DNA of 64,000 bases from a virus. The stretch spans positions 1 to 64,000 of the IMG/VR virus record IMGVR_UViG_3300024265_000045; one strand, written 5' to 3'. Of this stretch, positions 1 to 64,000 are shown in pieces. The translations under genes were made by a program, and so were the position numbers. The notes below the pieces were generated by a model, which saw only the letters and a list, made by a program, of their open reading frames with translations, made no database searches and was not told the origin of the DNA. Numbering within the stretch: the stretch's first letter is position 1; every line of letters begins with the position of its first letter.

Positions 1-1313
1 TTTACGAATAATTTTTCTTTGTCAATATCCCAATATGTTCTATTTCGTAATGGAATTATCGGAGCCTCTCGCACCATTCGGAGTCTTAATTCTACAGTTG
101 TTACTCGACTAAAGTTATCCTGAGGATTTAATCCAAACTTTTTGTTCAAAGTAGAACTCCACATTTCAGTACCTTCTTCAAGAACGAGTTTGGTTTCTTT
201 GTTATACCAGAACACTCTACCTTGTTCAGACACTTGAAATATTTTACCACCTTCATCATTTAAGATGCTCCAAATCGTACTACTTGCAAGTCTGACAAGT
301 GTTAGCTTTGGCTGACCTTTTGTATATCTAATATCATCAAGAAGATTTACAGTATCGGGAGCTCGCATCAAAGATACCAACTCTGTCAACTTTCTCATTG
401 CTGTTACTGGAAGGATCTCTCCCAATCCTTGTCGACCTCTGACACTTTTACCTTCTTTGTGGCGAGCAAATGTAGACCTTATAGTTTGAAATCTATTTGC
501 TAAATCATTGTCATGCGTAGCCTCAGCGATTTTACGTATAAGTTCTTTAGATTGATCCGAACCCCAACCTTCGTGAGCTAAGAATCCCGATAAGTATAAA
601 GATAAGTCATGACGTTTTCCTTCAATCCAATATTCAGATAACAAAGCTACTAATTGAAGGTCTGGTGGATGTTCTTCCTGAATTATGCTCATTATATTTT
701 GATAATTAGTTTTACGACTAAGCATAACTATAGGATCCAAAATTGGTCCTTTTTCCCAATTTGCTTCTGGATCTATGAACTTACTAAATTCCCCTGTTTT
801 TGGATGAACTCCAAGCGGAATTTTTAGAAGATTTCCTTTGGGTCTTGACTTGGATAGAGAGTCTTGTTTAGGAAATGTCTCTACATGAGTTGCTCCACTA
901 GACGGCAGGTTCTCGGTTGCTCGAACCCATTCTGCAACCTTTTTCGCGTGTTTAGCTAACATGGGTTCTTCTAGGAAAATTAAAACATGATAGCCTTTAC
1001 CACCTGAATATTCAATAACATGAGGTATATCTTCCAAATAAGCAGTAATCCTGAGTACAATCTCTTTAGCTTTTTCAAGATCAATACTATCGACATCCCA
1101 TCCTAACCACCTAACTGAATTTGATGTTTGTTGGAGTTGATAAGCTCCAGCAATAACATTTCCATCTATATGTTCCTGTAGAATATTTTCAGTGAGAGAT
1201 GCTTCTACCGGAGTATATGCAATATCAGTACCTCTACTTCTAGCAACAGCATGATAAGGATTGTCTCCGAAAATGCGTAGAAGTAGTCGTACGATGTGGT
1301 CATTTTCAGTCAT
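1..1313 (-). CDS. Archaeo-eukaryotic-type (Prim-Pol) DNA primase, partial
   Basis: This open frame starts with ATG at 1313 and stays open to the left edge, giving at least 437 residues without a stop; the C-terminus is outside the window. Seen: GWDVDS near residue 75, SGGKGYHVLIF near 105, and a KIPLGVHP segment near 180. That order (acidic DxD, SGGKGYH, basic/His motif) is typical of archaeo-eukaryotic primase domains such as those in TOTE-type and phage primases. It would make primers at the replication fork. Its start codon overlaps the polymerase stop (TAATG), so the two are probably translationally coupled. The unseen end could carry a helicase domain; that is only inference. Confidence 0.75.
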   Translation of the reverse strand, partial: MTENDHIVRLLLRIFGDNPYHAVARSRGTDIAYTPVEASLTENILQEHIDGNVIAGAYQLQQTSNSVRWLGWDVDSIDLEKAKEIVLRITAYLEDIPHVIEYSGGKGYHVLIFLEEPMLAKHAKKVAEWVRATENLPSSGATHVETFPKQDSLSKSRPKGNLLKIPLGVHPKTGEFSKFIDPEANWEKGPILDPIVMLSRKTNYQNIMSIIQEEHPPDLQLVALLSEYWIEGKRHDLSLYLSGFLAHEGWGSDQSKELIRKIAEATHDNDLANRFQTIRSTFARHKEGKSVRGRQGLGEILPVTAMRKLTELVSLMRAPDTVNLLDDIRYTKGQPKLTLVRLASSTIWSILNDEGGKIFQVSEQGRVFWYNKETKLVLEEGTEMWSSTLNKKFGLNPQDNFSRVTTVELRLRMVREAPIIPLRNRTYWDIDKEKLFV

Positions 1314-3259
1314 TAATTATTCTCTTGTGCTTGTACTTGTGCTTGTACTTTTTCTTGAGATACTCTACGTTCTTCTGAAGCTATTTCAGATGCTAATAAA
1401 AATGCTTCTAATTCAGACTGCGAAAATTCTTGTTCAGAGGCTATAACTTCTGAATCAAGCGGATAAAGTTCACCATAACTTTTTCCAATTTTAGTATCAG
1501 TTACAAATGGTATGTTGAAAATATCAGGAACTTGCATAAGTTCACTTAGCTTATTAGCAGAACGAACTAAATGTTCATCCGGAATTTCAAAGATTAATTC
1601 ATCATGAACTAAATTTAAAAGATTATGGTCAGTCCCTTGCTTTCTGCACCACTTGGCTGAGCGTATTTCAGCTACAGATAAAATGTCAGCGCACCCTCCT
1701 TGAATCTGTGCATTAGCTCCACGATACATATAGTCTCTATCTTCTTCTCTCCATATTCTCCCACTCCAATATCTAAGATATAAATAATCTTCACATTGAG
1801 CAATTCTCTCAAGAAGCCAGGGTTGAATACGGGGGAATGTTTGATAATATTTTTCTGTTATTTTCTTAGCTTCATATTTTGATTTATTTAATCGATACAT
1901 CAAAGTACCGAGAGTCATTCCATAAATAAGTCCAAAAGAAATAGTTTTACTCCATTCTCTATGAACTTTATCTCTCGTACCCCATACAGCTTCAGCAATA
2001 TCTCCATGAATATCTCTTCCAGCATATAAGGAGGAGAGCATAAATGGGTCTTCGGATAAAATACCGAACATTCGCATCTCCATTTGCTTATAGTCAATTG
2101 CTAATAGTGATTTACCAGGACGGGATATAAATGCTTTTCGAAGATTGTATTCCTCAGTTCGTTCCATACTGCCTGTGTAGACACTTTGAGTGAATCTACC
2201 CCGAACAGAACTAGGAACATTTTGAAGATTAGGTTTGCTTGAACTTAATCTTCCTGTTCTAGTTCCTGTTAGATTGAATGAAGAATGAACTACATTATTT
2301 TCGTCTGATAGAGTAGCCCATCGCTCAAGTGTCTTTGCCAGTTTAGCAGTTTCTCGTAAAGAAGCTATTAGCTCTCCTAAAGGATGCTTTACTTTCTCCA
2401 TAAGAAGGAAGGTACTGGTAGAAGCAGAATTGTACTTTCCTTTATCAGCAAATTTACTGCGATCAACTCCGTCAGCATCAGCAAATGGATTTACAGGTCT
2501 AGCAATTCCGAGACCCTCGTAGATCGCATTACTTAATTGCTTGTGACTGCGCCAATTAAATCTAGCACCGCAAGAATCGTATAAAGCTTCTGCTAATTTT
2601 GACTCAGTTTCTCGTAAAGCATCGTGAGCTCTATGCGTATAAGGTATATTGACTAGAAATCCAGTTTCTTCAACATCTATTAAATCACAAAGATAAAACA
2701 TATCCTTAACAAATACTGGAAGAAGTAAATTCTCTTCCAGTACAGGATATAATTTTTCAGCTAGATCGTAGGTTACAAGAGCATCGTTACAGCAGTATTT
2801 GACGGTAAGGTCTAAATCCCATTCCCAAACTTTATTTTTCTTTCCTCTAGGAGGTTCTTCTTGATATCCTCTTTTACTATCACTTCCAAGATAAATGTGT
2901 TCAGCGTTCGTTAATGCTTTACGAACACGACTATCTACTAAATGAACCATAACTGTCGTATCCCACAGAGTCCATCCAAGTTCTCTGGGTTGTATTCTCA
3001 AAAAGTGACAGTCAAATTTAGCATTATGCATGATGACAGTTGTTTCAGGACTTAACTGTCTCGTAAGATTTTTTAGATCTTCTATTTCTTTATAGTTTTC
3101 CACAGGCATATATCCCCAGACTTCTGCGTCTGGACAATATATTCCCATGCCAATGATTTTATTATCCCAAAATTTTAATCCAGTTGTTTCAAGATCAATG
3201 GCTACTTTCTTTCCGGAACACTCTAGAATTTTGCTCCGTGAAATTATTCCCATTTCCAT
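1313..3259 (-). CDS. polA: Family A DNA polymerase with 3'-5' exonuclease
   Basis: Replicative phage DNA polymerase of the Pol I family, without a 5'-3' exonuclease domain. Exonuclease motifs: VAIDLETTG (D22, E24), HNAKFDCHF near 78, and a YCCNDALVTYDL segment near 155. Polymerase motifs: A, DYKQMEMR (389-396); B, SKTISFGLIYG ending at 447; C, VHDE at about 551-554. The O-helix residue equivalent to E. coli Phe762 is Phe (F442). The length of 648 aa is normal for phage members. The start is set by GGAGG six bases upstream of ATG. The C-terminus is Gln/Glu-rich, with an imperfect VQAQ repeat. It is followed immediately by the primase gene. Confidence 0.97.
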   Translation of the reverse strand: MEMGIISRSKILECSGKKVAIDLETTGLKFWDNKIIGMGIYCPDAEVWGYMPVENYKEIEDLKNLTRQLSPETTVIMHNAKFDCHFLRIQPRELGWTLWDTTVMVHLVDSRVRKALTNAEHIYLGSDSKRGYQEEPPRGKKNKVWEWDLDLTVKYCCNDALVTYDLAEKLYPVLEENLLLPVFVKDMFYLCDLIDVEETGFLVNIPYTHRAHDALRETESKLAEALYDSCGARFNWRSHKQLSNAIYEGLGIARPVNPFADADGVDRSKFADKGKYNSASTSTFLLMEKVKHPLGELIASLRETAKLAKTLERWATLSDENNVVHSSFNLTGTRTGRLSSSKPNLQNVPSSVRGRFTQSVYTGSMERTEEYNLRKAFISRPGKSLLAIDYKQMEMRMFGILSEDPFMLSSLYAGRDIHGDIAEAVWGTRDKVHREWSKTISFGLIYGMTLGTLMYRLNKSKYEAKKITEKYYQTFPRIQPWLLERIAQCEDYLYLRYWSGRIWREEDRDYMYRGANAQIQGGCADILSVAEIRSAKWCRKQGTDHNLLNLVHDELIFEIPDEHLVRSANKLSELMQVPDIFNIPFVTDTKIGKSYGELYPLDSEVIASEQEFSQSELEAFLLASEIASEERRVSQEKVQAQVQAQENN

Positions 3260-3401
3260 CCTTATCCTCCGAAATACTTACAGTAATGAATTGTATGTCA
3301 TAAAACTCATATTCTGCATCACAAGTAGGGCAATAGAAAGTCCAACCCATACGAGTCTCTAAATCAATTTCTGCACACTTTTTGCAAGATGCAACTATCA
3401 T
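3195..3401 (-). CDS. Small zinc-ribbon protein
   Basis: A 68-residue frame with CKKC near the N-terminus and CPTC about 17 residues later, a classic two-knuckle zinc ribbon. The C-terminal half is acidic and low complexity. It overlaps the first 65 bases of the polymerase gene and starts 6 bases after the preceding stop. No strong ribosome binding site is visible, so translation probably depends on coupling to the upstream gene. The paired cysteines argue that it is real. Function unknown. Confidence 0.5.
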   Translation of the reverse strand: MIVASCKKCAEIDLETRMGWTFYCPTCDAEYEFYDIQFITVSISEDKDGNGNNFTEQNSRVFRKESSH

Positions 3402-3407
3402 ATCATG

Positions 3408-3698
3408 TTAGTTATCTTTTGCTTGTAACACCCGAGTATCTATAATAGCTGGTTGAAATACAGGCATGAATATGACTAAAATAATTTTCTCTAACTGACT
3501 CACAGGCATATCCGCTACTAGAGTTATTATCATTTGTTGATTTGCCAGTTCAGATGCTCTAGAAGCTAATTCACCAAAAAAATCTGACTGACCTTTATTA
3601 CATAAACTGAACATATAATTAGGATTGACAAACACATAGGATACAGGATCTCCTATAATTATATCCTCAGTTATAAGTAATTTACTCGGAGATACCAT
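3408..3698 (-). CDS. Hypothetical protein (96 aa)
   Basis: The frame is open further upstream, but AAGGA five bases before the ATG at 3698 marks that start, which overlaps the thyX end by 17 bases. The product is hydrophobic and beta-rich looking, with no recognised motif. It sits between thyX and the small zinc-ribbon gene, so it belongs to the nucleotide/replication operon. Function unknown. Confidence 0.65.
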   Translation of the reverse strand: MVSPSKLLITEDIIIGDPVSYVFVNPNYMFSLCNKGQSDFFGELASRASELANQQMIITLVADMPVSQLEKIILVIFMPVFQPAIIDTRVLQAKDN

Positions 3699-4455
3699 TT
3701 TTATCCTTGTATATACAGGGTCTATCAAAACTAGCTTCAAATCCGCATGGCTCGGGATATTCATACGGAGCTTTTAGAAATGAGGAAATATTAGCTCCCA
3801 AAGTATTATTCGCTAAATCTTTCATCTTTGTCAGAACATCTTGCCACTCTCCCGCTTGAGCTTGACAACACATCCTCTGCTTGTAAATGTTAGCAAGAGT
3901 TGATAAAGCACAACCGAAAAATACAGCGGTAAGAATATTAGTGGGCAATATTCCTCGAGCATCTTGACTAGGAATACCCTTTTTAAGTAGCAGTTCATAC
4001 GTATCTATAGTTAATACACCAACATCTGTATATACTGAGCTACAATCTTTTGAATTAGCTATATTTGTAGCTGTTAAAATAGAATATGTATTTTTCATAC
4101 CCAAGAAACGCATACTTTCTTGAGCGTAAGATGCTCCTACTCTAGTTCTAACTAACTGATGGGTAAAAGCTCTAGACACATCAGTAATTAGCCAAACTAT
4201 ATACATCATTTCAAGGGGGGTTCGTAATTGAGTATTGTGCATATCTTTCACAGCTTTGGTTATAGTTTTATCTGAAACATCCATAGCATCTAAAACTCCA
4301 CTGTAAGTTCCAACGACTTTAGCTAAGGTTTGTTCTGCTCGTTTCATCCAATCGATCAGATAAACCTTAGCGGTTGGGGACTTTACAAATCTTACATTGT
4401 AAGTTGTATTGTCTTTTCTAATCTTTTGAATCTGATGTACAACATTGTTCTCCAT
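3682..4455 (-). CDS. thyX: Flavin-dependent thymidylate synthase, divergent
   Basis: ThyX makes dTMP from dUMP using FAD, NADPH and methylene-tetrahydrofolate. Seen: HQLVRTRVGASYAQESMRF at about 100-118, which matches the ThyX signature region (usually RHRxxSxNxxSxRY) but with the central His replaced by Thr and one extra residue. The downstream DARGILPTNILT block and QAQAGEW block match the ThyX C-terminal helices. Length (257 aa) is typical. Start: AAAGGAG seven bases before ATG. The gene overlaps its neighbours on both sides in a nucleotide-metabolism operon. The altered signature leaves open a changed substrate or activity. Confidence 0.85.
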   Translation of the reverse strand: MENNVVHQIQKIRKDNTTYNVRFVKSPTAKVYLIDWMKRAEQTLAKVVGTYSGVLDAMDVSDKTITKAVKDMHNTQLRTPLEMMYIVWLITDVSRAFTHQLVRTRVGASYAQESMRFLGMKNTYSILTATNIANSKDCSSVYTDVGVLTIDTYELLLKKGIPSQDARGILPTNILTAVFFGCALSTLANIYKQRMCCQAQAGEWQDVLTKMKDLANNTLGANISSFLKAPYEYPEPCGFEASFDRPCIYKDKNGISE

Positions 4456-4801
4456 ATTCGATCTCCTTTACATCTTGTCCTGTCCAATTTCCTAATTCCA
4501 TCATTGCCAATGCAATCATGGAATATATTCCTATGTCCCTAAATATATTGTCAAGAGCATCTGTAGATTTTATACGCTCTTCAGGCGTAGCATTCAGTAC
4601 ATGTGTTCTCAATCTAGCAATTGCTCCTATCAATTCTACACTAGCTCCTAACACTCCAGTTTCAAGAATAGCATCACCGTGTTCTCTATTCTTTCGAACA
4701 AAAAGATTGGTCATTTCAAAAGCATTAGTGCAAATCTGATGTTCACGATCCTCTAATCTTTGCTCTAGCTTCATGTTGTTTGATTGTTGTTCTGACTCCA
4801 T
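4418..4801 (-). CDS. DUF1599/Nmad1-like nucleotide-associated protein
   Basis: A 127-residue, mostly helical protein. The core KNREHGDAILETGVLGAS...IGAIARLRTHV resembles the 'nucleotide modification associated domain 1' (DUF1599) family, a helical family often found beside nucleotide or base-modification genes in phages. A GGAGG lies nine bases before the ATG. It overlaps thyX downstream and the MazG-HAD gene upstream, so it is co-translated with both. The biochemical role of the family is not firmly established. Assignment rests on motif recall, not a search. Confidence 0.65.
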   Translation of the reverse strand: MESEQQSNNMKLEQRLEDREHQICTNAFEMTNLFVRKNREHGDAILETGVLGASVELIGAIARLRTHVLNATPEERIKSTDALDNIFRDIGIYSMIALAMMELGNWTGQDVKEIEYGEQCCTSDSKD

Positions 4802-5711
4802 ATTTGGGATCCTCCATAAAATTATCTACAAAAGCTACGTTATTTAATTCTCCCTCCAAAAATTCGTTATACGGAAATCTACGAGCAATAACTGGAATTC
4901 CTGAAGTTGCTGCTCGCATAATCCATACTGGATCATCATCTAAAATAATAACTTTATTGTTGACTGCAAGTTCATCAGCTAACAATATTCTCTTATCTTT
5001 AACAAACAAGAGATATTCAGGATTTAATCCGTGTAAAGACAGCCATGAATATGTGTCAAACCATACACTTTGAATTTCAGGAAATGGTCTAGCTGTAACG
5101 AATATGACTTTGAATCCTATAGATTGTAATTTTTTCACATATTGCGTAGCGTCTTTATATTCCTGAGCAAATACGTACATTCCAGCTTCTTCCAATCCTC
5201 GTTTCATTACTGCATAGTCAGGATATCTCATAGACAATACTTGATCCATCAGTAATGTTGATTGAGGTATGTCTGAAGTATCTTGGTCAGCCCACTCAAT
5301 AATTGTGTCATGTAAATTTACCAAAATTCCATCTAAATCAACAATTAAAATTTGCTCATTTGTAAGAAGTATATTTTCCTGAGTTAACATATGTTCAAGA
5401 AATTTGCTTTTTCTATCAACATATATTTGAATTTGCTCTGCCGAAAATCCCCAGATTTCCCATAGAGATAAAACATATTTAGTAAGATCAGCTAGTTGAT
5501 GTCCTATATTAGTTTCAATAAATTTAATGTCTTGCTTACGATGTCTTTTCCAATGAATAGCATCTAAAACATCATCTATTTCTGAAATCAAACCAAGTAA
5601 ATAAGTAGATGTCCATTCTTCTTTCGACAAAGGATTTGCCGCTCGTATTACGTTGTTATATTTTGACTGCTGTTCTAGCATAAGTTTCAAAATATTTTTA
5701 TCATTGCCCAT
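4743..5711 (-). CDS. dUTPase/MazG-like pyrophosphatase fused to HAD phosphatase
   Basis: Two-domain protein of 322 aa. Residues 1-115 look like an all-alpha NTP pyrophosphatase: LGLISEIDDVLDAIHWKRH (39-57, E44 and D47 as possible metal ligands) and HQLADLTKYV (71-80). Residues 120-300 are a HAD hydrolase: VDLDGILV (D125, D127), VIFVTARP near 200, and ILDDDP near 253. Known relatives hydrolyse dUTP or odd dNTPs and remove 5'(3') phosphates from nucleotides. Joining both steps would turn a dNTP into a nucleoside in one protein. Neighbours (ThyX, Nmad1-like) support nucleotide-pool control. Substrates are unknown. Confidence 0.78.
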   Translation of the reverse strand: MGNDKNILKLMLEQQSKYNNVIRAANPLSKEEWTSTYLLGLISEIDDVLDAIHWKRHRKQDIKFIETNIGHQLADLTKYVLSLWEIWGFSAEQIQIYVDRKSKFLEHMLTQENILLTNEQILIVDLDGILVNLHDTIIEWADQDTSDIPQSTLLMDQVLSMRYPDYAVMKRGLEEAGMYVFAQEYKDATQYVKKLQSIGFKVIFVTARPFPEIQSVWFDTYSWLSLHGLNPEYLLFVKDKRILLADELAVNNKVIILDDDPVWIMRAATSGIPVIARRFPYNEFLEGELNNVAFVDNFMEDPKYGVRTTIKQHEARAKIRGS

Positions 5712-6456
5712 TTCGAATGACTTCCTTTACTTTGGTATAAACTTCATGAGCTAATAATTTTCTATTTCCTGTAGCCAAACGTCCAATAGAAAAAACATTT
5801 GTTGGAAAAGTTAGCAACTCTACAGGAATAGTTGGATGAAGATCAAGAAATGTAGATAGCTCTTCCTTAGAATTATACCAAAAAGCATATTCCACAGAGA
5901 GTTTGCCAAATAACATAGACATTCGAACAACGGGATCGTCTCGAAGTCCATTATAGAGAACCAAATTAAATTCGCTTTGACATTTTTTTAGTAATACTGG
6001 AATGTATACAAGACCTTTACACATATTCGAAGTTATCTCTTCTTGAAGCAAGAAGGATTTAAATACAATGTCATAAGATTTTGCCAGTCGAATTATTTCT
6101 TCTGCGGAAGTAAATGTTCTAGCTTTAATCGCATGTAAATTTTGCCACAATGAACCTAAAACAAAATATGGTTCAAATGCAAATTCCATAAAGTATTGAT
6201 ACGAAAAGGATGAAGCTAATGTATCATCTCCCCATTGTTTTCCAACATATCCCAAAGAATCTCCAACTGAAGTTATATGAATTGGAAATTGTTGACTATG
6301 GTCAGACATAGAAGCAGGAAGCCATCTAAGCCAAAAAGCTCCAGACACTTCCATTCGTAAATCCGTAGCAAAAACATCTATATCACATTTTTCCTCTGAT
6401 GCAGCTTGGAAAGCATATGCAGCAGACGGACCCCCTCCTAAAATAGCAACTCGCAT
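5701..6456 (-). CDS. FAD/NAD-binding Rossmann-fold protein
   Basis: The N-terminus MRVAILGGGPSAAYA is a clear dinucleotide-binding glycine motif. The rest (251 aa) has no second motif I can name; a GRLATGN stretch near the C-terminus may close the FAD domain. GGAGG stands directly upstream of ATG. It overlaps the MazG-HAD gene by 11 bases. Candidate roles are a small flavin-dependent oxidoreductase or an FAD enzyme acting on bases or nucleotides. Its place in the ThyX-Nmad1 operon makes a nucleotide role attractive, but this is inference. Confidence 0.65.
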   Translation of the reverse strand: MRVAILGGGPSAAYAFQAASEEKCDIDVFATDLRMEVSGAFWLRWLPASMSDHSQQFPIHITSVGDSLGYVGKQWGDDTLASSFSYQYFMEFAFEPYFVLGSLWQNLHAIKARTFTSAEEIIRLAKSYDIVFKSFLLQEEITSNMCKGLVYIPVLLKKCQSEFNLVLYNGLRDDPVVRMSMLFGKLSVEYAFWYNSKEELSTFLDLHPTIPVELLTFPTNVFSIGRLATGNRKLLAHEVYTKVKEVIRNGQ

Positions 6457-6457
6457 G

Positions 6458-6859
6458 TTATCCTCCGGATTGAAATATTATGTTTGGATCAATGTTACGA
6501 GTAATAAGAAAATGATAGCGTAAAAGATTTAAAGCATCTGATTCATGTTGACTAATATTTTTATATTTCCATTTTCGAGCTTTCGCTATGGGTTTCCAAT
6601 GTCCTGGAAGTATACGAATAAATTTCTTAGTGCCGAATATTTGATCTAAATAACTATATATGGGACTGGTTCTCAAGGGAAATTTTTCTATGATAACTTT
6701 GTCAAACATACTGTCTATCAATGAAAAAATTTGAGGTTCATCCTGACATAATTTGAGAAATATTTCAGAATTATACGAAAATACATCCAAGGAAGTATTC
6801 GTAACAGTAGCGATAGCAACTCCTGTCGTGCGTCCGGGATCAAGACCTAGCCAGAACAT
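6458..6859 (-). CDS. RuvC-like Holliday-junction nuclease
   Basis: RNase H-fold resolvase type protein, 133 aa. GLDPGRTTGVAIA at residues 5-17 gives the first catalytic Asp. VIIEKFPL near 55-62 gives the central Glu. HESDALNLLRYH near 105 gives the C-terminal acidic pair. This pattern is common in small phage RuvC-like proteins that process branched DNA during replication and packaging. It is the last gene before the strand's terminator region on its right side, and ends one base before the flavoprotein gene. Confidence 0.82.
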   Translation of the reverse strand: MFWLGLDPGRTTGVAIATVTNTSLDVFSYNSEIFLKLCQDEPQIFSLIDSMFDKVIIEKFPLRTSPIYSYLDQIFGTKKFIRILPGHWKPIAKARKWKYKNISQHESDALNLLRYHFLITRNIDPNIIFQSGG

Positions 6860-6860
6860 A

Positions 6861-6903
6861 ATAAAAAAAACGGCGGGGGAGTACTCCTCGTCCTCCCCCC
6901 GCC
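6861..6903 (-). terminator. Rho-independent terminator downstream of the SSB gene
   Basis: Read on the minus strand, a GC-rich stem (GGCGGGGGGAGG paired with CTCCCCCGCC) is followed by G and then a run of eight T. It lies between the SSB-like gene and the RuvC-like gene. This is a textbook intrinsic terminator and should reduce read-through from the SSB/Sak4 genes into the ThyX-polymerase genes. The start codon of the RuvC-like gene is at its very end. Confidence 0.85.
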
Positions 6904-6925
6904 TTACACCAGAAAATAGCTGGAA

Positions 6926-7396
6926 CTACTTCAAAACGTCCGTAGGTATGCCTTCAGGCATCTTAACTTCTGGAACGTTGCTGTCAGATCCAGACATTGT
7001 ATGACTGGACTTGGCTGTCACAACTGGAGAAGTTTTCGCTGCTTTGTCGCTTCGAGCAAATACCTGAACACATTTCTGTCTCATTGTTCCCTGATATTCT
7101 TCATTGGCAATCTTACCACGAATAACCTTGCCAACAAAATCGTGATGATCCATCTCACCGGTTTCCGGAACTCCGCAAGCATTGAAAAATTCTTCGGTTT
7201 TCCAACGAGCATTCGGGGACAAAGATACCATCAGAAGAGTGGTAGCACCCTTCTCCGGAGTATTATCCTGGCAAGTGAGTTGGAACATCCAATACGGAAA
7301 TTCCCCAGTCTGCCGTTCTTCACTTTTGGTGATCTTGAAGAGATGTATCCCTTCAGAGAGCTCAACAATTTCACGCTTCAAATTTACTTTTGTCAT
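6926..7396 (-). CDS. Single-stranded DNA-binding protein-like (DUF669-type)
   Basis: A 156-aa protein whose first 115 residues look like a beta-barrel: GIHLFKITKSEE, YWMFQLTC, FVGKVIRGKIANEEYQG. This resembles the DUF669 type of phage single-strand-binding proteins that accompany Sak4 recombinases. The C-terminal 40 residues are Ser/Lys/Pro-rich and disordered looking. AAGGAG lies upstream of the ATG. It is next to the Sak4-like gene and ends at a strong terminator, as expected for an abundant protein. Confidence 0.75.
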   Translation of the reverse strand: MTKVNLKREIVELSEGIHLFKITKSEERQTGEFPYWMFQLTCQDNTPEKGATTLLMVSLSPNARWKTEEFFNACGVPETGEMDHHDFVGKVIRGKIANEEYQGTMRQKCVQVFARSDKAAKTSPVVTAKSSHTMSGSDSNVPEVKMPEGIPTDVLK

Positions 7397-7432
7397 ATTT
7401 AATTACTCCTTAATTGTGAACTAAAAAATTGA

Positions 7433-8128
7433 TTACGCCCAAAATGACATGATTTGTTCATATGTGGGACCTTCCATTATTTGAGGCAACGCATCTGAAC
7501 GATCTTTTGTTACTTGTAGTTGACCATCAAATGTCATTACTCGTATAGTCTCTCCTTCTGCATTTTCAGACTTGTCCATAAATCCAACAATATCCATCAT
7601 TCGACAGTAATTTCTGGCAGTCTTTTTACCAACAAGCTGTGGAACGATAGGGTCAGTTTCATATTGTCTAGCTTCAGACTGAGCTACAAATATAACATTC
7701 ATGGGCAAACTCTTCAAATCTCGAACCATTTTGTCGGCTCTATGAAGCATATATCCATAATCTGACTGACTAGGTAGATCTTGATAGGCTCTTCGTATAG
7801 CAGGAAATTTCCTGATTAAATATTCCATACATTTTTCTTGAAGTTCATTAAGAGAATCTACAACAACTGTTTTATAGCCATGCTCGGACTGTTCAATAAA
7901 CTCAAAAGCTTCCTCTAGATCTTCCCATAGTTCAATACCAAATTTACCTACCTTCAACTTAACTGAATCTAAACCTCCATCTATGTCAAGAAATACAACC
8001 TCATCCCAGGTTGAGCCAAATCTGGTCTTACCAACTCCTGACTCACCGTACACTAGCATTTTCACTCTTTTAGTATTAAATACTCCAGAATGAGTTTCTA
8101 ACATTAATCGTCCTTCTTCATCACGCAT
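7433..8128 (-). CDS. Sak4-like RecA-fold ATPase (AAA_24)
   Basis: A 231-aa core RecA-fold ATPase. Walker A is YGESGVGKT (27-35). Walker B is the TVVVDSLNEL segment. A MNVIFVAQSE strand has the sensor Gln typical of Sak4/RecA cores. Such proteins promote single-strand annealing or exchange and partner with DUF669-type SSBs, which is the gene just downstream here. GGAGAAAGTAA precedes the ATG. The Cas4-like nuclease upstream completes a recombination set. Confidence 0.88.
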   Translation of the reverse strand: MRDEEGRLMLETHSGVFNTKRVKMLVYGESGVGKTRFGSTWDEVVFLDIDGGLDSVKLKVGKFGIELWEDLEEAFEFIEQSEHGYKTVVVDSLNELQEKCMEYLIRKFPAIRRAYQDLPSQSDYGYMLHRADKMVRDLKSLPMNVIFVAQSEARQYETDPIVPQLVGKKTARNYCRMMDIVGFMDKSENAEGETIRVMTFDGQLQVTKDRSDALPQIMEGPTYEQIMSFWA

Positions 8129-8139
8129 TTACTTTCTCC

Positions 8140-8964
8140 TTACGCATCTCTAGTAAAATCTCGTTCAAATGATTCTAAAATAATATCAGCATCTCCACAA
8201 TCATTTATGCTTTGACATACGGGAAAGAAAGAACAATCCCAAGCACATTCACGTACAGGAGTTCTATAAATCATATATCCAACATTAGGTACATTTTCAT
8301 GGAAGTCTCGCATTTCGCCTAATTGTTTGGTTATCTCATTCTCGATATATTCCAACCCCTCGATATTTCGAAACAATCGTATCCGTTCAACAGGTTCATT
8401 CGCTGCTTTCCCACCTTTTGTCATCCGTACAATGTTATATAAGACACCATACGGATTAAGACCAATTTTATGCGAAGCTAACATATATAGACTTATTTGA
8501 GCATCCACATCTAAATGTCCAGTAGACACCTGTTTCAGAAATTTATGCTCTAAGATCCAAGTCATATCTTTTATTTTTACTATTCCATCTATATAACCAA
8601 TAACTGGAATTCCAGCTATGTCAATTTCAAATTTAAACTCTGTTTTTTCCACTGTAAAGCTATCGTTATCTCTAGCCCAGTCGAAATATCGCGGTAGAAC
8701 AACTTGTAACAAATCCCACTCCTTGTCCAAGGATGAATCCAAAGTCATCTCTGCATCAGTCAAATGATCCATAGCTATCCGCATAGCTTCTTTATCATCT
8801 GCCGTTCTGTACCATTCATCCATTGCTTTATGGCAAGCAGAACCTTTAATTAGACCAACTCCAGCAACGGGAACATAATTTTTTACATATTTCCAAAAAT
8901 ATCTTTGCTTACATCTGCGCCAAGTTGACATACTTGTATGTGAAAATCTACGTGGTTTCGTCAT
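8140..8964 (-). CDS. Cas4/RecB-like PD-(D/E)XK exonuclease with probable Fe-S cluster
   Basis: A 274-aa nuclease. Start: SHTSMSTWRRCKQRYFWKY (first Cys). Catalytic core: GYIDGIVKI, then WILEHKF, giving the D...EXK triad. C-terminus: REC, WDC, FPVC cysteines spaced as in Cas4/AddB proteins that hold a 4Fe-4S cluster. It would resect DNA to provide single strands for the adjacent Sak4-like ATPase and SSB. GGAGAAATAG stands before the ATG, which overlaps the next gene by 17 bases. Confidence 0.88.
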   Translation of the reverse strand: MTKPRRFSHTSMSTWRRCKQRYFWKYVKNYVPVAGVGLIKGSACHKAMDEWYRTADDKEAMRIAMDHLTDAEMTLDSSLDKEWDLLQVVLPRYFDWARDNDSFTVEKTEFKFEIDIAGIPVIGYIDGIVKIKDMTWILEHKFLKQVSTGHLDVDAQISLYMLASHKIGLNPYGVLYNIVRMTKGGKAANEPVERIRLFRNIEGLEYIENEITKQLGEMRDFHENVPNVGYMIYRTPVRECAWDCSFFPVCQSINDCGDADIILESFERDFTRDA

Positions 8965-9295
8965 CTATTTCTCCTACTCGAATTTTAATAAATGAATATT
9001 CTTTATTCTTATACACTCCCATATTTATTTCAGTATCTGGAAATAATTTGCCTAAAACTATTCCAATAATGAAATTCATAAATGTTTTTCCAGCTGGGAG
9101 AAAAGCATCTTTTTCAGGATTGAATTCAGCAAAAGACTCAGCAATAATTTTGATAACAATATCTTGATCATCGAATCCAGAAGTTACATATTTTATTCTG
9201 GAGGTATGCTCAGATAAAGTTGAAAAATCATGTGATGGTTCACATACATAAATTGTATCAAACCAATCGCAATTTAATGAAGGAGCATCCATCAT
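8948..9295 (-). CDS. Hypothetical protein (115 aa)
   Basis: No recognised motif. The protein is acidic, with a hydrophobic stretch (FMNFIIGIVLGKLF) in the middle that is probably a buried helix rather than a membrane span. It overlaps the helicase stop by four bases upstream and the Cas4-like gene by 17 downstream, so it belongs to the replication operon. Function unknown. Confidence 0.7.
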   Translation of the reverse strand: MMDAPSLNCDWFDTIYVCEPSHDFSTLSEHTSRIKYVTSGFDDQDIVIKIIAESFAEFNPEKDAFLPAGKTFMNFIIGIVLGKLFPDTEINMGVYKNKEYSFIKIRVGEIDDETT

Positions 9296-11154
9296 TTATC
9301 CTCTGTGAAAAATTCTCGTAATTGTCCAGTTGTCAAAGCAAAACTGTTATTCTTTTTATACTCTAAAACTTTATGAATCACATGATCAATAGTCTGATTT
9401 CCGTCAAAAGTAACGGCAAGGGCGTGGAGTACATGGGGCGAGTGTTCTGTTCCAATACGTCTAATCCTGTGCAGGGATTGATAATAATCATCCCCATTGT
9501 ACCCACGCTCTAAGTATAAGGCAGTTCTAGCAGCCGTCAGAGTAAATCCAAACTTCCCAACAGCTGGATGAGCTATCAAAATATCAAGCTCTCCTGCCTG
9601 AAACTTCGTAACAATTTCTTGTCGTTGAATGGCTTTTGTTTTCCCCGTTAGACTTGCAACTCTAAACTTTTTCTTAGCTAAAATTTCTTCCAAGAAAACA
9701 GCAGTCTTGACAAAGTTAGTCCAAATAATCATCGGTAACTTCACATAACTTATAATCTCAGGAACCGCTTTCCACTTTGCTCCATCGTCCCTGCCGTCTA
9801 CGAGTAATGGATTTGAAGCTATTTGAACTAATCGTAATAGTTGAGTTAATACATTTGGAGCAAGTACAACCTCCCCATCAGGTAGAGTAGCTAAAAACTC
9901 AGTTTCCATTTGCAGATACATTTTAGTCTGAGATTTAGACATTGATATTTCCATATCCTCAATAATCCAATCTGGTAAATCCAAAACTTGATCTTGAGTT
10001 CTAGCCAAATAAATGTCTCTAAGATCGTTTAGTAAGTTTTTATTTGCTCCGGGTTTATTTCCAGTTATTTGATAACCCCATTGATTCTGCAAAACATAAC
10101 AATATCTGCCAGTAAATTTCCAGTATGAAGAAAATCTACGTAAGTCTAGTAAATTTAATTGTGACCAAAAGTCATCTATAAATTTACTAGATGGAGATCC
10201 AGACAATAGCCATACTCTGGATATATGTTTCGCTAAAAGTTTTAGTTTCTTGACTCGTTTAGTTTTCCTATTCTTACAAAGTATAGACTCGTCAATAATC
10301 ATAACATCCCAGTCGTATGATAAATATGAGTCTACATGCCTAACTGCCGTATCATAATTAGTTATTATCCAACGTTCGTCTCTAGTATCCCAAGTTGTTC
10401 TATGCCAGATTTCAGAATCTTCGTTAGTCCATTTTCTTATTTCATTTTGCCATGTACGAACTAGAGATAAAGGACAAATTATCAAAACACTCTTTGCGTT
10501 GACGGCAAGGGCTGCATCGATGGCGCAGCGAGATTTTCCAAGTCCAGGAGCAAGTCCAAGAAGAACTCTATTTCGTTTTACTAGAAAATTTACAGCTTCT
10601 GGCTGAAAATCCAAAAGAGTTGATGAATATTCATCAACTATTTCATTTTTTGCTTCATCTTCTTGTAGCCAAAATTCTACAGACTCACCTAGTGTAATTT
10701 CGTCAAAATTATCCAGAAGAGCATTTAATGAACCTCGATTCATTTTAGCTGTCCAGCAAAATTCTCCTTCTTGCCTTGTACCCCTAAATCCATATTCTTT
10801 GAGAAATGTAGTTGGATATATTTTTGGGAAAAATATCAACTCAGAACCTGATACTATTGCAAGTCCATCAGTCTTTTTCTTTGGAACAAATTCCCTGAGT
10901 TCGGGAATAATTACTTGATAATAATTTTCAAACTGACCATGATATTTCGGAAGAATTCGTTTAGCTATGTCATATTGTTTTGACGAAAGGTCTAATTGTT
11001 TCTCCAAAATTTGTTTAGCAAACGAAGTCATAATTGGAGCATCGATAGTATTAAATCCACGACCATTATCTTCTATGGTTGTGCTGTTTAGTTGCTCTGT
11101 AGATGTTTGTTGATCGTATAAAAAAAGTATCTTTTGTAGAATTTCTCTATCCAT
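9292..11154 (-). CDS. SNF2-type DNA helicase/translocase
   Basis: Superfamily 2 ATPase of 620 aa. Motif I: APGLGKS at 202-208. Motif II: IIDES at 286-290 (DEAH-box variant). The C-terminal helicase half has a TGKTKAIQRQEIVTKF segment, LIAHPAVGKFGFTLTAA, and QSLHRIRRIG (motif VI arginines). Phage SNF2-like helicases are thought to remodel or unwind DNA in replication or recombination. About 180 N-terminal residues are not recognisable. GGAGACCAAA precedes ATG. It is the first gene after a promoter at 11199-11243. Confidence 0.92.
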   Translation of the reverse strand: MDREILQKILFLYDQQTSTEQLNSTTIEDNGRGFNTIDAPIMTSFAKQILEKQLDLSSKQYDIAKRILPKYHGQFENYYQVIIPELREFVPKKKTDGLAIVSGSELIFFPKIYPTTFLKEYGFRGTRQEGEFCWTAKMNRGSLNALLDNFDEITLGESVEFWLQEDEAKNEIVDEYSSTLLDFQPEAVNFLVKRNRVLLGLAPGLGKSRCAIDAALAVNAKSVLIICPLSLVRTWQNEIRKWTNEDSEIWHRTTWDTRDERWIITNYDTAVRHVDSYLSYDWDVMIIDESILCKNRKTKRVKKLKLLAKHISRVWLLSGSPSSKFIDDFWSQLNLLDLRRFSSYWKFTGRYCYVLQNQWGYQITGNKPGANKNLLNDLRDIYLARTQDQVLDLPDWIIEDMEISMSKSQTKMYLQMETEFLATLPDGEVVLAPNVLTQLLRLVQIASNPLLVDGRDDGAKWKAVPEIISYVKLPMIIWTNFVKTAVFLEEILAKKKFRVASLTGKTKAIQRQEIVTKFQAGELDILIAHPAVGKFGFTLTAARTALYLERGYNGDDYYQSLHRIRRIGTEHSPHVLHALAVTFDGNQTIDHVIHKVLEYKKNNSFALTTGQLREFFTEDK

Positions 11155-11198
11155 TTTGGTCTCCGTGCATTAGGTCATTCCAACACTACTGCTACTTT

Positions 11199-11243
11199 AT
11201 TATAACCCACTATGCGGTCGTTAACCTGTAAAAAATGTGTAAA
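11199..11243 (-). promoter_or_regulatory. Promoter of the replication operon (TTTAC-pair class)
   Basis: On the minus strand: TTTACA, then a second TTTACA 11 bp later, then 33 bp after the first box a perfect TATAAT (11204-11199). No good -35 hexamer is present at 17 bp. The same geometry occurs before several plus-strand operons here. It should drive the helicase-to-polymerase gene block. Its 5' leader to the helicase ATG is about 38 bases. Confidence 0.7.
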
Positions 11244-11266
11244 AGGTGCGTCTAAATAATCTCGTA

Positions 11267-11306
11267 GGTGCGGGCTGCACCCCTATTAAATGTAGCAACC
11301 CGCACC
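11267..11306 (-). terminator. GC-rich hairpin after the lysis genes
   Basis: GGTGCGGGTTGC pairs with GCAGCCCGCACC (12 bp with one G-U) around a 16-nt loop. It lies just after the stop of the small membrane protein and before the replication promoter. There is no T-run, so termination would be weak or factor-dependent. It could instead be an RNA-stability hairpin. Confidence 0.4.
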
Positions 11307-11318
11307 CCAAAGGGGAAG

Positions 11319-11594
11319 CTATTCGAGCTTTGCTAACAGCTCATGAACAACCTTAGTTCCTCTAGAAATTACAATTCCTGTAAGCACCGAGCCGATATAT
11401 GGAATACTGAACGGCAGGTCCACTAGCTCAAACAGGTCAACGGGCAAGAATACGGCGACAGTGACTGACAGAAGGATGGAAATAATGAGTGGAACATTAA
11501 CTTCCCTTGTTGTTGTGTCATAAATCAGCTTGACGGTATTGATAACTGCCTCCAACAAAATACAAAGTATTAAAATCAACGCAAACGAATTCAT
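11319..11594 (-). CDS. Small membrane protein, candidate holin
   Basis: 91 residues with an N-terminal hydrophobic helix (about 3-20), a second (about 35-53) and a weaker third (about 64-78), ending in a charged tail. Size and topology fit a class I/II holin, and it stands beside an XhlA-like gene at the end of the late operon. No endolysin gene is recognisable nearby, which weakens the call. AAAGGAG precedes ATG. Confidence 0.5.
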   Translation of the reverse strand: MNSFALILILCILLEAVINTVKLIYDTTTREVNVPLIISILLSVTVAVFLPVDLFELVDLPFSIPYIGSVLTGIVISRGTKVVHELLAKLE

Positions 11595-11606
11595 AATAAA
11601 TCTCCT

Positions 11607-11921
11607 TTAATTTATGAATATATAATAAGCTGTAGAAATCACCAATGTGACTATTGCAGCTATGACAATCCATGCGAATTTATCCCATCTATTCAATGTC
11701 TTATTCACATACTTTATAATGGAGATAACTCCTTCTTCTCCATTTCCATACAGAGTCGTATTGTGCTTCTCTGCTAATTCTACACCTTTTTCTAACAATT
11801 TCATTCTTCCATCCATTTCAGCATGTTCAACTTTATTCTGTGTTCCATCTCTACTCAGCTTATCTACTCCTATTTGAAGAACTGCCATAAGAGATTTTAA
11901 TTCAGCATTTGTAGTCATCAT
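11607..11921 (-). CDS. XhlA-like membrane protein, probable lysis accessory
   Basis: 104 aa: a long amphipathic helix (1-75) followed by a single C-terminal transmembrane segment (WIVIAAIVTLVISTAYY, about 83-99). This layout matches haemolysin XhlA-type proteins that work with holins. AAGGA lies upstream of two adjacent ATGs. It is directly upstream of the candidate holin gene. Confidence 0.55.
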   Translation of the reverse strand: MMTTNAELKSLMAVLQIGVDKLSRDGTQNKVEHAEMDGRMKLLEKGVELAEKHNTTLYGNGEEGVISIIKYVNKTLNRWDKFAWIVIAAIVTLVISTAYYIFIN

Positions 11922-11932
11922 ACTATCCTTAG

Positions 11933-12322
11933 TTATTTGAGGCTATCAGCTCTAATGTGTGGAAATCTGCTATTTCGTAATGCAATAACAATTGAAGCCA
12001 TAGCTTTGAAGAAGTCAATTTCAGCTTTATCGGTAGAACTAAAATTTTTGTCAATTTGATTATGCGCTTCTTCTTCAGAGCATGTTCCCCAAAATTCGAC
12101 AGCTTCGATAGTTTCATCTGCCGACTTTTTAATCTCAACAACAGTTTGCTCTTTATCCTGAGTATATTCTTTAAGAAATCGCTCACAAGCAGATTTTTGC
12201 TTTCGAGTCCAAGGCTTTTCTTTTGGATCAAGAATAATTTCCGGAGGATCACCACTTCTAACAGTAAGATAAGGTATTTCTGCTTTATCTAATTGATCAG
12301 CTAACCATCCAATACTACTCAT
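11933..12322 (-). CDS. Hypothetical late protein (129 aa)
   Basis: Charged, helical protein with no family I recognise. A hydrophobic stretch near 105-115 is too short for a membrane span. It begins behind GAGGTG right after the tail-fibre gene stop, so it is co-transcribed with virion genes; a tail-fibre chaperone or minor virion protein is possible. Confidence 0.65.
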   Translation of the reverse strand: MSSIGWLADQLDKAEIPYLTVRSGDPPEIILDPKEKPWTRKQKSACERFLKEYTQDKEQTVVEIKKSADETIEAVEFWGTCSEEEAHNQIDKNFSSTDKAEIDFFKAMASIVIALRNSRFPHIRADSLK

Positions 12323-12323
12323 T

Positions 12324-13916
12324 TTACACCTCTATCCAACCTGACATGTTTGTTGCATACGGATCATCTATAGGAGCTCCTGGAGAATCTGCATAAATCG
12401 TTGCATTATTTCCTGCAGAAGTCCTACCGACCATTCGAGCATTATGATATCCTTGTCCAGGAAAATTTCTTCCGCTAACACTAAAAGATTTCATGTTTAC
12501 ACCAGAAAATGCAAATTGAGCATATCTCGGAAGAGTAATTCCATCAAAACCAATACCTGCATAAAAATCATCAGTTGCTTGTTCCCACGTTACATCCAAT
12601 TGAAGTGAAACAAACCAGTTTTGAAATGGAGCTAGATAATGTAATTTATTGTCCGTACCTCCATTAAAATCAACATACGGAACACTACCTAAAACATATG
12701 ATGTACTTGCTCCGTCTTTATTAAATGCTGGACATACAAACAATCTTTTTAAAATTCGATTGTACATATTGACAACATATCTGTAAACCTCAGTATCGAT
12801 TATCTGACCTAGAGTAGATGTTGTACGAATAGATCCGAGATATCTCCGTGAGGGACTTCCGCTCTTCAAAAGAACCCCATCGTAAGCTCCAGTTCGAATG
12901 ACCTCTGTTGTTCTTAGAGTAGAATGTGCCCAAGAAGCTACTTCCAAAACTTTATCTTCAGTAATAAATACGTCAAAATTTGTACCTGCTGCAAAAAGAG
13001 TTATGTCCAACATAAGAGCATCATCAGGAACTCTTAATCTATTCCAGCCATATTGAGTATCCTTGACATCTACTCCATCTCCATTATATCTAGTATAGTA
13101 TATAGCTCCAGAATATAAAGTGTTAGGTTCAATATTACCGGTAAGATTAACTTTATTCAAGTTCCGTTTAGCGTCTGATAAATTATTATGGAACGAATAG
13201 GTGAGATTATCAGCAGTTCTAACATAATAAATTTGATTTTGAGTCAATCCATTTCCTGTAGCTGAAACTTGAATAGCCTGACCAGTATTGTATAATCTAG
13301 CCACAGCGAAAGTAACTGTATCAGTCACAGCATGGTCAGTACTGGCAGGAGCAACAGCGTCAAGATCATCTCTTGTATCGGGATTATCCCATAAAAGAGA
13401 TAATCTACCTTGAGCTAGTCCAATTGAATTTAGTGGAGAAGTCACAAAATTATAGTCATCATATAGAGTGATATTTCCTGCCACATCAATATATACCTGC
13501 CAAAGTGGATCCTCCCAGTTTGCTAAATCAGTTTGATCCAGGGCAGGTGCAACAGGAACTGCTGCCTCAGCTCCTGGTGAACGCACAAGTCTAACAGTTT
13601 GAGTGGTTGGATTTTTAAGTAAAACAATCCTGTCCATTCTTGGATTACCAATAGGATTTGGAATAACTATATTTTCCGAAGCATCACTTTCATGTATTGT
13701 CCCATCAACTAATGATGCTCCAGTATCAATTGCAATTGGTGAAGTTGTATTTGTTGCTGCAAATTGATTCAAAAATCCACGAATAGGTCCTCCCTTCTCT
13801 CTATTCGCAGATAACAAATATCTGTAAATCTTAGACTGCCATTCAGCCGAAGAATATGGAGCTTCAGTAGCATCTCCAAGAACTTGCCCATCCCAAGGAT
13901 ATGATCTTTGAGCCAT
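12324..13916 (-). CDS. Tail tip/receptor-binding structural protein
   Basis: 530 aa. The N-terminus (SYPWDGQVLGDATEAPYSSAEW) is like the attachment part of phage tip/side-fibre proteins, with a following GRL/DRIVL-type beta domain. The C-terminal 180 residues are aromatic and Gly/Asn-rich (GFDGITLPRYAQFAFSG), plausible as a receptor-binding beta-sandwich. It is the last large gene of the tail module, where adhesins are normally found. TAGGAG precedes ATG. Receptor unknown. Confidence 0.7.
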   Translation of the reverse strand: MAQRSYPWDGQVLGDATEAPYSSAEWQSKIYRYLLSANREKGGPIRGFLNQFAATNTTSPIAIDTGASLVDGTIHESDASENIVIPNPIGNPRMDRIVLLKNPTTQTVRLVRSPGAEAAVPVAPALDQTDLANWEDPLWQVYIDVAGNITLYDDYNFVTSPLNSIGLAQGRLSLLWDNPDTRDDLDAVAPASTDHAVTDTVTFAVARLYNTGQAIQVSATGNGLTQNQIYYVRTADNLTYSFHNNLSDAKRNLNKVNLTGNIEPNTLYSGAIYYTRYNGDGVDVKDTQYGWNRLRVPDDALMLDITLFAAGTNFDVFITEDKVLEVASWAHSTLRTTEVIRTGAYDGVLLKSGSPSRRYLGSIRTTSTLGQIIDTEVYRYVVNMYNRILKRLFVCPAFNKDGASTSYVLGSVPYVDFNGGTDNKLHYLAPFQNWFVSLQLDVTWEQATDDFYAGIGFDGITLPRYAQFAFSGVNMKSFSVSGRNFPGQGYHNARMVGRTSAGNNATIYADSPGAPIDDPYATNMSGWIEV

Positions 13917-13925
13917 AATAATCTC

Positions 13926-14387
13926 CTATACAAAATAACCAAAAATATCAACACTAACTGTAGCGACTGCTCCTTGAACTATCGCACATTTTAATCCTAA
14001 ATTGCCTCCGCCAACTCCAACTAAAGCTGCATCATGTTCATCTACATAAATATTCGTGTAAAGTGTCGGTCCTGTAAGTTCAGCGTGAACGGCAGAAGGC
14101 ATTACGTCGTTAGCGAGAGCATTATATCCGAATCCAAAAGAAGCTGTATCCATGTTGATAGAAGCATTGCGAACAATTATTTGAGTTATAATACAATTAG
14201 CTGACAAGGGTACTAAAAATAAAGTCTGTTTCGTAACTATATTTAGATTTACATCGTCTGTAGACGATAGTAAAATCTCCTGTAAAACTCCTTGATTAGT
14301 ATCATGTTCCAATTGAGATAATCTTAAGGAAAGTTCAATGGTAGCTTGAACAACTTCCATAATACTTCTATGTATATCGTTGCTCAT
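13926..14387 (-). CDS. Minor tail protein (153 aa)
   Basis: N-terminal helix of about 40 residues followed by a beta-rich domain with a GVGGGNLGLKCAIVQG segment. ATG overlaps the stop of the upstream baseplate-hub gene. Position between hub and receptor-binding protein suggests a tail-tip or upper-baseplate component. No named family recognised. Confidence 0.65.
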   Translation of the reverse strand: MSNDIHRSIMEVVQATIELSLRLSQLEHDTNQGVLQEILLSSTDDVNLNIVTKQTLFLVPLSANCIITQIIVRNASINMDTASFGFGYNALANDVMPSAVHAELTGPTLYTNIYVDEHDAALVGVGGGNLGLKCAIVQGAVATVSVDIFGYFV

Positions 14388-15580
14388 AAGTCAGCAAATG
14401 CAAGAGCTAGGGCTTCTCCATCTTCATCGATAGTTCCACTAGCTCCAACTATCCTTTTATTTTTTGATAGTATTCCAGCCTTACCAGTTATTTTATCACC
14501 AAACCAAAAGTCATAACCGTATACACTGGACCTCTGTAACAGAGGAATAAAATCCATTCCTTCTTTAGCAGAATTCTCCGCTAGAATGACATCTCCGGCT
14601 GTCTCCATTTCTGAAGTATATCCATTTTTATTTCGTGATGATTCCATTCGATTCCATGGAGAGTCAGCTCTAGCAGATATATCCGTTCGAGAAATAACCT
14701 TTTTTGTAGCTCCTTTGCCTTGACCTAAAATGAAAATCGTATTTATTTCTTTTGCTCTACGTTTGTAATAAGTCATTGAGCGTATATTTGCATAACCGAC
14801 AGAAAATATGACAGGAGCATTTCCAGCAGCATTGAGACCAGTAGTAGAATCCAAACCTACTATAGTTCTATCTTCGCCAAGTTGATCTATATATGTATTG
14901 AATACAAAATTAGCTCCATCAAATGTGACGTCAAAATCGATGGTTGCAAATATGGCAATATCAAATAAAACATCTAATAATCTACTGTATCCTTCTTCTC
15001 CAGTCCAAATAACTCCTGCTCCAGTGGAAGCTGTAATAGTAAAATTAGGTAGAATACCCTCCTCTTTCCTACCATTGGCAATCGTAGCTTGATCTCCACA
15101 ATTTTCAATCACATATTCTTTCATTGCTGTTTCTGATACATCTGATTTATATGCTTGAATTGTTCCATCCGGATAAGCAATTTTTGTTCTACCGAGTAAA
15201 TGATTTAGGCAAAGACCCGATGAAATATATACAGTGTCTCCAGTTTCATCGGTGTCAATGTCGAAATCTCTATGTAGTCCTACAAACTCTGTATACCAGG
15301 AGTTTGATCTAGATCTGACACGTCTTCGTAATACAATCATACTATCCAGTTCAAAATCTTCAACATAAGTATCTTGATAGTTTATTATGAGAACATAATC
15401 TCCTTGACCATCCAATACTTTCTTATATGTAAATAGTCTAAATGATGTAAATATATGGATAGGCTCGAAATTTTGATTGTAAACAATTATCATATGCTCC
15501 GGTAAAGATACCGTCGGTGCAAATGCTTCAGGACCATAATAATCTAAACCGTATTCATCAACGCCATATCCACGGGACAT
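14384..15580 (-). CDS. Gp37-like siphovirus tail protein (baseplate hub)
   Basis: 398 aa. LDGQGDYVLIINYQDTYVEDFELDSMIVLRR and the following DFDIDTDETGD segment match the Gp37-like tail protein type (ReqiPepy6 Gp37-like), structurally a tail-hub fold of the gp27/Tal kind. It stands directly after the Dit-like gene, the usual order tape measure-Dit-Tal. The first 25 residues are Tyr/Gly-rich (YGVDEYGLDYYG). No peptidase motif was seen. Confidence 0.75.
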   Translation of the reverse strand: MSRGYGVDEYGLDYYGPEAFAPTVSLPEHMIIVYNQNFEPIHIFTSFRLFTYKKVLDGQGDYVLIINYQDTYVEDFELDSMIVLRRRVRSRSNSWYTEFVGLHRDFDIDTDETGDTVYISSGLCLNHLLGRTKIAYPDGTIQAYKSDVSETAMKEYVIENCGDQATIANGRKEEGILPNFTITASTGAGVIWTGEEGYSRLLDVLFDIAIFATIDFDVTFDGANFVFNTYIDQLGEDRTIVGLDSTTGLNAAGNAPVIFSVGYANIRSMTYYKRRAKEINTIFILGQGKGATKKVISRTDISARADSPWNRMESSRNKNGYTSEMETAGDVILAENSAKEGMDFIPLLQRSSVYGYDFWFGDKITGKAGILSKNKRIVGASGTIDEDGEALALAFADL

Positions 15581-15589
15581 TTTTACATC

Positions 15590-16525
15590 CTAAAACCCAT
15601 AGAATCTAGGATAGAAAGATAATGAAATAGATGTAACTCCAGCTACAGCTCCTGATGCAGTAACATTAATCACATTATCTCCATCAGCGACGGCGGGGGC
15701 TACTTCGATACGGAACGTGGCTAGATCGCTTTCATCAAGATCTACTGTCCCTAACAAGTTGACTGAGAGTTGATTGTACACAAGTTTTTCTTCCGGAGTT
15801 AATTCTATAGTTACTGTTTCTCCAGTAGAAACAGCATAGTTTAATTTTATAGACTCATCTATATCTTGATTAGTAATCAGAGGTGAATTACACGGTCCTT
15901 GCATGACTATTTTAGGATAACTTTCCCAAGTTCCAGGATTTCGAACTGTTATATCAGAATTAATTATAGTGGATCCAAAAATAATAGGAAATGTAATTGG
16001 AAATATTAGGTCATCAGTTGGAGTTAGAACCCACGTAGATGTATTTAGAGTAGGAGATAATGCAATAGGATCATCAGCTCTATATCTTATCGTATCCGTA
16101 AATCCAAATTCATCCCATTTGCGTGGATCTCTAGGAGCGAAAGCTGGTCCTTGCTCCACAAAAACTGCCAGATCATATACTACTCCTCCTGGAAGTCTTT
16201 TCCTTAGCGTAGCTGGTAGAACTTGCCCAGCCGGATGTCTGTTTGGACGAATAGCATCGAGAAGCTCCGCTCGTTTAGTCCAATAATCTTCTCTATCGCA
16301 AGCATCATATCTAACAATTTGCTGTATAATTCTAGGTCTGAGTCTATAATCTAATACAGTATCTCCGTGTTGTAAAGGTCCGCTCTGAGTTATAAACTCA
16401 ATTGGAGGAGCTCCAAACCCTGTTTCCGAAACAACAAACTTGTACCAGTCATCAAATTTATATACTGTTCCATCAGCCCCTATGAGCTCAGTATAATCCT
16501 CAAAATAACTTTGCTTCTTACCCAT
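15590..16525 (-). CDS. Distal tail (Dit)-like protein
   Basis: 311 aa with the Dit layout: N-terminal beta-rich part, an RDYRLRPRII-type segment, PNRHPAGQVLPATLRKRLPGG near 95-115, then a galectin-like C-terminal domain ending in a strand. Its ATG overlaps the tape-measure stop (TAATG). Dit proteins form the hexameric ring joining tail tube and tip. Confidence 0.75.
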   Translation of the reverse strand: MGKKQSYFEDYTELIGADGTVYKFDDWYKFVVSETGFGAPPIEFITQSGPLQHGDTVLDYRLRPRIIQQIVRYDACDREDYWTKRAELLDAIRPNRHPAGQVLPATLRKRLPGGVVYDLAVFVEQGPAFAPRDPRKWDEFGFTDTIRYRADDPIALSPTLNTSTWVLTPTDDLIFPITFPIIFGSTIINSDITVRNPGTWESYPKIVMQGPCNSPLITNQDIDESIKLNYAVSTGETVTIELTPEEKLVYNQLSVNLLGTVDLDESDLATFRIEVAPAVADGDNVINVTASGAVAGVTSISLSFYPRFYGF

Positions 16526-19500
16526 TATTTTCTCACAGCAGCTAGGGCAGCTTGAACATCATAGTATATACTTGCAGAAGACTGTACATTTTTATATGTT
16601 GGATTTATTTCGAGTTGAGTGCGCTGATCAAAGGTTTGGGTAGTCTGACTTTGATCAAGATCCAGTCTTGGAGACGGTGGGAGAAATCCTGGTGCTGAAA
16701 TTTGAGGAGCGGCTTGAGCAAATACAGGCTGACTGATCTGAGTACTCAAAGCATCTTCGGCTAAGAATAGCATAGACCTCATTGTCTGCCGTATCATAGT
16801 TTCTAATAGAGGAGCTGTTTTCTCCATTCCTTGAACCATACCTGTGATCCAGTCAGATGATAGAGTAGCAAATTTCTTAGACGGAGATCTTGAACCAGTA
16901 ATTTGAGCGACAAGATCAAGAGCTTGAAATATAAGCTCCCGAAGAAAATCCAAAATTAGATAGGCTTTATCGTATATACCTTGAAGAATGCCAAGCATAA
17001 GATTCCTACCCATCTGCTTGAAGGTTTCTTGATATTCTCCAAATATTTTTATGAGACGATCGATAAACATGATGAATTCCCATAACTGTTCTCCAGCAAA
17101 ATTAAGGATTGCTCTGCCAATCTGTTGAATTAATGAACCTGTTACATCATACATTTTAGGTTCATTATTACTTATCCCGTCAATCCAAACTTGCATCCAG
17201 TCATCAAACCATTCTCCTAATGCGAACATTCCTTCTATAAAAGATCGTAATAATTCTTTAGCAAACTCTGTAAAAAGATCTAGTATAGAGTCTAATCCAT
17301 CAGAGATAATTTCAATTAATGATCCAAGTATATCAGGATATTCGTCTAACCTTTTCAATTGTTTCTCAAAATTTTTCATGGCAAGTCCAACAAGAATAAA
17401 TGGAGTCAATAGGAAGAACATAGCTGTTGCTACTGAACCAATCGCAGTTGTCAAGAGAGGAGATACTGTAAAGGCTTTTCGAAGTAAGAAAATAGCTCCA
17501 ACAACTTTTAAAATTGTTGGAAGATTTTCTAAAAGTATCGTAATGAACTTCTCGAATAATTCTCCACCGTCAGTCTCAAGCCAGTCTGTAAAATCATTCA
17601 ATGCAGGTATTATATCTTCTGTCAAAGTTTCACTAAAGTCTTCCAGGAATGAAATTATATTAGGTCCACTTGCTAAAAGTTTTTCAGATAAACCAACTAT
17701 TAGCTCTCCTACAATATCCAACAAAGAACCTGTTGTATCAACACCAACTCCTAATAAAGCTTCAGAGGCAATTCCAGCTATTTCCTTCAGTAATCTTGTA
17801 ATGTCAGGTCCATACAGCTCCCAAAATTCCAACAAATTTCCCCAAGCTTCTTTCAAATCTTCTACAAATTCATCCCATGCTCCAGAAATTTTTGTATACC
17901 AGTCTGACTCAACGATATCAGCTACTAACTCATCTATGTTACCAAATAAATCAAGCTTCTCAATGTCTTCACCGAATTTATTCCAATCTTCAAAAAAAGT
18001 TCCAAATAATTCTTCAAAAGACGGCAAGGAGGCTGTAAATTCCGCCCACATATCATCCATTTCTCTACCGATAATTTCGGACAGTCCTACAATAGTTTCT
18101 TGTAACGATGCGTCTAAATCAGCCCCCAGATCGTCGAAAGATGATGGATCAAACTCAAATCCCATAAATTCTAAGTCAGTTTTTTCTCCCTCAATTGTTC
18201 TAATCATTTGTTTTCGTATTTCATTCTGAGCTATAAGTATGTCAAGTAAAGATTTCTCACCAGTAACTCTTGAGCTAAGAATATCTTGTTCAGTTTTAGC
18301 AATAGAAAGAGCAGCATTCTTCAAAGCCATTTGTTCATCTTTAGCAGCTTTTAGCTTATTTTTCGCAGAGGCTATAGCCACGCCCCGCTCTACTTTTGTC
18401 TGCCGTATCTGTCTCTGAAGTATAATGTCACGTTTTTCTAACTCAAGAGTTGTTCGTTCTTCATCTGTAAGTCTTAAAGTAGTTAGAGCTTGCTCTATTT
18501 CTTGAAGTCTGGTATTTTCTTCAAAAACCTTCCTGTTATCGCCTAATTGATTTTCTAAACTCTGTAAAATATCATCATAATACCGAGTTGTATCATTCAA
18601 TTCATCCTGAGCTTTCGTCACTTGTCCAGTGATTATAGCGTAATCTCTCATAATGGGTAGAAGTCTAGAATTAAATCTTTCTGAAACATCTATCAGGTTC
18701 TGAACGTTTTGAATAGCTTCTCCAAAAACAACTACAGTCTGTTCTCCAGTAAAGCTCAATGCTCTTTGAACCATAGTCAGAGTATTAGTCGCTTTAGTGA
18801 GTAATACTGTATTTCTTGTATATCGAGCAAATAAATTGGAAGCTTCTCCAATCTTATCAGATAAGTCTTCAAACGCATCTTTAGCTACATCTCCAGTTTC
18901 TCCAAAAGCAATTATGACTACTTTTAATTGTTCTAAACTGGCAATGGCTATATCTCCAGAGGCAGCTAACGCAATCTCATCTATAGCTGTTGATCGTAAG
19001 AAAGATCTAAATGTTCCAATTAATGCTTCAAGTGGTCCAAAATCAACTCCAACCCATCCATCTAAATATACTTGAGCTGCTGCTTGACCCCATGCTGCAA
19101 GTTCTGGAAGAAACTTTGGAGGACTTCCAGGCTTTAACCATTCAGTCAATACTCTAGTCAAAAAGGATAGAGCAGAAATAACCCCGGAAGCTCCTGTCAC
19201 AATTCCTTGTGCGAAAGACATAGTAAAGTCTATGCCCCACCCGAAAGTCTTACTAGACAATATTTTGAAGAAATTTTCAAATGTTTTATCCGGAGCAAGA
19301 AATTCCTGAAAAGCTGTAATACCTCGAGCTAAAAATTGAATTAGATTACGAACAAAGTGAACTACAGTAAGAACGGCTCTGGCAACATCTAAAGTCGTCG
19401 GTGCTGCAAGTCCCAAATAAGTTAGAAAAATTTGCATTGCTGGTATCAAATCATTTATTAAAGCCTGATAAATTTCATCAAAAGCAATGGCTATTGTATG

Positions 19501-20559
19501 TCCAGCGGCGGAAAATACTCTAAGCATTTCTGGTTGGAATAATTTATCTAAAGCTTCTGAAAATTTTACTCCTAACTTATCTACTAAAGGACCAAGTAAC
19601 TCTAAACCAAAAGCTGTGGATATAAAGTCCTTTATATTCTGTATAACTCCAGGAAGAGTTCTAGACATTCTCTCCATAGATTCTGGAAAGTCTTTATCTG
19701 CCATTTGTGAGAAAGTATTAATGAAGTCCATACCAGTCACGATACCTTCTTCCATTTGTTTCCGTACTTCAGAAAACGACACACCCGCCGTGTCAGCCAA
19801 TTTTTGAATGATTGTATTGACAGGTACAAATGAAGTTGCAAGGTCTCGTAAGTCCCTGCCCATGATACGAGTGGATGAAATCATTTGACCAAAGTTATAA
19901 ATAATTCTAGTTAAATGGTCGTCAGTGAGTCCCATCCCTGCTGTAAAGTTACCAACAGAAACAATCAACTTTTTCAATTTAGTTGTTGTAAATCCATACG
20001 AGTTAGCCATAGAAACTGCATTAGCTAGAGACTGAACACTGAATGGAGTGGTAACGGCGAGCCGACGGATCCAGTTCATCAGTGATCTGACTTGACCTTC
20101 AACCGAGGACATTGCGTCAGCGACTGAACCTCCAAATGCTCTAGCAAAGTCTCTACCAACAAGACCCTCTAAACGTATCTGCAGAGTTTGGAACTGACCA
20201 GCAGCTTCCCACGCTAATTCCCCTACTTCTCGTAGCCCCCGCTTGAAAGCTCTAAATACATCAGCCACAAAAACTGCTCGAATAACCCAAAGCATACTTT
20301 GAAATTCTCCGAGTAATTTTTGTAACGAAGTTTTAGCCAGAGTCTGTACGGCTCCAACTAATTTAGCGACGGCAGCTTGGACTTGAGTTGAGATCGTTTT
20401 CCCCATATTACCGACTGACTTCTCGATCTTCTCTAAATTAGCGTTGTTCAAGTCAGCTATTGATTTATTGATAGCAAACAATCCACCGACCAATATTTTC
20501 ACATAAGGAGTGAATTCAGCTAAGTTTAGAACCGCAGCTATTCCAACAGGAACGGGCAT
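16525..20559 (-). CDS. Tail tape-measure protein
   Basis: 1344 aa, the longest gene in the window. Residues 120-330 contain a tape-measure core with TPFSVQSLANAVSMANSYGF and FSEVRKQMEEGIVTGMDF. Coiled-coil stretches follow near 600-760, several hydrophobic segments near 370-470 and 1000-1120, then RSPSKKFATLSSDWITGMVQGM near 1240, a motif typical of these proteins. It sets tail length; by the usual 0.15 nm per residue rule this suggests roughly 200 nm. It starts directly after the chaperone frameshift product, as in other siphoviruses. Confidence 0.95.
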   Translation of the reverse strand: MPVPVGIAAVLNLAEFTPYVKILVGGLFAINKSIADLNNANLEKIEKSVGNMGKTISTQVQAAVAKLVGAVQTLAKTSLQKLLGEFQSMLWVIRAVFVADVFRAFKRGLREVGELAWEAAGQFQTLQIRLEGLVGRDFARAFGGSVADAMSSVEGQVRSLMNWIRRLAVTTPFSVQSLANAVSMANSYGFTTTKLKKLIVSVGNFTAGMGLTDDHLTRIIYNFGQMISSTRIMGRDLRDLATSFVPVNTIIQKLADTAGVSFSEVRKQMEEGIVTGMDFINTFSQMADKDFPESMERMSRTLPGVIQNIKDFISTAFGLELLGPLVDKLGVKFSEALDKLFQPEMLRVFSAAGHTIAIAFDEIYQALINDLIPAMQIFLTYLGLAAPTTLDVARAVLTVVHFVRNLIQFLARGITAFQEFLAPDKTFENFFKILSSKTFGWGIDFTMSFAQGIVTGASGVISALSFLTRVLTEWLKPGSPPKFLPELAAWGQAAAQVYLDGWVGVDFGPLEALIGTFRSFLRSTAIDEIALAASGDIAIASLEQLKVVIIAFGETGDVAKDAFEDLSDKIGEASNLFARYTRNTVLLTKATNTLTMVQRALSFTGEQTVVVFGEAIQNVQNLIDVSERFNSRLLPIMRDYAIITGQVTKAQDELNDTTRYYDDILQSLENQLGDNRKVFEENTRLQEIEQALTTLRLTDEERTTLELEKRDIILQRQIRQTKVERGVAIASAKNKLKAAKDEQMALKNAALSIAKTEQDILSSRVTGEKSLLDILIAQNEIRKQMIRTIEGEKTDLEFMGFEFDPSSFDDLGADLDASLQETIVGLSEIIGREMDDMWAEFTASLPSFEELFGTFFEDWNKFGEDIEKLDLFGNIDELVADIVESDWYTKISGAWDEFVEDLKEAWGNLLEFWELYGPDITRLLKEIAGIASEALLGVGVDTTGSLLDIVGELIVGLSEKLLASGPNIISFLEDFSETLTEDIIPALNDFTDWLETDGGELFEKFITILLENLPTILKVVGAIFLLRKAFTVSPLLTTAIGSVATAMFFLLTPFILVGLAMKNFEKQLKRLDEYPDILGSLIEIISDGLDSILDLFTEFAKELLRSFIEGMFALGEWFDDWMQVWIDGISNNEPKMYDVTGSLIQQIGRAILNFAGEQLWEFIMFIDRLIKIFGEYQETFKQMGRNLMLGILQGIYDKAYLILDFLRELIFQALDLVAQITGSRSPSKKFATLSSDWITGMVQGMEKTAPLLETMIRQTMRSMLFLAEDALSTQISQPVFAQAAPQISAPGFLPPSPRLDLDQSQTTQTFDQRTQLEINPTYKNVQSSASIYYDVQAALAAVRK

Positions 20560-20760
20560 TTATTTGATATCCTTATTCTCGAACGCCATCATCTCACTTT
20601 TTGCTATCACGAATGCTATCATTGCAGCTCTAGTTGAGGACGGCAAGTCCCAATAATCGTCGAGATTCATATTCCATTCATTCGCAGTAAGTACATCTCT
20701 ATAAATTGAACCGACTTCCCAGTTCCCCAATGGAATTTTAAGTTTCTGTAGTGGTATCCC
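20560..20760 (-). CDS. Tail assembly chaperone C-terminal extension (frameshift product)
   Basis: A frame without its own credible start encodes LKIPLGNWEVGSIYRD, then NLDDYWDLPSSTRAAMIAF and a TAA right next to the tape-measure ATG. The DDYWDLP element is a hallmark of the downstream half of siphovirus tail chaperones. The frame is open through the end of the upstream chaperone gene and lies in +1 (equivalently -2) relative to it. A GGGG run at 20761-20758 (codons CGA GGG GAT) is the likely slip site. The fused protein would be made at low frequency. Confidence 0.75.
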   Translation of the reverse strand, partial: GIPLQKLKIPLGNWEVGSIYRDVLTANEWNMNLDDYWDLPSSTRAAMIAFVIAKSEMMAFENKDIK

Positions 20761-21373
20761 CTCGTCCGTCTGATGCGTCGGGTTCCACTTGATCTGGAAA
20801 GGATTCCTTTGCTTCGTCTAGGACCTCCTTGGAAACTCCAGTCAGCTCCATAACTAGTTCAAGTAAATTGGTAGCATCAGTTGAATGCTTTACAACATAA
20901 GCTGTTTTGAAAGCCAGTTCCACAGAATCTGCGTCATCATTACCATTCTCATCTTTAGGAAATTCTACCCCCTTAAGCTTCTGCCTGGATATCCATCTAG
21001 ACATTGGTATGGGAAGTTCTTCTGGCAAAGTAACTCCATCCAAAAGAACAGTGTTGATAACTTTTTCTGTAACCAGAATCCCAGCTTCGGTTTGTTTTTC
21101 TTCATACGCTGCCCATAATTTTTCAGCTTCAGGATCGCCTTTTATGGACTCCTCATCATGATATAGAGTTTCAATTCCTCCTCCAGCCAACTCTGCATCG
21201 TACGTGGGTTTCTCAGGTTGTTCAACAGAATTTATCACTGCCTGGATATCGAGAGGAGCCAATCCACCTAAAATAACTGTAAATCCATCTGAATTTGTAA
21301 ATTCAATTTCTTCAAATTCATTTTCATCACGTACATCAAACTTACGACGTTTCTTACTTTTTCTTTTTGCCAT
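20738..21373 (-). CDS. Tail assembly chaperone
   Basis: 211 aa, Lys/Arg-rich start (KRKSKKRRKF), then a mixed alpha/beta body with MSRWISRQKLKGVEFP and an acidic tail. Position between the major tail protein and the tape measure, and the overlapping +1 frame at its end, identify it as the first part of the gpG/gpGT-type chaperone pair, which coats the tape measure during tail assembly. GGGAGTACTGTA precedes ATG. Confidence 0.75.
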   Translation of the reverse strand: MAKRKSKKRRKFDVRDENEFEEIEFTNSDGFTVILGGLAPLDIQAVINSVEQPEKPTYDAELAGGGIETLYHDEESIKGDPEAEKLWAAYEEKQTEAGILVTEKVINTVLLDGVTLPEELPIPMSRWISRQKLKGVEFPKDENGNDDADSVELAFKTAYVVKHSTDATNLLELVMELTGVSKEVLDEAKESFPDQVEPDASDGRGDTTTET

Positions 21374-21390
21374 TACAGTACTCCCTGTGT

Positions 21391-21441
21391 CCTAGACTCG
21401 ATGTTGGCAGGGAGTTACCAATCCCCCCCATCAAGTCTAGG
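21391..21441 (-). terminator. Hairpin downstream of the major tail protein gene
   Basis: CCTAGACTTGATG pairs with CATCGAGTCTAGG (13 bp, one G-U) on the minus strand, with a 25-nt loop holding a G-run. It sits between the tail-tube gene and the chaperone gene. No T-run follows, so it may be a partial terminator or a 3'-end stabiliser that keeps the highly used upstream message above the downstream ones. Confidence 0.45.
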
Positions 21442-21469
21442 ACAACATATAAAATCTGCACTCCCAGAA

Positions 21470-22927
21470 TTACGCAACAGGTGAAATCAAAGCCATCATG
21501 CCAGATGTACCACTAGCGTTTCCAACAACATAGGAACGTTTCGGACTGACAATTCTGACATCGTTATAGCCAGCATTTGTGATTATTGGTATAGCATTCC
21601 AGTCATATCCACCATTGATTGTTATATAAATGTTACCGGAAGCAGCAGAACCAACAGCAATACCGAACAAACCATCCTTCCAAAATTCAACTGCTCCAAT
21701 AACAGAAGCATTGCGAACTTCCCAGGTTAGTCCACCATCATGGGTATATTCCATCCCATCTCCAACTGCCCAACCGAAGTATGCCGTGATCATATAGATA
21801 TCTCGTGCGGCTGCAAGAGTAGTTGAAGTTACAGCACTCCAGGTTGTTCCACCATCAGTTGTATTGGCGACCTCTCCAGCAGTCCAAATAGCAAAACCAG
21901 TTGTACTGGAAACAAAGTCGATACCCATGATGTCAGAAGCAGAAATTCCAGCATCTTCTTGAATGGTCCAAGTAAGACCACCATCACTGGAGAAGTAAAT
22001 CCGTCCACCGTCTGTCCCGAGCCATATATTGTACTGGTCAAGAGCAAATAGAGCATGATTACTGGCGACATACGCACCATTCGCAGCTCCATAATCAACA
22101 TTTGTCCAGGTTACTCCACCATCATCACTGTAAGCTATTTCACCTTCAACACCAGCATCTGTTGTTCCACGAGCAACAAGTATTCTTGTTACAGTCCTAC
22201 TAAGCTGAAAACAAACAATACCCTGAACATCTTCTCCGGCAGCAAAAGGATCTCCGACTGTTCCTGCCCACACAGCTTCATTTTGTGATGTCAAAATATT
22301 GGCTACATTAGCTGCGGACGCAGCTAAATGTTTCGTAGCTGCATACAAAGAATCCCAAGGATTAGTAGTAGGACCACAATCTCCAGCACAAACTTCTTCA
22401 CCGCAGATAGCAAATCCAGTTATATCCTCAGTTTCAGTCAAAGTAATACGATTGGCTTCAAGACTGAAGTACCTGGATAAAGTCTCTGCAGACATATCAA
22501 AACTTTGCGTAGATTCATTTTCATCCGCAGGTTGCCTGGAAGCTGTGTTACCCAAAGTTCTCTGAGTAACTTTTGTTCTCGCCATAGCAAATGAACGATC
22601 GTAATTAGCGAAAACATCTCTTCGACCGCACAGAACTTTATGGATATAAACTGGAACTAAACAAGTTTCAAGTTCTTCCAAGAAATCTGCGGTAGTGTGC
22701 ATCACGGATTCGATAGTAGTTGTAGGAACTCCAGGGTCTCCGGAATAGCTGTTCTTCACTTCATACTTACCAGACGCTGCTTTGTCTGCACAATAAGTCA
22801 GAGTCAAATCACCTTTTGGCTCGGTCAGATCACCAATACTGTGACAACCAAGATATTCTGGTTTGGTATTGGGTCCGTTAGGCTGAACCCAGATAGATGC
22901 TTGACCTGCAAGTAACGGACTAGACAT
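21470..22927 (-). CDS. Major tail protein with C-terminal Asp-box beta-propeller
   Basis: 485 aa. Residues 1-180 look like a tail-tube protein: start LAGQASIWVQPNG, GDLTLTYCADKAASGKYE, then a strand-rich core. Residues 250-480 carry five Asp-box repeats: SDDGGVTW, SSDGGLTW, TTDGGTTW, THDGGLTW and TINGGYDW, each about 45-55 residues apart, as in sialidase/Ycf48-type propellers. Tail-tube proteins often carry small Ig-like surface domains; a propeller here is unusual. It would decorate the tail along its length and may bind glycans or cell surfaces. AGGAGG precedes ATG. Confidence 0.75.
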   Translation of the reverse strand: MSSPLLAGQASIWVQPNGPNTKPEYLGCHSIGDLTEPKGDLTLTYCADKAASGKYEVKNSYSGDPGVPTTTIESVMHTTADFLEELETCLVPVYIHKVLCGRRDVFANYDRSFAMARTKVTQRTLGNTASRQPADENESTQSFDMSAETLSRYFSLEANRITLTETEDITGFAICGEEVCAGDCGPTTNPWDSLYAATKHLAASAANVANILTSQNEAVWAGTVGDPFAAGEDVQGIVCFQLSRTVTRILVARGTTDAGVEGEIAYSDDGGVTWTNVDYGAANGAYVASNHALFALDQYNIWLGTDGGRIYFSSDGGLTWTIQEDAGISASDIMGIDFVSSTTGFAIWTAGEVANTTDGGTTWSAVTSTTLAAARDIYMITAYFGWAVGDGMEYTHDGGLTWEVRNASVIGAVEFWKDGLFGIAVGSAASGNIYITINGGYDWNAIPIITNAGYNDVRIVSPKRSYVVGNASGTSGMMALISPVA

Positions 22928-22929
22928 AT

Positions 22930-23307
22930 TTATACCTCCTTTGCCGATTTGGCAATTGATACAATATCACGGGCACAAATTCCAATAGCCTCCGCTAAAG
23001 CACTTTGGATAGCTCCTGGCTTACTTTGTATATCTGCGTATGTCCATAGTCCAACTTTTCGCAAACATCCCGCTAAACACTCTGCGGTAATCTCCCTATT
23101 CGGTAGGGCGATTTCCCAAGGAATACCATAAGGCTGACCACGTTCTAGCTCATTCAAGGTCATTTCAATGAGCTTGGTATGAGGTATCTCTTCCGGCATT
23201 GCATCTGCAGGAAGAATCACCCTATTAGGAATACCTTCAACATTATATTCAAGTAAAAAAGCCATGTTCTTATGCCTAATAACTTTTACTTCAATTTTTT
23301 TATCCAT
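22930..23307 (-). CDS. Hypothetical structural-cluster protein (125 aa)
   Basis: Starts with a beta-strand segment (IEVKVIRHKNMAFLLEY) and ends in helices containing CLAGCLRKVGLWTYADI. No family recognised. It stands between a head-tail joining candidate and the major tail protein, so a tail-completion or minor head-tail role is likely. AAAGGAGG precedes ATG. Confidence 0.6.
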   Translation of the reverse strand: MDKKIEVKVIRHKNMAFLLEYNVEGIPNRVILPADAMPEEIPHTKLIEMTLNELERGQPYGIPWEIALPNREITAECLAGCLRKVGLWTYADIQSKPGAIQSALAEAIGICARDIVSIAKSAKEV

Positions 23308-23316
23308 ACGCCTCCT

Positions 23317-23856
23317 TTACAGCGACTGCCTCATGGACAGAGCTTCAGTAAAAATTTCAACTAGAATATCTTCAAACATTTCTTCAATTTCATCTTCTCT
23401 ATTTTCGGCAGTGACTTGATCCCAATTTCTAGCCCTTACTCCCCAATTCAGAACAATTTTAGCATGAACATTTCCTTCCCCGTCAATTCGTTCTGCATTA
23501 GCGGTCAGCGCATTAGGGTCAGTTTTAGACTGTCTAAATTCATCAAATACAAGATATTCTGTTTTCTCAGGATCTTTAGGTTCTATTACGTATTTCCCTT
23601 TTTCAACTCCCTTGCAAATGACATTATATAAAAAATCTTCTGTCCATACAGTAAATCCAATATTGACTTTATTGAATATTTTATTAGCTTCTATTTTTGG
23701 ACGTTTATCCCAAGTAAGTGTAGGAGCTTGCAAATCTTTCTTTATCAAAGCAATCATCTTACTCAATCTGGTCAAAACTGTAAGTCTCCAAGAACCTTTA
23801 CTTAGATTCCTGTAAGCTTCCAAATCAAAACCAGTTTTTGCAAAAGTTATTTCCAT
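23317..23856 (-). CDS. Putative tail-terminator/head-tail joining protein
   Basis: 179 aa with FDLEAYRNLSKGSWRLTVLTRLSKMIALIKKDL near the N-terminus, resembling HK97 gp10-type neck proteins in length and gene position (between connector and tail tube). The similarity is weak. ATG overlaps the upstream stop (TAATG). Confidence 0.5.
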   Translation of the reverse strand: MEITFAKTGFDLEAYRNLSKGSWRLTVLTRLSKMIALIKKDLQAPTLTWDKRPKIEANKIFNKVNIGFTVWTEDFLYNVICKGVEKGKYVIEPKDPEKTEYLVFDEFRQSKTDPNALTANAERIDGEGNVHAKIVLNWGVRARNWDQVTAENREDEIEEMFEDILVEIFTEALSMRQSL

Positions 23857-24914
23857 TATCTACCTGCAGGAAAAGCCATTGCGCCCATTTTATATTGAAT
23901 AAGACTAGTTGCGAACTGCCATGCCATCCAAGCCCCATCAGACAATCCGAAGTTACATTCCAATCTAGCTCGGCTCAAGTTTTTAGGTATATTTCTATCA
24001 GATCTCCAACGCTGAACTAATGGATCACAACCACAAGGAGCAATACTCATAAGAGAATGAGCTAAACGTACAATCGCCATTTCCATTTTCCTTGTGACTA
24101 CAGGAGCTCCAGCAGCATAATTAATAAACATCCTATAAGGACTACCACATATTGACGTATTTCTAGTCCAAACTCCGCCACTATAAGTCGCAACACTAAT
24201 TTTTATACTTCCAGAATATCCTTTCCTTAAAAGTCCGCATATAGTAGCTGTAGAATGATCACATGGAGTAGAATCGCAACCACAGACATTATTAGTATAA
24301 TGAATTTCTCCATGATCTGAAGTATTTGTATAAAATCTTTTGACATCTATAGTAGTCTGAAAATTAGCATTATCACTATATAGCCAACCTTCTGTAGGAT
24401 TATCCAACTGATCATAATCAACCATACGGCAGCGAGGGATCGAGATAACAAAGTTGGCTCCAACAATCTCAATTGAAGATGGTTCTATTCTATAGTCTAC
24501 ATCTGGGTAGAAAATAAAAATTTCTGACGTATCAGTAAGCCCTCCGGTAGGAACAGTAAATACAAGTGGATCAGTGGAAATATCAGCAACAGCAACATCG
24601 TCTCCAACACTTGCTTCACCCCTGGATCCTAGCTCAAGAACTTTTGACCAGTCAGTTGTAACCAAGCAAGAATATTTATGTTCCTCATCTTCGAACCATG
24701 ATTTAGTTAGAGGATATCCAGCTTGATCTTCTATCATTTCTTGAGCTTCCAAAAGATAAAACATTAAATCTGAGCGTTGCTGTTCATTCCATAATTCACG
24801 GCAGGCGTAAACAGGGTTATCTTCATTGGACACACCAAAAAAAGCACATTCAAAATATCCGATCAATTTGGCATATCGGGCTGGAGAAATAGCTCTGTAA
24901 GGAAGGTCTTCCAT
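23856..24914 (-). CDS. Putative head-tail adaptor, cysteine-rich
   Basis: 352 aa. N-terminal helices (ARYAKLIGYF ... LMFYLLEAQEMIEDQAGYPL) resemble a head-tail connector start. The middle is beta-rich with a cluster of cysteines (NVCGCDSTPCDHSTATICG) and another CGCD near residue 305, plausible as a metal- or disulfide-stabilised insert. It is the first gene of the neck-tail block. Family not certain. Confidence 0.55.
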   Translation of the reverse strand: MEDLPYRAISPARYAKLIGYFECAFFGVSNEDNPVYACRELWNEQQRSDLMFYLLEAQEMIEDQAGYPLTKSWFEDEEHKYSCLVTTDWSKVLELGSRGEASVGDDVAVADISTDPLVFTVPTGGLTDTSEIFIFYPDVDYRIEPSSIEIVGANFVISIPRCRMVDYDQLDNPTEGWLYSDNANFQTTIDVKRFYTNTSDHGEIHYTNNVCGCDSTPCDHSTATICGLLRKGYSGSIKISVATYSGGVWTRNTSICGSPYRMFINYAAGAPVVTRKMEMAIVRLAHSLMSIAPCGCDPLVQRWRSDRNIPKNLSRARLECNFGLSDGAWMAWQFATSLIQYKMGAMAFPAGR

Positions 24915-24999
24915 ATTTTTGCCTTATTATGTACTAATGTAAGTTCGTTTTACTAAACAGCACTTCTAAATACGTCTAAAACATATCCAATTTACGTAA

Positions 25000-25017
25000 C
25001 TGGTAGTTTACTACCAG
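25000..25017 (-). terminator. Short hairpin after the DUF1360 gene
   Basis: A perfect CTGGTAG/CTACCAG stem with a 4-nt loop lies seven bases after the stop of the DUF1360 gene, in the 108-bp gap before the adaptor gene. No T-run follows. It may be a weak terminator or an RNA end. The rest of the gap is AT-rich, with a poor TACATAAT box near the adaptor start. Confidence 0.35.
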
Positions 25018-25023
25018 CCTATT

Positions 25024-25368
25024 TTATCGATTATTCCGTGGATGTAATTTATCGATACCTGACTGAATTATATCTTGCACTCCACTAATTCCAAAAACCA
25101 AGACTATATACTCTGACCAATGAGGTGCTAAACTCCAAACATAAACAAGTAATCCTGAAAGCCATATACCGATACAAAAAGGACAATTGACAAACTCAGC
25201 TAAACTGAGGGTAAAAATATTTCTCTTATTTGCAGCTAATTTTTGTATCCAAAATCTGAAACTTTTAATAAGTCCCACAGGTCCATCTTCATCTGCTATC
25301 ACTCGAGCTATGCGATAACAAGCCAAAGAGTAAATTACGAACCTTAGAAACTCATTCAGAATAATCAA
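25024..25368 (-). CDS. DUF1360 membrane protein
   Basis: 114 aa. LACYRIARVIADEDGP and VNCPFCIGIWLSGLLVYVW match the DUF1360 family, small membrane proteins found in phages and Gram-positive bacteria. Two hydrophobic segments are visible (about 62-80 and 85-100). It overlaps the glycosyltransferase gene by 17 bases. Role unknown. Confidence 0.75.
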   Translation of the reverse strand: MIILNEFLRFVIYSLACYRIARVIADEDGPVGLIKSFRFWIQKLAANKRNIFTLSLAEFVNCPFCIGIWLSGLLVYVWSLAPHWSEYIVLVFGISGVQDIIQSGIDKLHPRNNR

Positions 25369-26632
25369 AAGAGTCCTCTACTAAAGCAGGAACTTTGTCG
25401 AGTGTTATGTTTAATAGCTCAGCCAAGTTTTCCTCAGGAGTATCTCTAAATTGCTCAAAAGTATGAATCCCTGCTTTCCGCAAGGTTTGAGCTTTTGATT
25501 TTCCAACACCTTTCAGTTGAGTGAAGTCATCAAATAACTCAGGTACGATGTCTGAGGCAGGTTCTACTTCCACCACCTTTTCTGCTGGAGCAGGAACAGG
25601 TTCTTGAACTTGCTTCTGAATAAAAACCTGTTTACCCCTATCATGAAGCTGTAGTAGACCTTGCTTATTCTCCGTCCATACATCTCTTTTGTCAACGAAG
25701 CCCTGCCGTCGTTTTGCACTGAATCTATACGCAACACCAGTCACAGGTCCGAAATATGTTTCTGAGCCAAAATTACCGCCTTGATATTCTATTAAAATCA
25801 TACCACTAGCTCCTACTAATTGTTCTGAACCAACACCTTTTACGGAAGGTGTTGCCATTGCTCTGTTACGACCTCCACAGCAAGCCATATAATCGCCTCC
25901 ATATAAGTCAGGAAAAACTTTTTCCATCTGTTTAGCATATTTCATCTGCCATTCAGAAGAGTTATTTTTTAAAGATCTATTTTGCCCAAATCTTCTGTAG
26001 ATATATCCAGGATAATCAATCTTTACTCCTGGAATATTATTCAAACCTAATGCTACATTGAAAGCCCAGTCGTCTCGACCATTTGCCATTTCATCTGGAT
26101 ATCCCTTGCATTTTACCCAAGAGGTTTTCCAAAACATAATTCCAGAATGAATTGTATTTTTGCATTTAAGTTTATAAAAATCATATTCAGCTAATTCCCA
26201 GATTTTATCTTGCAGACCATTTGGAGTTAGAAGTCTAATATTATCATAAACAAATACTTCTTCATGTTCGAGCAATTCTCTATACATTCTTTCAAATGAT
26301 TCTTCAGCTCGCATATCGTCTGCATCAATTCTGGTTATAACTTCATATTTTGCCTTATCTATTGCTATGTTACAAGAAATTGCTGTTCCGAATGTTCGTA
26401 AATTCTTGATATAATGAACTTTTAAACTTTCTTCCTCATTATATAATTGACTTTGTTCTTTGATAATGTTAGCTGTATTGTCATCTGAATTATCATCAAC
26501 TATTATAACCTCAGCGGGAAGTAACGTTTGAGGTTTTAAAACTCCAAGACTAGACTCACCACCATATATAGAACTGAGTAAATCTGGAATATATTTTCCA
26601 TGATTATAACATGGAACTATAACTGAAATCAT
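25352..26632 (-). CDS. GT2 glycosyltransferase fused to virion-type and HhH domains
   Basis: 426 aa, three parts. Residues 1-230: GT-A glycosyltransferase, VIVPCYNHGKYI, VIIVDDNSDDNT and ITRIDADD (the DxD sugar-nucleotide/metal motif). Residues 265-330: beta-rich segment with GNFGSETYFGPVTGVAYRF and GFVDKRDV, similar to small domains beside capsid genes in phages. Residues 370-426: helix-hairpin-helix, LKGVGKSKAQTLRKAGI. The gene stands between the major capsid and neck genes. It could glycosylate virion proteins, or be a structural protein with a grafted transferase. The HhH could contact DNA. Confidence 0.8.
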   Translation of the reverse strand: MISVIVPCYNHGKYIPDLLSSIYGGESSLGVLKPQTLLPAEVIIVDDNSDDNTANIIKEQSQLYNEEESLKVHYIKNLRTFGTAISCNIAIDKAKYEVITRIDADDMRAEESFERMYRELLEHEEVFVYDNIRLLTPNGLQDKIWELAEYDFYKLKCKNTIHSGIMFWKTSWVKCKGYPDEMANGRDDWAFNVALGLNNIPGVKIDYPGYIYRRFGQNRSLKNNSSEWQMKYAKQMEKVFPDLYGGDYMACCGGRNRAMATPSVKGVGSEQLVGASGMILIEYQGGNFGSETYFGPVTGVAYRFSAKRRQGFVDKRDVWTENKQGLLQLHDRGKQVFIQKQVQEPVPAPAEKVVEVEPASDIVPELFDDFTQLKGVGKSKAQTLRKAGIHTFEQFRDTPEENLAELLNITLDKVPALVEDSFDYSE

Positions 26633-26640
26633 AATTACAG

Positions 26641-26671
26641 GGGAGGTGGGCGAAAACGAAACCCACCTCCC
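26641..26671 (-). terminator. GC-rich hairpin downstream of the capsid gene
   Basis: GGGAGGTGGG pairs perfectly with CCCACCTCCC around an 11-nt loop, about 25 bases after the capsid stop. There is no T-run. It resembles the hairpin after the tail-tube gene, so both very abundant proteins are followed by a strong hairpin. Attenuation or mRNA protection are the likely roles. Confidence 0.5.
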
Positions 26672-26695
26672 AAAATAAGGAGAACTAAATCGAGC

Positions 26696-28006
26696 TTACG
26701 GACAAGCAGGAATACAGAAGCTTGATTCAGGGAAGAAGCTCGTTTCCCAAGGATCAGGACTGAGAACGCCTCCAGGGGTATTGCATTCAATATCTTGGAA
26801 TCTTGCTTGCGCCCATGGAGCCCACATCAGAAGACGTGGTTGAAACTCCACTTCACGCTGCATACAAGTCTGATCCTGATTTGACCAGGTCAGCAACCGT
26901 CCGCCGTCAGTATATGAATATGTAGCTTTCGGATACGTCGGAGGAACTTTACGCATATCAAGCATCTGTCCAGATATCATCTGCACCGAACCAACCTTTC
27001 CAGTTAGTAGATACGCATCAGCGTCGCCGGTAACATTGTTGGTCAGTGACCAGTTGTAAGCTAACATGGGAATCTCAAAACCATCTATGAAAATCTTGCC
27101 CATGTTGAATAGACCGCCATCTAAGCCACGCCGGAAAGTCCTGGCTTCATATGACTGAATTGCTACTTCATTATACTGACTACCTTCACAAACACTCCAG
27201 CAAGTATAATGGTCGAGCAAACAACGAATAACATGAGTCGGAGCAACAAAAACCATATCTCCGGGTAGCATAGGCTGTGAAGCAAGGGGCGGAGCCATGT
27301 CAATGCGATCTTTAATCCGCCGAACAACAGCTTGCAAAACATCAACGAAATTGTACGTCGCTGCGATTGCTGCACCGTTCCAAGTCATCCCAGCTCCACC
27401 AGCCATTTGATTACTGTTCCAATCAATGACAATACTGTCCATAATGTCACAATTATAGCCGGTTGAATCTGTATAACCTGTTTTAACAAGACGCTGAAGC
27501 CCATCGAACTGACCTGCTGTTGTAGCGTTGCCAGTTATGATAGCACGTTTCAAGTCTTGGACAATAGCCTCAGTAGCGACACGCATATCATATTCATCGT
27601 CATTGACAATACGACTACCGTCGAGTCGATACATAGGCTGTTGTTCACAATATTTAGTATTTATTCTGGTAGCATCACGAACAGGTCCGTGTCTACGATA
27701 TCTTCCCCAATCTTCCAGGACAAAGTCACACTTTCCCCATTCTGCACCGTTGGACTCACCACAAGGGTCTGATATGTATCCAGGAGTTGCAACTCCCTGA
27801 GTACGTTCTGCACGAACATACGTGATGAAATTTTTCTTGATCAGACACACACTGGTAAGTTCCCATCCGATCCAGTCGAGAAACTTGTTAGCTCCCTCCA
27901 TGGAAAGAGACATAAGGTCGTTGTCAGTACACATGTCAAACAATCCACAACAACCGTAGATTGTAGCAACATCACTGACTTCAAACCGTTCAACTTGTTT
28001 AAGCAT
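26696..28006 (-). CDS. Major capsid protein
   Basis: 436 aa. It directly follows a protease/scaffold-type gene and precedes neck genes, the canonical position. The body looks like an HK97-fold coat protein: long N-terminal helix region, LKRAIITGNATTAGQFDGLQ near 150, MVFVAPTHVIRCLLDHY near 250, and IFIDGFEIPMLAYNW near 310. It has many Cys residues (including CCGLFDMC near 19-26 and two near the C-terminus), so disulfide or metal links are possible. AAGGAG precedes ATG. Confidence 0.8.
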   Translation of the reverse strand: MLKQVERFEVSDVATIYGCCGLFDMCTDNDLMSLSMEGANKFLDWIGWELTSVCLIKKNFITYVRAERTQGVATPGYISDPCGESNGAEWGKCDFVLEDWGRYRRHGPVRDATRINTKYCEQQPMYRLDGSRIVNDDEYDMRVATEAIVQDLKRAIITGNATTAGQFDGLQRLVKTGYTDSTGYNCDIMDSIVIDWNSNQMAGGAGMTWNGAAIAATYNFVDVLQAVVRRIKDRIDMAPPLASQPMLPGDMVFVAPTHVIRCLLDHYTCWSVCEGSQYNEVAIQSYEARTFRRGLDGGLFNMGKIFIDGFEIPMLAYNWSLTNNVTGDADAYLLTGKVGSVQMISGQMLDMRKVPPTYPKATYSYTDGGRLLTWSNQDQTCMQREVEFQPRLLMWAPWAQARFQDIECNTPGGVLSPDPWETSFFPESSFCIPACP

Positions 28007-28021
28007 ATTTATACTCCTTCT

Positions 28022-29440
28022 TTAGTATCCTCGAATGATATTGGAAGCAGTCTCTTCAGCTATCTCACTGAAGGAGGGCTCACCGTCAGGAGTTTCCTCC
28101 TGTTCACTCGGTCTGAAAATAAATCTTGTTCGCTGGTCATTGCGAGAGAGATCATTTGACCAATCCTCATGCTTTTCAGTATCTTCCTTAACCAGCTCTG
28201 ACACACTTGCCTGTAGATTCCGAATCTGATCAAATTGAGTTCGATATTTCTCGTTATAATCAGTCTGAATTGTTTCCACTGTTTGAACAATTTCTGTGAC
28301 AGCTTCCTGCACAGAGTCAACAAGTCCATCCAAGTGTCCACCCTTCACGATGGCATTTGATATAGCTGAGATCGCCGACTCATCAAGAACGAATTCACGA
28401 TCAGATGTATCTTCCTCATCGTTTTCTTCCTCTCTGTCAGACATCTCAGTATTTTCGTCAGTAGGATCTTCCTGATCAGTAGAAGTTTCTTCCTGATCTT
28501 CCTGGTCTTCCTGTTCTTCATCATCTTCGGAAGTATCGGCAACAGTTTCAGAGCCATCTGCTTCCCTGGAAATTAAGTCTTCCTCTTTGATCTGACGATT
28601 AACACCATCTACGGCATCTACGAATTTCTGGGCAAGCTCTTCATCATCCTCGGCAAGCCGAAGAAGTTCTTTCTTTGTTCTTTCGTCCATATTTTGAACC
28701 TCCTGAACTCGTAAATTAGTAAATAATGAGCAAGCAATTTCTTCAGCTAACACTGAAATTTCCACAAGAGTCCCATCTGTGTAGACAGGTATAGAAATTC
28801 CGGAAATAACTTCAAGTGACTCTGGTTCTGCCAATTCTCTGAAACTAATTGAAAGACCCCAATCAACAGAACCGCTCTCGAATGTCCGGAGTAATGCTTC
28901 TGTAAATATATTCTCTGCCAGCACTCCCGAGGCTAACAGTGTTTTTTCTTCTCGAACCAAATAATCAACCGTACCCATCAAACCCTCTTCTTGAATATGA
29001 AGATAAGTAAGATATGGGTATCCAGATTTATCGGCTCGTTTGATAAAATTATCAAACAATTGCGTGGAATCGATTTGAGCCGTTCTGTTCAAAACAGAAG
29101 TAGCTGCGATACCAAACCAACGGACACTTCCATCTTTCTGTCTGGAAATGAAAAAAGATGATCTTGCTGTTGAAGAAAGATCAATCTTTTCAGGTTCTCC
29201 AAGAGTAATTTCTTCATCCTCCATAGAGACGGCAACTCTGTAGAGATATCCAGAATTCGAGACAACAGCAAAAATGGAATTATCCGATTCCTTAATATAA
29301 AAATCAATTATCCAAACATAAGAATCAAATGTAGAGTATAATTGATCATAAACAGAAATATATAATTTCTCAAACGGAATTTCCCGAGATATAGAAAATC
29401 GTTTGAAAAGTTTTCTCAAAATTTTAAACGAAATAGGCAT
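28022..29440 (-). CDS. Prohead protease-scaffold fusion (XkdF-like)
   Basis: 472 aa. Residues 1-240 form a beta-rich domain with VWIIDFYIKESDNSIFAVV, EEGLMGTVDYLV and WGLSISFRE, compatible with an XkdF/S78-type prohead protease; the catalytic residues are not certain. Residues 255-330 are extremely acidic (runs of D/E/Q), and 345-410 is a coiled coil, both typical of scaffolds. Location immediately before the capsid gene supports this. AAGGAG precedes ATG. Confidence 0.65.
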   Translation of the reverse strand: MPISFKILRKLFKRFSISREIPFEKLYISVYDQLYSTFDSYVWIIDFYIKESDNSIFAVVSNSGYLYRVAVSMEDEEITLGEPEKIDLSSTARSSFFISRQKDGSVRWFGIAATSVLNRTAQIDSTQLFDNFIKRADKSGYPYLTYLHIQEEGLMGTVDYLVREEKTLLASGVLAENIFTEALLRTFESGSVDWGLSISFRELAEPESLEVISGISIPVYTDGTLVEISVLAEEIACSLFTNLRVQEVQNMDERTKKELLRLAEDDEELAQKFVDAVDGVNRQIKEEDLISREADGSETVADTSEDDEEQEDQEDQEETSTDQEDPTDENTEMSDREEENDEEDTSDREFVLDESAISAISNAIVKGGHLDGLVDSVQEAVTEIVQTVETIQTDYNEKYRTQFDQIRNLQASVSELVKEDTEKHEDWSNDLSRNDQRTRFIFRPSEQEETPDGEPSFSEIAEETASNIIRGY

Positions 29441-29494
29441 TTATGACTCCTTATGCTAATATTACCATAGTTTTCTTCTATTACCAAGTTGAAT

Positions 29495-30034
29495 TTAACA
29501 TGGAGGATATGGATGTCCTCCCCAATAAAATCCAATTGTAGCATTATCTGTAGCATTTTTAGCTTGAACCCACATTTTAATTCCTACTGTATGTTTACCA
29601 GCTTGAACTTTAAATGGAATTCCAGCACTTTGTTGTGGATTTAGAGCATCAAACTTTACCATTTCTTCAGAATATTGTTCTGCTATAATTGCATTTGCCA
29701 TTGTTCCAGTACCGTAAACAAATCGAAGCTTAAATTCAGTATTCACGGAAACGGCAACAATGAGTAGTTGATGAAGATCAAAATGGGTATCTCCAATGAT
29801 CCAGGGAGTATCGGCAGAGCCGACTATTTTGGCTTCATCGTCAGCATCAGCTCCATAAACTCCATTTCCGGATATTGCTTGAAACGGAGTTAAAGTATCT
29901 GCTGCCCAATCGTTCCCACTCTGATCAGCAGACTTACCAAACCATCGACCATCGCTATGCAAATGAATCTCAGTTTCTGTAGTTAAGTGTTTTATTTCTT
30001 CTAAAGTATCAATTCCATTTAGTACAAGACCCAT
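29495..30034 (-). CDS. Virion protein, possible decoration protein (179 aa)
   Basis: Beta-rich protein with short helices, HTVGIKMWVQAKN and a Pro-Cys C-terminus (GGHPYPPC). The FDLHQLLIVAVSVNTEFKLRF core looks like a jelly-roll. It lies between fibre-like and scaffold genes. A head-decoration or spike role is inferred from position only. TAGGAG precedes ATG. Confidence 0.55.
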   Translation of the reverse strand: MGLVLNGIDTLEEIKHLTTETEIHLHSDGRWFGKSADQSGNDWAADTLTPFQAISGNGVYGADADDEAKIVGSADTPWIIGDTHFDLHQLLIVAVSVNTEFKLRFVYGTGTMANAIIAEQYSEEMVKFDALNPQQSAGIPFKVQAGKHTVGIKMWVQAKNATDNATIGFYWGGHPYPPC

Positions 30035-30048
30035 GCTAATCTCCTAAA

Positions 30049-30330
30049 TTATGTATCTGAAGCTCTTAATACATGCTGAACTTCAGCTCGTACAAGTGTA
30101 GATCCGTCGCCAACTTGAACGGAAACTGTAACGGCGACGTTCATTATATTATAGCGGTCGTTTAACTCTCGTAACTCTTTCCTGTAATTGTCAAACAACT
30201 CCTGTTGAGATACAGTCATCTGTTGATTTGGAACAACTTGTAATTCCTTCTGTTCCTGACCATTATCTTTTTTTTCTGCTACTCTTTTTGCTGCTGCCCT
30301 CTTTTGAGCTGCTGTTCTTTTTGCTGTCAT
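30049..30330 (-). CDS. Hypothetical protein with basic N-terminus (93 aa)
   Basis: The first 20 residues are Lys/Ala/Arg-rich (TAKRTAAQKRAAAKR), followed by a Gln-rich stretch, a predicted helix (ELFDNYRKELRELNDRY) and a beta segment. It could bind DNA or nucleate head structures. GAGGAG upstream. It overlaps the next gene start by four bases. Confidence 0.6.
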   Translation of the reverse strand: MTAKRTAAQKRAAAKRVAEKKDNGQEQKELQVVPNQQMTVSQQELFDNYRKELRELNDRYNIMNVAVTVSVQVGDGSTLVRAEVQHVLRASDT

Positions 30331-30611
30331 GATATTGAAAACTCCTCTCTCACTAATTCGAATGCCTCTCGCGCAGATTGACTAGCTTGTTTCACATAAT
30401 TTGCTTTATAAGCTGCAATTTCTCCTGTCGCTATCCTTGCCTTGAGATAATCCAGCTTGCTTTGAGGATTAGGTACTTCCACTTGCTCATCATCTACCAT
30501 TTTGTATATCATTTCTGGATAGTTCCGCTCCTGAGCAACTCCATTTACAAACTGTTCTTCAGTAATTTCCTCGGGTGTTGTAATGGTTATTTCAAAAATT
30601 ATTGTTGGCAT
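30327..30611 (-). CDS. Hypothetical protein (94 aa)
   Basis: Begins with a beta-strand (TIIFEITITTPEEI) and ends with helices. No recognised family. Overlaps both neighbours by a few bases, so it is co-translated with them within the head cluster. Confidence 0.6.
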   Translation of the reverse strand: MPTIIFEITITTPEEITEEQFVNGVAQERNYPEMIYKMVDDEQVEVPNPQSKLDYLKARIATGEIAAYKANYVKQASQSAREAFELVREEFSIS

Positions 30612-30817
30612 TTTTCCATCCTTTCAATTTTTTCTAATTTATCTATAAACCACATCCAAAATTCGTTCCAATCTACAAATTCTCTTCCACATGTCTTTAC
30701 AATTCCCTCCATATCTAAAACTAATAAGTCTTCTCCAGTATTTTTCACAACACTAAATAAATTCTCTATTTTAACATCCCCTATTTTTATGGGATCAGTT
30801 ATTTCTGTGCAATCCAT
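30599..30817 (-). CDS. Hypothetical protein (72 aa)
   Basis: Small acidic protein with a central LLVLDMEGIVKTC strand and an aromatic helix (WNEFWMWFIDKLEKI). Starts 10 bases after the fibre gene stop. No family recognised. Confidence 0.55.
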   Translation of the reverse strand: MDCTEITDPIKIGDVKIENLFSVVKNTGEDLLVLDMEGIVKTCGREFVDWNEFWMWFIDKLEKIERMEKCQQ

Positions 30818-30826
30818 TTTTCTTTC

Positions 30827-32761
30827 CTAACTTGTAGGTGCATCGTAATAAGGCATCCAAAAGAAAGCACCGTTGATACCTACTCTAACGAATCCTTGAA
30901 TTGTATTTCCAGTTGTCCAAGTTGTTATTGGATTAACGACGCTTGCTGCTGAAACTCCAATATAATCAACAAAATCTTCAGATACATCTCCTTGATCAAG
31001 TTTCAACACAGCGATTGCTCCTGAAGCATCTGCTTGATCAATATGTACTTGACCACCGACTGGAGTAATCCCGATACCTACTTGTCCATTGGAGTCAATG
31101 ATTACTCTTGCTGACCCTGTAGTTGTTACAGTATCAGCAGCAGTATACAACGTTATTCTGGTTGCAGCATTTCCTGTCGCAGTGCCACCTCCAATATTCA
31201 CATTATTAGTAGCTACTACGTTAGAGCAATAAATAGCCCATACAGGCTCTTCATCTGTATCAAAATGAGTTGCTCCAAATCTTAATAGCTTATCTGTATC
31301 ATCTACTTTGGAGTCAGTCATTGTCAACATTCCATTAGTAACTGTAAGATTAGCTCTCCCACCGCTAAGATCGAAGACCATATTCGAAGCAGAACCAGTT
31401 CTACTTATTTTCAAAGCATCTGCTGCCCCGGCTGCCATAACTTCAAGCCGTGCATCAGGATCAGAGACACCTATACCAACATTCCCAACAAATGTAGATT
31501 GTCCACCACTTGGAGTTATACTAAGATAACCATCTGTATCTACTGCAAATGTAACGTTGTCTACATTATCAAATACGAGCTTAAGCTGAGTAGTTGGACT
31601 ACGATAAGTTAAAATTCCTGAATCAACATAGAGAAATCCACCTCCCGCTGGATCACCAGTAGGAGCTGTGGTCATATTTCCAATAAACAATCCCCTGTCC
31701 ATTGTCTGCCAGTTTGGGGCGGCGGCTGCGAGGAGGGCTATATTTTCAGTTGTTGGAGTTGCGTCTGTAAAAAATAAATGACTTATAGAGCCACCTTCAA
31801 CTTGAAAATCTATGTCATTACTATTATTTTCATTAATAAGGAAATTGCCATTGATTACGGAAAATATCAATAAATTAGCGCCAGAAAGCAGCGCACGAAA
31901 TTGCAATGCTCCCGATTCGGAGCCAGCAACATTAGACCGTATTTGCCCTCTTATAGTTCCATACGTAGTTACTGCTCCTGCATCATTATCTGCTTCAAAT
32001 ACCAATCCTATTGAATCGAAATTGGTATTGGTATCCCTATGTATTCTCAGCACATTTCCCTCTGTGCTTGAGATACGTACCTGCCCATCAGCTTCGACTA
32101 CGAACCAATCGTAGCCGTCACTTGCTTCTCCTACGATTAAATCCGCCGTCTGTCCTGCAACGCCCTGTACAGCAAACTGGATGCGGTCACGCTGACCGTC
32201 TATGCCGAGGTAGGCGAGGTTTTCGAGGGAGCCGATAGTGATTGCGTTGTTTCCGGCGTCCGCATAGAAGAGGCTGGTATCAGTGTCACCCCGGATAAAA
32301 GTATTCGTGTCTAATAGTCCTGGGTTTATAACTATAGCTGGTGCGCTTATCGTCAAAAAACTTGTCACGGTTGCACCAAAGAAATTGGCGTGAATTTGTA
32401 TTTCCCCTTGTTCTCCACCGTCTATACTGTTTACTATTCTGTTTACAATCGCACCGTATGTATGTACATTTCCTACACTATCATCAGCCTGGAATAACAG
32501 ATCAATTGTGTCTGTATTGGTATTCGTATCCCTATGCAGCTCCAGCACAGTCTGTGAAGTAGTTGAAATTCCAGTCGGTGCTGTAGCATTATCGTTGAAA
32601 ATCCCTAGCCGAACAACATTAGCAAGATCAACTCCCAAAGCTGTCTCAATAGCAACAACCTCATCTTGAAGTGAATTGACATGTTCTGCCCAGATCCACT
32701 GACCTGGACCGTCAACTTTCGGAGTAAATACTTTTACTGCTCCTGGATATGAAGCTGCCAT
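30827..32761 (-). CDS. Virion fibre/tail-spike-like protein with internal duplication
   Basis: 644 aa. N-terminus PGAVKVFTPKVDGPGQWIWAEHVN is typical of phage structural fibres. Two internal copies of one repeat are visible: LHRDTNTNTDTIDLLFQADD near 70 and IHRDTNTNFDSIGLVFEADN near 235. A GIGVSDPDARLEV segment and a GQVGIGITP segment resemble fibre proteins that end in a chaperone domain, but no such domain is seen. Located among head genes rather than tail genes, so it may be a head fibre. GAGG upstream of ATG. Confidence 0.65.
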   Translation of the reverse strand: MAASYPGAVKVFTPKVDGPGQWIWAEHVNSLQDEVVAIETALGVDLANVVRLGIFNDNATAPTGISTTSQTVLELHRDTNTNTDTIDLLFQADDSVGNVHTYGAIVNRIVNSIDGGEQGEIQIHANFFGATVTSFLTISAPAIVINPGLLDTNTFIRGDTDTSLFYADAGNNAITIGSLENLAYLGIDGQRDRIQFAVQGVAGQTADLIVGEASDGYDWFVVEADGQVRISSTEGNVLRIHRDTNTNFDSIGLVFEADNDAGAVTTYGTIRGQIRSNVAGSESGALQFRALLSGANLLIFSVINGNFLINENNSNDIDFQVEGGSISHLFFTDATPTTENIALLAAAAPNWQTMDRGLFIGNMTTAPTGDPAGGGFLYVDSGILTYRSPTTQLKLVFDNVDNVTFAVDTDGYLSITPSGGQSTFVGNVGIGVSDPDARLEVMAAGAADALKISRTGSASNMVFDLSGGRANLTVTNGMLTMTDSKVDDTDKLLRFGATHFDTDEEPVWAIYCSNVVATNNVNIGGGTATGNAATRITLYTAADTVTTTGSARVIIDSNGQVGIGITPVGGQVHIDQADASGAIAVLKLDQGDVSEDFVDYIGVSAASVVNPITTWTTGNTIQGFVRVGINGAFFWMPYYDAPTS

Positions 32762-32763
32762 AA

Positions 32764-33135
32764 TTAGTGTACCTCTTCTAGAGTAACCTCAAGACCATAT
32801 CGGATAGTGTCAGCATTAGTGTATGTAATCAAGAGAGCATCTCCGGGGAAAAGCCAATATTTTTCATCCGGAAACCATACTAGATCAACAACACTGAGCG
32901 CAGACAAATCTTGTCTAAGCAAAACAGTGTCGTAGCCTGAATCCAATCTTGAATTTAAGGTCACCAAAAAGTCTTGAGATGTAGTTGGAATTGCTGCCAA
33001 ATGTAAAGTAAGACTGGATATTAAAGTCAATTTTATAATCGGAACAGCAAAAGCCATCAATACTGCTGCATTCTCAAAATCTTTCCGTATTACTTTTTGT
33101 CCATCCTTTATATCATAACGTGCAATTGCCATCAT
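32764..33135 (-). CDS. Hypothetical virion-cluster protein (123 aa)
   Basis: Beta-rich, with YDTVLLRQDLSALSVVDLVWFP and WLFPGDALLITYTNADT, resembling the small sandwich proteins that accompany fibre genes. AAGGAG lies just before a double ATG; the first overlaps the glycosyltransferase stop. Function inferred only from position. Confidence 0.6.
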   Translation of the reverse strand: MMAIARYDIKDGQKVIRKDFENAAVLMAFAVPIIKLTLISSLTLHLAAIPTTSQDFLVTLNSRLDSGYDTVLLRQDLSALSVVDLVWFPDEKYWLFPGDALLITYTNADTIRYGLEVTLEEVH

Positions 33136-34805
33136 AACTCCTTAGGTAACATCTTAACTAACTGCTTGACACGACTATGAAACGAATGATACTTATGCAC
33201 AAAGTCCTGTCCAGCTTTCGCTATAATTTCTCGCTCTTCAGGATGATCAAGCCAGTATATAATTTTTCTTTTCAAATCATCAAGTCCATCCCATTGGACA
33301 AAATGTTTTCCATCTACAAAACCCATATATTTTTCTACTTCAGGTATTTGTTCCTGCAACAAAAATGTTCCAGCATGTAATACTTGAAATAATCTATTAG
33401 ACACATATGCAATTGAAGTTTTGTATTGATTGTCACTAATAGCAATCTTACCAGAACGATACAATTGCGCTCCCTTAGCAAAATCATACAGAGTAAAACC
33501 ATCTGCCTTTACTTTCCTCCGCCACGTACCAAACAGCCCTGTTTTAAATGGTAGGGAACGAAGAAAATAGCCTAACTCGATTCTCGCAGAAGTATATCCA
33601 CTACCTTGAAATATAATGTCATATGTATCTGGATAAGGCTCCAACCATTCATGTTCTTCAAATGAAACTTGCCAATACATCGAGTTTAAACTTCTTTGAC
33701 GATAATAATTTACTACGTCTCCGGACACAAAAGTAATAAGATCAAACATTTCAAGTATTCTTTGATATCTAGGAGAGTATAATGACTGTCCATAGTCTCC
33801 ATTCCAATTTACAAATGTAGCATCTGGAAATTCTCCCTTAAGAGCTTTCAAAACTTGTACACTCTCCTCAGAAGCATCCTGAAATTGAAATAAAAATACA
33901 TGTGGTCTAAATAACAGAGATGTATACCAAAGATCTTCAATACTTTTTCTATAATCTACTTCAGTAACTGAAAAATTAAGCTTCAAAGCATCTCTTAATC
34001 CATACTTACTTTTCTTCTGAATAGCAGCATATTTCTGCTCATAAATTGGAGCGTAGACCATACGAATATTTGTTCCAATTGGATTTTTCACAGTAGGTAT
34101 ATCAATAACATGTGGACCAAGTCTATCTTTATTATCAGTCCACTTCTTCACCCAAGCTATGCTGTCAGGATGACCTTTCTTACCATTAGGATTATTAATT
34201 TCTCTCAATTCATCTGCACAAACTTTATCATTAATACAAGCGTATGGTATAGGTTCAACAGTATAACCCAGCTCATAAACATTACAGCTCAACTCATTAT
34301 CGCCACCATATGTATGAAGATAATTTCCCCACCACCCAACCTTATCTCCTAACCATCTAGGAACCATACATATTTGACCATAATATTTAGATGCTTTCTT
34401 GCCTTTGATAACAACAGGCATCTCAGCTACCGTATAATCATCATTATATCTATTTTGGGCAAAACATCCAATTCCTATATGTGGATTATCCTGCATAAAA
34501 GCGAAACCAGCTTGAATACCCTCATATAGAAATTCAATGTCATCATTGGCTAAAATAACATAAAGACCAGCAGAAACCTCACATCCAGCATTAAAAGCCT
34601 TAACCGCTCCTAAAAGCTCACCTTGTTCAATAAGAATTACATCTTCCTGTTTTCTACACCAAGTAAGAGTTCCATCCGTACTTCCACCATCAACAATGAT
34701 AAACTCATAATCTAACCCTACACCCGCTGAACGTCTAGCACTATCTATCATTTCGATTAGCAAATCTTTTCGATTATAAGTACCGGAAACTATTGATACA
34801 TCCAT
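33132..34805 (-). CDS. Two-domain glycosyltransferase (GT2 plus CgeB/GT4-like)
   Basis: 557 aa. Residues 1-230 are a GT-A transferase: VSIVSGTYNRKDLL, FIIVDGGSTDGT, and ILANDDIEF as the metal-binding site. Residues 270-557 resemble GT-B CgeB-type transferases: YDIIFQGSGYTS, FGTWRRKVK, SNRLFQVLHAGTFLL and a final QDFVHKYHSFHSRVKQL helix. Two active sites in one chain would build a short glycan. It is embedded between portal and fibre genes and next to a methyltransferase, pointing to virion protein or DNA glycosylation, or to host-surface glycan change. Acceptor unknown. Confidence 0.85.
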   Translation of the reverse strand: MDVSIVSGTYNRKDLLIEMIDSARRSAGVGLDYEFIIVDGGSTDGTLTWCRKQEDVILIEQGELLGAVKAFNAGCEVSAGLYVILANDDIEFLYEGIQAGFAFMQDNPHIGIGCFAQNRYNDDYTVAEMPVVIKGKKASKYYGQICMVPRWLGDKVGWWGNYLHTYGGDNELSCNVYELGYTVEPIPYACINDKVCADELREINNPNGKKGHPDSIAWVKKWTDNKDRLGPHVIDIPTVKNPIGTNIRMVYAPIYEQKYAAIQKKSKYGLRDALKLNFSVTEVDYRKSIEDLWYTSLLFRPHVFLFQFQDASEESVQVLKALKGEFPDATFVNWNGDYGQSLYSPRYQRILEMFDLITFVSGDVVNYYRQRSLNSMYWQVSFEEHEWLEPYPDTYDIIFQGSGYTSARIELGYFLRSLPFKTGLFGTWRRKVKADGFTLYDFAKGAQLYRSGKIAISDNQYKTSIAYVSNRLFQVLHAGTFLLQEQIPEVEKYMGFVDGKHFVQWDGLDDLKRKIIYWLDHPEEREIIAKAGQDFVHKYHSFHSRVKQLVKMLPKEL

Positions 34806-34813
34806 ATATTATG

Positions 34814-35356
34814 TCACTTTGCCATGATTATATCATTAGGATAGCTAATACTATCATGAATGGTTATTTCCAATTCGGGTATCTTCAACAATTTCTCCAA
34901 CACTTTTTCCTTGGATACATCTTCCCAATTCCCGCTACCCATCAACCTACAATCATCAACAAGAATTATTGAACCAGGAACGAAATATTTTGCAACTACG
35001 TCAATCTCCGAGAGGAGAGGTACAAGTTCGGAACCATTGGTTGGAGCATTTCCAGCATGAGCGTCGAGCCAAAAGGTCATAGGAGAAGTCAGTGTAGGTA
35101 AAAGGCGACTCAACATAGCTGTAGATTCTCCATGATAAAGATATATGTAATCTAAGTCTGAGAACATCTTGCAGCAATTCTCATAACATCCTCTATCAAC
35201 TTCAACAGAATGAATCTCAGGAAATCCTGTGTCAACGGCGAGCTGGATGCCTCCGCCGTCCCACGAGCCTGTCTCGACAAATATGAATGTGAGACAGTCA
35301 GCTAGAAGATCAACAGGAAGAGTACTCACAAGTTGTATCCTTACATACCTCGCCAA
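34814..35356 (-). CDS. Class I SAM-dependent methyltransferase-like protein
   Basis: 180 aa. FVETGSWDGGGIQLA (motif I variant), IHSVEVDRGCYENC (motif II, acidic end of strand 2), and MTFWLDAHAGNAPTNGSE followed by SIILVDDCR form a Rossmann methyltransferase similar to glycan-modifying or CmcI/FkbM-like enzymes. It overlaps the portal stop by 16 bases and precedes the glycosyltransferase, suggesting that methylated sugars are made. Confidence 0.7.
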   Translation of the reverse strand: MARYVRIQLVSTLPVDLLADCLTFIFVETGSWDGGGIQLAVDTGFPEIHSVEVDRGCYENCCKMFSDLDYIYLYHGESTAMLSRLLPTLTSPMTFWLDAHAGNAPTNGSELVPLLSEIDVVAKYFVPGSIILVDDCRLMGSGNWEDVSKEKVLEKLLKIPELEITIHDSISYPNDIIMAK

Positions 35357-36930
35357 ACTTTAGGAGCATAAACTTCATCTGCACGCTCCCAAAGAACAAT
35401 CAGTCTATTATCAGGAAAAGAATATTGTATGATAGGCTCTGCAGGAAACCGCATTGCAGCGTGATGAATGGAAGCAGTCTCTCGAAGTTCTGCCCTGTAT
35501 TTATCCAAAGAAGATTTGATATCATAATTTCGTTCACTTACTACTTCAACTTCAGCAGTATCCTCTGTTTCCAATTCTTCTGCAGCTTCAGCTTCAGACT
35601 CAATATCCGTAGCACTCGACACATCTACTTCAGGAACCCACTCATGAGGAATAACTTCATGCCTAGCTAACAATGCTCTAGCTTCTTCTCTAGATATCAA
35701 AGACTCATATTCTTTACCTTCTCTAGCTATAGCTGGTTTTGCTTCATAGAGAGATATAGCTACGTTCGCCCATGCTTGATCAACCGAAGCACTTACAAGA
35801 TCACCTTGCTCGTCACGTTGATCAAAAACAAAGCTAAGTGATGTGGGAAGAAATTCCTGAAGTTGTTCTTGAAAACCAAGTGCAAACTCAAGACGACCTT
35901 TACCGGTAGCTTTTTCATGTTGAATTTCTACTTCCGAGCCTCTACCTAAAGCACCATATTGAACAGGATAAAATTCCGAAGCATCATATCCAAAGCACAA
36001 AGCATATGTATACATCAACATATCTGACCATACTTTAGCATCAAACCCAGCAGGTAGTTGAGATAGAGCGATTAACTTTGCGTCAATAGGAGCTCCAGAA
36101 GAAGCCAGAACGGCAAGTGCGCCGTAGTATTCATAACCGATGGCATCCAAATTTTCTTCCCTAGAACCCATTGCATCGAGCCATTGTTTCTCCCGTATCC
36201 CCTGGAGTAATAACAACCCTCTTGGAGCTCTTGCATCAAGCTGCTCTTGATCATGTGCAGCCATAGCTATGAACAATTTAGCAACATCGACACAACGACT
36301 AACGGCAGAGAGACCAAGTCCGTTGAACTTACGAATGATTGAGGGCATAGACATGACTCGAATATAATCTTTCGGTCTCCAGTTTATCTTTTTCCCATTT
36401 ATAGTATAGTAAGTCAAAGGTTTAGCAGAATTTCCAGTAAGAATACATTCAGTTGGATCAACACAATATAACTTCCGTATTGGTCCATTTCTTCCTTCCC
36501 TGCCAAGCTCGGTAACTGACCCCATATCAGTTCCCCAAAATGATGTTGAGGACATAGAAATTGCAGGTCTCCACCCATACACTCCCGGAGCAGCCTCAAA
36601 ATTATGAAGCATATTTGAATACCGAAGCACTTGATTCCTACCCCCTACTAATCTCCAACCACGATTCTTATCAATACTAACGGCAGAGCTAAGGATTCCA
36701 CTGAGGTGTGGCTCTTTATGAACTAGCTCCTGCAGCCACTTATCTCGCTCCCTACTACTAGGACTGTATACGGGTTCATTATCTTCAGCATCTGTAGTCC
36801 AATTCATTATCTGTACAAAGAAATCCTGTGGAGAGACATTGACTTTAAATCTATCCTGATCCGAATAGTTTTTAGTGTCTCTAGTACGCTCTACAGGTTT
36901 CGTTTCAATTGCAAAATCATCAAATCCCAT
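35341..36930 (-). CDS. Portal protein
   Basis: 529 aa. Follows terminase and has portal features: a long N-terminal arm with EPVYSPSSRERDKWLQELV, a KLYCVDPTECILTGN wing region, DYIRVMSMPSIIRKFNGLGLSAVSRCVDVAK, then GSEVEIQHEKATGKGRLEF (clip/stem transition). The C-terminal 70 residues are acidic and then aromatic. Forms the dodecameric DNA gate at the capsid vertex. AGGAGATGAGTT precedes ATG. Confidence 0.85.
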   Translation of the reverse strand: MGFDDFAIETKPVERTRDTKNYSDQDRFKVNVSPQDFFVQIMNWTTDAEDNEPVYSPSSRERDKWLQELVHKEPHLSGILSSAVSIDKNRGWRLVGGRNQVLRYSNMLHNFEAAPGVYGWRPAISMSSTSFWGTDMGSVTELGREGRNGPIRKLYCVDPTECILTGNSAKPLTYYTINGKKINWRPKDYIRVMSMPSIIRKFNGLGLSAVSRCVDVAKLFIAMAAHDQEQLDARAPRGLLLLQGIREKQWLDAMGSREENLDAIGYEYYGALAVLASSGAPIDAKLIALSQLPAGFDAKVWSDMLMYTYALCFGYDASEFYPVQYGALGRGSEVEIQHEKATGKGRLEFALGFQEQLQEFLPTSLSFVFDQRDEQGDLVSASVDQAWANVAISLYEAKPAIAREGKEYESLISREEARALLARHEVIPHEWVPEVDVSSATDIESEAEAAEELETEDTAEVEVVSERNYDIKSSLDKYRAELRETASIHHAAMRFPAEPIIQYSFPDNRLIVLWERADEVYAPKVWRGM

Positions 36931-36940
36931 AACTCATCTC

Positions 36941-38287
36941 CTATCGTGCTGCTCCCATTGCCCATCCACCACGTGAGAAATCAAGCCAGTTGCAGAAATA
37001 TCTAGCAGTATCCATGCCATGATCATTTGCCTTCAAAGGCTGTTCTTTCAGTTTATGGTCTTTCCAAATATATCCATCATATTCTTGTTCACTACAAACT
37101 GGAAGAGATGCTTCTGCTAATTCTGGATCTACATTTAAAACACTGTCTCTAATATAGACTATCTCTGGAGCTGTATTTTTTCCTTTAGGTTTTAGTCGAA
37201 CTTTAACTTGCTCAATACCATCCAAAACATTCTTGATAGCAGCTTCAGTACCCATTTTCAAATGTCTTTCTAATGTAGCTCGTCCCTCTGCATCCCAATC
37301 ACAAATTATTGTACTCGGAGTAGGTTCATGATTGGCTTCCTTCCAAGATAAAATCTGTCGAGCTGCATCTTCTACTAATAGCTGTGTTTGATAAATCTCA
37401 GCTATCCTATAAGCTACGTCATTCGGAGAAATCGCCCAACATTGCCAGACGAATGGGTTTATAAATCCAAAGTCTACTACCCATACCCTCTCCCAATCTG
37501 ACCTAACTTGTACTTCATTACGATTTAGCAAATGAAGAGTTGGATCCCACTCATTATAAATTAATCCCTCTGCTGCTGCCCAAATTCCCTTGTACAGTCT
37601 CAGTTTTCTTACCCCCGTGAGTCTCTGTAGTTTCAACATATACTGGTTCCCTTTTTCTGTCCACTCTTTTGTTACCTGATCAAACAGAACTGGATTATGT
37701 TGATGTTTTGAATAAATCATTTTCAAAAACCCTTTGTTCTCTCTGGCTTTAATCCAATGCCAAGGAACATCGGGGTTGCAGCAGCCGACTACCTGATTAT
37801 ATGATACTCGTCCGAAACGGCAGCGAGTCGTAAGTGCTTCCCAATCAGTCTCTGTCAACTCAGTAGCCTCCATAGCGTAGATTAAATCATACTCTGTTGA
37901 CATGATTTTGCTCCACTTATCCATCCCTGCTACAACTATTTTACTTCCATTTACATATCTGAATTCCTGTTCTGCTGTCCGCCACTTTACAGTCTCATCT
38001 ACCGGTAGTACAAATTCTCTAAAAGTTACCAGCCCTGATTGAGTAAGAGATTCTCTTGTCTTACGGATTAACAATGACCGCATTCCATCATACTTTGAAC
38101 TCATGAGGTGCATTTTTTCTAGCCATGATCTAGATTTCCCAGTACCACTAGGTCCCTCCACCATGACTTCTGGTTCTCTATTATAGAAAGCTTCAAGAGC
38201 AGAACCATAAGGCTGATAAGGTCTGCATCTTTTATCAATCTCAGCGAGATTTATGTTCTCAGTTAATACTTCAACTTGACCGGTCAT
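36941..38287 (-). CDS. terL: Terminase large subunit
   Basis: 448-aa packaging motor. Walker A GPSGTGKS (45-52). Walker B with catalytic Glu in YDLIYAMEATE (133-143). Coupling/C-motif region around 165-170. RNase H-like nuclease: WVVDFGFINPF (D272), IICDWDAEGR (D329/D331) and a late ANDHGMDTARY Asp. All three nuclease acids are visible. ATG overlaps the upstream stop (TAATG). Confidence 0.95.
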   Translation of the reverse strand: MTGQVEVLTENINLAEIDKRCRPYQPYGSALEAFYNREPEVMVEGPSGTGKSRSWLEKMHLMSSKYDGMRSLLIRKTRESLTQSGLVTFREFVLPVDETVKWRTAEQEFRYVNGSKIVVAGMDKWSKIMSTEYDLIYAMEATELTETDWEALTTRCRFGRVSYNQVVGCCNPDVPWHWIKARENKGFLKMIYSKHQHNPVLFDQVTKEWTEKGNQYMLKLQRLTGVRKLRLYKGIWAAAEGLIYNEWDPTLHLLNRNEVQVRSDWERVWVVDFGFINPFVWQCWAISPNDVAYRIAEIYQTQLLVEDAARQILSWKEANHEPTPSTIICDWDAEGRATLERHLKMGTEAAIKNVLDGIEQVKVRLKPKGKNTAPEIVYIRDSVLNVDPELAEASLPVCSEQEYDGYIWKDHKLKEQPLKANDHGMDTARYFCNWLDFSRGGWAMGAAR

Positions 38288-38652
38288 TATATCATTTCTT
38301 GATCAAATCCTGCATACACTTTGACAATATTAATTTGACCAAAGTTAGTAAGCTCATTTTGAGCTCCTCCATCAATGTGATGACCCATAAACTTCACTAC
38401 TTCAAGCCATTGTTTGACATTTCCTTCTTCTATCATTAATTTTGTCCCATCAGCGAAGTAAGCTTCTCCTCCGGTGACTAAATCCCATAACATAATAGCA
38501 AGATACTCACTGAACAGCATCTTTTTCCCGCCCATTGCATCAACGTAAATTTCCTTCTCATGTCCAACATCTCTGATGTGCTTCGCTATGAGACGTCGGG
38601 GAGATTCGGTTTTGACTTTTGTGGGAACAGGAATAATTTCAACGTTGTTCAT
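38287..38652 (-). CDS. Putative terminase small subunit
   Basis: 121 aa, mostly helical after residue 20 (RLIAKHIRDVGHEKEIYVDAMGG, LAIMLWDLVTGGEAYF, WLEVVKFMGHHIDG). First gene of the late operon and fused by overlap to terL, the normal place for TerS. No clear helix-turn-helix is visible. A TATAAT box lies only seven bases upstream of the ATG, so the message may be leaderless. Confidence 0.55.
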   Translation of the reverse strand: MNNVEIIPVPTKVKTESPRRLIAKHIRDVGHEKEIYVDAMGGKKMLFSEYLAIMLWDLVTGGEAYFADGTKLMIEEGNVKQWLEVVKFMGHHIDGGAQNELTNFGQINIVKVYAGFDQEMI

Positions 38653-38658
38653 ATTTAT

Positions 38659-38664
38659 ATTATA
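38659..38664 (-). promoter_or_regulatory. TATAAT box just upstream of the late operon
   Basis: Perfect TATAAT on the minus strand within GGTATAATATAAATATG. At 17 bp upstream there is only a poor TAGCGA, and no TTTAC pair. If used, transcription would start at or beside the terminase small-subunit ATG. Could also be chance in AT-rich DNA. Confidence 0.4.
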
Positions 38665-38810
38665 CCATAGAATGGGTCGGGTCGCTAAGTTGGTGAGAGG
38701 GCGTGAGAGATCTTGACAATGAGGACATAGGCAATGTGCGTCAGAAGGCTGTGCAAATTCGTCCAGAATTTTCGGGGTGGAGGCTCTGCATCCCCGGGGG
38801 CTGTAGCCTG

Positions 38811-38876
38811 TTTACGCCAATTTTACGTAACGTTTACGCTGAGTTTACGGTATTGCGTATTGCAATTTGTTACACT
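38811..38876 (+). promoter_or_regulatory. Four phased TTTACG boxes and a -10 box before the plus-strand operon
   Basis: TTTACG occurs at 38811, 38822, 38833 and 38844, exactly 11 bp apart. TACACT at 38871-38876 stands 32 bp after the third box, the same geometry as the other TTTAC-pair promoters. It should serve the gene at 39025. The 372-bp gap between the divergent operons holds nothing else recognisable apart from a short GC-rich stretch near 38790. Confidence 0.7.
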
Positions 38877-39024
38877 GTTATTGTGTGTTGCACGTTAACA
38901 ATTTAGCGCAAGCCCATGTACATGTGGTTAGGGTATTGTAGGCAAGTTAGGGAGATGCTTACTGGCTGTAATCGTAGGGTCGTGTACAAAGTTTGCCCTA
39001 ATACAAACTATAGGAGTAAACAAA

Positions 39025-39690
39025 GTGACCACAAGTAAAAGTAAGACAGCAACAAGGCTTGAGAAAGCCACAGCAGAGGTACAGGGAATTAAGTATGTTG
39101 CAATCAAAGAGTATGCAAGTGTACTAACACCTGAACAGCTTGTACAGGTAGACACCATTAAAGCAATGGGTAACGTTCCCAGTGTTGTCAAGTGTATAAG
39201 GTGTGGTAAGTTCACTGTACGTGACAGCGCACGGGCACGCTTGACCGGTGATCTGTGCCATGCACATCTGCTGAAAGGCAGGGGTAAAGACGCAACCGCC
39301 GCACACAAGGCGGAGATGACAAGGGAACGTGTAGCAGACAGTGTGCTGATACCCACAATGCATAATGTATGCTTGCGACTACAAATACCAGTAGGCGCAA
39401 TGGTGCGTGCTACTGGTGGGGATGGTTTATTCGACCCTCCTGCAACTAGCAAGTTGCAAACGTATTTCGGAACAAAGCCAAAAACCCGCCATGTTGTAAA
39501 CGGGAAATTTGCTACCAGTGCGCAGGGCTTGTTAGCTATAAGCCAATGTGCAAAGCGCACAATAACCCGCTCCCCAAGTGTGCAAAAAGATTGGGACAAC
39601 GTGCAGACAGGCAAGGCTGTAGTCAAGATAGCAGGGGAAGGGCGCAAGGCTGTAATCACAGTAGTACCAGTGAAAGCTAATGCCAAGTAA
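39025..39690 (+). CDS. DUF6011-like zinc-binding protein
   Basis: 221 aa. A zinc knuckle CIRCGKF...GDLCHAH at about 57-82, then IPVGAMVRATGGD near 122, FDPPA, and a basic C-terminal part. The protein at 58365-58868 shares both parts in the same order (CKICGKP...GPLCRSR, IPVSRLVRAFGGD, KPP), so the two are paralogues. The knuckle resembles DUF6011. First gene of the plus-strand region. Possible DNA-binding regulator, but this is inference. Confidence 0.75.
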   Translation: MTTSKSKTATRLEKATAEVQGIKYVAIKEYASVLTPEQLVQVDTIKAMGNVPSVVKCIRCGKFTVRDSARARLTGDLCHAHLLKGRGKDATAAHKAEMTRERVADSVLIPTMHNVCLRLQIPVGAMVRATGGDGLFDPPATSKLQTYFGTKPKTRHVVNGKFATSAQGLLAISQCAKRTITRSPSVQKDWDNVQTGKAVVKIAGEGRKAVITVVPVKANAK

Positions 39691-39856
39691 GCAAATATTG
39701 TACCAGTTCGACAACCTGTTGGGCAAGCTTGAACACTACGAGTACATGTTAGCATGGGCAAAAAAGTATAGTGACTACCAAACACAATACACTTACGCTT
39801 TACAAATTGCCCAAACTTGGGCAAGCATACGCCAAACAGCAAGCAGGATAAGATAA
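39680..39856 (+). CDS. Small helical protein (58 aa)
   Basis: ATG lies inside the end of the previous gene, followed by a 58-residue frame rich in Gln, Tyr and Ala (LQIAQTWASIRQTASRIR at the end), an amphipathic helical pattern. No independent ribosome binding site; translation would rely on coupling. Codon usage looks like its neighbour. Function unknown. Confidence 0.5.
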   Translation: MPSKQILYQFDNLLGKLEHYEYMLAWAKKYSDYQTQYTYALQIAQTWASIRQTASRIR

Positions 39857-39880
39857 CCTACAACGTGCAACATACAAGGC

Positions 39881-39902
39881 AACCCACTGGCAACAGTGGG
39901 TT
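39881..39902 (+). terminator. Hairpin after the first plus-strand operon
   Basis: AACCCACT pairs with AGTGGGTT around a 6-nt loop, then GTTTGCGTT. The T-tract is weak, so termination may be partial. It lies 24 bases after the stop of the 58-aa gene. Confidence 0.5.
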
Positions 39903-39954
39903 GTTTGCGTTATACAACCCAAGCAAGCCCTAGACCCACCCTAGTTTATGACGC

Positions 39955-40032
39955 AAACCAGTTTACGACCCCAACCAAATGGGTCTGCAAACTGGTTTAT
40001 CTTCCAAACTGGTTTGTCTCGCAAACTAGTCT
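39955..40032 (+). repeat. Four AAACYRGTYT inverted-repeat boxes
   Basis: Palindrome-like 10-mers at 39955 (AAACCAGTTT), 39989 (AAACTGGTTT), 40006 (AAACTGGTTT) and 40023 (AAACTAGTCT). Start-to-start distances are 34, 17 and 17. This looks like a series of dimeric protein sites upstream of the iteron array. No gene is present in 39857-40455. Confidence 0.65.
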
Positions 40033-40096
40033 ATCTCGCCAACAAGTCGTGTTTCAACCTTCCATCTCGCAGCCAACAAATCGCCAAATAAATACT

Positions 40097-40347
40097 CTCG
40101 CGTATGATTTGTCGTTTCAAAATAAATAAACTCGCGTACGATTAACTAAATAACTCGCGTACGATCTACCCATCTCAAAATAAATCTCCGCGTACGACTA
40201 ATAAAAATTCTCGCGTACGACTTATCATTTTAAAATAAATAAGTTCATGTACGATTTATTATTTTAAAATAAATAAGTTCATGTATGACTAATAAAAATT
40301 CTCGCGTATGATTAGGCATATCATTTAAGAAATCCTTGCGTATCATC
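40097..40347 (+). repeat. Iteron array 1 (nine CTCGCGTACGATT-like copies)
   Basis: Nine copies with the core CGYRTAYGAYT start near 40097, 40131, 40154, 40185, 40210, 40244, 40278, 40301 and 40334. Spacings are mostly 23 or 34 bp, near multiples of one helical turn. AT-rich AAAATAAATAA spacers lie between. The array ends just before the TTTAC promoter at 40354. Looks like iterons for a DNA-binding regulator or replication initiator. Confidence 0.85.
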
Positions 40348-40353
40348 AAAACG

Positions 40354-40397
40354 TTTACGTAGGATTTATTACCCCAGGACTTAGTTTGGGGTATACT
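40354..40397 (+). promoter_or_regulatory. TTTAC-pair promoter 1
   Basis: TTTACGTAGGATTTAT (boxes 11 bp apart) followed after 32 bp by TATACT at 40392-40397. The same 16-mer occurs at 41277 and 44631. The leader contains a small hairpin (GGG...CCC) followed by GAAAGG before the ATG at 40456. Confidence 0.78.
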
Positions 40398-40455
40398 ATA
40401 GTTAGGAAATAAATTAGTTTTATGAAATGGGTAAAATGCCCGAAAGGTAAAAATT

Positions 40456-40716
40456 ATGGAAACACTTTATGTAGCAAGTCCTAGTAAATGGGTTGCCGAA
40501 ATTACGGCGGTTACAAAACGCGAACTTGTAAACCACTACGGCGAAAACCCTGCCACCCTAAACAACGCCGAAGTTGCCTTATGCTTATACGACAACCCCA
40601 ACCACAATTGGGACACGGTACTAGGCTTTATCCAAGAAGACCCTGCCAAATACAAAGTTTTCACAATTGGTTTTCTCGGGTTAGTATGGTTGTCATTTAT
40701 GGCAGCTTGGTCGTAA
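40456..40716 (+). CDS. Small protein with C-terminal membrane segment (86 aa)
   Basis: Soluble acidic N-terminal part (SPSKWVAEITAVTKREL...) and a hydrophobic C-terminus (FTIGFLGLVWLSFMAAW) that should anchor it in the membrane. Start follows CGAAAGG. First gene of the promoter 1 operon. Candidate host-membrane-directed early protein; function unknown. Confidence 0.7.
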   Translation: METLYVASPSKWVAEITAVTKRELVNHYGENPATLNNAEVALCLYDNPNHNWDTVLGFIQEDPAKYKVFTIGFLGLVWLSFMAAWS

Positions 40717-40727
40717 AACCAACCAAC

Positions 40728-40756
40728 GGCAGGGTTTACGAAATGTAAGCCCTGCC
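40728..40756 (+). other. Intercistronic hairpin
   Basis: GGCAGGGTTTAC pairs with GTAAGCCCTGCC (12 bp, one G-U) around five bases. It lies between the 86-aa and 23-aa genes and is followed by CAATAATTTC, not a T-run. Similar in position to the five conserved RNA elements further right, but without their sequence. Confidence 0.6.
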
Positions 40757-40782
40757 CAATAATTTCTTAGAGGAGATGCAAA

Positions 40783-40854
40783 ATGCAAGCTGAAATGGCT
40801 TTTCTCGTAAGTGTAGTGTATATTTCATATATGCTGCTACAATTCATAGGGTAA
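40783..40854 (+). CDS. 23-residue membrane microprotein
   Basis: AGAGGAG seven bases before ATG, then MQAEMAFLVSVVYISYMLLQ, nearly all one transmembrane helix. Its good ribosome binding site and place between two other small genes support it. Could be a phage membrane effector. Confidence 0.55.
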   Translation: MQAEMAFLVSVVYISYMLLQFIG

Positions 40855-40857
40855 ATC

Positions 40858-40983
40858 ATGATTGAAATACACATAAATGGTATCACGTTTTGGTTCAACA
40901 ATGAAAATTGGCTACCAGTATCGTTTATACGTATCTGGTTAAACAGGGCTGACGACACCCCACAATTTCCTCCACGAAACTAA
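40858..40983 (+). CDS. Hypothetical microprotein (41 aa)
   Basis: Starts three bases after the previous stop and runs to TAA just before the terminator. Contains IEIHINGITFWFNNENW, a beta-hairpin-like aromatic segment. No own ribosome binding site, so coupled to the gene before. Confidence 0.5.
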   Translation: MIEIHINGITFWFNNENWLPVSFIRIWLNRADDTPQFPPRN

Positions 40984-40994
40984 GCCCCAATCTC

Positions 40995-41031
40995 AGGCAA
41001 GCCACTCAGGAAATGGCTTGCCTCTCTTTTT
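40995..41031 (+). terminator. Rho-independent terminator of the promoter 1 operon
   Basis: Perfect 10-bp stem AGGCAAGCCA/TGGCTTGCCT with a 9-nt loop, followed by CTCTTTTTG. Located 11 bases after the 41-aa gene. Confidence 0.88.
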
Positions 41032-41084
41032 GCCTACCAGTTTCGTGAATGACCACTGAGGGTAATTCATGAATGACTAAATTC

Positions 41085-41267
41085 CTCACGTACGATTTTC
41101 CAAATCTACTTTGAAATAAATTCTCACGTATGATCAACAATTCACGTACGATCAAACATTCGTGTACGATTAAAAGTTCACGTACGACTGAAAATTTTAC
41201 AAAAAAAATCTTCGCGTATGACTGGCATTCATATATGATTAGGAACTCATATACGAGCGTACGACTC
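41085..41267 (+). repeat. Iteron array 2 (about nine copies)
   Basis: Copies of YTCRCGTAYGAYT start near 41085, 41123, 41141, 41159, 41177, 41211, 41228, 41246 and 41254. Here the usual step is 17-18 bp. Two weaker relatives (TTCGTGAATGACC and TTCATGAATGACT) occur near 41042 and 41066. Ends just before the TTTAC promoter at 41277. No gene in 40984-41377. Confidence 0.83.
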
Positions 41268-41276
41268 GTCCAGGCT

Positions 41277-41320
41277 TTTACGTAGGATTTATTACTACAG
41301 GACCCAATAGGGGCTATAAT
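41277..41320 (+). promoter_or_regulatory. TTTAC-pair promoter 2
   Basis: TTTACGTAGGATTTAT, then exactly 32 bp to a perfect TATAAT at 41315-41320. The leader has a GGGC/GCCC hairpin (41351-41364) followed by GAAAGG and the ATG at 41378. Confidence 0.8.
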
Positions 41321-41377
41321 ATAAATAAGACTAAATTTATTTTATGAGTTGGGCAAAAAAGCCCGAAAGGTAAAAAA

Positions 41378-41719
41378 ATGTATCACGAAGTACACGCATG
41401 TTTCAACAAAGGTAGCAAAATCGCGTTAGTACAAGTTATTCTCACAAATAACAAATACATTCGCGAACAGCAGTGGCATCTCGAGAAGCCCATTAAAATC
41501 ACAACAGAAATGGTAAAAGACGACCTGTACAATTGCGCAGGGTCGCACAGCTGGCAGGTCTTTGAAAAATTCATATATGACTTCACAGCCCCGTACCCTT
41601 TCAACAAGCCTTACGACCCCAAAAGCAAGTGGATCATAAAGCTACTTGGTATTTTCGGGCTATGGGTTTCAATTGTGTTGGTCACCGACGACGCCACACA
41701 GTACGAACCCATAAAGTAA
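41378..41719 (+). CDS. Hypothetical protein (113 aa)
   Basis: Basic/aromatic protein with VQVILTNNKYIREQQWHL and a hydrophobic stretch (IIKLLGIFGLWVSIVLV) near residues 86-102 that may be a membrane helix. GAAAGG upstream of ATG. First gene of the promoter 2 operon; followed immediately by RNA element copy 1. Confidence 0.65.
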   Translation: MYHEVHACFNKGSKIALVQVILTNNKYIREQQWHLEKPIKITTEMVKDDLYNCAGSHSWQVFEKFIYDFTAPYPFNKPYDPKSKWIIKLLGIFGLWVSIVLVTDDATQYEPIK

Positions 41720-41778
41720 GTCTTGGTAGGGGGTACAAGCCAATTTCGCGGAAGTTGGTTTGTAGGGTCTACCAAGAC
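41720..41778 (+). ncRNA. Intergenic structured RNA element, copy 1
   Basis: Outer stem GTCTTGGTAG/CTACCAAGAC (10 perfect pairs); GGGG linker; inner stem TACAAGCCAA/TTGGTTTGTA; apical TTC/GAA. The outer stem differs from copies 2-5 (GGTAG versus GAAAG) with matching change on the other side. Starts at the stop codon of the gene before. Confidence 0.8.
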
Positions 41779-41803
41779 CACAAAATCATAAAGGAGTTCA
41801 AAA

Positions 41804-42229
41804 ATGAACGGCAAGGTCATAAAAATACAGTTCGGTGATTGGCTCGAGGACGTGCTAAACAGCAATCTCGAAGCCAATTGTGTCAAGGTGGGGCATACGT
41901 CCCACACAGGCACAAACGAACTCTACGTTGAGTTTGGGTTAAGTGACCCTAACTACATGAAGTTTGTAGCAAAAGGTTCGTGGGACGAAATACGTGTACA
42001 GCTCGCAGAGGAATTCGGCTACGAATTCACTGGTGTTCAGGACTGGGTACTACCCAATCTTGAGGTTTACATTGAAACTGGCGTACAGGTAAACGTCACA
42101 GTAAACTGGCATGGTACGAAGCATGTACACCGTGGTCAGGAAACGTACAACTACGAGATCATGGTAAACGAAGGCTACGGGGTCCACTACTGTAACAAGC
42201 TCAACGACTGGGCAACAATTCGCAAATAA
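41804..42229 (+). CDS. Hypothetical protein (141 aa)
   Basis: Acidic protein with regular beta-strands (NELYVEFGLSDPNYMKFVA, VYIETGVQVNVTVNWHG). AAGGAG precedes ATG. No family recognised. It lies between RNA element copies 1 and 2. Confidence 0.7.
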   Translation: MNGKVIKIQFGDWLEDVLNSNLEANCVKVGHTSHTGTNELYVEFGLSDPNYMKFVAKGSWDEIRVQLAEEFGYEFTGVQDWVLPNLEVYIETGVQVNVTVNWHGTKHVHRGQETYNYEIMVNEGYGVHYCNKLNDWATIRK

Positions 42230-42230
42230 A

Positions 42231-42290
42231 GTCTTGAAAGGGGGTACAAGCCCAGGTCGTGAGAGCTGGTCTTGTGTAGCCTTTCAAGGC
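42231..42290 (+). ncRNA. Intergenic structured RNA element, copy 2
   Basis: Outer stem GTCTTGAAAG/CTTTCAAGGC; GGGG TACAAG; inner stem CCCAG/CTGG with a few mismatches; CTTGTGTAGC on the right. Begins right after the stop codon of the 141-aa gene. Confidence 0.8.
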
Positions 42291-42316
42291 TAAAATCAAA
42301 TATGAAGGAGTAAATC

Positions 42317-42523
42317 ATGTTAGCCCAACTCAAACGTGAAATTAAGTACGGGGTCGGTGCAAAAATTCGGTGCTGGCTGCTCAGTCATGACTGGCGTCTC
42401 GATGACTACTGGGACGAAGGCATGTTCAATCACATGTGCGCTCGCTGCGAAAAGTCAGCATACTTTGAATCGCAGCAAGACGACCCAGGTCCGGGATACA
42501 AACGCTGGTACGAAGGTATGTAA
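42317..42523 (+). CDS. DUF1660-like small zinc protein (68 aa)
   Basis: CWLLSHDWR near residue 19 and CARCEKS near 42 give the C...H...CxxC pattern of DUF1660-type small phage proteins. Similar to the 50-aa protein at 52830. GAAGGAG precedes ATG. Function unknown. Confidence 0.65.
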   Translation: MLAQLKREIKYGVGAKIRCWLLSHDWRLDDYWDEGMFNHMCARCEKSAYFESQQDDPGPGYKRWYEGM

Positions 42524-42524
42524 G

Positions 42525-42584
42525 GTCTTGAAGGGGGGTACAAGGTAATTTCATTGAAGTTATCTTGTATAGCCTTTCAAGGTT
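42525..42584 (+). ncRNA. Intergenic structured RNA element, copy 3
   Basis: Outer stem GTCTTGAAGG/CCTTTCAAGG; TACAAGGTAA/TTATCTTGTA inner stem; apical TTC/GAA. Starts at the stop of the previous gene and ends about 20 bases before the next ribosome binding site. Confidence 0.8.
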
Positions 42585-42607
42585 AAATAATCTAAAAGGA
42601 GATTATC

Positions 42608-42754
42608 ATGAAATGCCCACGTACAAAATTCTGTAACGGAAACGGCAAGCACATAACCACGCTCACAACTGATTACAACTTAGTGACAAAATTGTACAGG
42701 TGTGAGAACTGCAAGTTCCGCTTTGCCAAGTCCTCGTACCCCGAACGCTCGTAG
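42608..42754 (+). CDS. Small zinc-ribbon protein (48 aa)
   Basis: MKCPRTKFCNGNG ... YRCENCKFRFA: two Cys pairs about 26 residues apart. AAAGGAG precedes ATG. Last gene of the promoter 2 operon before promoter 3. Function unknown. Confidence 0.6.
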   Translation: MKCPRTKFCNGNGKHITTLTTDYNLVTKLYRCENCKFRFAKSSYPERS

Positions 42755-42774
42755 CACATGAGCTCGTACCCTTA

Positions 42775-42818
42775 TTAACTCACAGTTTATTGTGGTACGA
42801 ACCTATATGGGGTATACT
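42775..42818 (+). promoter_or_regulatory. TTTAC-pair promoter 3 (degenerate)
   Basis: TTAACT at 42775 and TTTATT 11 bp later, then 32 bp from the first box to TATACT at 42813-42818. The sequence from the -10 box onwards (TATACTATAGTTAGGAA) is nearly the same as in promoter 1. A GCCC/GGGC leader hairpin lies at 42849-42861. Confidence 0.65.
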
Positions 42819-42876
42819 ATAGTTAGGAAGTTAATTAGTTTAGGAAATGCCCAAAATGGGCGAAGGAGTAAACGAA

Positions 42877-43377
42877 ATGTCTAAGCAAGACCCCCTATAC
42901 ACTCTGGATATGGGTATGGCAAGTGATGCAACAGGCGATGCAATGCACCCTGTCATCTACCTGTACCCACACGAAGACCCCCACAGAATCCAAGTTGAAG
43001 CCAAGCTGTGGGAAGGCACAGGGCTATACCACCAAGACGAAAAGGTGTTCGCCCTACTGCTGGTAAGTCAAGAAAGGTTGGAGATCGCAAAGTTTGCTTG
43101 CCGTAATATTCTCCGTATAATACACTTCTATGCGGAAAATGGCGTATTCGTAGAACCCAAAAATTTCACAGCAATTGTGAACTTTGGTTCACGACAAGGG
43201 TACGAGGTCAACGATTTCGCGGATTTTGTACTCCTCACCATAATGCTTTTCACCCAACACCCCGACGCTTGCAAAGCTAATGTTCACGAGGCAGTTGGCA
43301 AGGCGACCTTATTATGGGAAACCCGCATATGCGATCCTTGTGCAAGTTTTGAGAAGTTAGGCACAGCGAGCTTCTAA
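42877..43377 (+). CDS. Hypothetical protein (166 aa)
   Basis: The frame opens earlier, but GAAGGAG eight bases before the ATG at 42877 sets this start. Mixed alpha/beta with VIYLYPHEDPHRIQVEAKLW and QERLEIAKFACRNILRIIHFY. No family recognised. Four late Cys residues are not arranged as a zinc site. Confidence 0.68.
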   Translation: MSKQDPLYTLDMGMASDATGDAMHPVIYLYPHEDPHRIQVEAKLWEGTGLYHQDEKVFALLLVSQERLEIAKFACRNILRIIHFYAENGVFVEPKNFTAIVNFGSRQGYEVNDFADFVLLTIMLFTQHPDACKANVHEAVGKATLLWETRICDPCASFEKLGTASF

Positions 43378-43436
43378 ATCTTGAAGGGGGGTACAAGGCA
43401 ATCTCGTAGAGGTTGTCTTGTATAGCCTTTCAAGGC
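43378..43436 (+). ncRNA. Intergenic structured RNA element, copy 4
   Basis: Outer stem CTTGAAGG/CCTTTCAAG; inner stem TACAAGGCAA/TTGTCTTGTA; apical CTC/GAG, replacing TTC/GAA of copies 1 and 3, a clear compensatory change. Confidence 0.8.
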
Positions 43437-43461
43437 TAAAACTAAAATAAGGAGAATTACA

Positions 43462-43932
43462 ATGTCAGAACAAGAAATACCCCCGTACCAAATCCCAGAC
43501 TACCTTGCCAAGTGGGTCGGAAATGACCCTGTCCATGAAATTGTTAGCGAAAAAGCAACTATGAAATACTATTGTGAAGACGGGCAAATTTTGGACGACT
43601 CAGGCTATCAGTCTGGTGGTCTCATAGTAGTACAGTTACCTAACCAGACTCCAGGTGGCTATTTCTACTGCCGGTATCCTGAAACAGCAGTTTCATGGAT
43701 GCTTACCCATAAGCTCGTGGATAACCACGACATTTGCTTTTACCACGCCGACGACCCGTATGATTTCAGCTTATTAGGCGACGACGGTATTAGTGGAAAA
43801 GCCTACATAGTCTTAAGCCACCTTCACGATGGGATTTCATCAATGTTGTGGCACGACCACTTACGGGAGGCACACCTAACTTCCGAACAGGCAAAGTTCA
43901 TTAGCGAGTGGGTAGGGTATCAATACGCATAA
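43462..43932 (+). CDS. Hypothetical protein (156 aa)
   Basis: Acidic protein rich in Tyr, His and Trp (GGYFYCRYPETAVSWML, LHDGISSMLWHDHLREAHL). AAGGAG precedes ATG. Unknown family. Flanked by RNA element copies 4 and 5. Confidence 0.68.
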   Translation: MSEQEIPPYQIPDYLAKWVGNDPVHEIVSEKATMKYYCEDGQILDDSGYQSGGLIVVQLPNQTPGGYFYCRYPETAVSWMLTHKLVDNHDICFYHADDPYDFSLLGDDGISGKAYIVLSHLHDGISSMLWHDHLREAHLTSEQAKFISEWVGYQYA

Positions 43933-43991
43933 GTCTTGAAAGGGGGTACAGGCAAAGATCACAGATCTTTTCCTGTATAGCCTTTCAAGGC
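43933..43991 (+). ncRNA. Intergenic structured RNA element, copy 5
   Basis: Outer stem GTCTTGAAAG/CTTTCAAGGC; inner stem TACAGGCAAAGATC/GATCTTTTCCTGTA, longer than in the other copies and with a different sequence but still paired. Followed by AAAGGAGG of the next gene. Confidence 0.8.
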
Positions 43992-44017
43992 AAAAACTAG
44001 AAAGGAGGTATCAAACA

Positions 44018-44233
44018 ATGGAATCGCAAAAACCCAAAGAAGTTACACTCGACGAAGCCCTGGCAAAAGCCGAGGCGAACCAGCCGGTATATCTCATTAA
44101 AAACCCGATGAAGATACGGCAAGAACCCACAGCAGATCTCGGTAGCCATGTCGAAAGCGAAGCTATCCAGAAAGCCAAAAAGAAGAAGCGCAAAGTCGCG
44201 AAGAAATCTCGTAAGAAGAATCGGCGTAAGTAA
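44018..44233 (+). CDS. Small protein with Lys-rich tail (71 aa)
   Basis: Helical N-terminal half (LDEALAKAEANQPVYLIKNP) and a C-terminal tail of almost only Lys and Arg (KKKKRKVAKKSRKKN). Strong AAAGGAGG upstream. The tail would bind DNA or RNA, or the ribosome. Unknown function. Confidence 0.68.
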   Translation: MESQKPKEVTLDEALAKAEANQPVYLIKNPMKIRQEPTADLGSHVESEAIQKAKKKKRKVAKKSRKKNRRK

Positions 44234-44251
44234 TCAACAACGGAGGATCAA

Positions 44252-44536
44252 ATGACAGCAATTTATAACATTCCGACACATGGCGGGGAAGGACACACAA
44301 CCTACGAAGAAAGCCCCATGTGTCAGACCTGCCTATTGAGTTTCGTAGGCGGAGACGAAGATAAGCTCGTAGCCTGGTGGGTTCGTGACACAAACGAGCC
44401 TTGCATAAATGAAGATAAACCTACTTGTAAGGACTATGATGCTGACCGCAGATTACGAGAAAGTGGGGCTTACACAATCAATAGAGGAGGTTGTCAAGTA
44501 CGCAAGAGACGTAAAGGTCCTCCCTGTAAGTTATAA
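44252..44536 (+). CDS. Cysteine-containing small protein (94 aa)
   Basis: CQTC at 24-27, later C51, C59 and two near the end, and a basic C-terminus (RKRRKGPPC). Zinc binding is plausible. CGGAGG precedes ATG. Last gene before iteron array 3. Confidence 0.6.
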   Translation: MTAIYNIPTHGGEGHTTYEESPMCQTCLLSFVGGDEDKLVAWWVRDTNEPCINEDKPTCKDYDADRRLRESGAYTINRGGCQVRKRRKGPPCKL

Positions 44537-44549
44537 ATCATGCAGAGAG

Positions 44550-44629
44550 CTCGTACGGTATGATCACTCGTACGGTTACAGGCTCGTATGACCTCTCGCA
44601 TGACGGAACATAAACTCACTCGTACAAAT
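44550..44629 (+). repeat. Iteron array 3 (about five copies)
   Basis: CTCGTACGGT at 44550 and 44567, CTCGTATGACC at 44583, CTCGCATGACG near 44595, CTCGTACAAAT at 44619. Shorter and more degenerate than arrays 1 and 2, but again directly upstream of TTTACGTAGGATTTAT. Confidence 0.7.
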
Positions 44630-44630
44630 G

Positions 44631-44674
44631 TTTACGTAGGATTTATAGTTCTAAGATCCGAACTAAGGTATAAT
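44631..44674 (+). promoter_or_regulatory. TTTAC-pair promoter 4
   Basis: TTTACGTAGGATTTAT, then 32 bp to a perfect TATAAT (44669-44674). Leader of about 30 bases to the ATG at 44710, with AAAGGAG. Confidence 0.8.
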
Positions 44675-44709
44675 GTAATCAGAATAAACTATAGCAAAAG
44701 GAGAATATA

Positions 44710-45003
44710 ATGTCAGGACCAATTAATTTCACACCTGGAAATCAAGAGGCTCACATTGAGCAATTTCCGACAGGAAAGCCCGACGAACCTGCAATCGCAG
44801 CTTTTGGAGCTTTCAAAGGTCGCCCATATTTCGAAGTACACAAGCTCTACAGCAGGGATGACGGCAGCGTCCATTACGGCAAACAACTTTGTCGAGTGGA
44901 CGTGTCCTGCGCCCGCAAGATGGCAGAGGCAATCCTGCGTAGCGTTGAGAGCTGGGAAGAGGCTATCCAACCCGTTCCAGAACCATTTGATTCAAGCAAG
45001 TAA
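44710..45003 (+). CDS. Hypothetical protein, PC4-like core (97 aa)
   Basis: FGAFKGRPYFEVHKLYSRDDGSVHYGKQLCRVDVSCARKMAEAIL looks like the strand-strand-strand-helix pattern of PC4/YdbC-type single-strand DNA-binding proteins. The similarity is weak and based on pattern only. AAAGGAG precedes ATG. Confidence 0.65.
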   Translation: MSGPINFTPGNQEAHIEQFPTGKPDEPAIAAFGAFKGRPYFEVHKLYSRDDGSVHYGKQLCRVDVSCARKMAEAILRSVESWEEAIQPVPEPFDSSK

Positions 45004-45083
45004 TTTGAAAAGCATGGGGGGATTTAGCTGAAAGTCTATGAATAATCGTGGGCTTTTAACTAAATAACAAAAGGAGAAAATAA

Positions 45084-45233
45084 ATGAAACAAAACATTAT
45101 AATCAAAATATCCAGGAAGCTTCGTATGAAAAATCTGAAAATACGATGTTCTGGATGTGGGAAATATAGGTCTCGAGAGCAATTGGCAATACGCTCGTAC
45201 GGTTTTATCTGTGGAGACTGCTGGTACGCATGA
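45084..45233 (+). CDS. Basic zinc-ribbon microprotein (49 aa)
   Basis: N-terminal half is Lys/Arg/Ile-rich; CSGCGKYRS and CGDCWYA form a zinc ribbon. AAAGGAG precedes ATG. Its TGA is the first three bases of the inverted-repeat arm that follows. Probable nucleic-acid binder. Confidence 0.6.
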   Translation: MKQNIIIKISRKLRMKNLKIRCSGCGKYRSREQLAIRSYGFICGDCWYA

Positions 45234-45495
45234 CGCCTTAAAATAGGTCCGTGAGCCGTTACTACTGTTTACTACTTTTTAAATACTGTGTTTTTAGGGT
45301 CAAGTTTATGATATACTACTATGATACTGCCCAGCCTAGTCAAGGGGTAAAAGCGATACGGCTTACGGTACTAGGTTATAGCGTCATGCAACCATGTAAA
45401 TGACGCCATAAAGTGGTCCTGTGCTCCCTATAAAACACAGTATTTAAAAACAGGTAAACACTACTAACGGCTCACGGACCTAGCTTATGGCGTCA
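45231..45495 (+). repeat. Nested inverted-repeat element with 69-nt arms
   Basis: Left arm 45231-45299 and right arm 45427-45495 are imperfect reverse complements (both begin TGACGCC when read inwards). The 127-nt centre holds a second, smaller inverted repeat (around 45370-45420, with GCGTCAT/ATGACGC) made of shorter copies of the arm ends. A TATACT box lies at 45312. It could be a folded RNA, a cruciform-forming DNA site, or a MITE-like insertion. Nothing else is seen in 45234-45626 except a short CCGC-TTCG-GCGG hairpin near 45560. Confidence 0.8.
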
Positions 45496-45626
45496 CCCAA
45501 CATTACGCTTATGAAGACCTTTTCCACCACCATTCCCATACAGACGTCCCCATACCCCACCGCTTCGCGGGAGGCATTTCCAAATCTCTCAACTACCTTA
45601 CAATCACCACCTATAGGAGAAACATT

Positions 45627-45839
45627 ATGTCAGATGAACACAGAATATCTTTAGAGGACCTCAGTAGAAAATTGGCAAGAAAAAAAGGAACCATTGGGCT
45701 CGTAGGAAAAATATTGGAGACACAAAACAGTACGATTAAGCTACTTCTAGTTGTGCAGGAAGCAAATGTCGCTTCAATTAAAGAATTAGAAGAAAGGATT
45801 ACGTTTATCGAGAAAACCTCGTTCCCGTACGTGCCGTAA
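45627..45839 (+). CDS. Small coiled-coil protein (70 aa)
   Basis: Heptad-like pattern of Leu/Ile with Lys/Glu throughout, e.g. IKELEERITFIEKTSF. Behind CCTATAGGAGAAAC, a leader shared with the next two genes. Unknown function. Confidence 0.62.
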   Translation: MSDEHRISLEDLSRKLARKKGTIGLVGKILETQNSTIKLLLVVQEANVASIKELEERITFIEKTSFPYVP

Positions 45840-45862
45840 GTTCCCACCCATAGGAGAAACAT

Positions 45863-46051
45863 ATGCTAAAAGAATATAAAAGAAGGAAGCAGGCACTTCT
45901 CGGCGACATTATCAATTTGGAGGATCGGATTAAGGAGAAAAGGACTAATCTGATTGCGCTTGAGGTTTTAATCAAACACTATACGAAAAGAAAAACTGCT
46001 AAGGAACCTCACACTTGCCGTACCTGTGGAGAACGTTGTGATTATTGTTAG
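45863..46051 (+). CDS. Coiled-coil protein with C-terminal zinc knuckle (62 aa)
   Basis: Helical first 45 residues (LLGDIINLEDRIKEKR) and CRTCGERCDYC at the end. CCATAGGAGAAAC upstream. One of a family of short coiled-coil/zinc genes in this region. Confidence 0.62.
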   Translation: MLKEYKRRKQALLGDIINLEDRIKEKRTNLIALEVLIKHYTKRKTAKEPHTCRTCGERCDYC

Positions 46052-46111
46052 CAGAAATATCCTCGACCCTCGCTCTGCGAGTCTTAAGATCACCATCCAT
46101 AGGAGAACAAT

Positions 46112-46306
46112 ATGTCTGAACTAGAAAGAAAAATAGAAGAGACGCAAACTAAAATTTCAAGGCTGAATAGAGATATATCTGGGGCTTTGGGGACATTACA
46201 TAGGCTCATGTGTACAAAGGATACACTTACTCTGAAAATGTATAAGTTGAAGAGTCAAAGAGAGTGGATGCCTGGATGTAATAGACCATACCCTACCTCA
46301 ACCTGA
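46112..46306 (+). CDS. Small coiled-coil protein (64 aa)
   Basis: LERKIEETQTKISRLNRDI is a clear heptad pattern; a basic C-terminus follows. CCATAGGAG upstream of ATG. Confidence 0.6.
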   Translation: MSELERKIEETQTKISRLNRDISGALGTLHRLMCTKDTLTLKMYKLKSQREWMPGCNRPYPTST

Positions 46307-46376
46307 GCCTTACCCACTCACTCCCTAGCATTTGGAGCCACAAGATCACTACTGTTCGTACCCTATAGGAGATAAA

Positions 46377-46550
46377 ATGAAGATACAATTTATAACTGAT
46401 GCAGGAACTATTGTTCAAGAGATGGAAGATATACAGGACTGGGAACTGTCCAAAAGTATAGCTCGAGCGTTCTTTACATCTGAGGTCGAAGAAGCGATTG
46501 CAAAGACGCTCAAAGAAGAGCAGATTGAGAAAGAGCAAGGAATTGTTTGA
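46377..46550 (+). CDS. Hypothetical acidic protein (57 aa)
   Basis: The frame opens earlier, but CTATAGGAGATAAA sits right before the ATG at 46377. Beta start (MKIQFITDAG) then helices, Glu-rich end. Unknown. Confidence 0.55.
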   Translation: MKIQFITDAGTIVQEMEDIQDWELSKSIARAFFTSEVEEAIAKTLKEEQIEKEQGIV

Positions 46551-46581
46551 AATATACTCGTATCCCCAAAAGGAGAATATT

Positions 46582-46755
46582 ATGTCAGAACAGCTGATTC
46601 AGATTCAATTAGACATACTGGAGAAAGCTATCGAGGAAAAGCAGGAACGATTAGATGAAATAGATGTTGAGATGTGGGACATGCTCTTGGAAAAGACTAA
46701 GATTAAAAGTGATTTGATCACGCTTTGCCGTAAGCACGAAGAAATACGTAAGTAA
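46582..46755 (+). CDS. Coiled-coil microprotein, copy A (57 aa)
   Basis: AAAAGGAG sets the ATG at 46582. The protein is a paralogue of the one at 47003: both start MSEQ, share LEKAIE, then KSDL, TL, and end RKHEE. Helical throughout. Repeated gene of unknown role. Confidence 0.62.
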   Translation: MSEQLIQIQLDILEKAIEEKQERLDEIDVEMWDMLLEKTKIKSDLITLCRKHEEIRK

Positions 46756-46765
46756 GGAGTTTCAA

Positions 46766-46984
46766 ATGATAGTACATAGACTTTGGATAACAGATGTTAA
46801 GGTCAGACAAACCAAGCTCGGTAACAGGAAGAAGACTGAGTGGACTGGTTGGTTCTGTTTGGATTTATTCCTCTGTTCATTAAGACTATTAGCGTCGAGT
46901 ACAGGTACTTGTAGTTCGTATCGTTCCAAAATGAGATCCTTGCATAATGAATTGATCTATGGTATAATAGTAGTGGAAAAATAA
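46766..46984 (+). CDS. Hypothetical protein (72 aa), uncertain
   Basis: AAGGAG stands before ATG, but the last 20 codons run over a strong promoter (46940-46968). Residues 27-42 are hydrophobic (WFCLDLFLCSLRLLAS). May be a real gene with a promoter in its end, or a spurious frame. Confidence 0.4.
   Translation: MIVHRLWITDVKVRQTKLGNRKKTEWTGWFCLDLFLCSLRLLASSTGTCSSYRSKMRSLHNELIYGIIVVEK
46940..46968 (+). promoter_or_regulatory. Sigma70-type promoter A
   Basis: TTGCAT, 17 bp, TATAAT. Nearly the same block occurs at 47749. It lacks the TTTAC pair, so it belongs to another promoter class. Expected to drive the 47003 gene group. Confidence 0.75.
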
Positions 46985-47002
46985 AAAGTAAAGGAGAGTA
47001 AT

Positions 47003-47197
47003 ATGTCCGAACAAGATATACAAGTTCTGTTAGATGTACTTGAGAAAGCTATTGAAGACAAGCGGAAGCGTCTTTTACGAGTAAATCAACGTCTTTTCCA
47101 AATAGATCAAGAAGTGTTCGATCTACTGATTGAACAGACGACGTTGAAGAGCGATCTGACAACGCTCCGTCGCAAGCACGAGGAATTACGTAGATAA
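47003..47197 (+). CDS. Coiled-coil microprotein, copy B (64 aa)
   Basis: Paralogue of the 46582 gene with seven extra residues (KRLLRVNQRLF...) in the middle. AAAGGAGAG upstream. Ends RRKHEELRR. Confidence 0.65.
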   Translation: MSEQDIQVLLDVLEKAIEDKRKRLLRVNQRLFQIDQEVFDLLIEQTTLKSDLTTLRRKHEELRR

Positions 47198-47207
47198 GGA
47201 GAGTAAT

Positions 47208-47459
47208 ATGTCATTGGCAAAGCAATTAGAGCTAACCACTAACAGACGACGTCAGCAAGAATTACGTAAAGAAATACAGATGCTTGAGCTGATAATTAAG
47301 AAGTTATGTTATCAGTCTAATGCTGCTAACTGCGAGCTTGATGTTGTGATCGAGTTGAATCTTAAAATTCAAGCTCAGAGAAAGCTGATAAGTCGAAAAG
47401 ACAAAATGATACGGAGGTTAGTTAGTCGAGAAGGAATTCTTCTGAGGATGAAGGTATGA
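47208..47459 (+). CDS. Helical protein (83 aa)
   Basis: Gln/Arg-rich helices (RRRQQELRKEIQMLELIIKKL) and an Arg/Lys-rich C-terminus. AAGGAGAG upstream; ends overlapping the next ATG. Perhaps a distant relative of the coiled-coil family. Confidence 0.62.
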   Translation: MSLAKQLELTTNRRRQQELRKEIQMLELIIKKLCYQSNAANCELDVVIELNLKIQAQRKLISRKDKMIRRLVSREGILLRMKV

Positions 47460-47743
47460 GGATTCATTTAGAAAAATCTGACTATGCAAAAAGTGTAGCA
47501 GAGATAGAAATGGAGATTATTTTAATTCTAAATCGAAATAACGTAATTTGTCCTCGCTGCCATACCTTTGATCATGGGGGTTGGTCAATTATTATTAGGG
47601 ATGAACTATTAGCTTCGGAGGATATCCTTCAAAGTAAAGGATATTGGTTAGTTTGGTGTAGATGCTTCCATGTATTTAGATATAGTCCACAAGCAAATCT
47701 TACTTTAAGAATATCCGGAGGAAAGATATGTACAAATCTGTGA
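47456..47743 (+). CDS. Zinc-binding protein (95 aa)
   Basis: CPRCHTFDHGG near residue 33 and CRCFHVF near 75 form a CxxC...CxC site. Starts with an ATGA overlap. Unknown role. Confidence 0.62.
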   Translation: MRIHLEKSDYAKSVAEIEMEIILILNRNNVICPRCHTFDHGGWSIIIRDELLASEDILQSKGYWLVWCRCFHVFRYSPQANLTLRISGGKICTNL

Positions 47744-47748
47744 AGCAC

Positions 47749-47777
47749 TTGCATAATGACTTGATCTATGGTATAAT
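47749..47777 (+). promoter_or_regulatory. Sigma70-type promoter B
   Basis: TTGCAT, 17 bp, TATAAT; from about 47747 to 47780 it differs from promoter A by few bases. Should drive the 47811 gene onwards. Confidence 0.75.
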
Positions 47778-47810
47778 AGTATTAGAAGAATAAAAGCAAA
47801 GGAGAACAAT

Positions 47811-48068
47811 ATGGAGAACAAAATAATTTTGGAACCAGTTGAATGCACGAATGGTTTATACTCCGTTCAGGTTGTGGAGTATCGAGACCAGTACAGGGAG
47901 AGACCGTATAATGTTCAGTGTTTATCTTCTTCGAATAATAAGATAGTATCATATAGTTGGGAGCTGTCTTTGCAGGACGCGGTTGAGAAGTTCAACAAAC
48001 TCGTTCATAGACCAGCTACACCGCAATCAATAGTTATGCTTGCCGTTCGGGATGAAAATGCAGTTTGA
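47811..48068 (+). CDS. Hypothetical protein (85 aa)
   Basis: Beta-rich start (IILEPVECTNGLYSVQVVEY), helical end. CAAAGGAG upstream. No family recognised. Confidence 0.6.
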   Translation: MENKIILEPVECTNGLYSVQVVEYRDQYRERPYNVQCLSSSNNKIVSYSWELSLQDAVEKFNKLVHRPATPQSIVMLAVRDENAV

Positions 48069-48147
48069 AATTTGGGACGAGTCAGAAGAATTTACTCGAG
48101 AGATATGGAACAAACTAATAGATAGGGTAAGAAAAAAGGAGAAACAA

Positions 48148-48468
48148 ATGTCAGATATAAAATATGTAAAGGATTTCCCAATTAAGCTGGAATCAAAGAA
48201 TCAAGCAATTTACTATGATACGGTAAAATTACTCAAAGTTTGTATCCGTCACACAGCCCATATGTTCCCTGATAGTTATGTAGCTCATTTTAACTCTCTG
48301 GAAAAGTTGGAAGATAATGTTGCTGACAATCTTAACGGTTCGGGATATGAACTGCATGGAGAGCTAACTTTGTATAGACAATGCACAAAATGTGAGGAAT
48401 GGAATTTGATTGAGTGGCTCTATTGGTTTGCTTCTGGGGAACTTTGTAACGATTGTGTTGATGCCTGA
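48148..48468 (+). CDS. Zinc-ribbon protein (106 aa)
   Basis: AAAAAAGGAG eight bases before the ATG at 48148 favours this start, although the frame is open from 48040. CTKCEEW and CNDC near the C-terminus form a zinc ribbon after a helical domain (LKVCIRHTAHMFPDSY). Confidence 0.6.
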   Translation: MSDIKYVKDFPIKLESKNQAIYYDTVKLLKVCIRHTAHMFPDSYVAHFNSLEKLEDNVADNLNGSGYELHGELTLYRQCTKCEEWNLIEWLYWFASGELCNDCVDA

Positions 48469-48652
48469 TTCCGCCCTTACCCAACTCGAGCATGACCTTG
48501 CCCAATGTCTCCAATCTATCAAAGAGACTCAGCTTCTAATAACTTATGGTCGCAGCTTGCAGACATATTCGGGTTTGAAGACTCGACTGCAAGATCTACA
48601 CAAAGTCAGAGTTGCCATTTTGGATAGATTAAATAAGGAGAAACATGTATAA
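48461..48652 (+). CDS. Helical protein (63 aa)
   Basis: ATG overlaps the previous stop (ATGCCTGA). Heptad pattern: LEHDLAQCLQSIKETQLL, LKTRLQDLHKVRVAIL. Chosen start is the coupled ATG, not the earlier frame opening. Confidence 0.55.
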   Translation: MPDSALTQLEHDLAQCLQSIKETQLLITYGRSLQTYSGLKTRLQDLHKVRVAILDRLNKEKHV

Positions 48653-48929
48653 TATGAAGATTCCGCTTATGGAAGATACGCATAGAGAGCAATCGGACAG
48701 ACTTATTACGGAGAAACTTACTGAAATAGTTTTTGATTTGACTAAGAAATATACGGAAGTCCTTCGAAAGTATCGTATTGCAGGATTCAAGTGTAGTTGT
48801 TCCAAAGAAGAGTGGGCTGAAGTACTGAACGACAAAATTGTTCTTGAAGATGCTATAATATATTTCAAAGCTACTCTACGATATATGCAAAGATCAGTAA
48901 ACAGGATTGACCCAGCTGAAGGAGACTAA
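48645..48929 (+). CDS. Helical protein (94 aa)
   Basis: Helices (LTEIVFDLTKKYTEVLRKYRI, KIVLEDAIIYFKATLRYM) with a CSC motif between. AAGGAGAAAC before ATG. Possible coiled-coil family member. Confidence 0.6.
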   Translation: MYNMKIPLMEDTHREQSDRLITEKLTEIVFDLTKKYTEVLRKYRIAGFKCSCSKEEWAEVLNDKIVLEDAIIYFKATLRYMQRSVNRIDPAEGD

Positions 48930-48934
48930 ATAGT

Positions 48935-49240
48935 ATGACTCCAACAAAGAATGTTTTTGAGCTGGGAGAACCTCACGGAAAAGCTCAATTAAAAGCGATA
49001 AAGGATTCAGTTGAGTTCTTATATGAACTTATGGATGATTGCGCTAAAAATATCGACTATTTGGTAGCGAAACTTGCAGATAATTCAATGATAGTTCCAG
49101 AACGAGTAATATTACTCAAATTTCTGCTTAATAGACGGTTGATGCAAGAAGCTTTAGTGGACGGAGCAAAGCAGTCTTTAAAAGTATATCGAAGAATGCT
49201 AAAAAGAAATGAACTATTGAAACGTTCGGAGGAAGAATAG
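48935..49240 (+). CDS. Helical protein (101 aa)
   Basis: All-helical (LKAIKDSVEFLYELMDDC, LLKFLLNRRLMQEALV). AAGGAGACT upstream. Similar layout to the previous gene; unknown function. Confidence 0.6.
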   Translation: MTPTKNVFELGEPHGKAQLKAIKDSVEFLYELMDDCAKNIDYLVAKLADNSMIVPERVILLKFLLNRRLMQEALVDGAKQSLKVYRRMLKRNELLKRSEEE

Positions 49241-49241
49241 T

Positions 49242-49472
49242 ATGTATGATAAAATGAAACAAAGAGATGAACTTATAGACCTTCTAGATCAAACTATTAG
49301 GAATATAGGCATTCAGAAATTCCTTTTGAGTATATGCTCAAAGGACGATTGCTCAAATTGTTCAAGTGGTGAAGAAAAAAACCTGGAAGACTTTCTGGAA
49401 GACTACCTAGAATTAGCTCAAAGATTGACAAATGAGATAGAAGAAATTGATAAACTAGTTAAGTGTAACTGA
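49242..49472 (+). CDS. Helical protein with Cys cluster (76 aa)
   Basis: LLSICSKDDCSNCSSGEE in the middle may hold a metal between two helices. CGGAGG upstream. Confidence 0.6.
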   Translation: MYDKMKQRDELIDLLDQTIRNIGIQKFLLSICSKDDCSNCSSGEEKNLEDFLEDYLELAQRLTNEIEEIDKLVKCN

Positions 49473-49750
49473 TGTATGGGATTACTAATTCTCAAAAGTT
49501 AGCTTTGATTCAGCGTATTAAAGTTCGCATACGAATGCTTATAGATTTAGATGGAGAGCATTTGAATTCGTGTTTTACAAGTGATGATAATGGCAGAAAT
49601 ATAAATCTTTGGCTTGAAGCTAAAGATATAGACTTAAGGAAAGGAGATATTGTAACTCTAGCAGGTATTGGCTTCTATGGAGAATACGAAGTTCTAAGTA
49701 AAGACTTAGGTGACGGAATTAATTTGAAATTACGTAAGATCATTTTATAA
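49472..49750 (+). CDS. Hypothetical protein (92 aa)
   Basis: Starts overlapping the previous TGA. Helix, then a small beta-barrel-like end (KGDIVTLAGIGFYGEYEVLS). Unknown. Confidence 0.6.
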   Translation: MYGITNSQKLALIQRIKVRIRMLIDLDGEHLNSCFTSDDNGRNINLWLEAKDIDLRKGDIVTLAGIGFYGEYEVLSKDLGDGINLKLRKIIL

Positions 49751-49766
49751 AAGATAAAGGAGAAAA

Positions 49767-50024
49767 TTGATGTCTATAGTGAATTTTTATACAGCAACGG
49801 AAGTAAAGCCTGACACCGTATTTGTCTCAACTATAACTTGCCACATAAACCACGTAGATTATGAAACCAGTACGGTCTGGATACGTTTGTATCGCTGCCC
49901 TTATCCCAATCCACAAATAAGTAGTGATGGAGTACCTCAAGGTGACCATTGCGGAAATGATGTTGAAGTTGCCAAAACACTCTATCCTATTCTACGTAAT
50001 TTTGAAAATATCAAGGTTATGTAA
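49767..50024 (+). CDS. Hypothetical protein (85 aa)
   Basis: Beta-rich (DTVFVSTITCHINHVDYE, VWIRLYRCPYPN). AAAGGAG upstream. No recognised family. Confidence 0.6.
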   Translation: MMSIVNFYTATEVKPDTVFVSTITCHINHVDYETSTVWIRLYRCPYPNPQISSDGVPQGDHCGNDVEVAKTLYPILRNFENIKVM

Positions 50025-50035
50025 AGGAGAACAAA

Positions 50036-50509
50036 ATGAACGATAAGAATTTATGGCTTGATGATCCAGGAGTTTTGGCGAAGAAATATCTTAAGACATG
50101 TATCCCTAAACTCCAAGAGCAAATGGTAGTTTTAGAAACTATACAGAATGAAATAAAAGCTAATTATGCGGAAGAGATTGGATATTTAAGGTGGACTATC
50201 GGACTTAATCATACTCTACTAGAATGTCTAATAAATATCCTAAGAGTAAAAATCTCTAACCCTACCGTTGCTGAGCTACGAGAGCATCTAATGGATCTAC
50301 ACACTCAACTAAATCTCTCGGACACAGTTTATGATACACGAATACGGATTCGAGCACATATTGCAAGACATGTTAGGGACTTGAACAAGCTAACAGAGTT
50401 GGATCACGAAGGAACGGAAGTAGAACCAGGTCTTTTGGACAGTCTGGTCGAGGAAGGTATTTTAGAAGAAGGTTGGGACGAAGAACCTGATTTCTTGGAT
50501 GGTACATAA
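50036..50509 (+). CDS. Helical protein with acidic tail (157 aa)
   Basis: Long helices through residue 125 and an acidic C-terminus (LVEEGILEEGWDEEPDF). AAAGGAGAAC upstream. Unknown; acidic tails are common in phage DNA-mimic or host-interaction proteins. Confidence 0.62.
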   Translation: MNDKNLWLDDPGVLAKKYLKTCIPKLQEQMVVLETIQNEIKANYAEEIGYLRWTIGLNHTLLECLINILRVKISNPTVAELREHLMDLHTQLNLSDTVYDTRIRIRAHIARHVRDLNKLTELDHEGTEVEPGLLDSLVEEGILEEGWDEEPDFLDGT

Positions 50510-50796
50510 TGACTGACTGGACTCGAGCTGACTGGAAAAGAGTAGCACAAATACGATTGTCGAGAATTTCAGAGCTTGAAAAAGAAAAGTCTGAGCTACT
50601 CGAGAAATTAGATGAGGCGGAGGCAAGGATCAGGATAGAACTTGAACCTAGAATAGAAAGAGAAGAGAAAATGTACGACATTGATGCTCTAGAAGGTTTT
50701 GGGGATCCTTGTTTCAAACATGGAATGGCTGGAAATTGCGGACCAGACTGTGAAGCTTACGGAGATAAAGAGGAGTGTAAAAATGGAGAAGAATAA
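50509..50796 (+). CDS. Coiled-coil protein with Cys-rich end (95 aa)
   Basis: Coiled coil RISELEKEKSELLEKLDEAEARI, then CFKHGMAGNCGPDCEAY, a metal-site candidate. TAATG overlap at the start. Confidence 0.62.
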   Translation: MTDWTRADWKRVAQIRLSRISELEKEKSELLEKLDEAEARIRIELEPRIEREEKMYDIDALEGFGDPCFKHGMAGNCGPDCEAYGDKEECKNGEE

Positions 50797-51004
50797 TGAA
50801 GGTTTACATGATATTTGTAAGAAGTGTGGTTTCTACGAAACTTGTGAAGCAGAAGGATGTTTCATTATTGATCATATAAACAGCCTGGAGCAAAAGGTTG
50901 AGTGGTTGAAGAGTGAACTGGAAAGTTACAAACTTCAAAATAACATGCTACAAAGTCTTGTTCGAGCAACCTCTTCTGATCTGACCGAAAAACAGGAAAA
51001 ATAA
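50783..51004 (+). CDS. Zinc-knuckle coiled-coil protein (73 aa)
   Basis: GAGGAG sets the ATG at 50783. CKKCGFYETCEAEGC, then a heptad coil (LEQKVEWLKSELESYKLQ). The same parts as the gene before, in reverse order. Confidence 0.6.
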   Translation: MEKNNEGLHDICKKCGFYETCEAEGCFIIDHINSLEQKVEWLKSELESYKLQNNMLQSLVRATSSDLTEKQEK

Positions 51005-51016
51005 TTCGTCCAGCCT

Positions 51017-51060
51017 TTTACACAAACTTTACGTACATATGACCTTGTATATGGTAGAAT
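51017..51060 (+). promoter_or_regulatory. TTTAC-pair promoter 5
   Basis: TTTACA and TTTACG 11 bp apart, and 32 bp from the first box to TAGAAT at 51055-51060. Drives the GHKL gene. Confidence 0.72.
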
Positions 51061-51100
51061 AAATTAAGTGGAAAAATTCCACTGGAAGGAATTATCCGAA

Positions 51101-52810
51101 ATGGAAACAGAACATATTACAGTCACGGCAAGTCCAGAATTATTAAAACTGATGAGCCGTACCCTGTACTCAATGGATCACCCAACAATTTGGGTGCGAG
51201 AAATTGGGCTGCAGAATGCCGTAGATGCGGCGAAAGCTGCTGGCAGAGAGCCAAAGATCAGGATAAAAATAGAGCGTGTAGAAGATACATTGTTTATGGA
51301 GGTTCAGGATAATGGTTGCGGGATGGATATCCCAACTCTTCGCGACGCTTATTTCTGTCTAGGGGCTACAGCTAAAGGAGAGCTTGACGACTCCGGGGGT
51401 TTTGGAGTCGCTGCTGCCGTTGAGCTATCTGGTAATGATTGGAGTGTACGAACAAATGATCTATACTACACTCGAGCTATGATGGAGAAAGGCAAGCCTG
51501 TTGAGCAAGTTGAGCTCCAGAAAGGAACGACAGTAACTTGTGTTACAGACTCATTTGACAAATGGAGCTGGGAAGATCAAATTATCAGATTGATATATTC
51601 CAGTGAAGTAGATATCCATCTTATTCTTATTGGTGGGGATGGAACGATATTACTGGATGATCCACATGCAGGAACGGGAAGATTTCCTAAGCTATCCCGT
51701 ACCCCCCTGCTCGCTACTGAGAATGGTAAGGATGAGAATGGTAATCTTTGGGAAGCTTCTGGTTCACAGAAGATGACAGCTCCTTTGAGCAATAGTCTTA
51801 CTGGATATGCTTTCTTTCGTCTTAATGGTCTTACTCAATTCTGGAAATATTCCAGTGTTAGAACTACGGTACTTTGGTTTGATATAACAGCTAAGAATCG
51901 TCCAGGAGAGGATTATCCTTTTACCATGCCTCGAGAATCGTTGCAAGGCTCAATGAAAGATTTCCTCACCAAAGTTCTTGAACGACATACAATTGATCAC
52001 AAAACAAGTGAACGACATATTGTGAGTCCTCATAAACCTTCAAAAGAAGTTCGAGCAGGAGCGTTTCTTCGCTCAAAGCGACACCATGAGGGAAGATTAT
52101 ATAATAATGATCCAGACCTTCAAAACTTTGGTATTGAGTTAGATAAAGATGAAATAATTGAGCAAGTTAAGGAGATGATGGAGCAATTCCCCAAGCACAA
52201 TCAAGATAAAGCCTCAGAGGTTATTCACAGAAAGATCATTGATAATCCTGAAACCGAAGAGCCTGAAAATATTCCTGATGCTCCCCCTACCACACTCGAT
52301 GGTCTAGCCCAGGTTCTCGTGCATGCTCCTGCAAAACAAGTTGAAACTATTCGTGACGAACTTGTTGATGCTCTAACAGAATATATGATTTTCTTAGACT
52401 GTTACGACACGGACAATCAAGCAGAGCTGGCTTTCGATGCAGAAGTACTCGATCTGTGGAAAGAGCTCATGTGGATTACGGCAGAGCCAGAGGAAATCTT
52501 TGGTGTTGGTCTCGTGCATAAGTACGGGGTTACAGCCACCAGAGGTTACGAAATGAATACTCCGGTTTATCAGCTCAATCCTGAAGTATTTCGGAGAATA
52601 ATGCCTGGAACGGCAATGGGAGTAATCCTGACCATGTGGTCAATGGCTTGCCACGAAGCTGCACATTTTCGAAGCAGTACTCATGATGAAGCTTTCTCGG
52701 ATGCAGAGTTCATAGCTAACTGTGAATCTGCCCATCTGTTAGAGTTGAATTGGAAATTATTGATACAAATTGCAAAAAAGATTGTACGTTTAGAAAAGAA
52801 AATTGTATAG
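51101..52810 (+). CDS. GHKL ATPase fused to HExxH metallopeptidase-like domain (RIIA-like?)
   Basis: 569 aa from ATG at 51101 (AAGGA upstream; an in-frame GTG at 51068 would start almost on the transcript end). Bergerat ATP fold: IGLQNAVDAA with N39, DNGCGMD (70-76), GGFGVAAA (99-106), as in Hsp90, MutL and gyrase. The C-terminal 150 residues contain CHEAAHF (HExxH at 518-522) followed by DEAFSDAEF, which could give the third zinc ligand. Phage RIIA proteins are GHKL-like. An ATPase coupled to a protease suggests a host-response or anti-exclusion factor; this is inference. Confidence 0.85.
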   Translation: METEHITVTASPELLKLMSRTLYSMDHPTIWVREIGLQNAVDAAKAAGREPKIRIKIERVEDTLFMEVQDNGCGMDIPTLRDAYFCLGATAKGELDDSGGFGVAAAVELSGNDWSVRTNDLYYTRAMMEKGKPVEQVELQKGTTVTCVTDSFDKWSWEDQIIRLIYSSEVDIHLILIGGDGTILLDDPHAGTGRFPKLSRTPLLATENGKDENGNLWEASGSQKMTAPLSNSLTGYAFFRLNGLTQFWKYSSVRTTVLWFDITAKNRPGEDYPFTMPRESLQGSMKDFLTKVLERHTIDHKTSERHIVSPHKPSKEVRAGAFLRSKRHHEGRLYNNDPDLQNFGIELDKDEIIEQVKEMMEQFPKHNQDKASEVIHRKIIDNPETEEPENIPDAPPTTLDGLAQVLVHAPAKQVETIRDELVDALTEYMIFLDCYDTDNQAELAFDAEVLDLWKELMWITAEPEEIFGVGLVHKYGVTATRGYEMNTPVYQLNPEVFRRIMPGTAMGVILTMWSMACHEAAHFRSSTHDEAFSDAEFIANCESAHLLELNWKLLIQIAKKIVRLEKKIV

Positions 52811-52829
52811 GAAAATAATTGGAGAGGTA

Positions 52830-52982
52830 ATGAAAATCATAAATAGATTATTATGTAGATTTGGGATACACTCGTATACAAAATGGGATAACTGTTTCAT
52901 TACAATGCAAGTACGATTCTGTATTCGATGTAATATTCGTAGAATTCGGTCAGTTAGTTTTAGAGGAGAACAAAATGAGTAG
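52830..52982 (+). CDS. DUF1660-like microprotein (50 aa)
   Basis: GGAGAGG before ATG; CRFGIHSYTKW and CIRCNIRR match DUF1660-type phage proteins and the 68-aa protein at 42317. Overlaps the next gene's start by eight bases. Confidence 0.6.
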   Translation: MKIINRLLCRFGIHSYTKWDNCFITMQVRFCIRCNIRRIRSVSFRGEQNE

Positions 52983-53331
52983 CATAGATCTAGAAGAAGC
53001 AATTAAAGATATTGAAGCTGGGGATCAAGTAATACGAGAGCATGAGGAAAGTCCTGGGGATTACTATCAACGCTCTATAGCTTGTTCCCTCGCCGTCATC
53101 GCCGAGGAGTTGAGGATTATGAATCAGAACTCCGCCAGTACCCTTGTCGAACCTGAGCCTACTACTCACATTGCGTCCATAATGGACGACGCTGATGAAG
53201 TAGCTAAGGATTTATTGGATGAGAGCTACGCAGATTTGACTCCTGAGGGACAACGTAGAGTACGAGAAAGAATGTATGAGCTAGGATACGGAACTCGGAA
53301 TATACCTCCTGTATTCGGTTTAGGAGAATAA
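52975..53331 (+). CDS. Acidic helical protein (118 aa)
   Basis: GAGGAGAACAAA sets the ATG at 52975. Rich in Glu and Asp; helices with RIMNQNSASTLVEPEP linker. Unknown function. Confidence 0.62.
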   Translation: MSSIDLEEAIKDIEAGDQVIREHEESPGDYYQRSIACSLAVIAEELRIMNQNSASTLVEPEPTTHIASIMDDADEVAKDLLDESYADLTPEGQRRVRERMYELGYGTRNIPPVFGLGE

Positions 53332-53333
53332 TC

Positions 53334-53591
53334 ATGAGAATAGTTGAGGCAATAAAAGCTCAAATAAAAGCTCAAATGGCTTGCTCAAAAGCAAAACGAA
53401 TGGTCAGATTGAGCGAGCGAAAAGTGAAGGAGCTTCGAAAGCTACGAAGAAAAGTAGAAAGACCTGGACAGGGTTGGGGACCTTGGTCTCGGGAAATAAA
53501 AGCTGCAGAGTGGACTAAAATGTATTTTGAACGAGAATACATACAAGCTCAGAAAGAACTTAAAGAGAGGATATATGGGAAAAATAGCTGA
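53334..53591 (+). CDS. Basic helical protein (85 aa)
   Basis: Strongly basic: SKAKRMVRLSERKVKELRKL, with helical pattern. GGAGAATAATC upstream. Probable nucleic-acid contact. Confidence 0.6.
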   Translation: MRIVEAIKAQIKAQMACSKAKRMVRLSERKVKELRKLRRKVERPGQGWGPWSREIKAAEWTKMYFEREYIQAQKELKERIYGKNS

Positions 53592-54099
53592 TTTACGTTG
53601 TGATTTATTTGAATTGACCAGAAGAGTATCTTGTTTGGAGGATGAAGTAGAAAATTTATCTACAGGGAGTATCTCCGGTTTAAAATCAGCAATATCCGAA
53701 TTGCAAAGTGCAAATGCAGACCTAGAAAGAAACTTGGAGTCAGTGACGAAAGAATTGGAGAAAGCAAAAGAAACTGTCTTATTCTCTCAAACATCTTTTG
53801 CTAAATTATTTCAAGCTGTTCTTGAAGATTTTCCTGACTGGAGTAAAAAATGGAGATTCGCTCCAGTAATAGAAAAAGATAGGCAAGAAGAACATACAGT
53901 CATATGTAGTTTATGTACTATGCAGTCAGAGATAAATTTTTCACATAAAATTGAGTCATATACATGGGAGACTGGTAAAGATCCTACGGCAAGAGAAGAG
54001 GGATGGACAGTGAGTCGTTTTTACAGGGATGCTTTTCCTGCTAAATGTCATATATGGGTATGTCCGAAGTGTACGGCGGTAGAAGCAAGTAGGCAGTAA
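53575..54099 (+). CDS. Coiled-coil and zinc-ribbon protein (174 aa)
   Basis: GAGAGGATAT before ATG at 53575. Coiled coil (LRCDLFELTRRVSCLEDEVENL ... LESVTKELEKAKE), then CSLC near 117 and CPKC near 165 with about 45 residues between. Confidence 0.65.
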   Translation: MGKIADLRCDLFELTRRVSCLEDEVENLSTGSISGLKSAISELQSANADLERNLESVTKELEKAKETVLFSQTSFAKLFQAVLEDFPDWSKKWRFAPVIEKDRQEEHTVICSLCTMQSEINFSHKIESYTWETGKDPTAREEGWTVSRFYRDAFPAKCHIWVCPKCTAVEASRQ

Positions 54100-54137
54100 A
54101 TTATAAAGATAATAGTTGTAACCAGAAGGAGTTTGGA

Positions 54138-54410
54138 ATGAGAACTAAAAAGAGATATGTGTGTGAAATTTGCGGTTACGAGTCTAGCGATGATGCTAGA
54201 GTTTTGGAATGTGAGGAAGCTCATATCCTACCCGTTAAGATTTTGGAAACTGAAGGCTATCAAGAAGGTATTCGTCATGGTGATACACCTCCAGCTCAAG
54301 TGGTTGTGAAATTTTCAAATGAGTCAAAATATTACTATGCTCTAACTGATCGCAAATATGCTAGAACGGAAGAGCTGGATATGTTTCCGGACGATAAAGG
54401 GATAGATTAA
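54138..54410 (+). CDS. Zinc-finger protein (90 aa)
   Basis: CEICGYESSDDARVLECEEAH is a CxxC...CxxxH finger often used in phage regulators. The rest is short and beta-like. AGAAGGAG upstream. Confidence 0.68.
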   Translation: MRTKKRYVCEICGYESSDDARVLECEEAHILPVKILETEGYQEGIRHGDTPPAQVVVKFSNESKYYYALTDRKYARTEELDMFPDDKGID

Positions 54411-54411
54411 A

Positions 54412-54822
54412 ATGAAAGATAGACCCACCAAGGAAAATATCGAAAAAGAAATAGCTCAGAAGAAAAGTAAATTTTTAAAAGTAAGAGCCAAACGTGAGAT
54501 AATGGATATAGAGCTGGCTAAAATGCTCGAACTGGAGCATTCTTTGGTAGACGATTTACAAGAGTTAGCTCTTGAACTAGATAAATTGAACTATCCATTT
54601 AGCAAATCTGTATTGTATAGACAAGCTAGACGATCTCTTGAACGCTGTGGTTCATTTGTAATTACAGAAAGAGTTATTAGAGAGATTTTTAGTGAACTCA
54701 CAGTTCACAATGATTTTATAGCTCGAGTAATAGAAAGTCTAACTATTGCTTCATATAAGGTATATGTACGATATGATAAAAATGCTAGAGAATTTGTAAT
54801 GGAAATGGAGGAGAAAAAATGA
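54412..54822 (+). CDS. Helical protein (136 aa)
   Basis: Charged helices throughout (IEKEIAQKKSKFLKVRAKREI). No ribosome binding site stands out; two bases after the previous stop, so coupled. Unknown. Confidence 0.6.
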   Translation: MKDRPTKENIEKEIAQKKSKFLKVRAKREIMDIELAKMLELEHSLVDDLQELALELDKLNYPFSKSVLYRQARRSLERCGSFVITERVIREIFSELTVHNDFIARVIESLTIASYKVYVRYDKNAREFVMEMEEKK

Positions 54823-55223
54823 AGGGAATAAAGAAAGCATTGAAAATGGCAGTAGATGTTGAAATAAATACTATTTTCACTTCAAAAGAGTCCAAGCAAA
54901 TTTTGGATTATATTCTTCAACAAGAGAAAACTTCAGAGCTTCTGGAACAACATGCTCAGATTACAAAGCTCCTAGATAACTCTAACTGTAAATTGGAACT
55001 TAAGGTTCATACAAAGTGTAAGACCACACCTTTCACACTTATTCCTGGAGGAGCATGGCAGAATTTGATTCACGTGGTCAGAGACGCTATGAACTATATC
55101 TTTGAGCAACTCGGAGAGCATGAAGATAATTGCGAATGCGATGAATGTACCCTGTACGATCGTGTAGATTTCATTTACCATATGGTAGTAGATCGTTCTG
55201 ACGAGCTTTGTGATGGCAGATAG
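54819..55223 (+). CDS. Hypothetical protein (134 aa)
   Basis: Helical first half, then CECDEC near 106 as a possible metal site. GGAGGAG upstream; ATGA overlap. Confidence 0.6.
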   Translation: MKGIKKALKMAVDVEINTIFTSKESKQILDYILQQEKTSELLEQHAQITKLLDNSNCKLELKVHTKCKTTPFTLIPGGAWQNLIHVVRDAMNYIFEQLGEHEDNCECDECTLYDRVDFIYHMVVDRSDELCDGR

Positions 55224-55698
55224 AGACGATCTAAGCGATAGACAGCTTGTAGTTGATCTTGAGGGTTTGAAGGAGAAGACTGAATTTGGTATTGAAGCAT
55301 GTAGTCTTCACATACGTCTTGGTTTTACACTGCTGTCGAGATTATCCATGGAGCTTCCTTGGATGTATCACGAATGGAAAGAATGGATGGAATCTTGTGA
55401 AGAAAAGAAACGATTGGAAGCTTTGCTTGAAATTATTGAAGATTTGATTAGGAGATTAAATATGGATAGAAAAAGACCAATGAAGAAGCAGCAATGTGAA
55501 AATGGAAAATGTCAGAATGTGTTCAGACATGAATTTATCCAAATCGGTATGGATTTATTCTGTATCAATTGTTCTGAACGATATATACTAAAATTGCATA
55601 AAAAAATTAAAGGTCTTACAGAGCAGATACGTAGATTGAATGCTCTTCGAGAGGAATTTCCACCTCCGACTTCTATGCAAGGAAATAATAATGGATGA
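55213..55698 (+). CDS. Helical protein with zinc site (161 aa)
   Basis: Helix bundle, then CENGKCQ and CINCSERY near 93-118, and a further helix. Starts at the ATG inside the previous gene's end. Confidence 0.6.
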   Translation: MADRDDLSDRQLVVDLEGLKEKTEFGIEACSLHIRLGFTLLSRLSMELPWMYHEWKEWMESCEEKKRLEALLEIIEDLIRRLNMDRKRPMKKQQCENGKCQNVFRHEFIQIGMDLFCINCSERYILKLHKKIKGLTEQIRRLNALREEFPPPTSMQGNNNG

Positions 55699-55906
55699 AA
55701 AAGAATTTAAGTTTCGTGCAGAATCAGAGCAAATGGAGTCTGTAGTGGCTGTAGTAGCTGATATTGTATCTGCATATTATATGGCTTTACGAATGAATAA
55801 AGTATCTGAAGAACTTTCACAGAAACTTGTCATTGATTATGCACATATAATGTGGGTCAATGCTATGGGTACTCCTAAGACTTACGATGATAAAGAAAAA
55901 GAATAA
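55691..55906 (+). CDS. Small helical protein (71 aa)
   Basis: GGAAATAATA before the ATG. VVAVVADIVSAYYMALRMN is hydrophobic but not long enough to be clearly membrane. Overlaps both neighbours. Confidence 0.55.
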   Translation: MDEKEFKFRAESEQMESVVAVVADIVSAYYMALRMNKVSEELSQKLVIDYAHIMWVNAMGTPKTYDDKEKE

Positions 55907-56310
55907 TGGATAAGACATTTAAAATTGTTAGAGCAACTATAGATAGTGACGATAAATTTGTAAGTTTCTTTTCTGGACCTCATAAGTTAATTTATTCTAC
56001 AGAATTTTACACATTTCCTAAAATTGGATACGTTTTTACTTTTTCCTCCAGAGACTTTGCTGTTCAATTTTTGAAAGAGCAAGTACCTTTACCAGAAATA
56101 GGCTCTCTTTATTCGATATGGTTGTGTCAAGGAACTAAAGTAGAGGATTGCTCTGTGTTCCAAAGAGCTATATCTAGAGTAGATTACGAGATATTTTGGG
56201 AAGACTTTGCTCAAGGAGTTCTGCAGAAAGATGTACGTGTCAATTTCGATTTTGCTCCACTTGGAACAGAGTGGTTCAAAAATTTAAAATTGCTTGAGAG
56301 GATTGAATGA
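55906..56310 (+). CDS. Hypothetical protein (134 aa)
   Basis: Aromatic, mixed alpha/beta (YTFPKIGYVFTFSSRDFAV). TAATG overlap at the start. Unknown. Confidence 0.6.
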   Translation: MDKTFKIVRATIDSDDKFVSFFSGPHKLIYSTEFYTFPKIGYVFTFSSRDFAVQFLKEQVPLPEIGSLYSIWLCQGTKVEDCSVFQRAISRVDYEIFWEDFAQGVLQKDVRVNFDFAPLGTEWFKNLKLLERIE

Positions 56311-56696
56311 AAAAGAAAAATGTAATTGTGTATAATGAAGAAGTTATTGTTTGTGATAATCATGAAGTATACGGTAATATTCTGGATGATAGAGATAAGG
56401 TAATTTTCTTGGAGATGGCTGTTCTTCAAGATTGGTTGAATTCTCGCCTTCCCAATACCTTTGCTCTCTCTGACATTGCCATGTTGGGAGAAGTTCAAAT
56501 TTATGCGAAAATATTGGCAGAGTCTTATCCAACTTATCAAGTTGCAATTATTTGGAATTGTTCTGTTGAACAGTCAGCTTTATACAAAGATGATTGGGGT
56601 GAAGCTATAGATCAAATTGACTGTGAATTTTCTAGAACTTTCGTAGAAAGAATTCCAAGAATGATAGAGTTGGAACAACTTGTGGAGAAAGAATAA
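56307..56696 (+). CDS. Hypothetical protein (129 aa)
   Basis: Beta start (NVIVYNEEVIVCDNHEV), helices after. ATGA overlap. A repeated Glu/Asp-rich surface; unknown. Confidence 0.6.
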   Translation: MKKKNVIVYNEEVIVCDNHEVYGNILDDRDKVIFLEMAVLQDWLNSRLPNTFALSDIAMLGEVQIYAKILAESYPTYQVAIIWNCSVEQSALYKDDWGEAIDQIDCEFSRTFVERIPRMIELEQLVEKE

Positions 56697-56923
56697 TGAC
56701 TGATAAAAAAGGTTTATACGAAAAATATGAAGTTTTCAAAAATAGAAAACCTGTCAAAGGAGCATTTGTGCTTCTTCCAGAGAAAGACATTCATGCTTTA
56801 TTTGCTTTACGGATGTATGCTGTGGAAGTCAGACATAGTAATCCTATTCTTGCCTCAGATATAGAAGACTGGATAGGTAGATTAATTGCGGAGGAAATTC
56901 GTGACAGTAGTGATGAGGTGTAA
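56696..56923 (+). CDS. Hypothetical protein (75 aa)
   Basis: TAATG overlap. LPEKDIHALFALRMYAVEVRH is the main helix. Unknown. Confidence 0.58.
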   Translation: MTDKKGLYEKYEVFKNRKPVKGAFVLLPEKDIHALFALRMYAVEVRHSNPILASDIEDWIGRLIAEEIRDSSDEV

Positions 56924-57152
56924 TAAATGTAGACGAGAGTCTTTAAATGGAGCTAAACTAGGAAACGATTGGATTGAAATAAAAGTAACAATCAATCACT
57001 GGCATGATCAGGGTAAAGACTACCATGAAAATGAAACCTGGAATGAGCTTGAAGTAATAACGAGACATCTATGTTTGGATTGCGCTGTTGAGATAAGCGG
57101 TCCATTGCAAGCTCTTTGGGATGCTGTATATTGTCGAAAAGGAGGTGAATAG
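56901..57152 (+). CDS. Zinc-binding protein with GTG start (83 aa)
   Basis: GGAGG lies six bases before GTG at 56901; the later ATG at 56913 is 18 away and less likely. CNKCRRESLNG near 7-17 and CLDCAVE near 57 form a zinc ribbon. Confidence 0.6.
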   Translation: MTVVMRCNKCRRESLNGAKLGNDWIEIKVTINHWHDQGKDYHENETWNELEVITRHLCLDCAVEISGPLQALWDAVYCRKGGE

Positions 57153-57201
57153 AATTACAGACTTTTGAATTAAGTTCATAATTATATAAGGAGAACATAT
57201 A

Positions 57202-57648
57202 ATGAAAAGAACAAAAGTAAAAATCATTTTATCTATACTCATAATATTGGTAGTATTGACAATGACGGCTTCAAGTTGTCAACCATCCTCAGATCAGATC
57301 GTTAATTGGGTAGCTCTTCACACCTGGTTTTTCATTGATAGTACCGAAACTGCCATCAATGGATTTGCTCTGCTTGGTCCGTATGGGATGTCGGCGCAGA
57401 TATCTGTCATCGGAGCTCAAGTTCATGTTAGTCTAACTCAAATGACTCCGGAACATATATTCGGGAATACCTTATGGTACACTCAGCAAGGGTGGGCTAG
57501 ATTTACGTATTGGGGTCTTCCGCTTGCCGTTCAGGAAGCTTTAATTACGGAGATTACATTTTCTATCCCTCTTTATGCTGAAGGAATTTGGTTCATTCCC
57601 TATTTTGAGGGAATGCTTGATTTTGGTCCGGTAGTAACTGACGTGTAA
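57202..57648 (+). CDS. Lipoprotein (148 aa)
   Basis: Basic start, hydrophobic core, TASSC lipobox near residue 26 (ILSILIILVVLTMTASSC). After processing it should be attached to the outer face of the membrane. Hydrophobic body with GYPGM-type turns. AAGGAG upstream. Phage lipoproteins often block superinfection; here that is inferred. Confidence 0.75.
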   Translation: MKRTKVKIILSILIILVVLTMTASSCQPSSDQIVNWVALHTWFFIDSTETAINGFALLGPYGMSAQISVIGAQVHVSLTQMTPEHIFGNTLWYTQQGWARFTYWGLPLAVQEALITEITFSIPLYAEGIWFIPYFEGMLDFGPVVTDV

Positions 57649-57657
57649 GTACCATTT

Positions 57658-57683
57658 GAGCTGCTAATTTCGGTTAGCAGTTC
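57658..57683 (+). other. Hairpin after the lipoprotein gene
   Basis: GAGCTGCTAA pairs with TTAGCAGTTC (one G-U) around a 6-nt loop, nine bases after the lipoprotein stop; no T-run. Possible weak terminator before promoter 6. Confidence 0.45.
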
Positions 57684-57691
57684 AGATGGAG

Positions 57692-57735
57692 TTTACACAA
57701 AGTTTATGTGTCCAAGACTAGATATTTGTTATAAT
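57692..57735 (+). promoter_or_regulatory. TTTAC-pair promoter 6
   Basis: TTTACA and TTTATG 11 bp apart, 32 bp from the first box to TATAAT (57730-57735). Confidence 0.75.
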
Positions 57736-57754
57736 AAGTTAGATGGAGTTATAA

Positions 57755-57802
57755 ATGGTAATTCAAGTCAAATGGTTTACAATTGAGGTGAAAGATGACT
57801 AA
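57755..57802 (+). CDS. Possible 15-residue leader peptide
   Basis: GGAG six bases before ATG, then 15 codons (MVIQVKWFTIEVKDD) with the stop overlapping the next gene's start. Fits a translated leader that couples or regulates the 57795 gene. Confidence 0.35.
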   Translation: MVIQVKWFTIEVKDD

Positions 57803-58001
57803 ATTAATGATCATTAATTTTGCTATTCAACAATGTCCGAGTTGTGGCAAGAGACTAATGTATGATAGAGCGGAATATATTAATCATACGAGTCATTCTT
57901 GTGATTGTGGTGTTCGCTTTATTTATGCTGAAAAGGAAGCGATGCTTAAATTGGCTGACAGTATAGAAAGTGATATGAGACATTATGAGGAAAAAGTTTA
58001 A
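57795..58001 (+). CDS. Zinc-ribbon protein (68 aa)
   Basis: CPSCGKRLMYDR and CDCGVRF: a zinc ribbon of the CxxC...CxC form, then a helix. GAGGTGAAAG upstream. Confidence 0.65.
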   Translation: MTKLMIINFAIQQCPSCGKRLMYDRAEYINHTSHSCDCGVRFIYAEKEAMLKLADSIESDMRHYEEKV

Positions 58002-58003
58002 TT

Positions 58004-58267
58004 ATGAAGACAATATCAATAGATGATAAATGGATTGCTCTTATTGATGAACCTAATCCGTGGGGATCTATAACTAATATGCGTTCTAAGAAAACATATG
58101 CTTGGAAGGCTTATCAACATAAAACTGAAGCGGGAGTTATTTGGATGGAAATCCTGGATGAAAAATTAGAAAAAGCTGGATTATCTGAAAATATAGTGAT
58201 AAAACTTCTTGAGATTGCTAAAAATTGTTTCAAAACTATGGAGGGAGGTGATGGAACTTTTACGTAA
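58004..58267 (+). CDS. Hypothetical protein (87 aa)
   Basis: Beta-rich start (TISIDDKWIALIDEPNPWG), a helix at the end. The promoter 7 boxes lie over its final codons. Unknown. Confidence 0.58.
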   Translation: MKTISIDDKWIALIDEPNPWGSITNMRSKKTYAWKAYQHKTEAGVIWMEILDEKLEKAGLSENIVIKLLEIAKNCFKTMEGGDGTFT

Positions 58268-58303
58268 AGTTTACGGTAATTTGAAGCAGAACCGTGGTAT
58301 ACT
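58259..58303 (+). promoter_or_regulatory. TTTAC-pair promoter 7
   Basis: TTTACG and TTTACG 11 bp apart (58259 and 58270), then 33 bp from the first box to TATACT at 58298-58303. It starts inside the end of the preceding gene. Confidence 0.75.
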
Positions 58304-58364
58304 ATAAATATCCAAAGATGGATTAATTACCAAGATATATTCAAAATGAAAAGGAGATTTAAAA

Positions 58365-58868
58365 ATGGCAACATTGAACAGACTCAAGAATGAGTCAACG
58401 AAAGAACCAAAATCTAAGAAAGAACCAAAGCCCAAGAAAGATCTGGGACCCTGCTGCAAGATTTGTGGGAAGCCTATTAGCGATCCGGTGTCTTTGAAAG
58501 CTGGCGTCGGTCCGCTCTGCCGGTCACGTAATATGACCAAAGAGCAACTCGCTGCAAAACGGCAGGAGCTAACAGTTGAGGAACCGCCCGCAGGGTGGAT
58601 AACAGTTGCTGAGGCAAGCAACTGGTGTCGGAGTGAAGGTATTCCAGTATCCCGCCTGGTTCGTGCTTTTGGCGGAGATCGCTGTGACAAGCCTCCAGTC
58701 AATCCCGACTTCAAGTTAGTCTACTCTGGTCGTTCCCGCTGGATCAGCCCCACTTTCAAGAAATACCGCAATCTTCTGGAAGACCAGTATCTTGGTCAGC
58801 CTAAGCCTGAACGGAAGAAGAAAGCCAAGAAAGAGGGCGACGTTGCAAAAGTGAAGGTGAGTGCGTAA
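58365..58868 (+). CDS. DUF6011-like zinc protein, paralogue of the 39025 gene (167 aa)
   Basis: Lys/Pro-rich start, CKICGKPISDP...GVGPLCRSR at about 28-49 (a DUF6011-type knuckle), IPVSRLVRAFGGD near 90-102, RWISPTF near 125, and a Lys-rich tail. Shares domain order with the 39025 protein. Alone behind a strong promoter with AAAAGGAG. Basic ends suggest DNA or RNA binding. Confidence 0.78.
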   Translation: MATLNRLKNESTKEPKSKKEPKPKKDLGPCCKICGKPISDPVSLKAGVGPLCRSRNMTKEQLAAKRQELTVEEPPAGWITVAEASNWCRSEGIPVSRLVRAFGGDRCDKPPVNPDFKLVYSGRSRWISPTFKKYRNLLEDQYLGQPKPERKKKAKKEGDVAKVKVSA

Positions 58869-58953
58869 GCTCATCTGATCCTCCGATAAAAGTGGGGGAG
58901 CTAGTTTGTGGTCATGCTGGCTTCCCCACTGATATAAAAACAAGGAGTTCAAA

Positions 58954-59187
58954 ATGAACTTCAGAGAAGAAGCAGAAACTGCTTTTAGAATAGTACAAGA
59001 TAACACGGATTTTGATCTGAATAGACTAATTCGTGCAAAACAAATGATACTGAACAAAGTCGAGAGACCGTATAAAACAACACTTGACTTTTGTTCTTGT
59101 TTAGACTTTTACCATAGGAAAGAAGTATGCAAGCATATCCTAGCTTTGACGATGTCCAACATTATGAAGTCTCGTCAGACTGTATGA
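58954..59187 (+). CDS. SWIM-type zinc-finger protein (77 aa)
   Basis: CSCLDFYHRKEVCKHILAL at about 47-65 fits the SWIM pattern CxCx(n)CxH. SWIM domains bind DNA or proteins and occur in RecA-helpers (Shu2-type) and transposases. AAGGAG upstream. Confidence 0.72.
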   Translation: MNFREEAETAFRIVQDNTDFDLNRLIRAKQMILNKVERPYKTTLDFCSCLDFYHRKEVCKHILALTMSNIMKSRQTV

Positions 59188-59417
59188 ATTGGCGAGAAAT
59201 TTCATTTGTGGATACAATTGGATTATTCCTTCAAATGGCTAGTTCGTACGAAGGTCCTCCTGATGGACTAGCTTTCAAAATAATCCATATGGGAATTATC
59301 CTAAAATTATCAAGCAGGATTTTTGTCAGATGTTTGCTAAAATCTCCGGAGCAGGTATTGCCTCCGGAGATTCTAGCAGACATTTGTCTGACTAATTCAA
59401 AAAGGAGAATCAAATGA
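59184..59417 (+). CDS. Hypothetical protein (77 aa)
   Basis: ATG at 59184 overlaps the previous TGA; the longer frame from 59127 has no better site. Helical with ILKLSSRIFVRCLLKSP. Unknown. Confidence 0.52.
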   Translation: MNWREISFVDTIGLFLQMASSYEGPPDGLAFKIIHMGIILKLSSRIFVRCLLKSPEQVLPPEILADICLTNSKRRIK

Positions 59418-59833
59418 GTACTCCCAAATTGACTTCACTGTATTGGGACTGTAATTGTACTGAAAATTATATACATCTACAAGACGTGCGAAGATGTAAA
59501 AAGTGTGGAGCTATTGGAGGTCCAGACTCTCATGCTAAAGAAGTTGAGAGATTTATCAATCCAACCACTACGACTAATGCGTTGAAAAAAGGAGTTCAAA
59601 TTCAACGTAGAGATGGCTGTATGGTTAAGATGATGGACAATAAACGTGGAAATCTCAGGGTTATTAAAATTATGGAGCATCCAGCAAATGCAAACACGGT
59701 AGTTGGAGATATGGGTGCAAATTATGCTCATGATTTTATAAAAGCTCTGATCGAGAATGTCTGGCATACTATAGTTCTAACTGCTAAACAGCAAGATATT
59801 CGTAAAATTGTATCACAGGCTTTGGAGTGGTAA
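59414..59833 (+). CDS. Zinc-containing protein (139 aa)
   Basis: CNCTENYIHLQDVRRCKKCG at about 13-32 is a possible zinc site; then a beta and a helical part. AAAGGAG upstream. Confidence 0.6.
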   Translation: MSTPKLTSLYWDCNCTENYIHLQDVRRCKKCGAIGGPDSHAKEVERFINPTTTTNALKKGVQIQRRDGCMVKMMDNKRGNLRVIKIMEHPANANTVVGDMGANYAHDFIKALIENVWHTIVLTAKQQDIRKIVSQALEW

Positions 59834-59834
59834 T

Positions 59835-60284
59835 ATGAAATTATCTCAAGATGAGCTACTTTTATTAATTGATGCTCTTGCTGCATTGCAGAGAACAAGT
59901 AGGGACGCTAGATCACTAAGAGATAAAATAATCCAGGAGACTGTAGAGTGTAAATTTGATTTGGATTCTACAGTAGATAAAAGAGTGATCAATAGTACAA
60001 GATATGATGAGGAAACAACTTGTGCCAGAACTACTCTGCAGATACGGCAGAGCAATCTACCTGAAGAAATAGAGTTTCGCTCTATGTCAGATAAATTACT
60101 ATTTACTCTTTATACTACTCACTATTTGGGACTGGATGGAATGATTAAAATTGTGATGGGAGATGAATTCTTTTTCTGTTACACGGATGGTGATTTGAAT
60201 AAAAGTCAAAGAACAATGCCATTTCGGAGAGAAATTAATTCAGTTCCTTCTCCAAAACTAAACTTTAACTTTGACGTTAAATAA
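59835..60284 (+). CDS. Hypothetical protein (149 aa)
   Basis: GGAGTGGTAAT before ATG at 59835. Helical N-terminus (QDELLLLIDALAALQRTSRDA), mixed later part. Unknown. Confidence 0.6.
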   Translation: MKLSQDELLLLIDALAALQRTSRDARSLRDKIIQETVECKFDLDSTVDKRVINSTRYDEETTCARTTLQIRQSNLPEEIEFRSMSDKLLFTLYTTHYLGLDGMIKIVMGDEFFFCYTDGDLNKSQRTMPFRREINSVPSPKLNFNFDVK

Positions 60285-60286
60285 TT

Positions 60287-60679
60287 ATGAAAAAACCAAT
60301 CGTTATTTATTTTATCATATGTGTCGGATTGATTTTACTAGCCTGCTCAAGTTCTGTAGCTGAAATAACCTTGACAAAAACGGTAACTCTAACAAAGACC
60401 AATACGCCGACACTGACAATGATGCCAACAGCAACGATGATATGTATAACGAAGACATTATCCTCTGAAGGAGCTTGGTTGAAAAATATGGCTGAGCAAG
60501 CATTGGACGAGGCAGTTATTCTTACTCCTGAATGGCATAGAGAATTTTATCTTGGGGCTACGGAACTACCAATTGATTTGGTAGATCCGTTCTACACGAT
60601 ACGGTTAGGAATTGAATTTTTGGATAAGAAAACTATACTGGAAGGAATACAAATGTTGGAGGAACCAATATGCCAATAG
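60287..60679 (+). CDS. Lipoprotein with Thr/Pro-rich linker (130 aa)
   Basis: Signal sequence with LLAC lipobox near residue 17-20. Next about 40 residues are Thr-rich (KTNTPTLTMMPTATM), an extended linker that could cross a cell-wall or surface layer. A small helical domain follows. Such linkers are common in Chloroflexota lipoproteins, a weak host hint. Confidence 0.72.
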   Translation: MKKPIVIYFIICVGLILLACSSSVAEITLTKTVTLTKTNTPTLTMMPTATMICITKTLSSEGAWLKNMAEQALDEAVILTPEWHREFYLGATELPIDLVDPFYTIRLGIEFLDKKTILEGIQMLEEPICQ

Positions 60680-60879
60680 CTAAATCCAAAGAAGAATATT
60701 TCCATGATTTTTATCTTGTTCCAAACAAACCATTTTTGAAGTTTGGTAACTTATGTTTCACCGCTGTTCCTGGAAAAAGACTTCATTGTAGAACTACAAT
60801 GGATACTTATGGACATGTCAAACATTTGACTATTATATTTGACGAAAATACTAAAATGGAGGAGTGCAATGCAAGTTGA
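60670..60879 (+). CDS. Hypothetical protein (69 aa)
   Basis: GGAGG before ATG, inside the lipoprotein gene's end. Beta-rich: FLKFGNLCFTAVPGKRLHC. Unknown. Confidence 0.55.
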   Translation: MPIAKSKEEYFHDFYLVPNKPFLKFGNLCFTAVPGKRLHCRTTMDTYGHVKHLTIIFDENTKMEECNAS

Positions 60880-61180
60880 TTTTAAACTGTTCAGACAAAT
60901 AAGGGTTAATGCGGAGCAAATAGATCCAGAAGATTTAGCTTATAATCGACATCTATTGACTGATGGAGTTTGTGGAGTAAAATGTGTTGAAGCTGGTCGG
61001 ATAGATTTATTAACACCAGACCAAGCTGGAGAAGCTCAGAGTATGCTGGAGGAAATAATAATAAATGGAAATATTTTTCAAGGTTCTGTGGAAATATATG
61101 AAAATGGAGCAGTAAACATTTTCGTTCGGAGGCATGGTCTTGGTCATGCTATTGGAGTTATTAGATTACGAAAGGAGTAA
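60869..61180 (+). CDS. Hypothetical protein (103 aa)
   Basis: GGAGGAGTGCA sets the ATG at 60869. Mixed alpha/beta; FVRRHGLGHAIGVIRL at the end. Unknown. Confidence 0.6.
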   Translation: MQVDFKLFRQIRVNAEQIDPEDLAYNRHLLTDGVCGVKCVEAGRIDLLTPDQAGEAQSMLEEIIINGNIFQGSVEIYENGAVNIFVRRHGLGHAIGVIRLRKE

Positions 61181-61186
61181 AACTAA

Positions 61187-61513
61187 ATGACGGATGAACT
61201 TGAACCTAAACTTAAATTTGAAATGGAGTTTACAGACGATGCGCCACCCATATCATTTCGTGGACACAATCCAGATTACGATGTCATACGAGAAATGCTA
61301 GACAAACTTCCAGACGGTAAGTGGCTAAAAGTCGGAGTTGACAATACTACAGAAGATCGTACTCTTCGGAGTGTCGTAGAAAGTGTTAGAAATACAGCAA
61401 AATCCTGGTTGAAAAAGCAAGAGGAGTTGAAGGAAACTCACAAAATTCAATCAACATCTCAAACCGTAACCATGACTACAGCTTTGATTTGGCTTTCTGT
61501 AATTCCGAAGTAA
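61187..61513 (+). CDS. Hypothetical protein (108 aa)
   Basis: AAGGAG upstream. Acidic N-terminus, then DYDVIREMLDKLPDGKWLKVGVD, which looks like a small alpha/beta domain. Last plus-strand gene before the convergent junction. Confidence 0.62.
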   Translation: MTDELEPKLKFEMEFTDDAPPISFRGHNPDYDVIREMLDKLPDGKWLKVGVDNTTEDRTLRSVVESVRNTAKSWLKKQEELKETHKIQSTSQTVTMTTALIWLSVIPK

Positions 61514-61514
61514 G

Positions 61515-62027
61515 TTAAACCGGAAGATTATAAATTTCCGGCAACCATCTATGAAGACCTCTCCTTTTATGGAAGGTCTTCAATTTTTGTATATAGAGGG
61601 AAATAGTTCTGGGGGACAAATTAAGAGTTTCATCAATATCCCCCAAACCCTGTAGAAACTGTAAAGCTATCGGAGCACAATTATGAACTTCACATGTACA
61701 TGGTGGATAAGCTGAGATATCATTACTCCAACAAGTATTGTCACAGGGTTTACCTGATCTGAAATCTGTTAAAGCTGATACAATAACATGTAGAAGTATA
61801 GTACCGGCAGAGTCAATAGATGCCTCTGATAATAATTTTGACTTTTTATACGGAGAAATTACTTTATTCAAATACCATTGGTCAGCACGAAGACAAATGG
61901 TAGTATATGAATTAGAAACAATGTTATTTTCATATAAAAATTTTATGATCTCCTCTTCCGGAAAAGTTGAGTTCATATAAAGTTCTACATAATCTAAGCG
62001 TATATATTTCTTATCCTGATTAGTCAT
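61515..62027 (-). CDS. Hypothetical protein (170 aa)
   Basis: Mixed protein with a CDNTCW...CTCEVHNCAP cysteine segment (about 94-117) that might hold a metal or disulfides. Converges tail-to-tail on the plus-strand operon, one base between stops. The 122-bp gap to its right holds a few TTTAC-like boxes and no gene. Confidence 0.6.
   Translation of the reverse strand: MTNQDKKYIRLDYVELYMNSTFPEEEIIKFLYENNIVSNSYTTICLRADQWYLNKVISPYKKSKLLSEASIDSAGTILLHVIVSALTDFRSGKPCDNTCWSNDISAYPPCTCEVHNCAPIALQFLQGLGDIDETLNLSPRTISLYIQKLKTFHKRRGLHRWLPEIYNLPV
61553..61588 (+). terminator. Terminator of the plus-strand region
   Basis: GAAGACCT/AGGTCTTC (8 bp) with a 13-nt loop, followed by AATTTTT. Lies inside the 3' part of the opposing gene. 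A second palindrome (CCGGAA...TTCCGG, 61520-61541) is just upstream. Together they separate the two convergent operons. Confidence 0.75.
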
Positions 62028-62149
62028 TTTTGCTCTGTACCAGTGTCTAAAAGTAAATTAGTGCTGTAGTACCTGGTTTGCCAATGCGTGTAAATTTGAG
62101 CAAGTTTAGTGCCTTTTTGACCGTATTTTAGGGCTGTGGTGGTGTACAT

Positions 62150-62857
62150 TTACAATATGTCGTCTAACTTTACTCTTGGATACAATTCTAGCTTTCCGCC
62201 TACAGTAGCATTGAAAATCTTTATTCCAAGTTTTTCAGCCCAATAGATGGTTATTCTGTGAGCAGCTAGGAAGTTTTGAACAGCGACTTCAGGAGAAAAT
62301 GGTATTGCCTGATAGCCAGGATCAAAATGGTTTGGATCAGGTTCATCAGAGGTATAATCGTGTGGAACAATATCTATGTCTGTTCCAACTAGATATAATT
62401 TATAAAATCCCATATAGAATGCTATCTGGAAAACTGTAAGTATACTCGAAGCAAATTTTGAAACTCTACGAGAGATATCATTTGACCAACATTCAATCCC
62501 TGGAATTTCCTCGTACTCTGTAACATCTTTTCCATCACAGTTCATAGGAAACACATGATCATATGGATTGTCGGACCAGTTAAGTTTATTGACAAATGAA
62601 ATTGTTCCAGGATATAAGATCGCATCCATAAATACTTTTCTAGAGGTCACATCTTCAAACTCACTGGCAACGCAGACATAGTAATTCGGTCTCCACGTAG
62701 TTTGAGAATAGATCAGAGATATTTTATTCATAGCAAAGGAACAATCACTAGTCAATTTTTCAAGCGGAGTCTTAAGTAAACTCTTGCCGTTCCCAACTAT
62801 GAATGCTCTTTCTCCACGATGGACATTTCTAAATTTCTGAAGTCTAGGATATATCAT
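62150..62857 (-). CDS. DUF115-like glycan-modifying protein
   Basis: 235 aa. RAFIVGNGKSLLKTPLEKL near 18-36 and FAMNKISLIY match the DUF115/MptE-like group (putative glycosyl- or sialyltransferase-like). LYLVGTDID near 160 continues the fold. The ATG at 62857 has GGGGAG nine bases before it and overlaps the FkbM gene stop (ATGA). Pairing with a methyltransferase suggests surface-glycan synthesis. Confidence 0.75.
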   Translation of the reverse strand: MIYPRLQKFRNVHRGERAFIVGNGKSLLKTPLEKLTSDCSFAMNKISLIYSQTTWRPNYYVCVASEFEDVTSRKVFMDAILYPGTISFVNKLNWSDNPYDHVFPMNCDGKDVTEYEEIPGIECWSNDISRRVSKFASSILTVFQIAFYMGFYKLYLVGTDIDIVPHDYTSDEPDPNHFDPGYQAIPFSPEVAVQNFLAAHRITIYWAEKLGIKIFNATVGGKLELYPRVKLDDIL

Positions 62858-63564
62858 AACGTATCTCCCCAATATTTACCACTAGCTATAATCGTAGCAT
62901 GAGATGTCCAATCGTAACTGTCGTATGGTTCAACAGTCAAGTTCTCTCTATTTACAAGCAATACTTCGAAATCCCTTTGTAGAAAATGACGAATAATATC
63001 ATCAGGATTACCTGCAGAAGGATGAATTTCTACTATCCAATATCTTACTTCACACATAGAGTTCAATGCTTCAGGAAATAATTCAAATTCTGTACCCTCA
63101 ATGTCAATTTTGATGACATAGATAGGTTTCTCTGCAGCCCAAGAAATACTCTTGAGCCAAGACATCGTTCGAAATCTTCCTGGTTGTTCTCCACACCCCT
63201 GTAGTCGAGAAAGATGTTGCTTCTCCCCCTCGATGAAGCACTCCTGCATAAAATATGGTCTGCCGTATCTACGGAGATTATCAGAGGTATACGTCAAAGC
63301 TATTTTATTACAATCTATCGCAAGTACGGTAGCTCCACACGAAGTGAATACAACAGAATAGTTACCTTGATGACATCCTATATCAATAACCAATCTATCT
63401 TTCATATTGATATTATTTATAACCCATTCATACTCAAGTTTAGTATATGGTTTCAAAGGATAAAACCAGTCAATTGCTTCTTGCGTGAAATATTTATATA
63501 TTATGTCTTTTCCGTCTCTATTGGTAATATCCAAAGATGCAATAAAAGGTAATTGTTCATTCAT
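62854..63564 (-). CDS. FkbM-type methyltransferase
   Basis: 236 aa. VIDIGCHQGNYSVVF (SAM motif I, about 56-70), VLAIDCNKIAL (motif II), then VIKIDIEGTEFELF near 150, the hallmark of FkbM enzymes. Typically O-methylates sugars or natural products. Coupled to the DUF115-like gene. Confidence 0.88.
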   Translation of the reverse strand: MNEQLPFIASLDITNRDGKDIIYKYFTQEAIDWFYPLKPYTKLEYEWVINNINMKDRLVIDIGCHQGNYSVVFTSCGATVLAIDCNKIALTYTSDNLRRYGRPYFMQECFIEGEKQHLSRLQGCGEQPGRFRTMSWLKSISWAAEKPIYVIKIDIEGTEFELFPEALNSMCEVRYWIVEIHPSAGNPDDIIRHFLQRDFEVLLVNRENLTVEPYDSYDWTSHATIIASGKYWGDTL

Positions 63565-63731
63565 CTTTTCCTATCCATTGCTTGAGAAACATTAGCGAAT
63601 AGCATAAGGAAAACGGCAACAAGCAGAAAAGCCCACCATGAAGATTTGTCATGGTAGGTAAGGAATCCTGCCCACATAATACAGCAGATACTAGGAAGTA
63701 GTCGTATCGTCGTTTTTATTATCTCTTTCAT
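63561..63731 (-). CDS. Small membrane protein (56 aa)
   Basis: AAGGAG before the ATG at 63731. Two hydrophobic helices (LLPSICCIMWAGFL and WWAFLLVAVFLMLFANV). Could be a holin-sized protein, but its neighbours are glycan genes. Unknown. Confidence 0.6.
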   Translation of the reverse strand: MKEIIKTTIRLLPSICCIMWAGFLTYHDKSSWWAFLLVAVFLMLFANVSQAMDRKR

Positions 63732-63933
63732 CTTTATCTCCTTCGTCGTATATTGAGTCCATAATTTGAACAATACGACTGATAACTAAGTTCATGAAAT
63801 TTTGATCCATAGTAACATTGATCGGAATTCCTTCCATCCAATTTATACCTTCATATATTATTTTTAGATGTTCAATCCCAGCAGCGTCTTTATACCTTAC
63901 AGTCTCTACAGGATCAAAATTGTATGCTTTCAT
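63691..63933 (-). CDS. Hypothetical protein (80 aa)
   Basis: AAGGAG before ATG at 63933. Mixed N-terminal part; acidic, Thr-ended tail. Unknown. The last 67 bp of the window hold only its AT-rich leader. Confidence 0.6.
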   Translation of the reverse strand: MKAYNFDPVETVRYKDAAGIEHLKIIYEGINWMEGIPINVTMDQNFMNLVISRIVQIMDSIYDEGDKDERDNKNDDTTTS

Positions 63934-64000
63934 CTTAAAATCTCCTTATAAAATATATCGATATCTGAATTGATTGAAATTATTGTTCCAACAAGTTGTA

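Follow-up and report, generated by a model that had tools for sequence, protein, structure and literature searches.

Five stop-adjacent intercistronic RNA hairpins in two short phage operons as candidate RNase III processing sites

The window analysed here, a stretch of 64,000 nucleotides, belongs to a virus record whose full length is 72,576 bp. It holds two adjacent short operons, A and B, in which hairpins of about 60 nt lie between the genes (n = 5 in the phage record, all on the + strand). The genes, hairpins and promoter-like repeats of the two operons are as follows.

41266 to 41343, + strand: promoter-like repeat of family D4 before operon A
41378 to 41719, + strand: operon A gene 1, 113 aa, without family match, upstream of copy 1
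41720 to 41778, + strand: copy 1 hairpin, fold z-score -8.9, recovered by the leave-one-out model
41804 to 42229, + strand: operon A gene 2 (141 aa), flanked by copies 1 and 2
42230 to 42291, + strand: copy 2 hairpin, terminal loop GUGA (4 nt), fold z-score -7.1
42317 to 42523, + strand: operon A gene 3, 68 aa, matching phrog_2670 weakly, flanked by copies 2 and 3
42524 to 42584, + strand: copy 3 hairpin, fold z-score -8.3
42608 to 42754, + strand: operon A gene 4, 48 aa, rich in cysteine, downstream of copy 3 and with no element behind it
42764 to 42841, + strand: promoter-like repeat of family D4 before operon B
42877 to 43377, + strand: operon B gene 1, 166 aa, upstream of copy 4
43379 to 43435, + strand: copy 4 hairpin, fold z-score -7.3
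43462 to 43932, + strand: operon B gene 2, 156 aa, relatives not found, between copies 4 and 5
43933 to 43991, + strand: copy 5 hairpin, fold z-score -7.3
44018 to 44233, + strand: operon B gene 3, 71 aa, with a very basic C-terminus, after copy 5

The D4 repeats, of which a third, sister copy lies at 40343-40420, are probably promoters, judging by their TATAAT/TATACT-like boxes, and both operons appear to be of early type, with a presumably early timing. For gene 1 of operon B, the Shine-Dalgarno (SD) sequence supports a start at 42877 rather than 42847, and a fourth gene of this operon starts at 44252, separated from gene 3 by an 18-nt junction without an element. The proteins flanking the hairpins are not related to one another, and database searches returned no relatives at all for nearly all of them. 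The GC content is about 0.46 at 42-44 kb versus 0.36-0.41 in most of the window, and the element-bearing block 41300-44500 may have been acquired as a unit. In the first-gene leaders that follow the three promoter-like repeats, small hairpins precede the SD (40430-40445, 41350-41366 and 42848-42861); GGGC..GCCC in one of them corresponds to GCCC..GGGC in another, the two arms being swapped yet still paired.

Each hairpin starts 1-2 nt past a TAA, in line with the stop-codon adjacency given in a preliminary description of this DNA, which had also placed the five copies correctly. The distance from the stop codon to the next ATG is nearly constant at 84, 87, 84, 84 and 85 nt, while elsewhere in the same gene arm many junctions are shorter than 25 nt or overlapping. 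On the 3' side of the hairpin, an A-rich stretch is followed by an AAGGAG ribosome-binding site, both lying outside the structure. Five of the six internal junctions of the two operons carry the element, comprising all three in operon A and the first two in operon B; neither operon has one after its final gene, and none is found at the remaining gene junctions of the arm. The earlier formulation that the element is used once per gene junction therefore applies to these five junctions and is too broad for the rest of the arm. Judging by known ribosome footprints, much of the outer stem should lie under the ribosome during termination, so that the complete hairpin is expected to form only between ribosomes.

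The consensus structure consists of an outer stem of about 12 bp, a 3x3 internal loop, an inner stem of about 14 bp and a terminal loop of 3-4 nt, with 3 nt in the consensus and 4 nt (GUGA) in copy 2. The internal loop is purine-rich and near-symmetric, with GGG on the 5' side facing UAG on the 3' side, the latter being replaced by GGG in copy 1. The hairpin as first described thus holds, except that GGGGGTACA, originally listed as a part of its own between the two stems, resolves into two Gs of the outer stem, three Gs of the loop and the beginning of the inner stem. In a MAFFT alignment of the five copies, mean column identity is 82%; conserved sequence clusters at the internal loop and the outer stem, the GGGGGUACA core and most of the outer stem being almost invariant, while the apical stem varies yet stays paired. 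In copy 1 the outer stem, GUCUUGGUAG/CUACCAAGAC, is altered on both sides relative to the other copies, just as had been noticed before. Pair probabilities of the stems in context range from 0.97 to 1.00. For copy 4, one longer context favours a rival pairing by 2.5 kcal/mol in a single minimum-energy fold; in wider context the pair probability of the element is 0.99.

The compensatory changes proposed in the preliminary description proved to be real. The RNAalifold consensus contains 26 pairs, 8 of which have changed on both sides in one or more copies, and standard pairs occupy 124 of the 130 pair cells (95.4%), a value that refers to a small sample of five paralogous copies from one genome that are not phylogenetically independent. 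None of 500 shuffles matched the real alignment in pairing or in covariation score, and shifting the partners by 1-3 columns reduced pairing to 33-52%. The fold z-scores on the + strand range from -7.1 to -8.9, with none of 200 shuffles folding equally well, and a model built from copies 2-5 recovered the divergent copy 1 with 52.9 bits (rough E-value 1.6e-14). The non-Watson-Crick cells of the + strand comprise 16 G-U, 2 A-C and 4 others. Considering that selection purely for a DNA palindrome would be expected to leave G-T and A-C equally common, the excess of G-U is informative (one-sided binomial p = 0.0007), although this value is indicative, as the cells share ancestry. Folding of the - strand is weaker than that of the + strand by 6-15 kcal/mol, and the + strand is the mRNA strand for every flanking gene. 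The wobble asymmetry and the firmer + strand folding suggest that selection acts on the mRNA, not on the DNA.

Several readings were excluded by sequence tests. The elements are not intrinsic terminators, for which the preliminary description had rightly noted the lack of a T-run; no terminator-like site on the + strand overlaps any of them. Translation or stop-codon readthrough through the element was rejected, and the elements are considered non-coding, because the reading frames differ among copies and most soon run into a stop. Duplication of a gene together with its element was discarded as well, the adjacent proteins not being paralogous, and a sigma-70-type scan found no + strand promoter inside the elements.

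No copies beyond the five loci were found in the whole 72,576-bp record, including by the leave-one-out model search. Among the covariance models of Rfam 15, none scored above its gathering threshold, the best chance match reaching 18 bits against a cut-off of 88 bits. Searches of the region and the element against phage and plasmid records with blastn returned short chance matches only, and pattern scans of IMG/VR and of GTDB genomes gave zero element matches; a pattern restricted to the outer stem matched five contigs whose interiors differ, and these were set aside as chance. Relatives of the operon genes were sought and none were found. Terminase relatives are mostly 38-57% identical and come from IMG/VR contigs and from genomes of Chloroflexota, Actinomycetota and Planctomycetota, the best matches among cultured phages being those infecting Streptomyces and Thermobifida. 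With the covariance model, nothing credible emerged from 16 related virus records or from 8 genomes with terminase relatives, a 21-bit match in the relative L105 being discarded as it falls within a coding gene. Two relatives of 70-75 kb have no counterpart hairpin family, and lone stable hairpins are common in them. Because the records and genomes searched lack the element, the family is known from this phage alone in these data.

The surroundings of the operons contain further features. The interval 40086-41300, just upstream, is non-coding and densely filled with repeats of the CGTACGA/CGTATGA type, e.g. CTCGCGTACGATT, and the relatives L002 and L114 have non-coding regions with an analogous repeated CGATACCA motif. 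A cysteine-containing protein encoded at 39025-39690 resembles, by eye, several proteins of L002 (1709-2134 on the + strand, 4651-5022 and 6791-7405 on the - strand), forming a small family that recurs in these phages. At 45244-45484, two imperfectly inverted arms of about 48 bp, seen by eye (AGGTCCGTGAGCCGTTACTACTGTTTAC.../...GTAAACACTACTAACGGCTCACGGACCT), enclose around 150 bp in which no gene is obvious; the whole may be a large hairpin or a small mobile element. Tandem, related small genes with coiled-coil-like products lie at 46569-46649 and 46990-47070, and a promoter-like repeat (CTTGCATAATGAATTGATCTATGGTATAATAG) occurs at 46939-46986 and 47748-47795 with 92% identity. Five more very stable, mutually unrelated hairpins without a clear T-run are found at or near + strand junctions of the arm, with z-scores from -5.6 to -10.9 (57643-57698, 58890-58930, 59326-59390, 45020-45060 and 40727-40756); the one at 59326-59390 overlaps a possible short ORF.

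The elements are intercistronic hairpins of two short operons that we consider most likely to be cut by host RNase III, a reading that we hold with about even confidence. The RNA duplex spans about two helical turns with an internal loop, the format of an RNase III site, and its intercistronic position in polycistronic operons of early type is that of the T7 sites. As the ribosome leaves the stop codon, the hairpin would fold into a nearly continuous helix of about 29 layers, broken by the 3x3 purine-rich loop, and RNase III, a double-strand-specific endonuclease, would cut in or near the internal loop. Such cleavage would divide the polycistronic transcript into mRNAs of one or two genes; the upstream fragments would acquire an exonuclease-resistant 3'-terminal stem-loop, which may affect mRNA stability, and the downstream fragments would begin shortly before the strong AAGGAG ribosome-binding site. 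The enzyme must be assumed to come from the host, since no RNase III gene was detectable in the phage with PF14622. The stop-anchored placement, the constant junction length, the covariation, the stability, the + strand specificity of the RNA and the parallel with T7 count in favour of processing, making an RNA processing site the best of the three options first put forward (processing site, translation insulator or regulator binding site). Several observations count against it. Most junctions of the same gene arm lack the element, the phage has no detectable RNase III gene of its own, and there is no sequence similarity to the T7 sites. RNase III, moreover, makes few demands on sequence, yet GGGGGUACA and most of the outer stem hardly vary. 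The near-invariance is explained equally well by recent duplication or by a sequence-specific binder. As a short and highly uniform module, the element is easily tested in a reporter and may be a useful part for splitting operons.

The great stability of the hairpins and their immediate adjacency to stop codons would also suit passive roadblocks, which, with no site-specific cut, would block 3'-5' exonucleases and insulate the next ribosome-binding site from terminating ribosomes; we regard this as possible but fairly unlikely. The unrelated stable hairpins at other junctions of the arm, among them 57643-57698, 58890-58930 and 45020-45060, fit such a structure-driven role, lending it weak support because hairpins of similar stability are also present in related phages. 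There they form no families, indicating that stability alone is not distinctive, and a passive barrier requires neither a conserved internal loop nor the GGGGGUACA core.

These conserved parts lead to readings in which the sequence itself is recognized. The unit of 84-87 nt from stop codon through hairpin to SD could be a dedicated junction module in which a specific protein of phage or host reads the GGG/UAG loop, thereby separating and co-regulating the genes of the two accessory operons post-transcriptionally; we think this unlikely. We give slightly less credence to a putative site at which an RNA-binding protein with sequence specificity, encoded by phage or host, would read the internal loop and its flanking pairs and control the operons together at the post-transcriptional level. 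Conservation is centred on the internal loop and the outer stem while the apical stem varies but remains paired, the elements are confined to two adjacent operons, and the near-invariant GGGGGUACA core, which RNase III does not need, keeps a binder under consideration; if a specific protein does read the internal loop, the pair would constitute a new RNA-protein recognition system and not a generic RNase III substrate. Set against this, the conservation could merely reflect recent duplication or spread of the module, family matches for the operon genes were uninformative, and no candidate binder was found. Nor does the structure cover the ribosome-binding sites, the stem pair probabilities being near 1 with the SD outside the hairpin.

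It is very improbable that the elements are boundaries of gene cassettes, i.e. DNA repeats at which recombination swaps unrelated small genes as in PeSLs or attC sites: near-identical junction modules of constant length flanked by unrelated genes and a superficially attC-like layout of box, spacer, box and tip would fit, but the G-U/A-C asymmetry and strand bias indicate selection on RNA, the record contains no tyrosine recombinase, the elements lack the attC core motifs GTTRRRY/RYYYAAC except for one chance GTTRRRY, the sigma-70-type scan found in them no early promoter such as PeSLs contain, and the searches yielded no relative in which a gene swap could be observed.

Integron attC sites consist of an outer box, an unpaired spacer, an inner box and a variable tip, and directly follow a promoterless small gene. 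The likeness of the present elements to this arrangement is superficial, and the strand preference is opposite, as attC uses the bottom strand, which folds worse here. The PeSL cassettes of T4-like phages, as far as they are described in PMC4503421, are repeated intergenic stem-loops with unrelated small genes, and a title cited there presents them as an early promoter combined with a terminator-type stem-loop. On this description, the elements share with PeSLs the repeated intergenic stem-loops beside unrelated small genes and differ in having neither a detected sigma-70-type promoter nor a terminator. The rpsO-pnp hairpin of S. coelicolor has a symmetric [4/4] loop that is cut on both sides (PMC10126417). 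Like the rpsO-pnp RNase III hairpin of Streptomyces and E. coli, the elements are intergenic, contain an internal loop and lie between two operon genes; the rpsO-pnp hairpin is a lone cellular site with an autoregulatory role, in contrast to the multi-copy phage family.

The closest counterpart is found in T7, whose early region was analysed in the same way by folding and aligning R0.3, R0.5, R1, R1.1 and R1.3, under their usual names and at their approximate locations. The T7 sites are related to each other in sequence, with a core of CTCAAGG ... CCTTTATGA; R0.5 starts a few nucleotides past a stop codon, and the gaps that hold R0.5, R1 and R1.3 measure 62-80 nt. In the T7 apical stem, 98% of cells are paired despite both-sided changes (covariation score 0.47), and minimum-energy folds show a weak lower stem. 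The two phages are thus alike in having about five hairpins between genes of an early or, here, presumably early region, in which the core is conserved and the apical stem changes while remaining paired. The elements described here differ in their longer and cleaner outer and inner stems, their symmetric 3x3 loop and their near-constant junction length, and their cleavage is predicted. Neither blastn in the phage collection nor the alignments, which share no core, revealed sequence homology to the T7 sites, such homology defining the T7 family proper and not RNase III substrates in general. The preliminary description had spoken of a new cis-acting RNA. A cis-acting structured RNA of gene junctions is borne out by the covariation, the + strand specificity, the stop anchoring and the constant junction length, and its sequence family is new and unusually uniform; a categorically new class of cis-RNA is not supported, as T7 RNase III sites already represent this kind. 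The element is real at the RNA level, intercistronic and present in five copies, and would in function be most like processing sites of the T7 type. If the elements are indeed processing sites, a phage distant from cultivated ones has reached the solution of T7, in which near-identical hairpins split the mRNA gene by gene.
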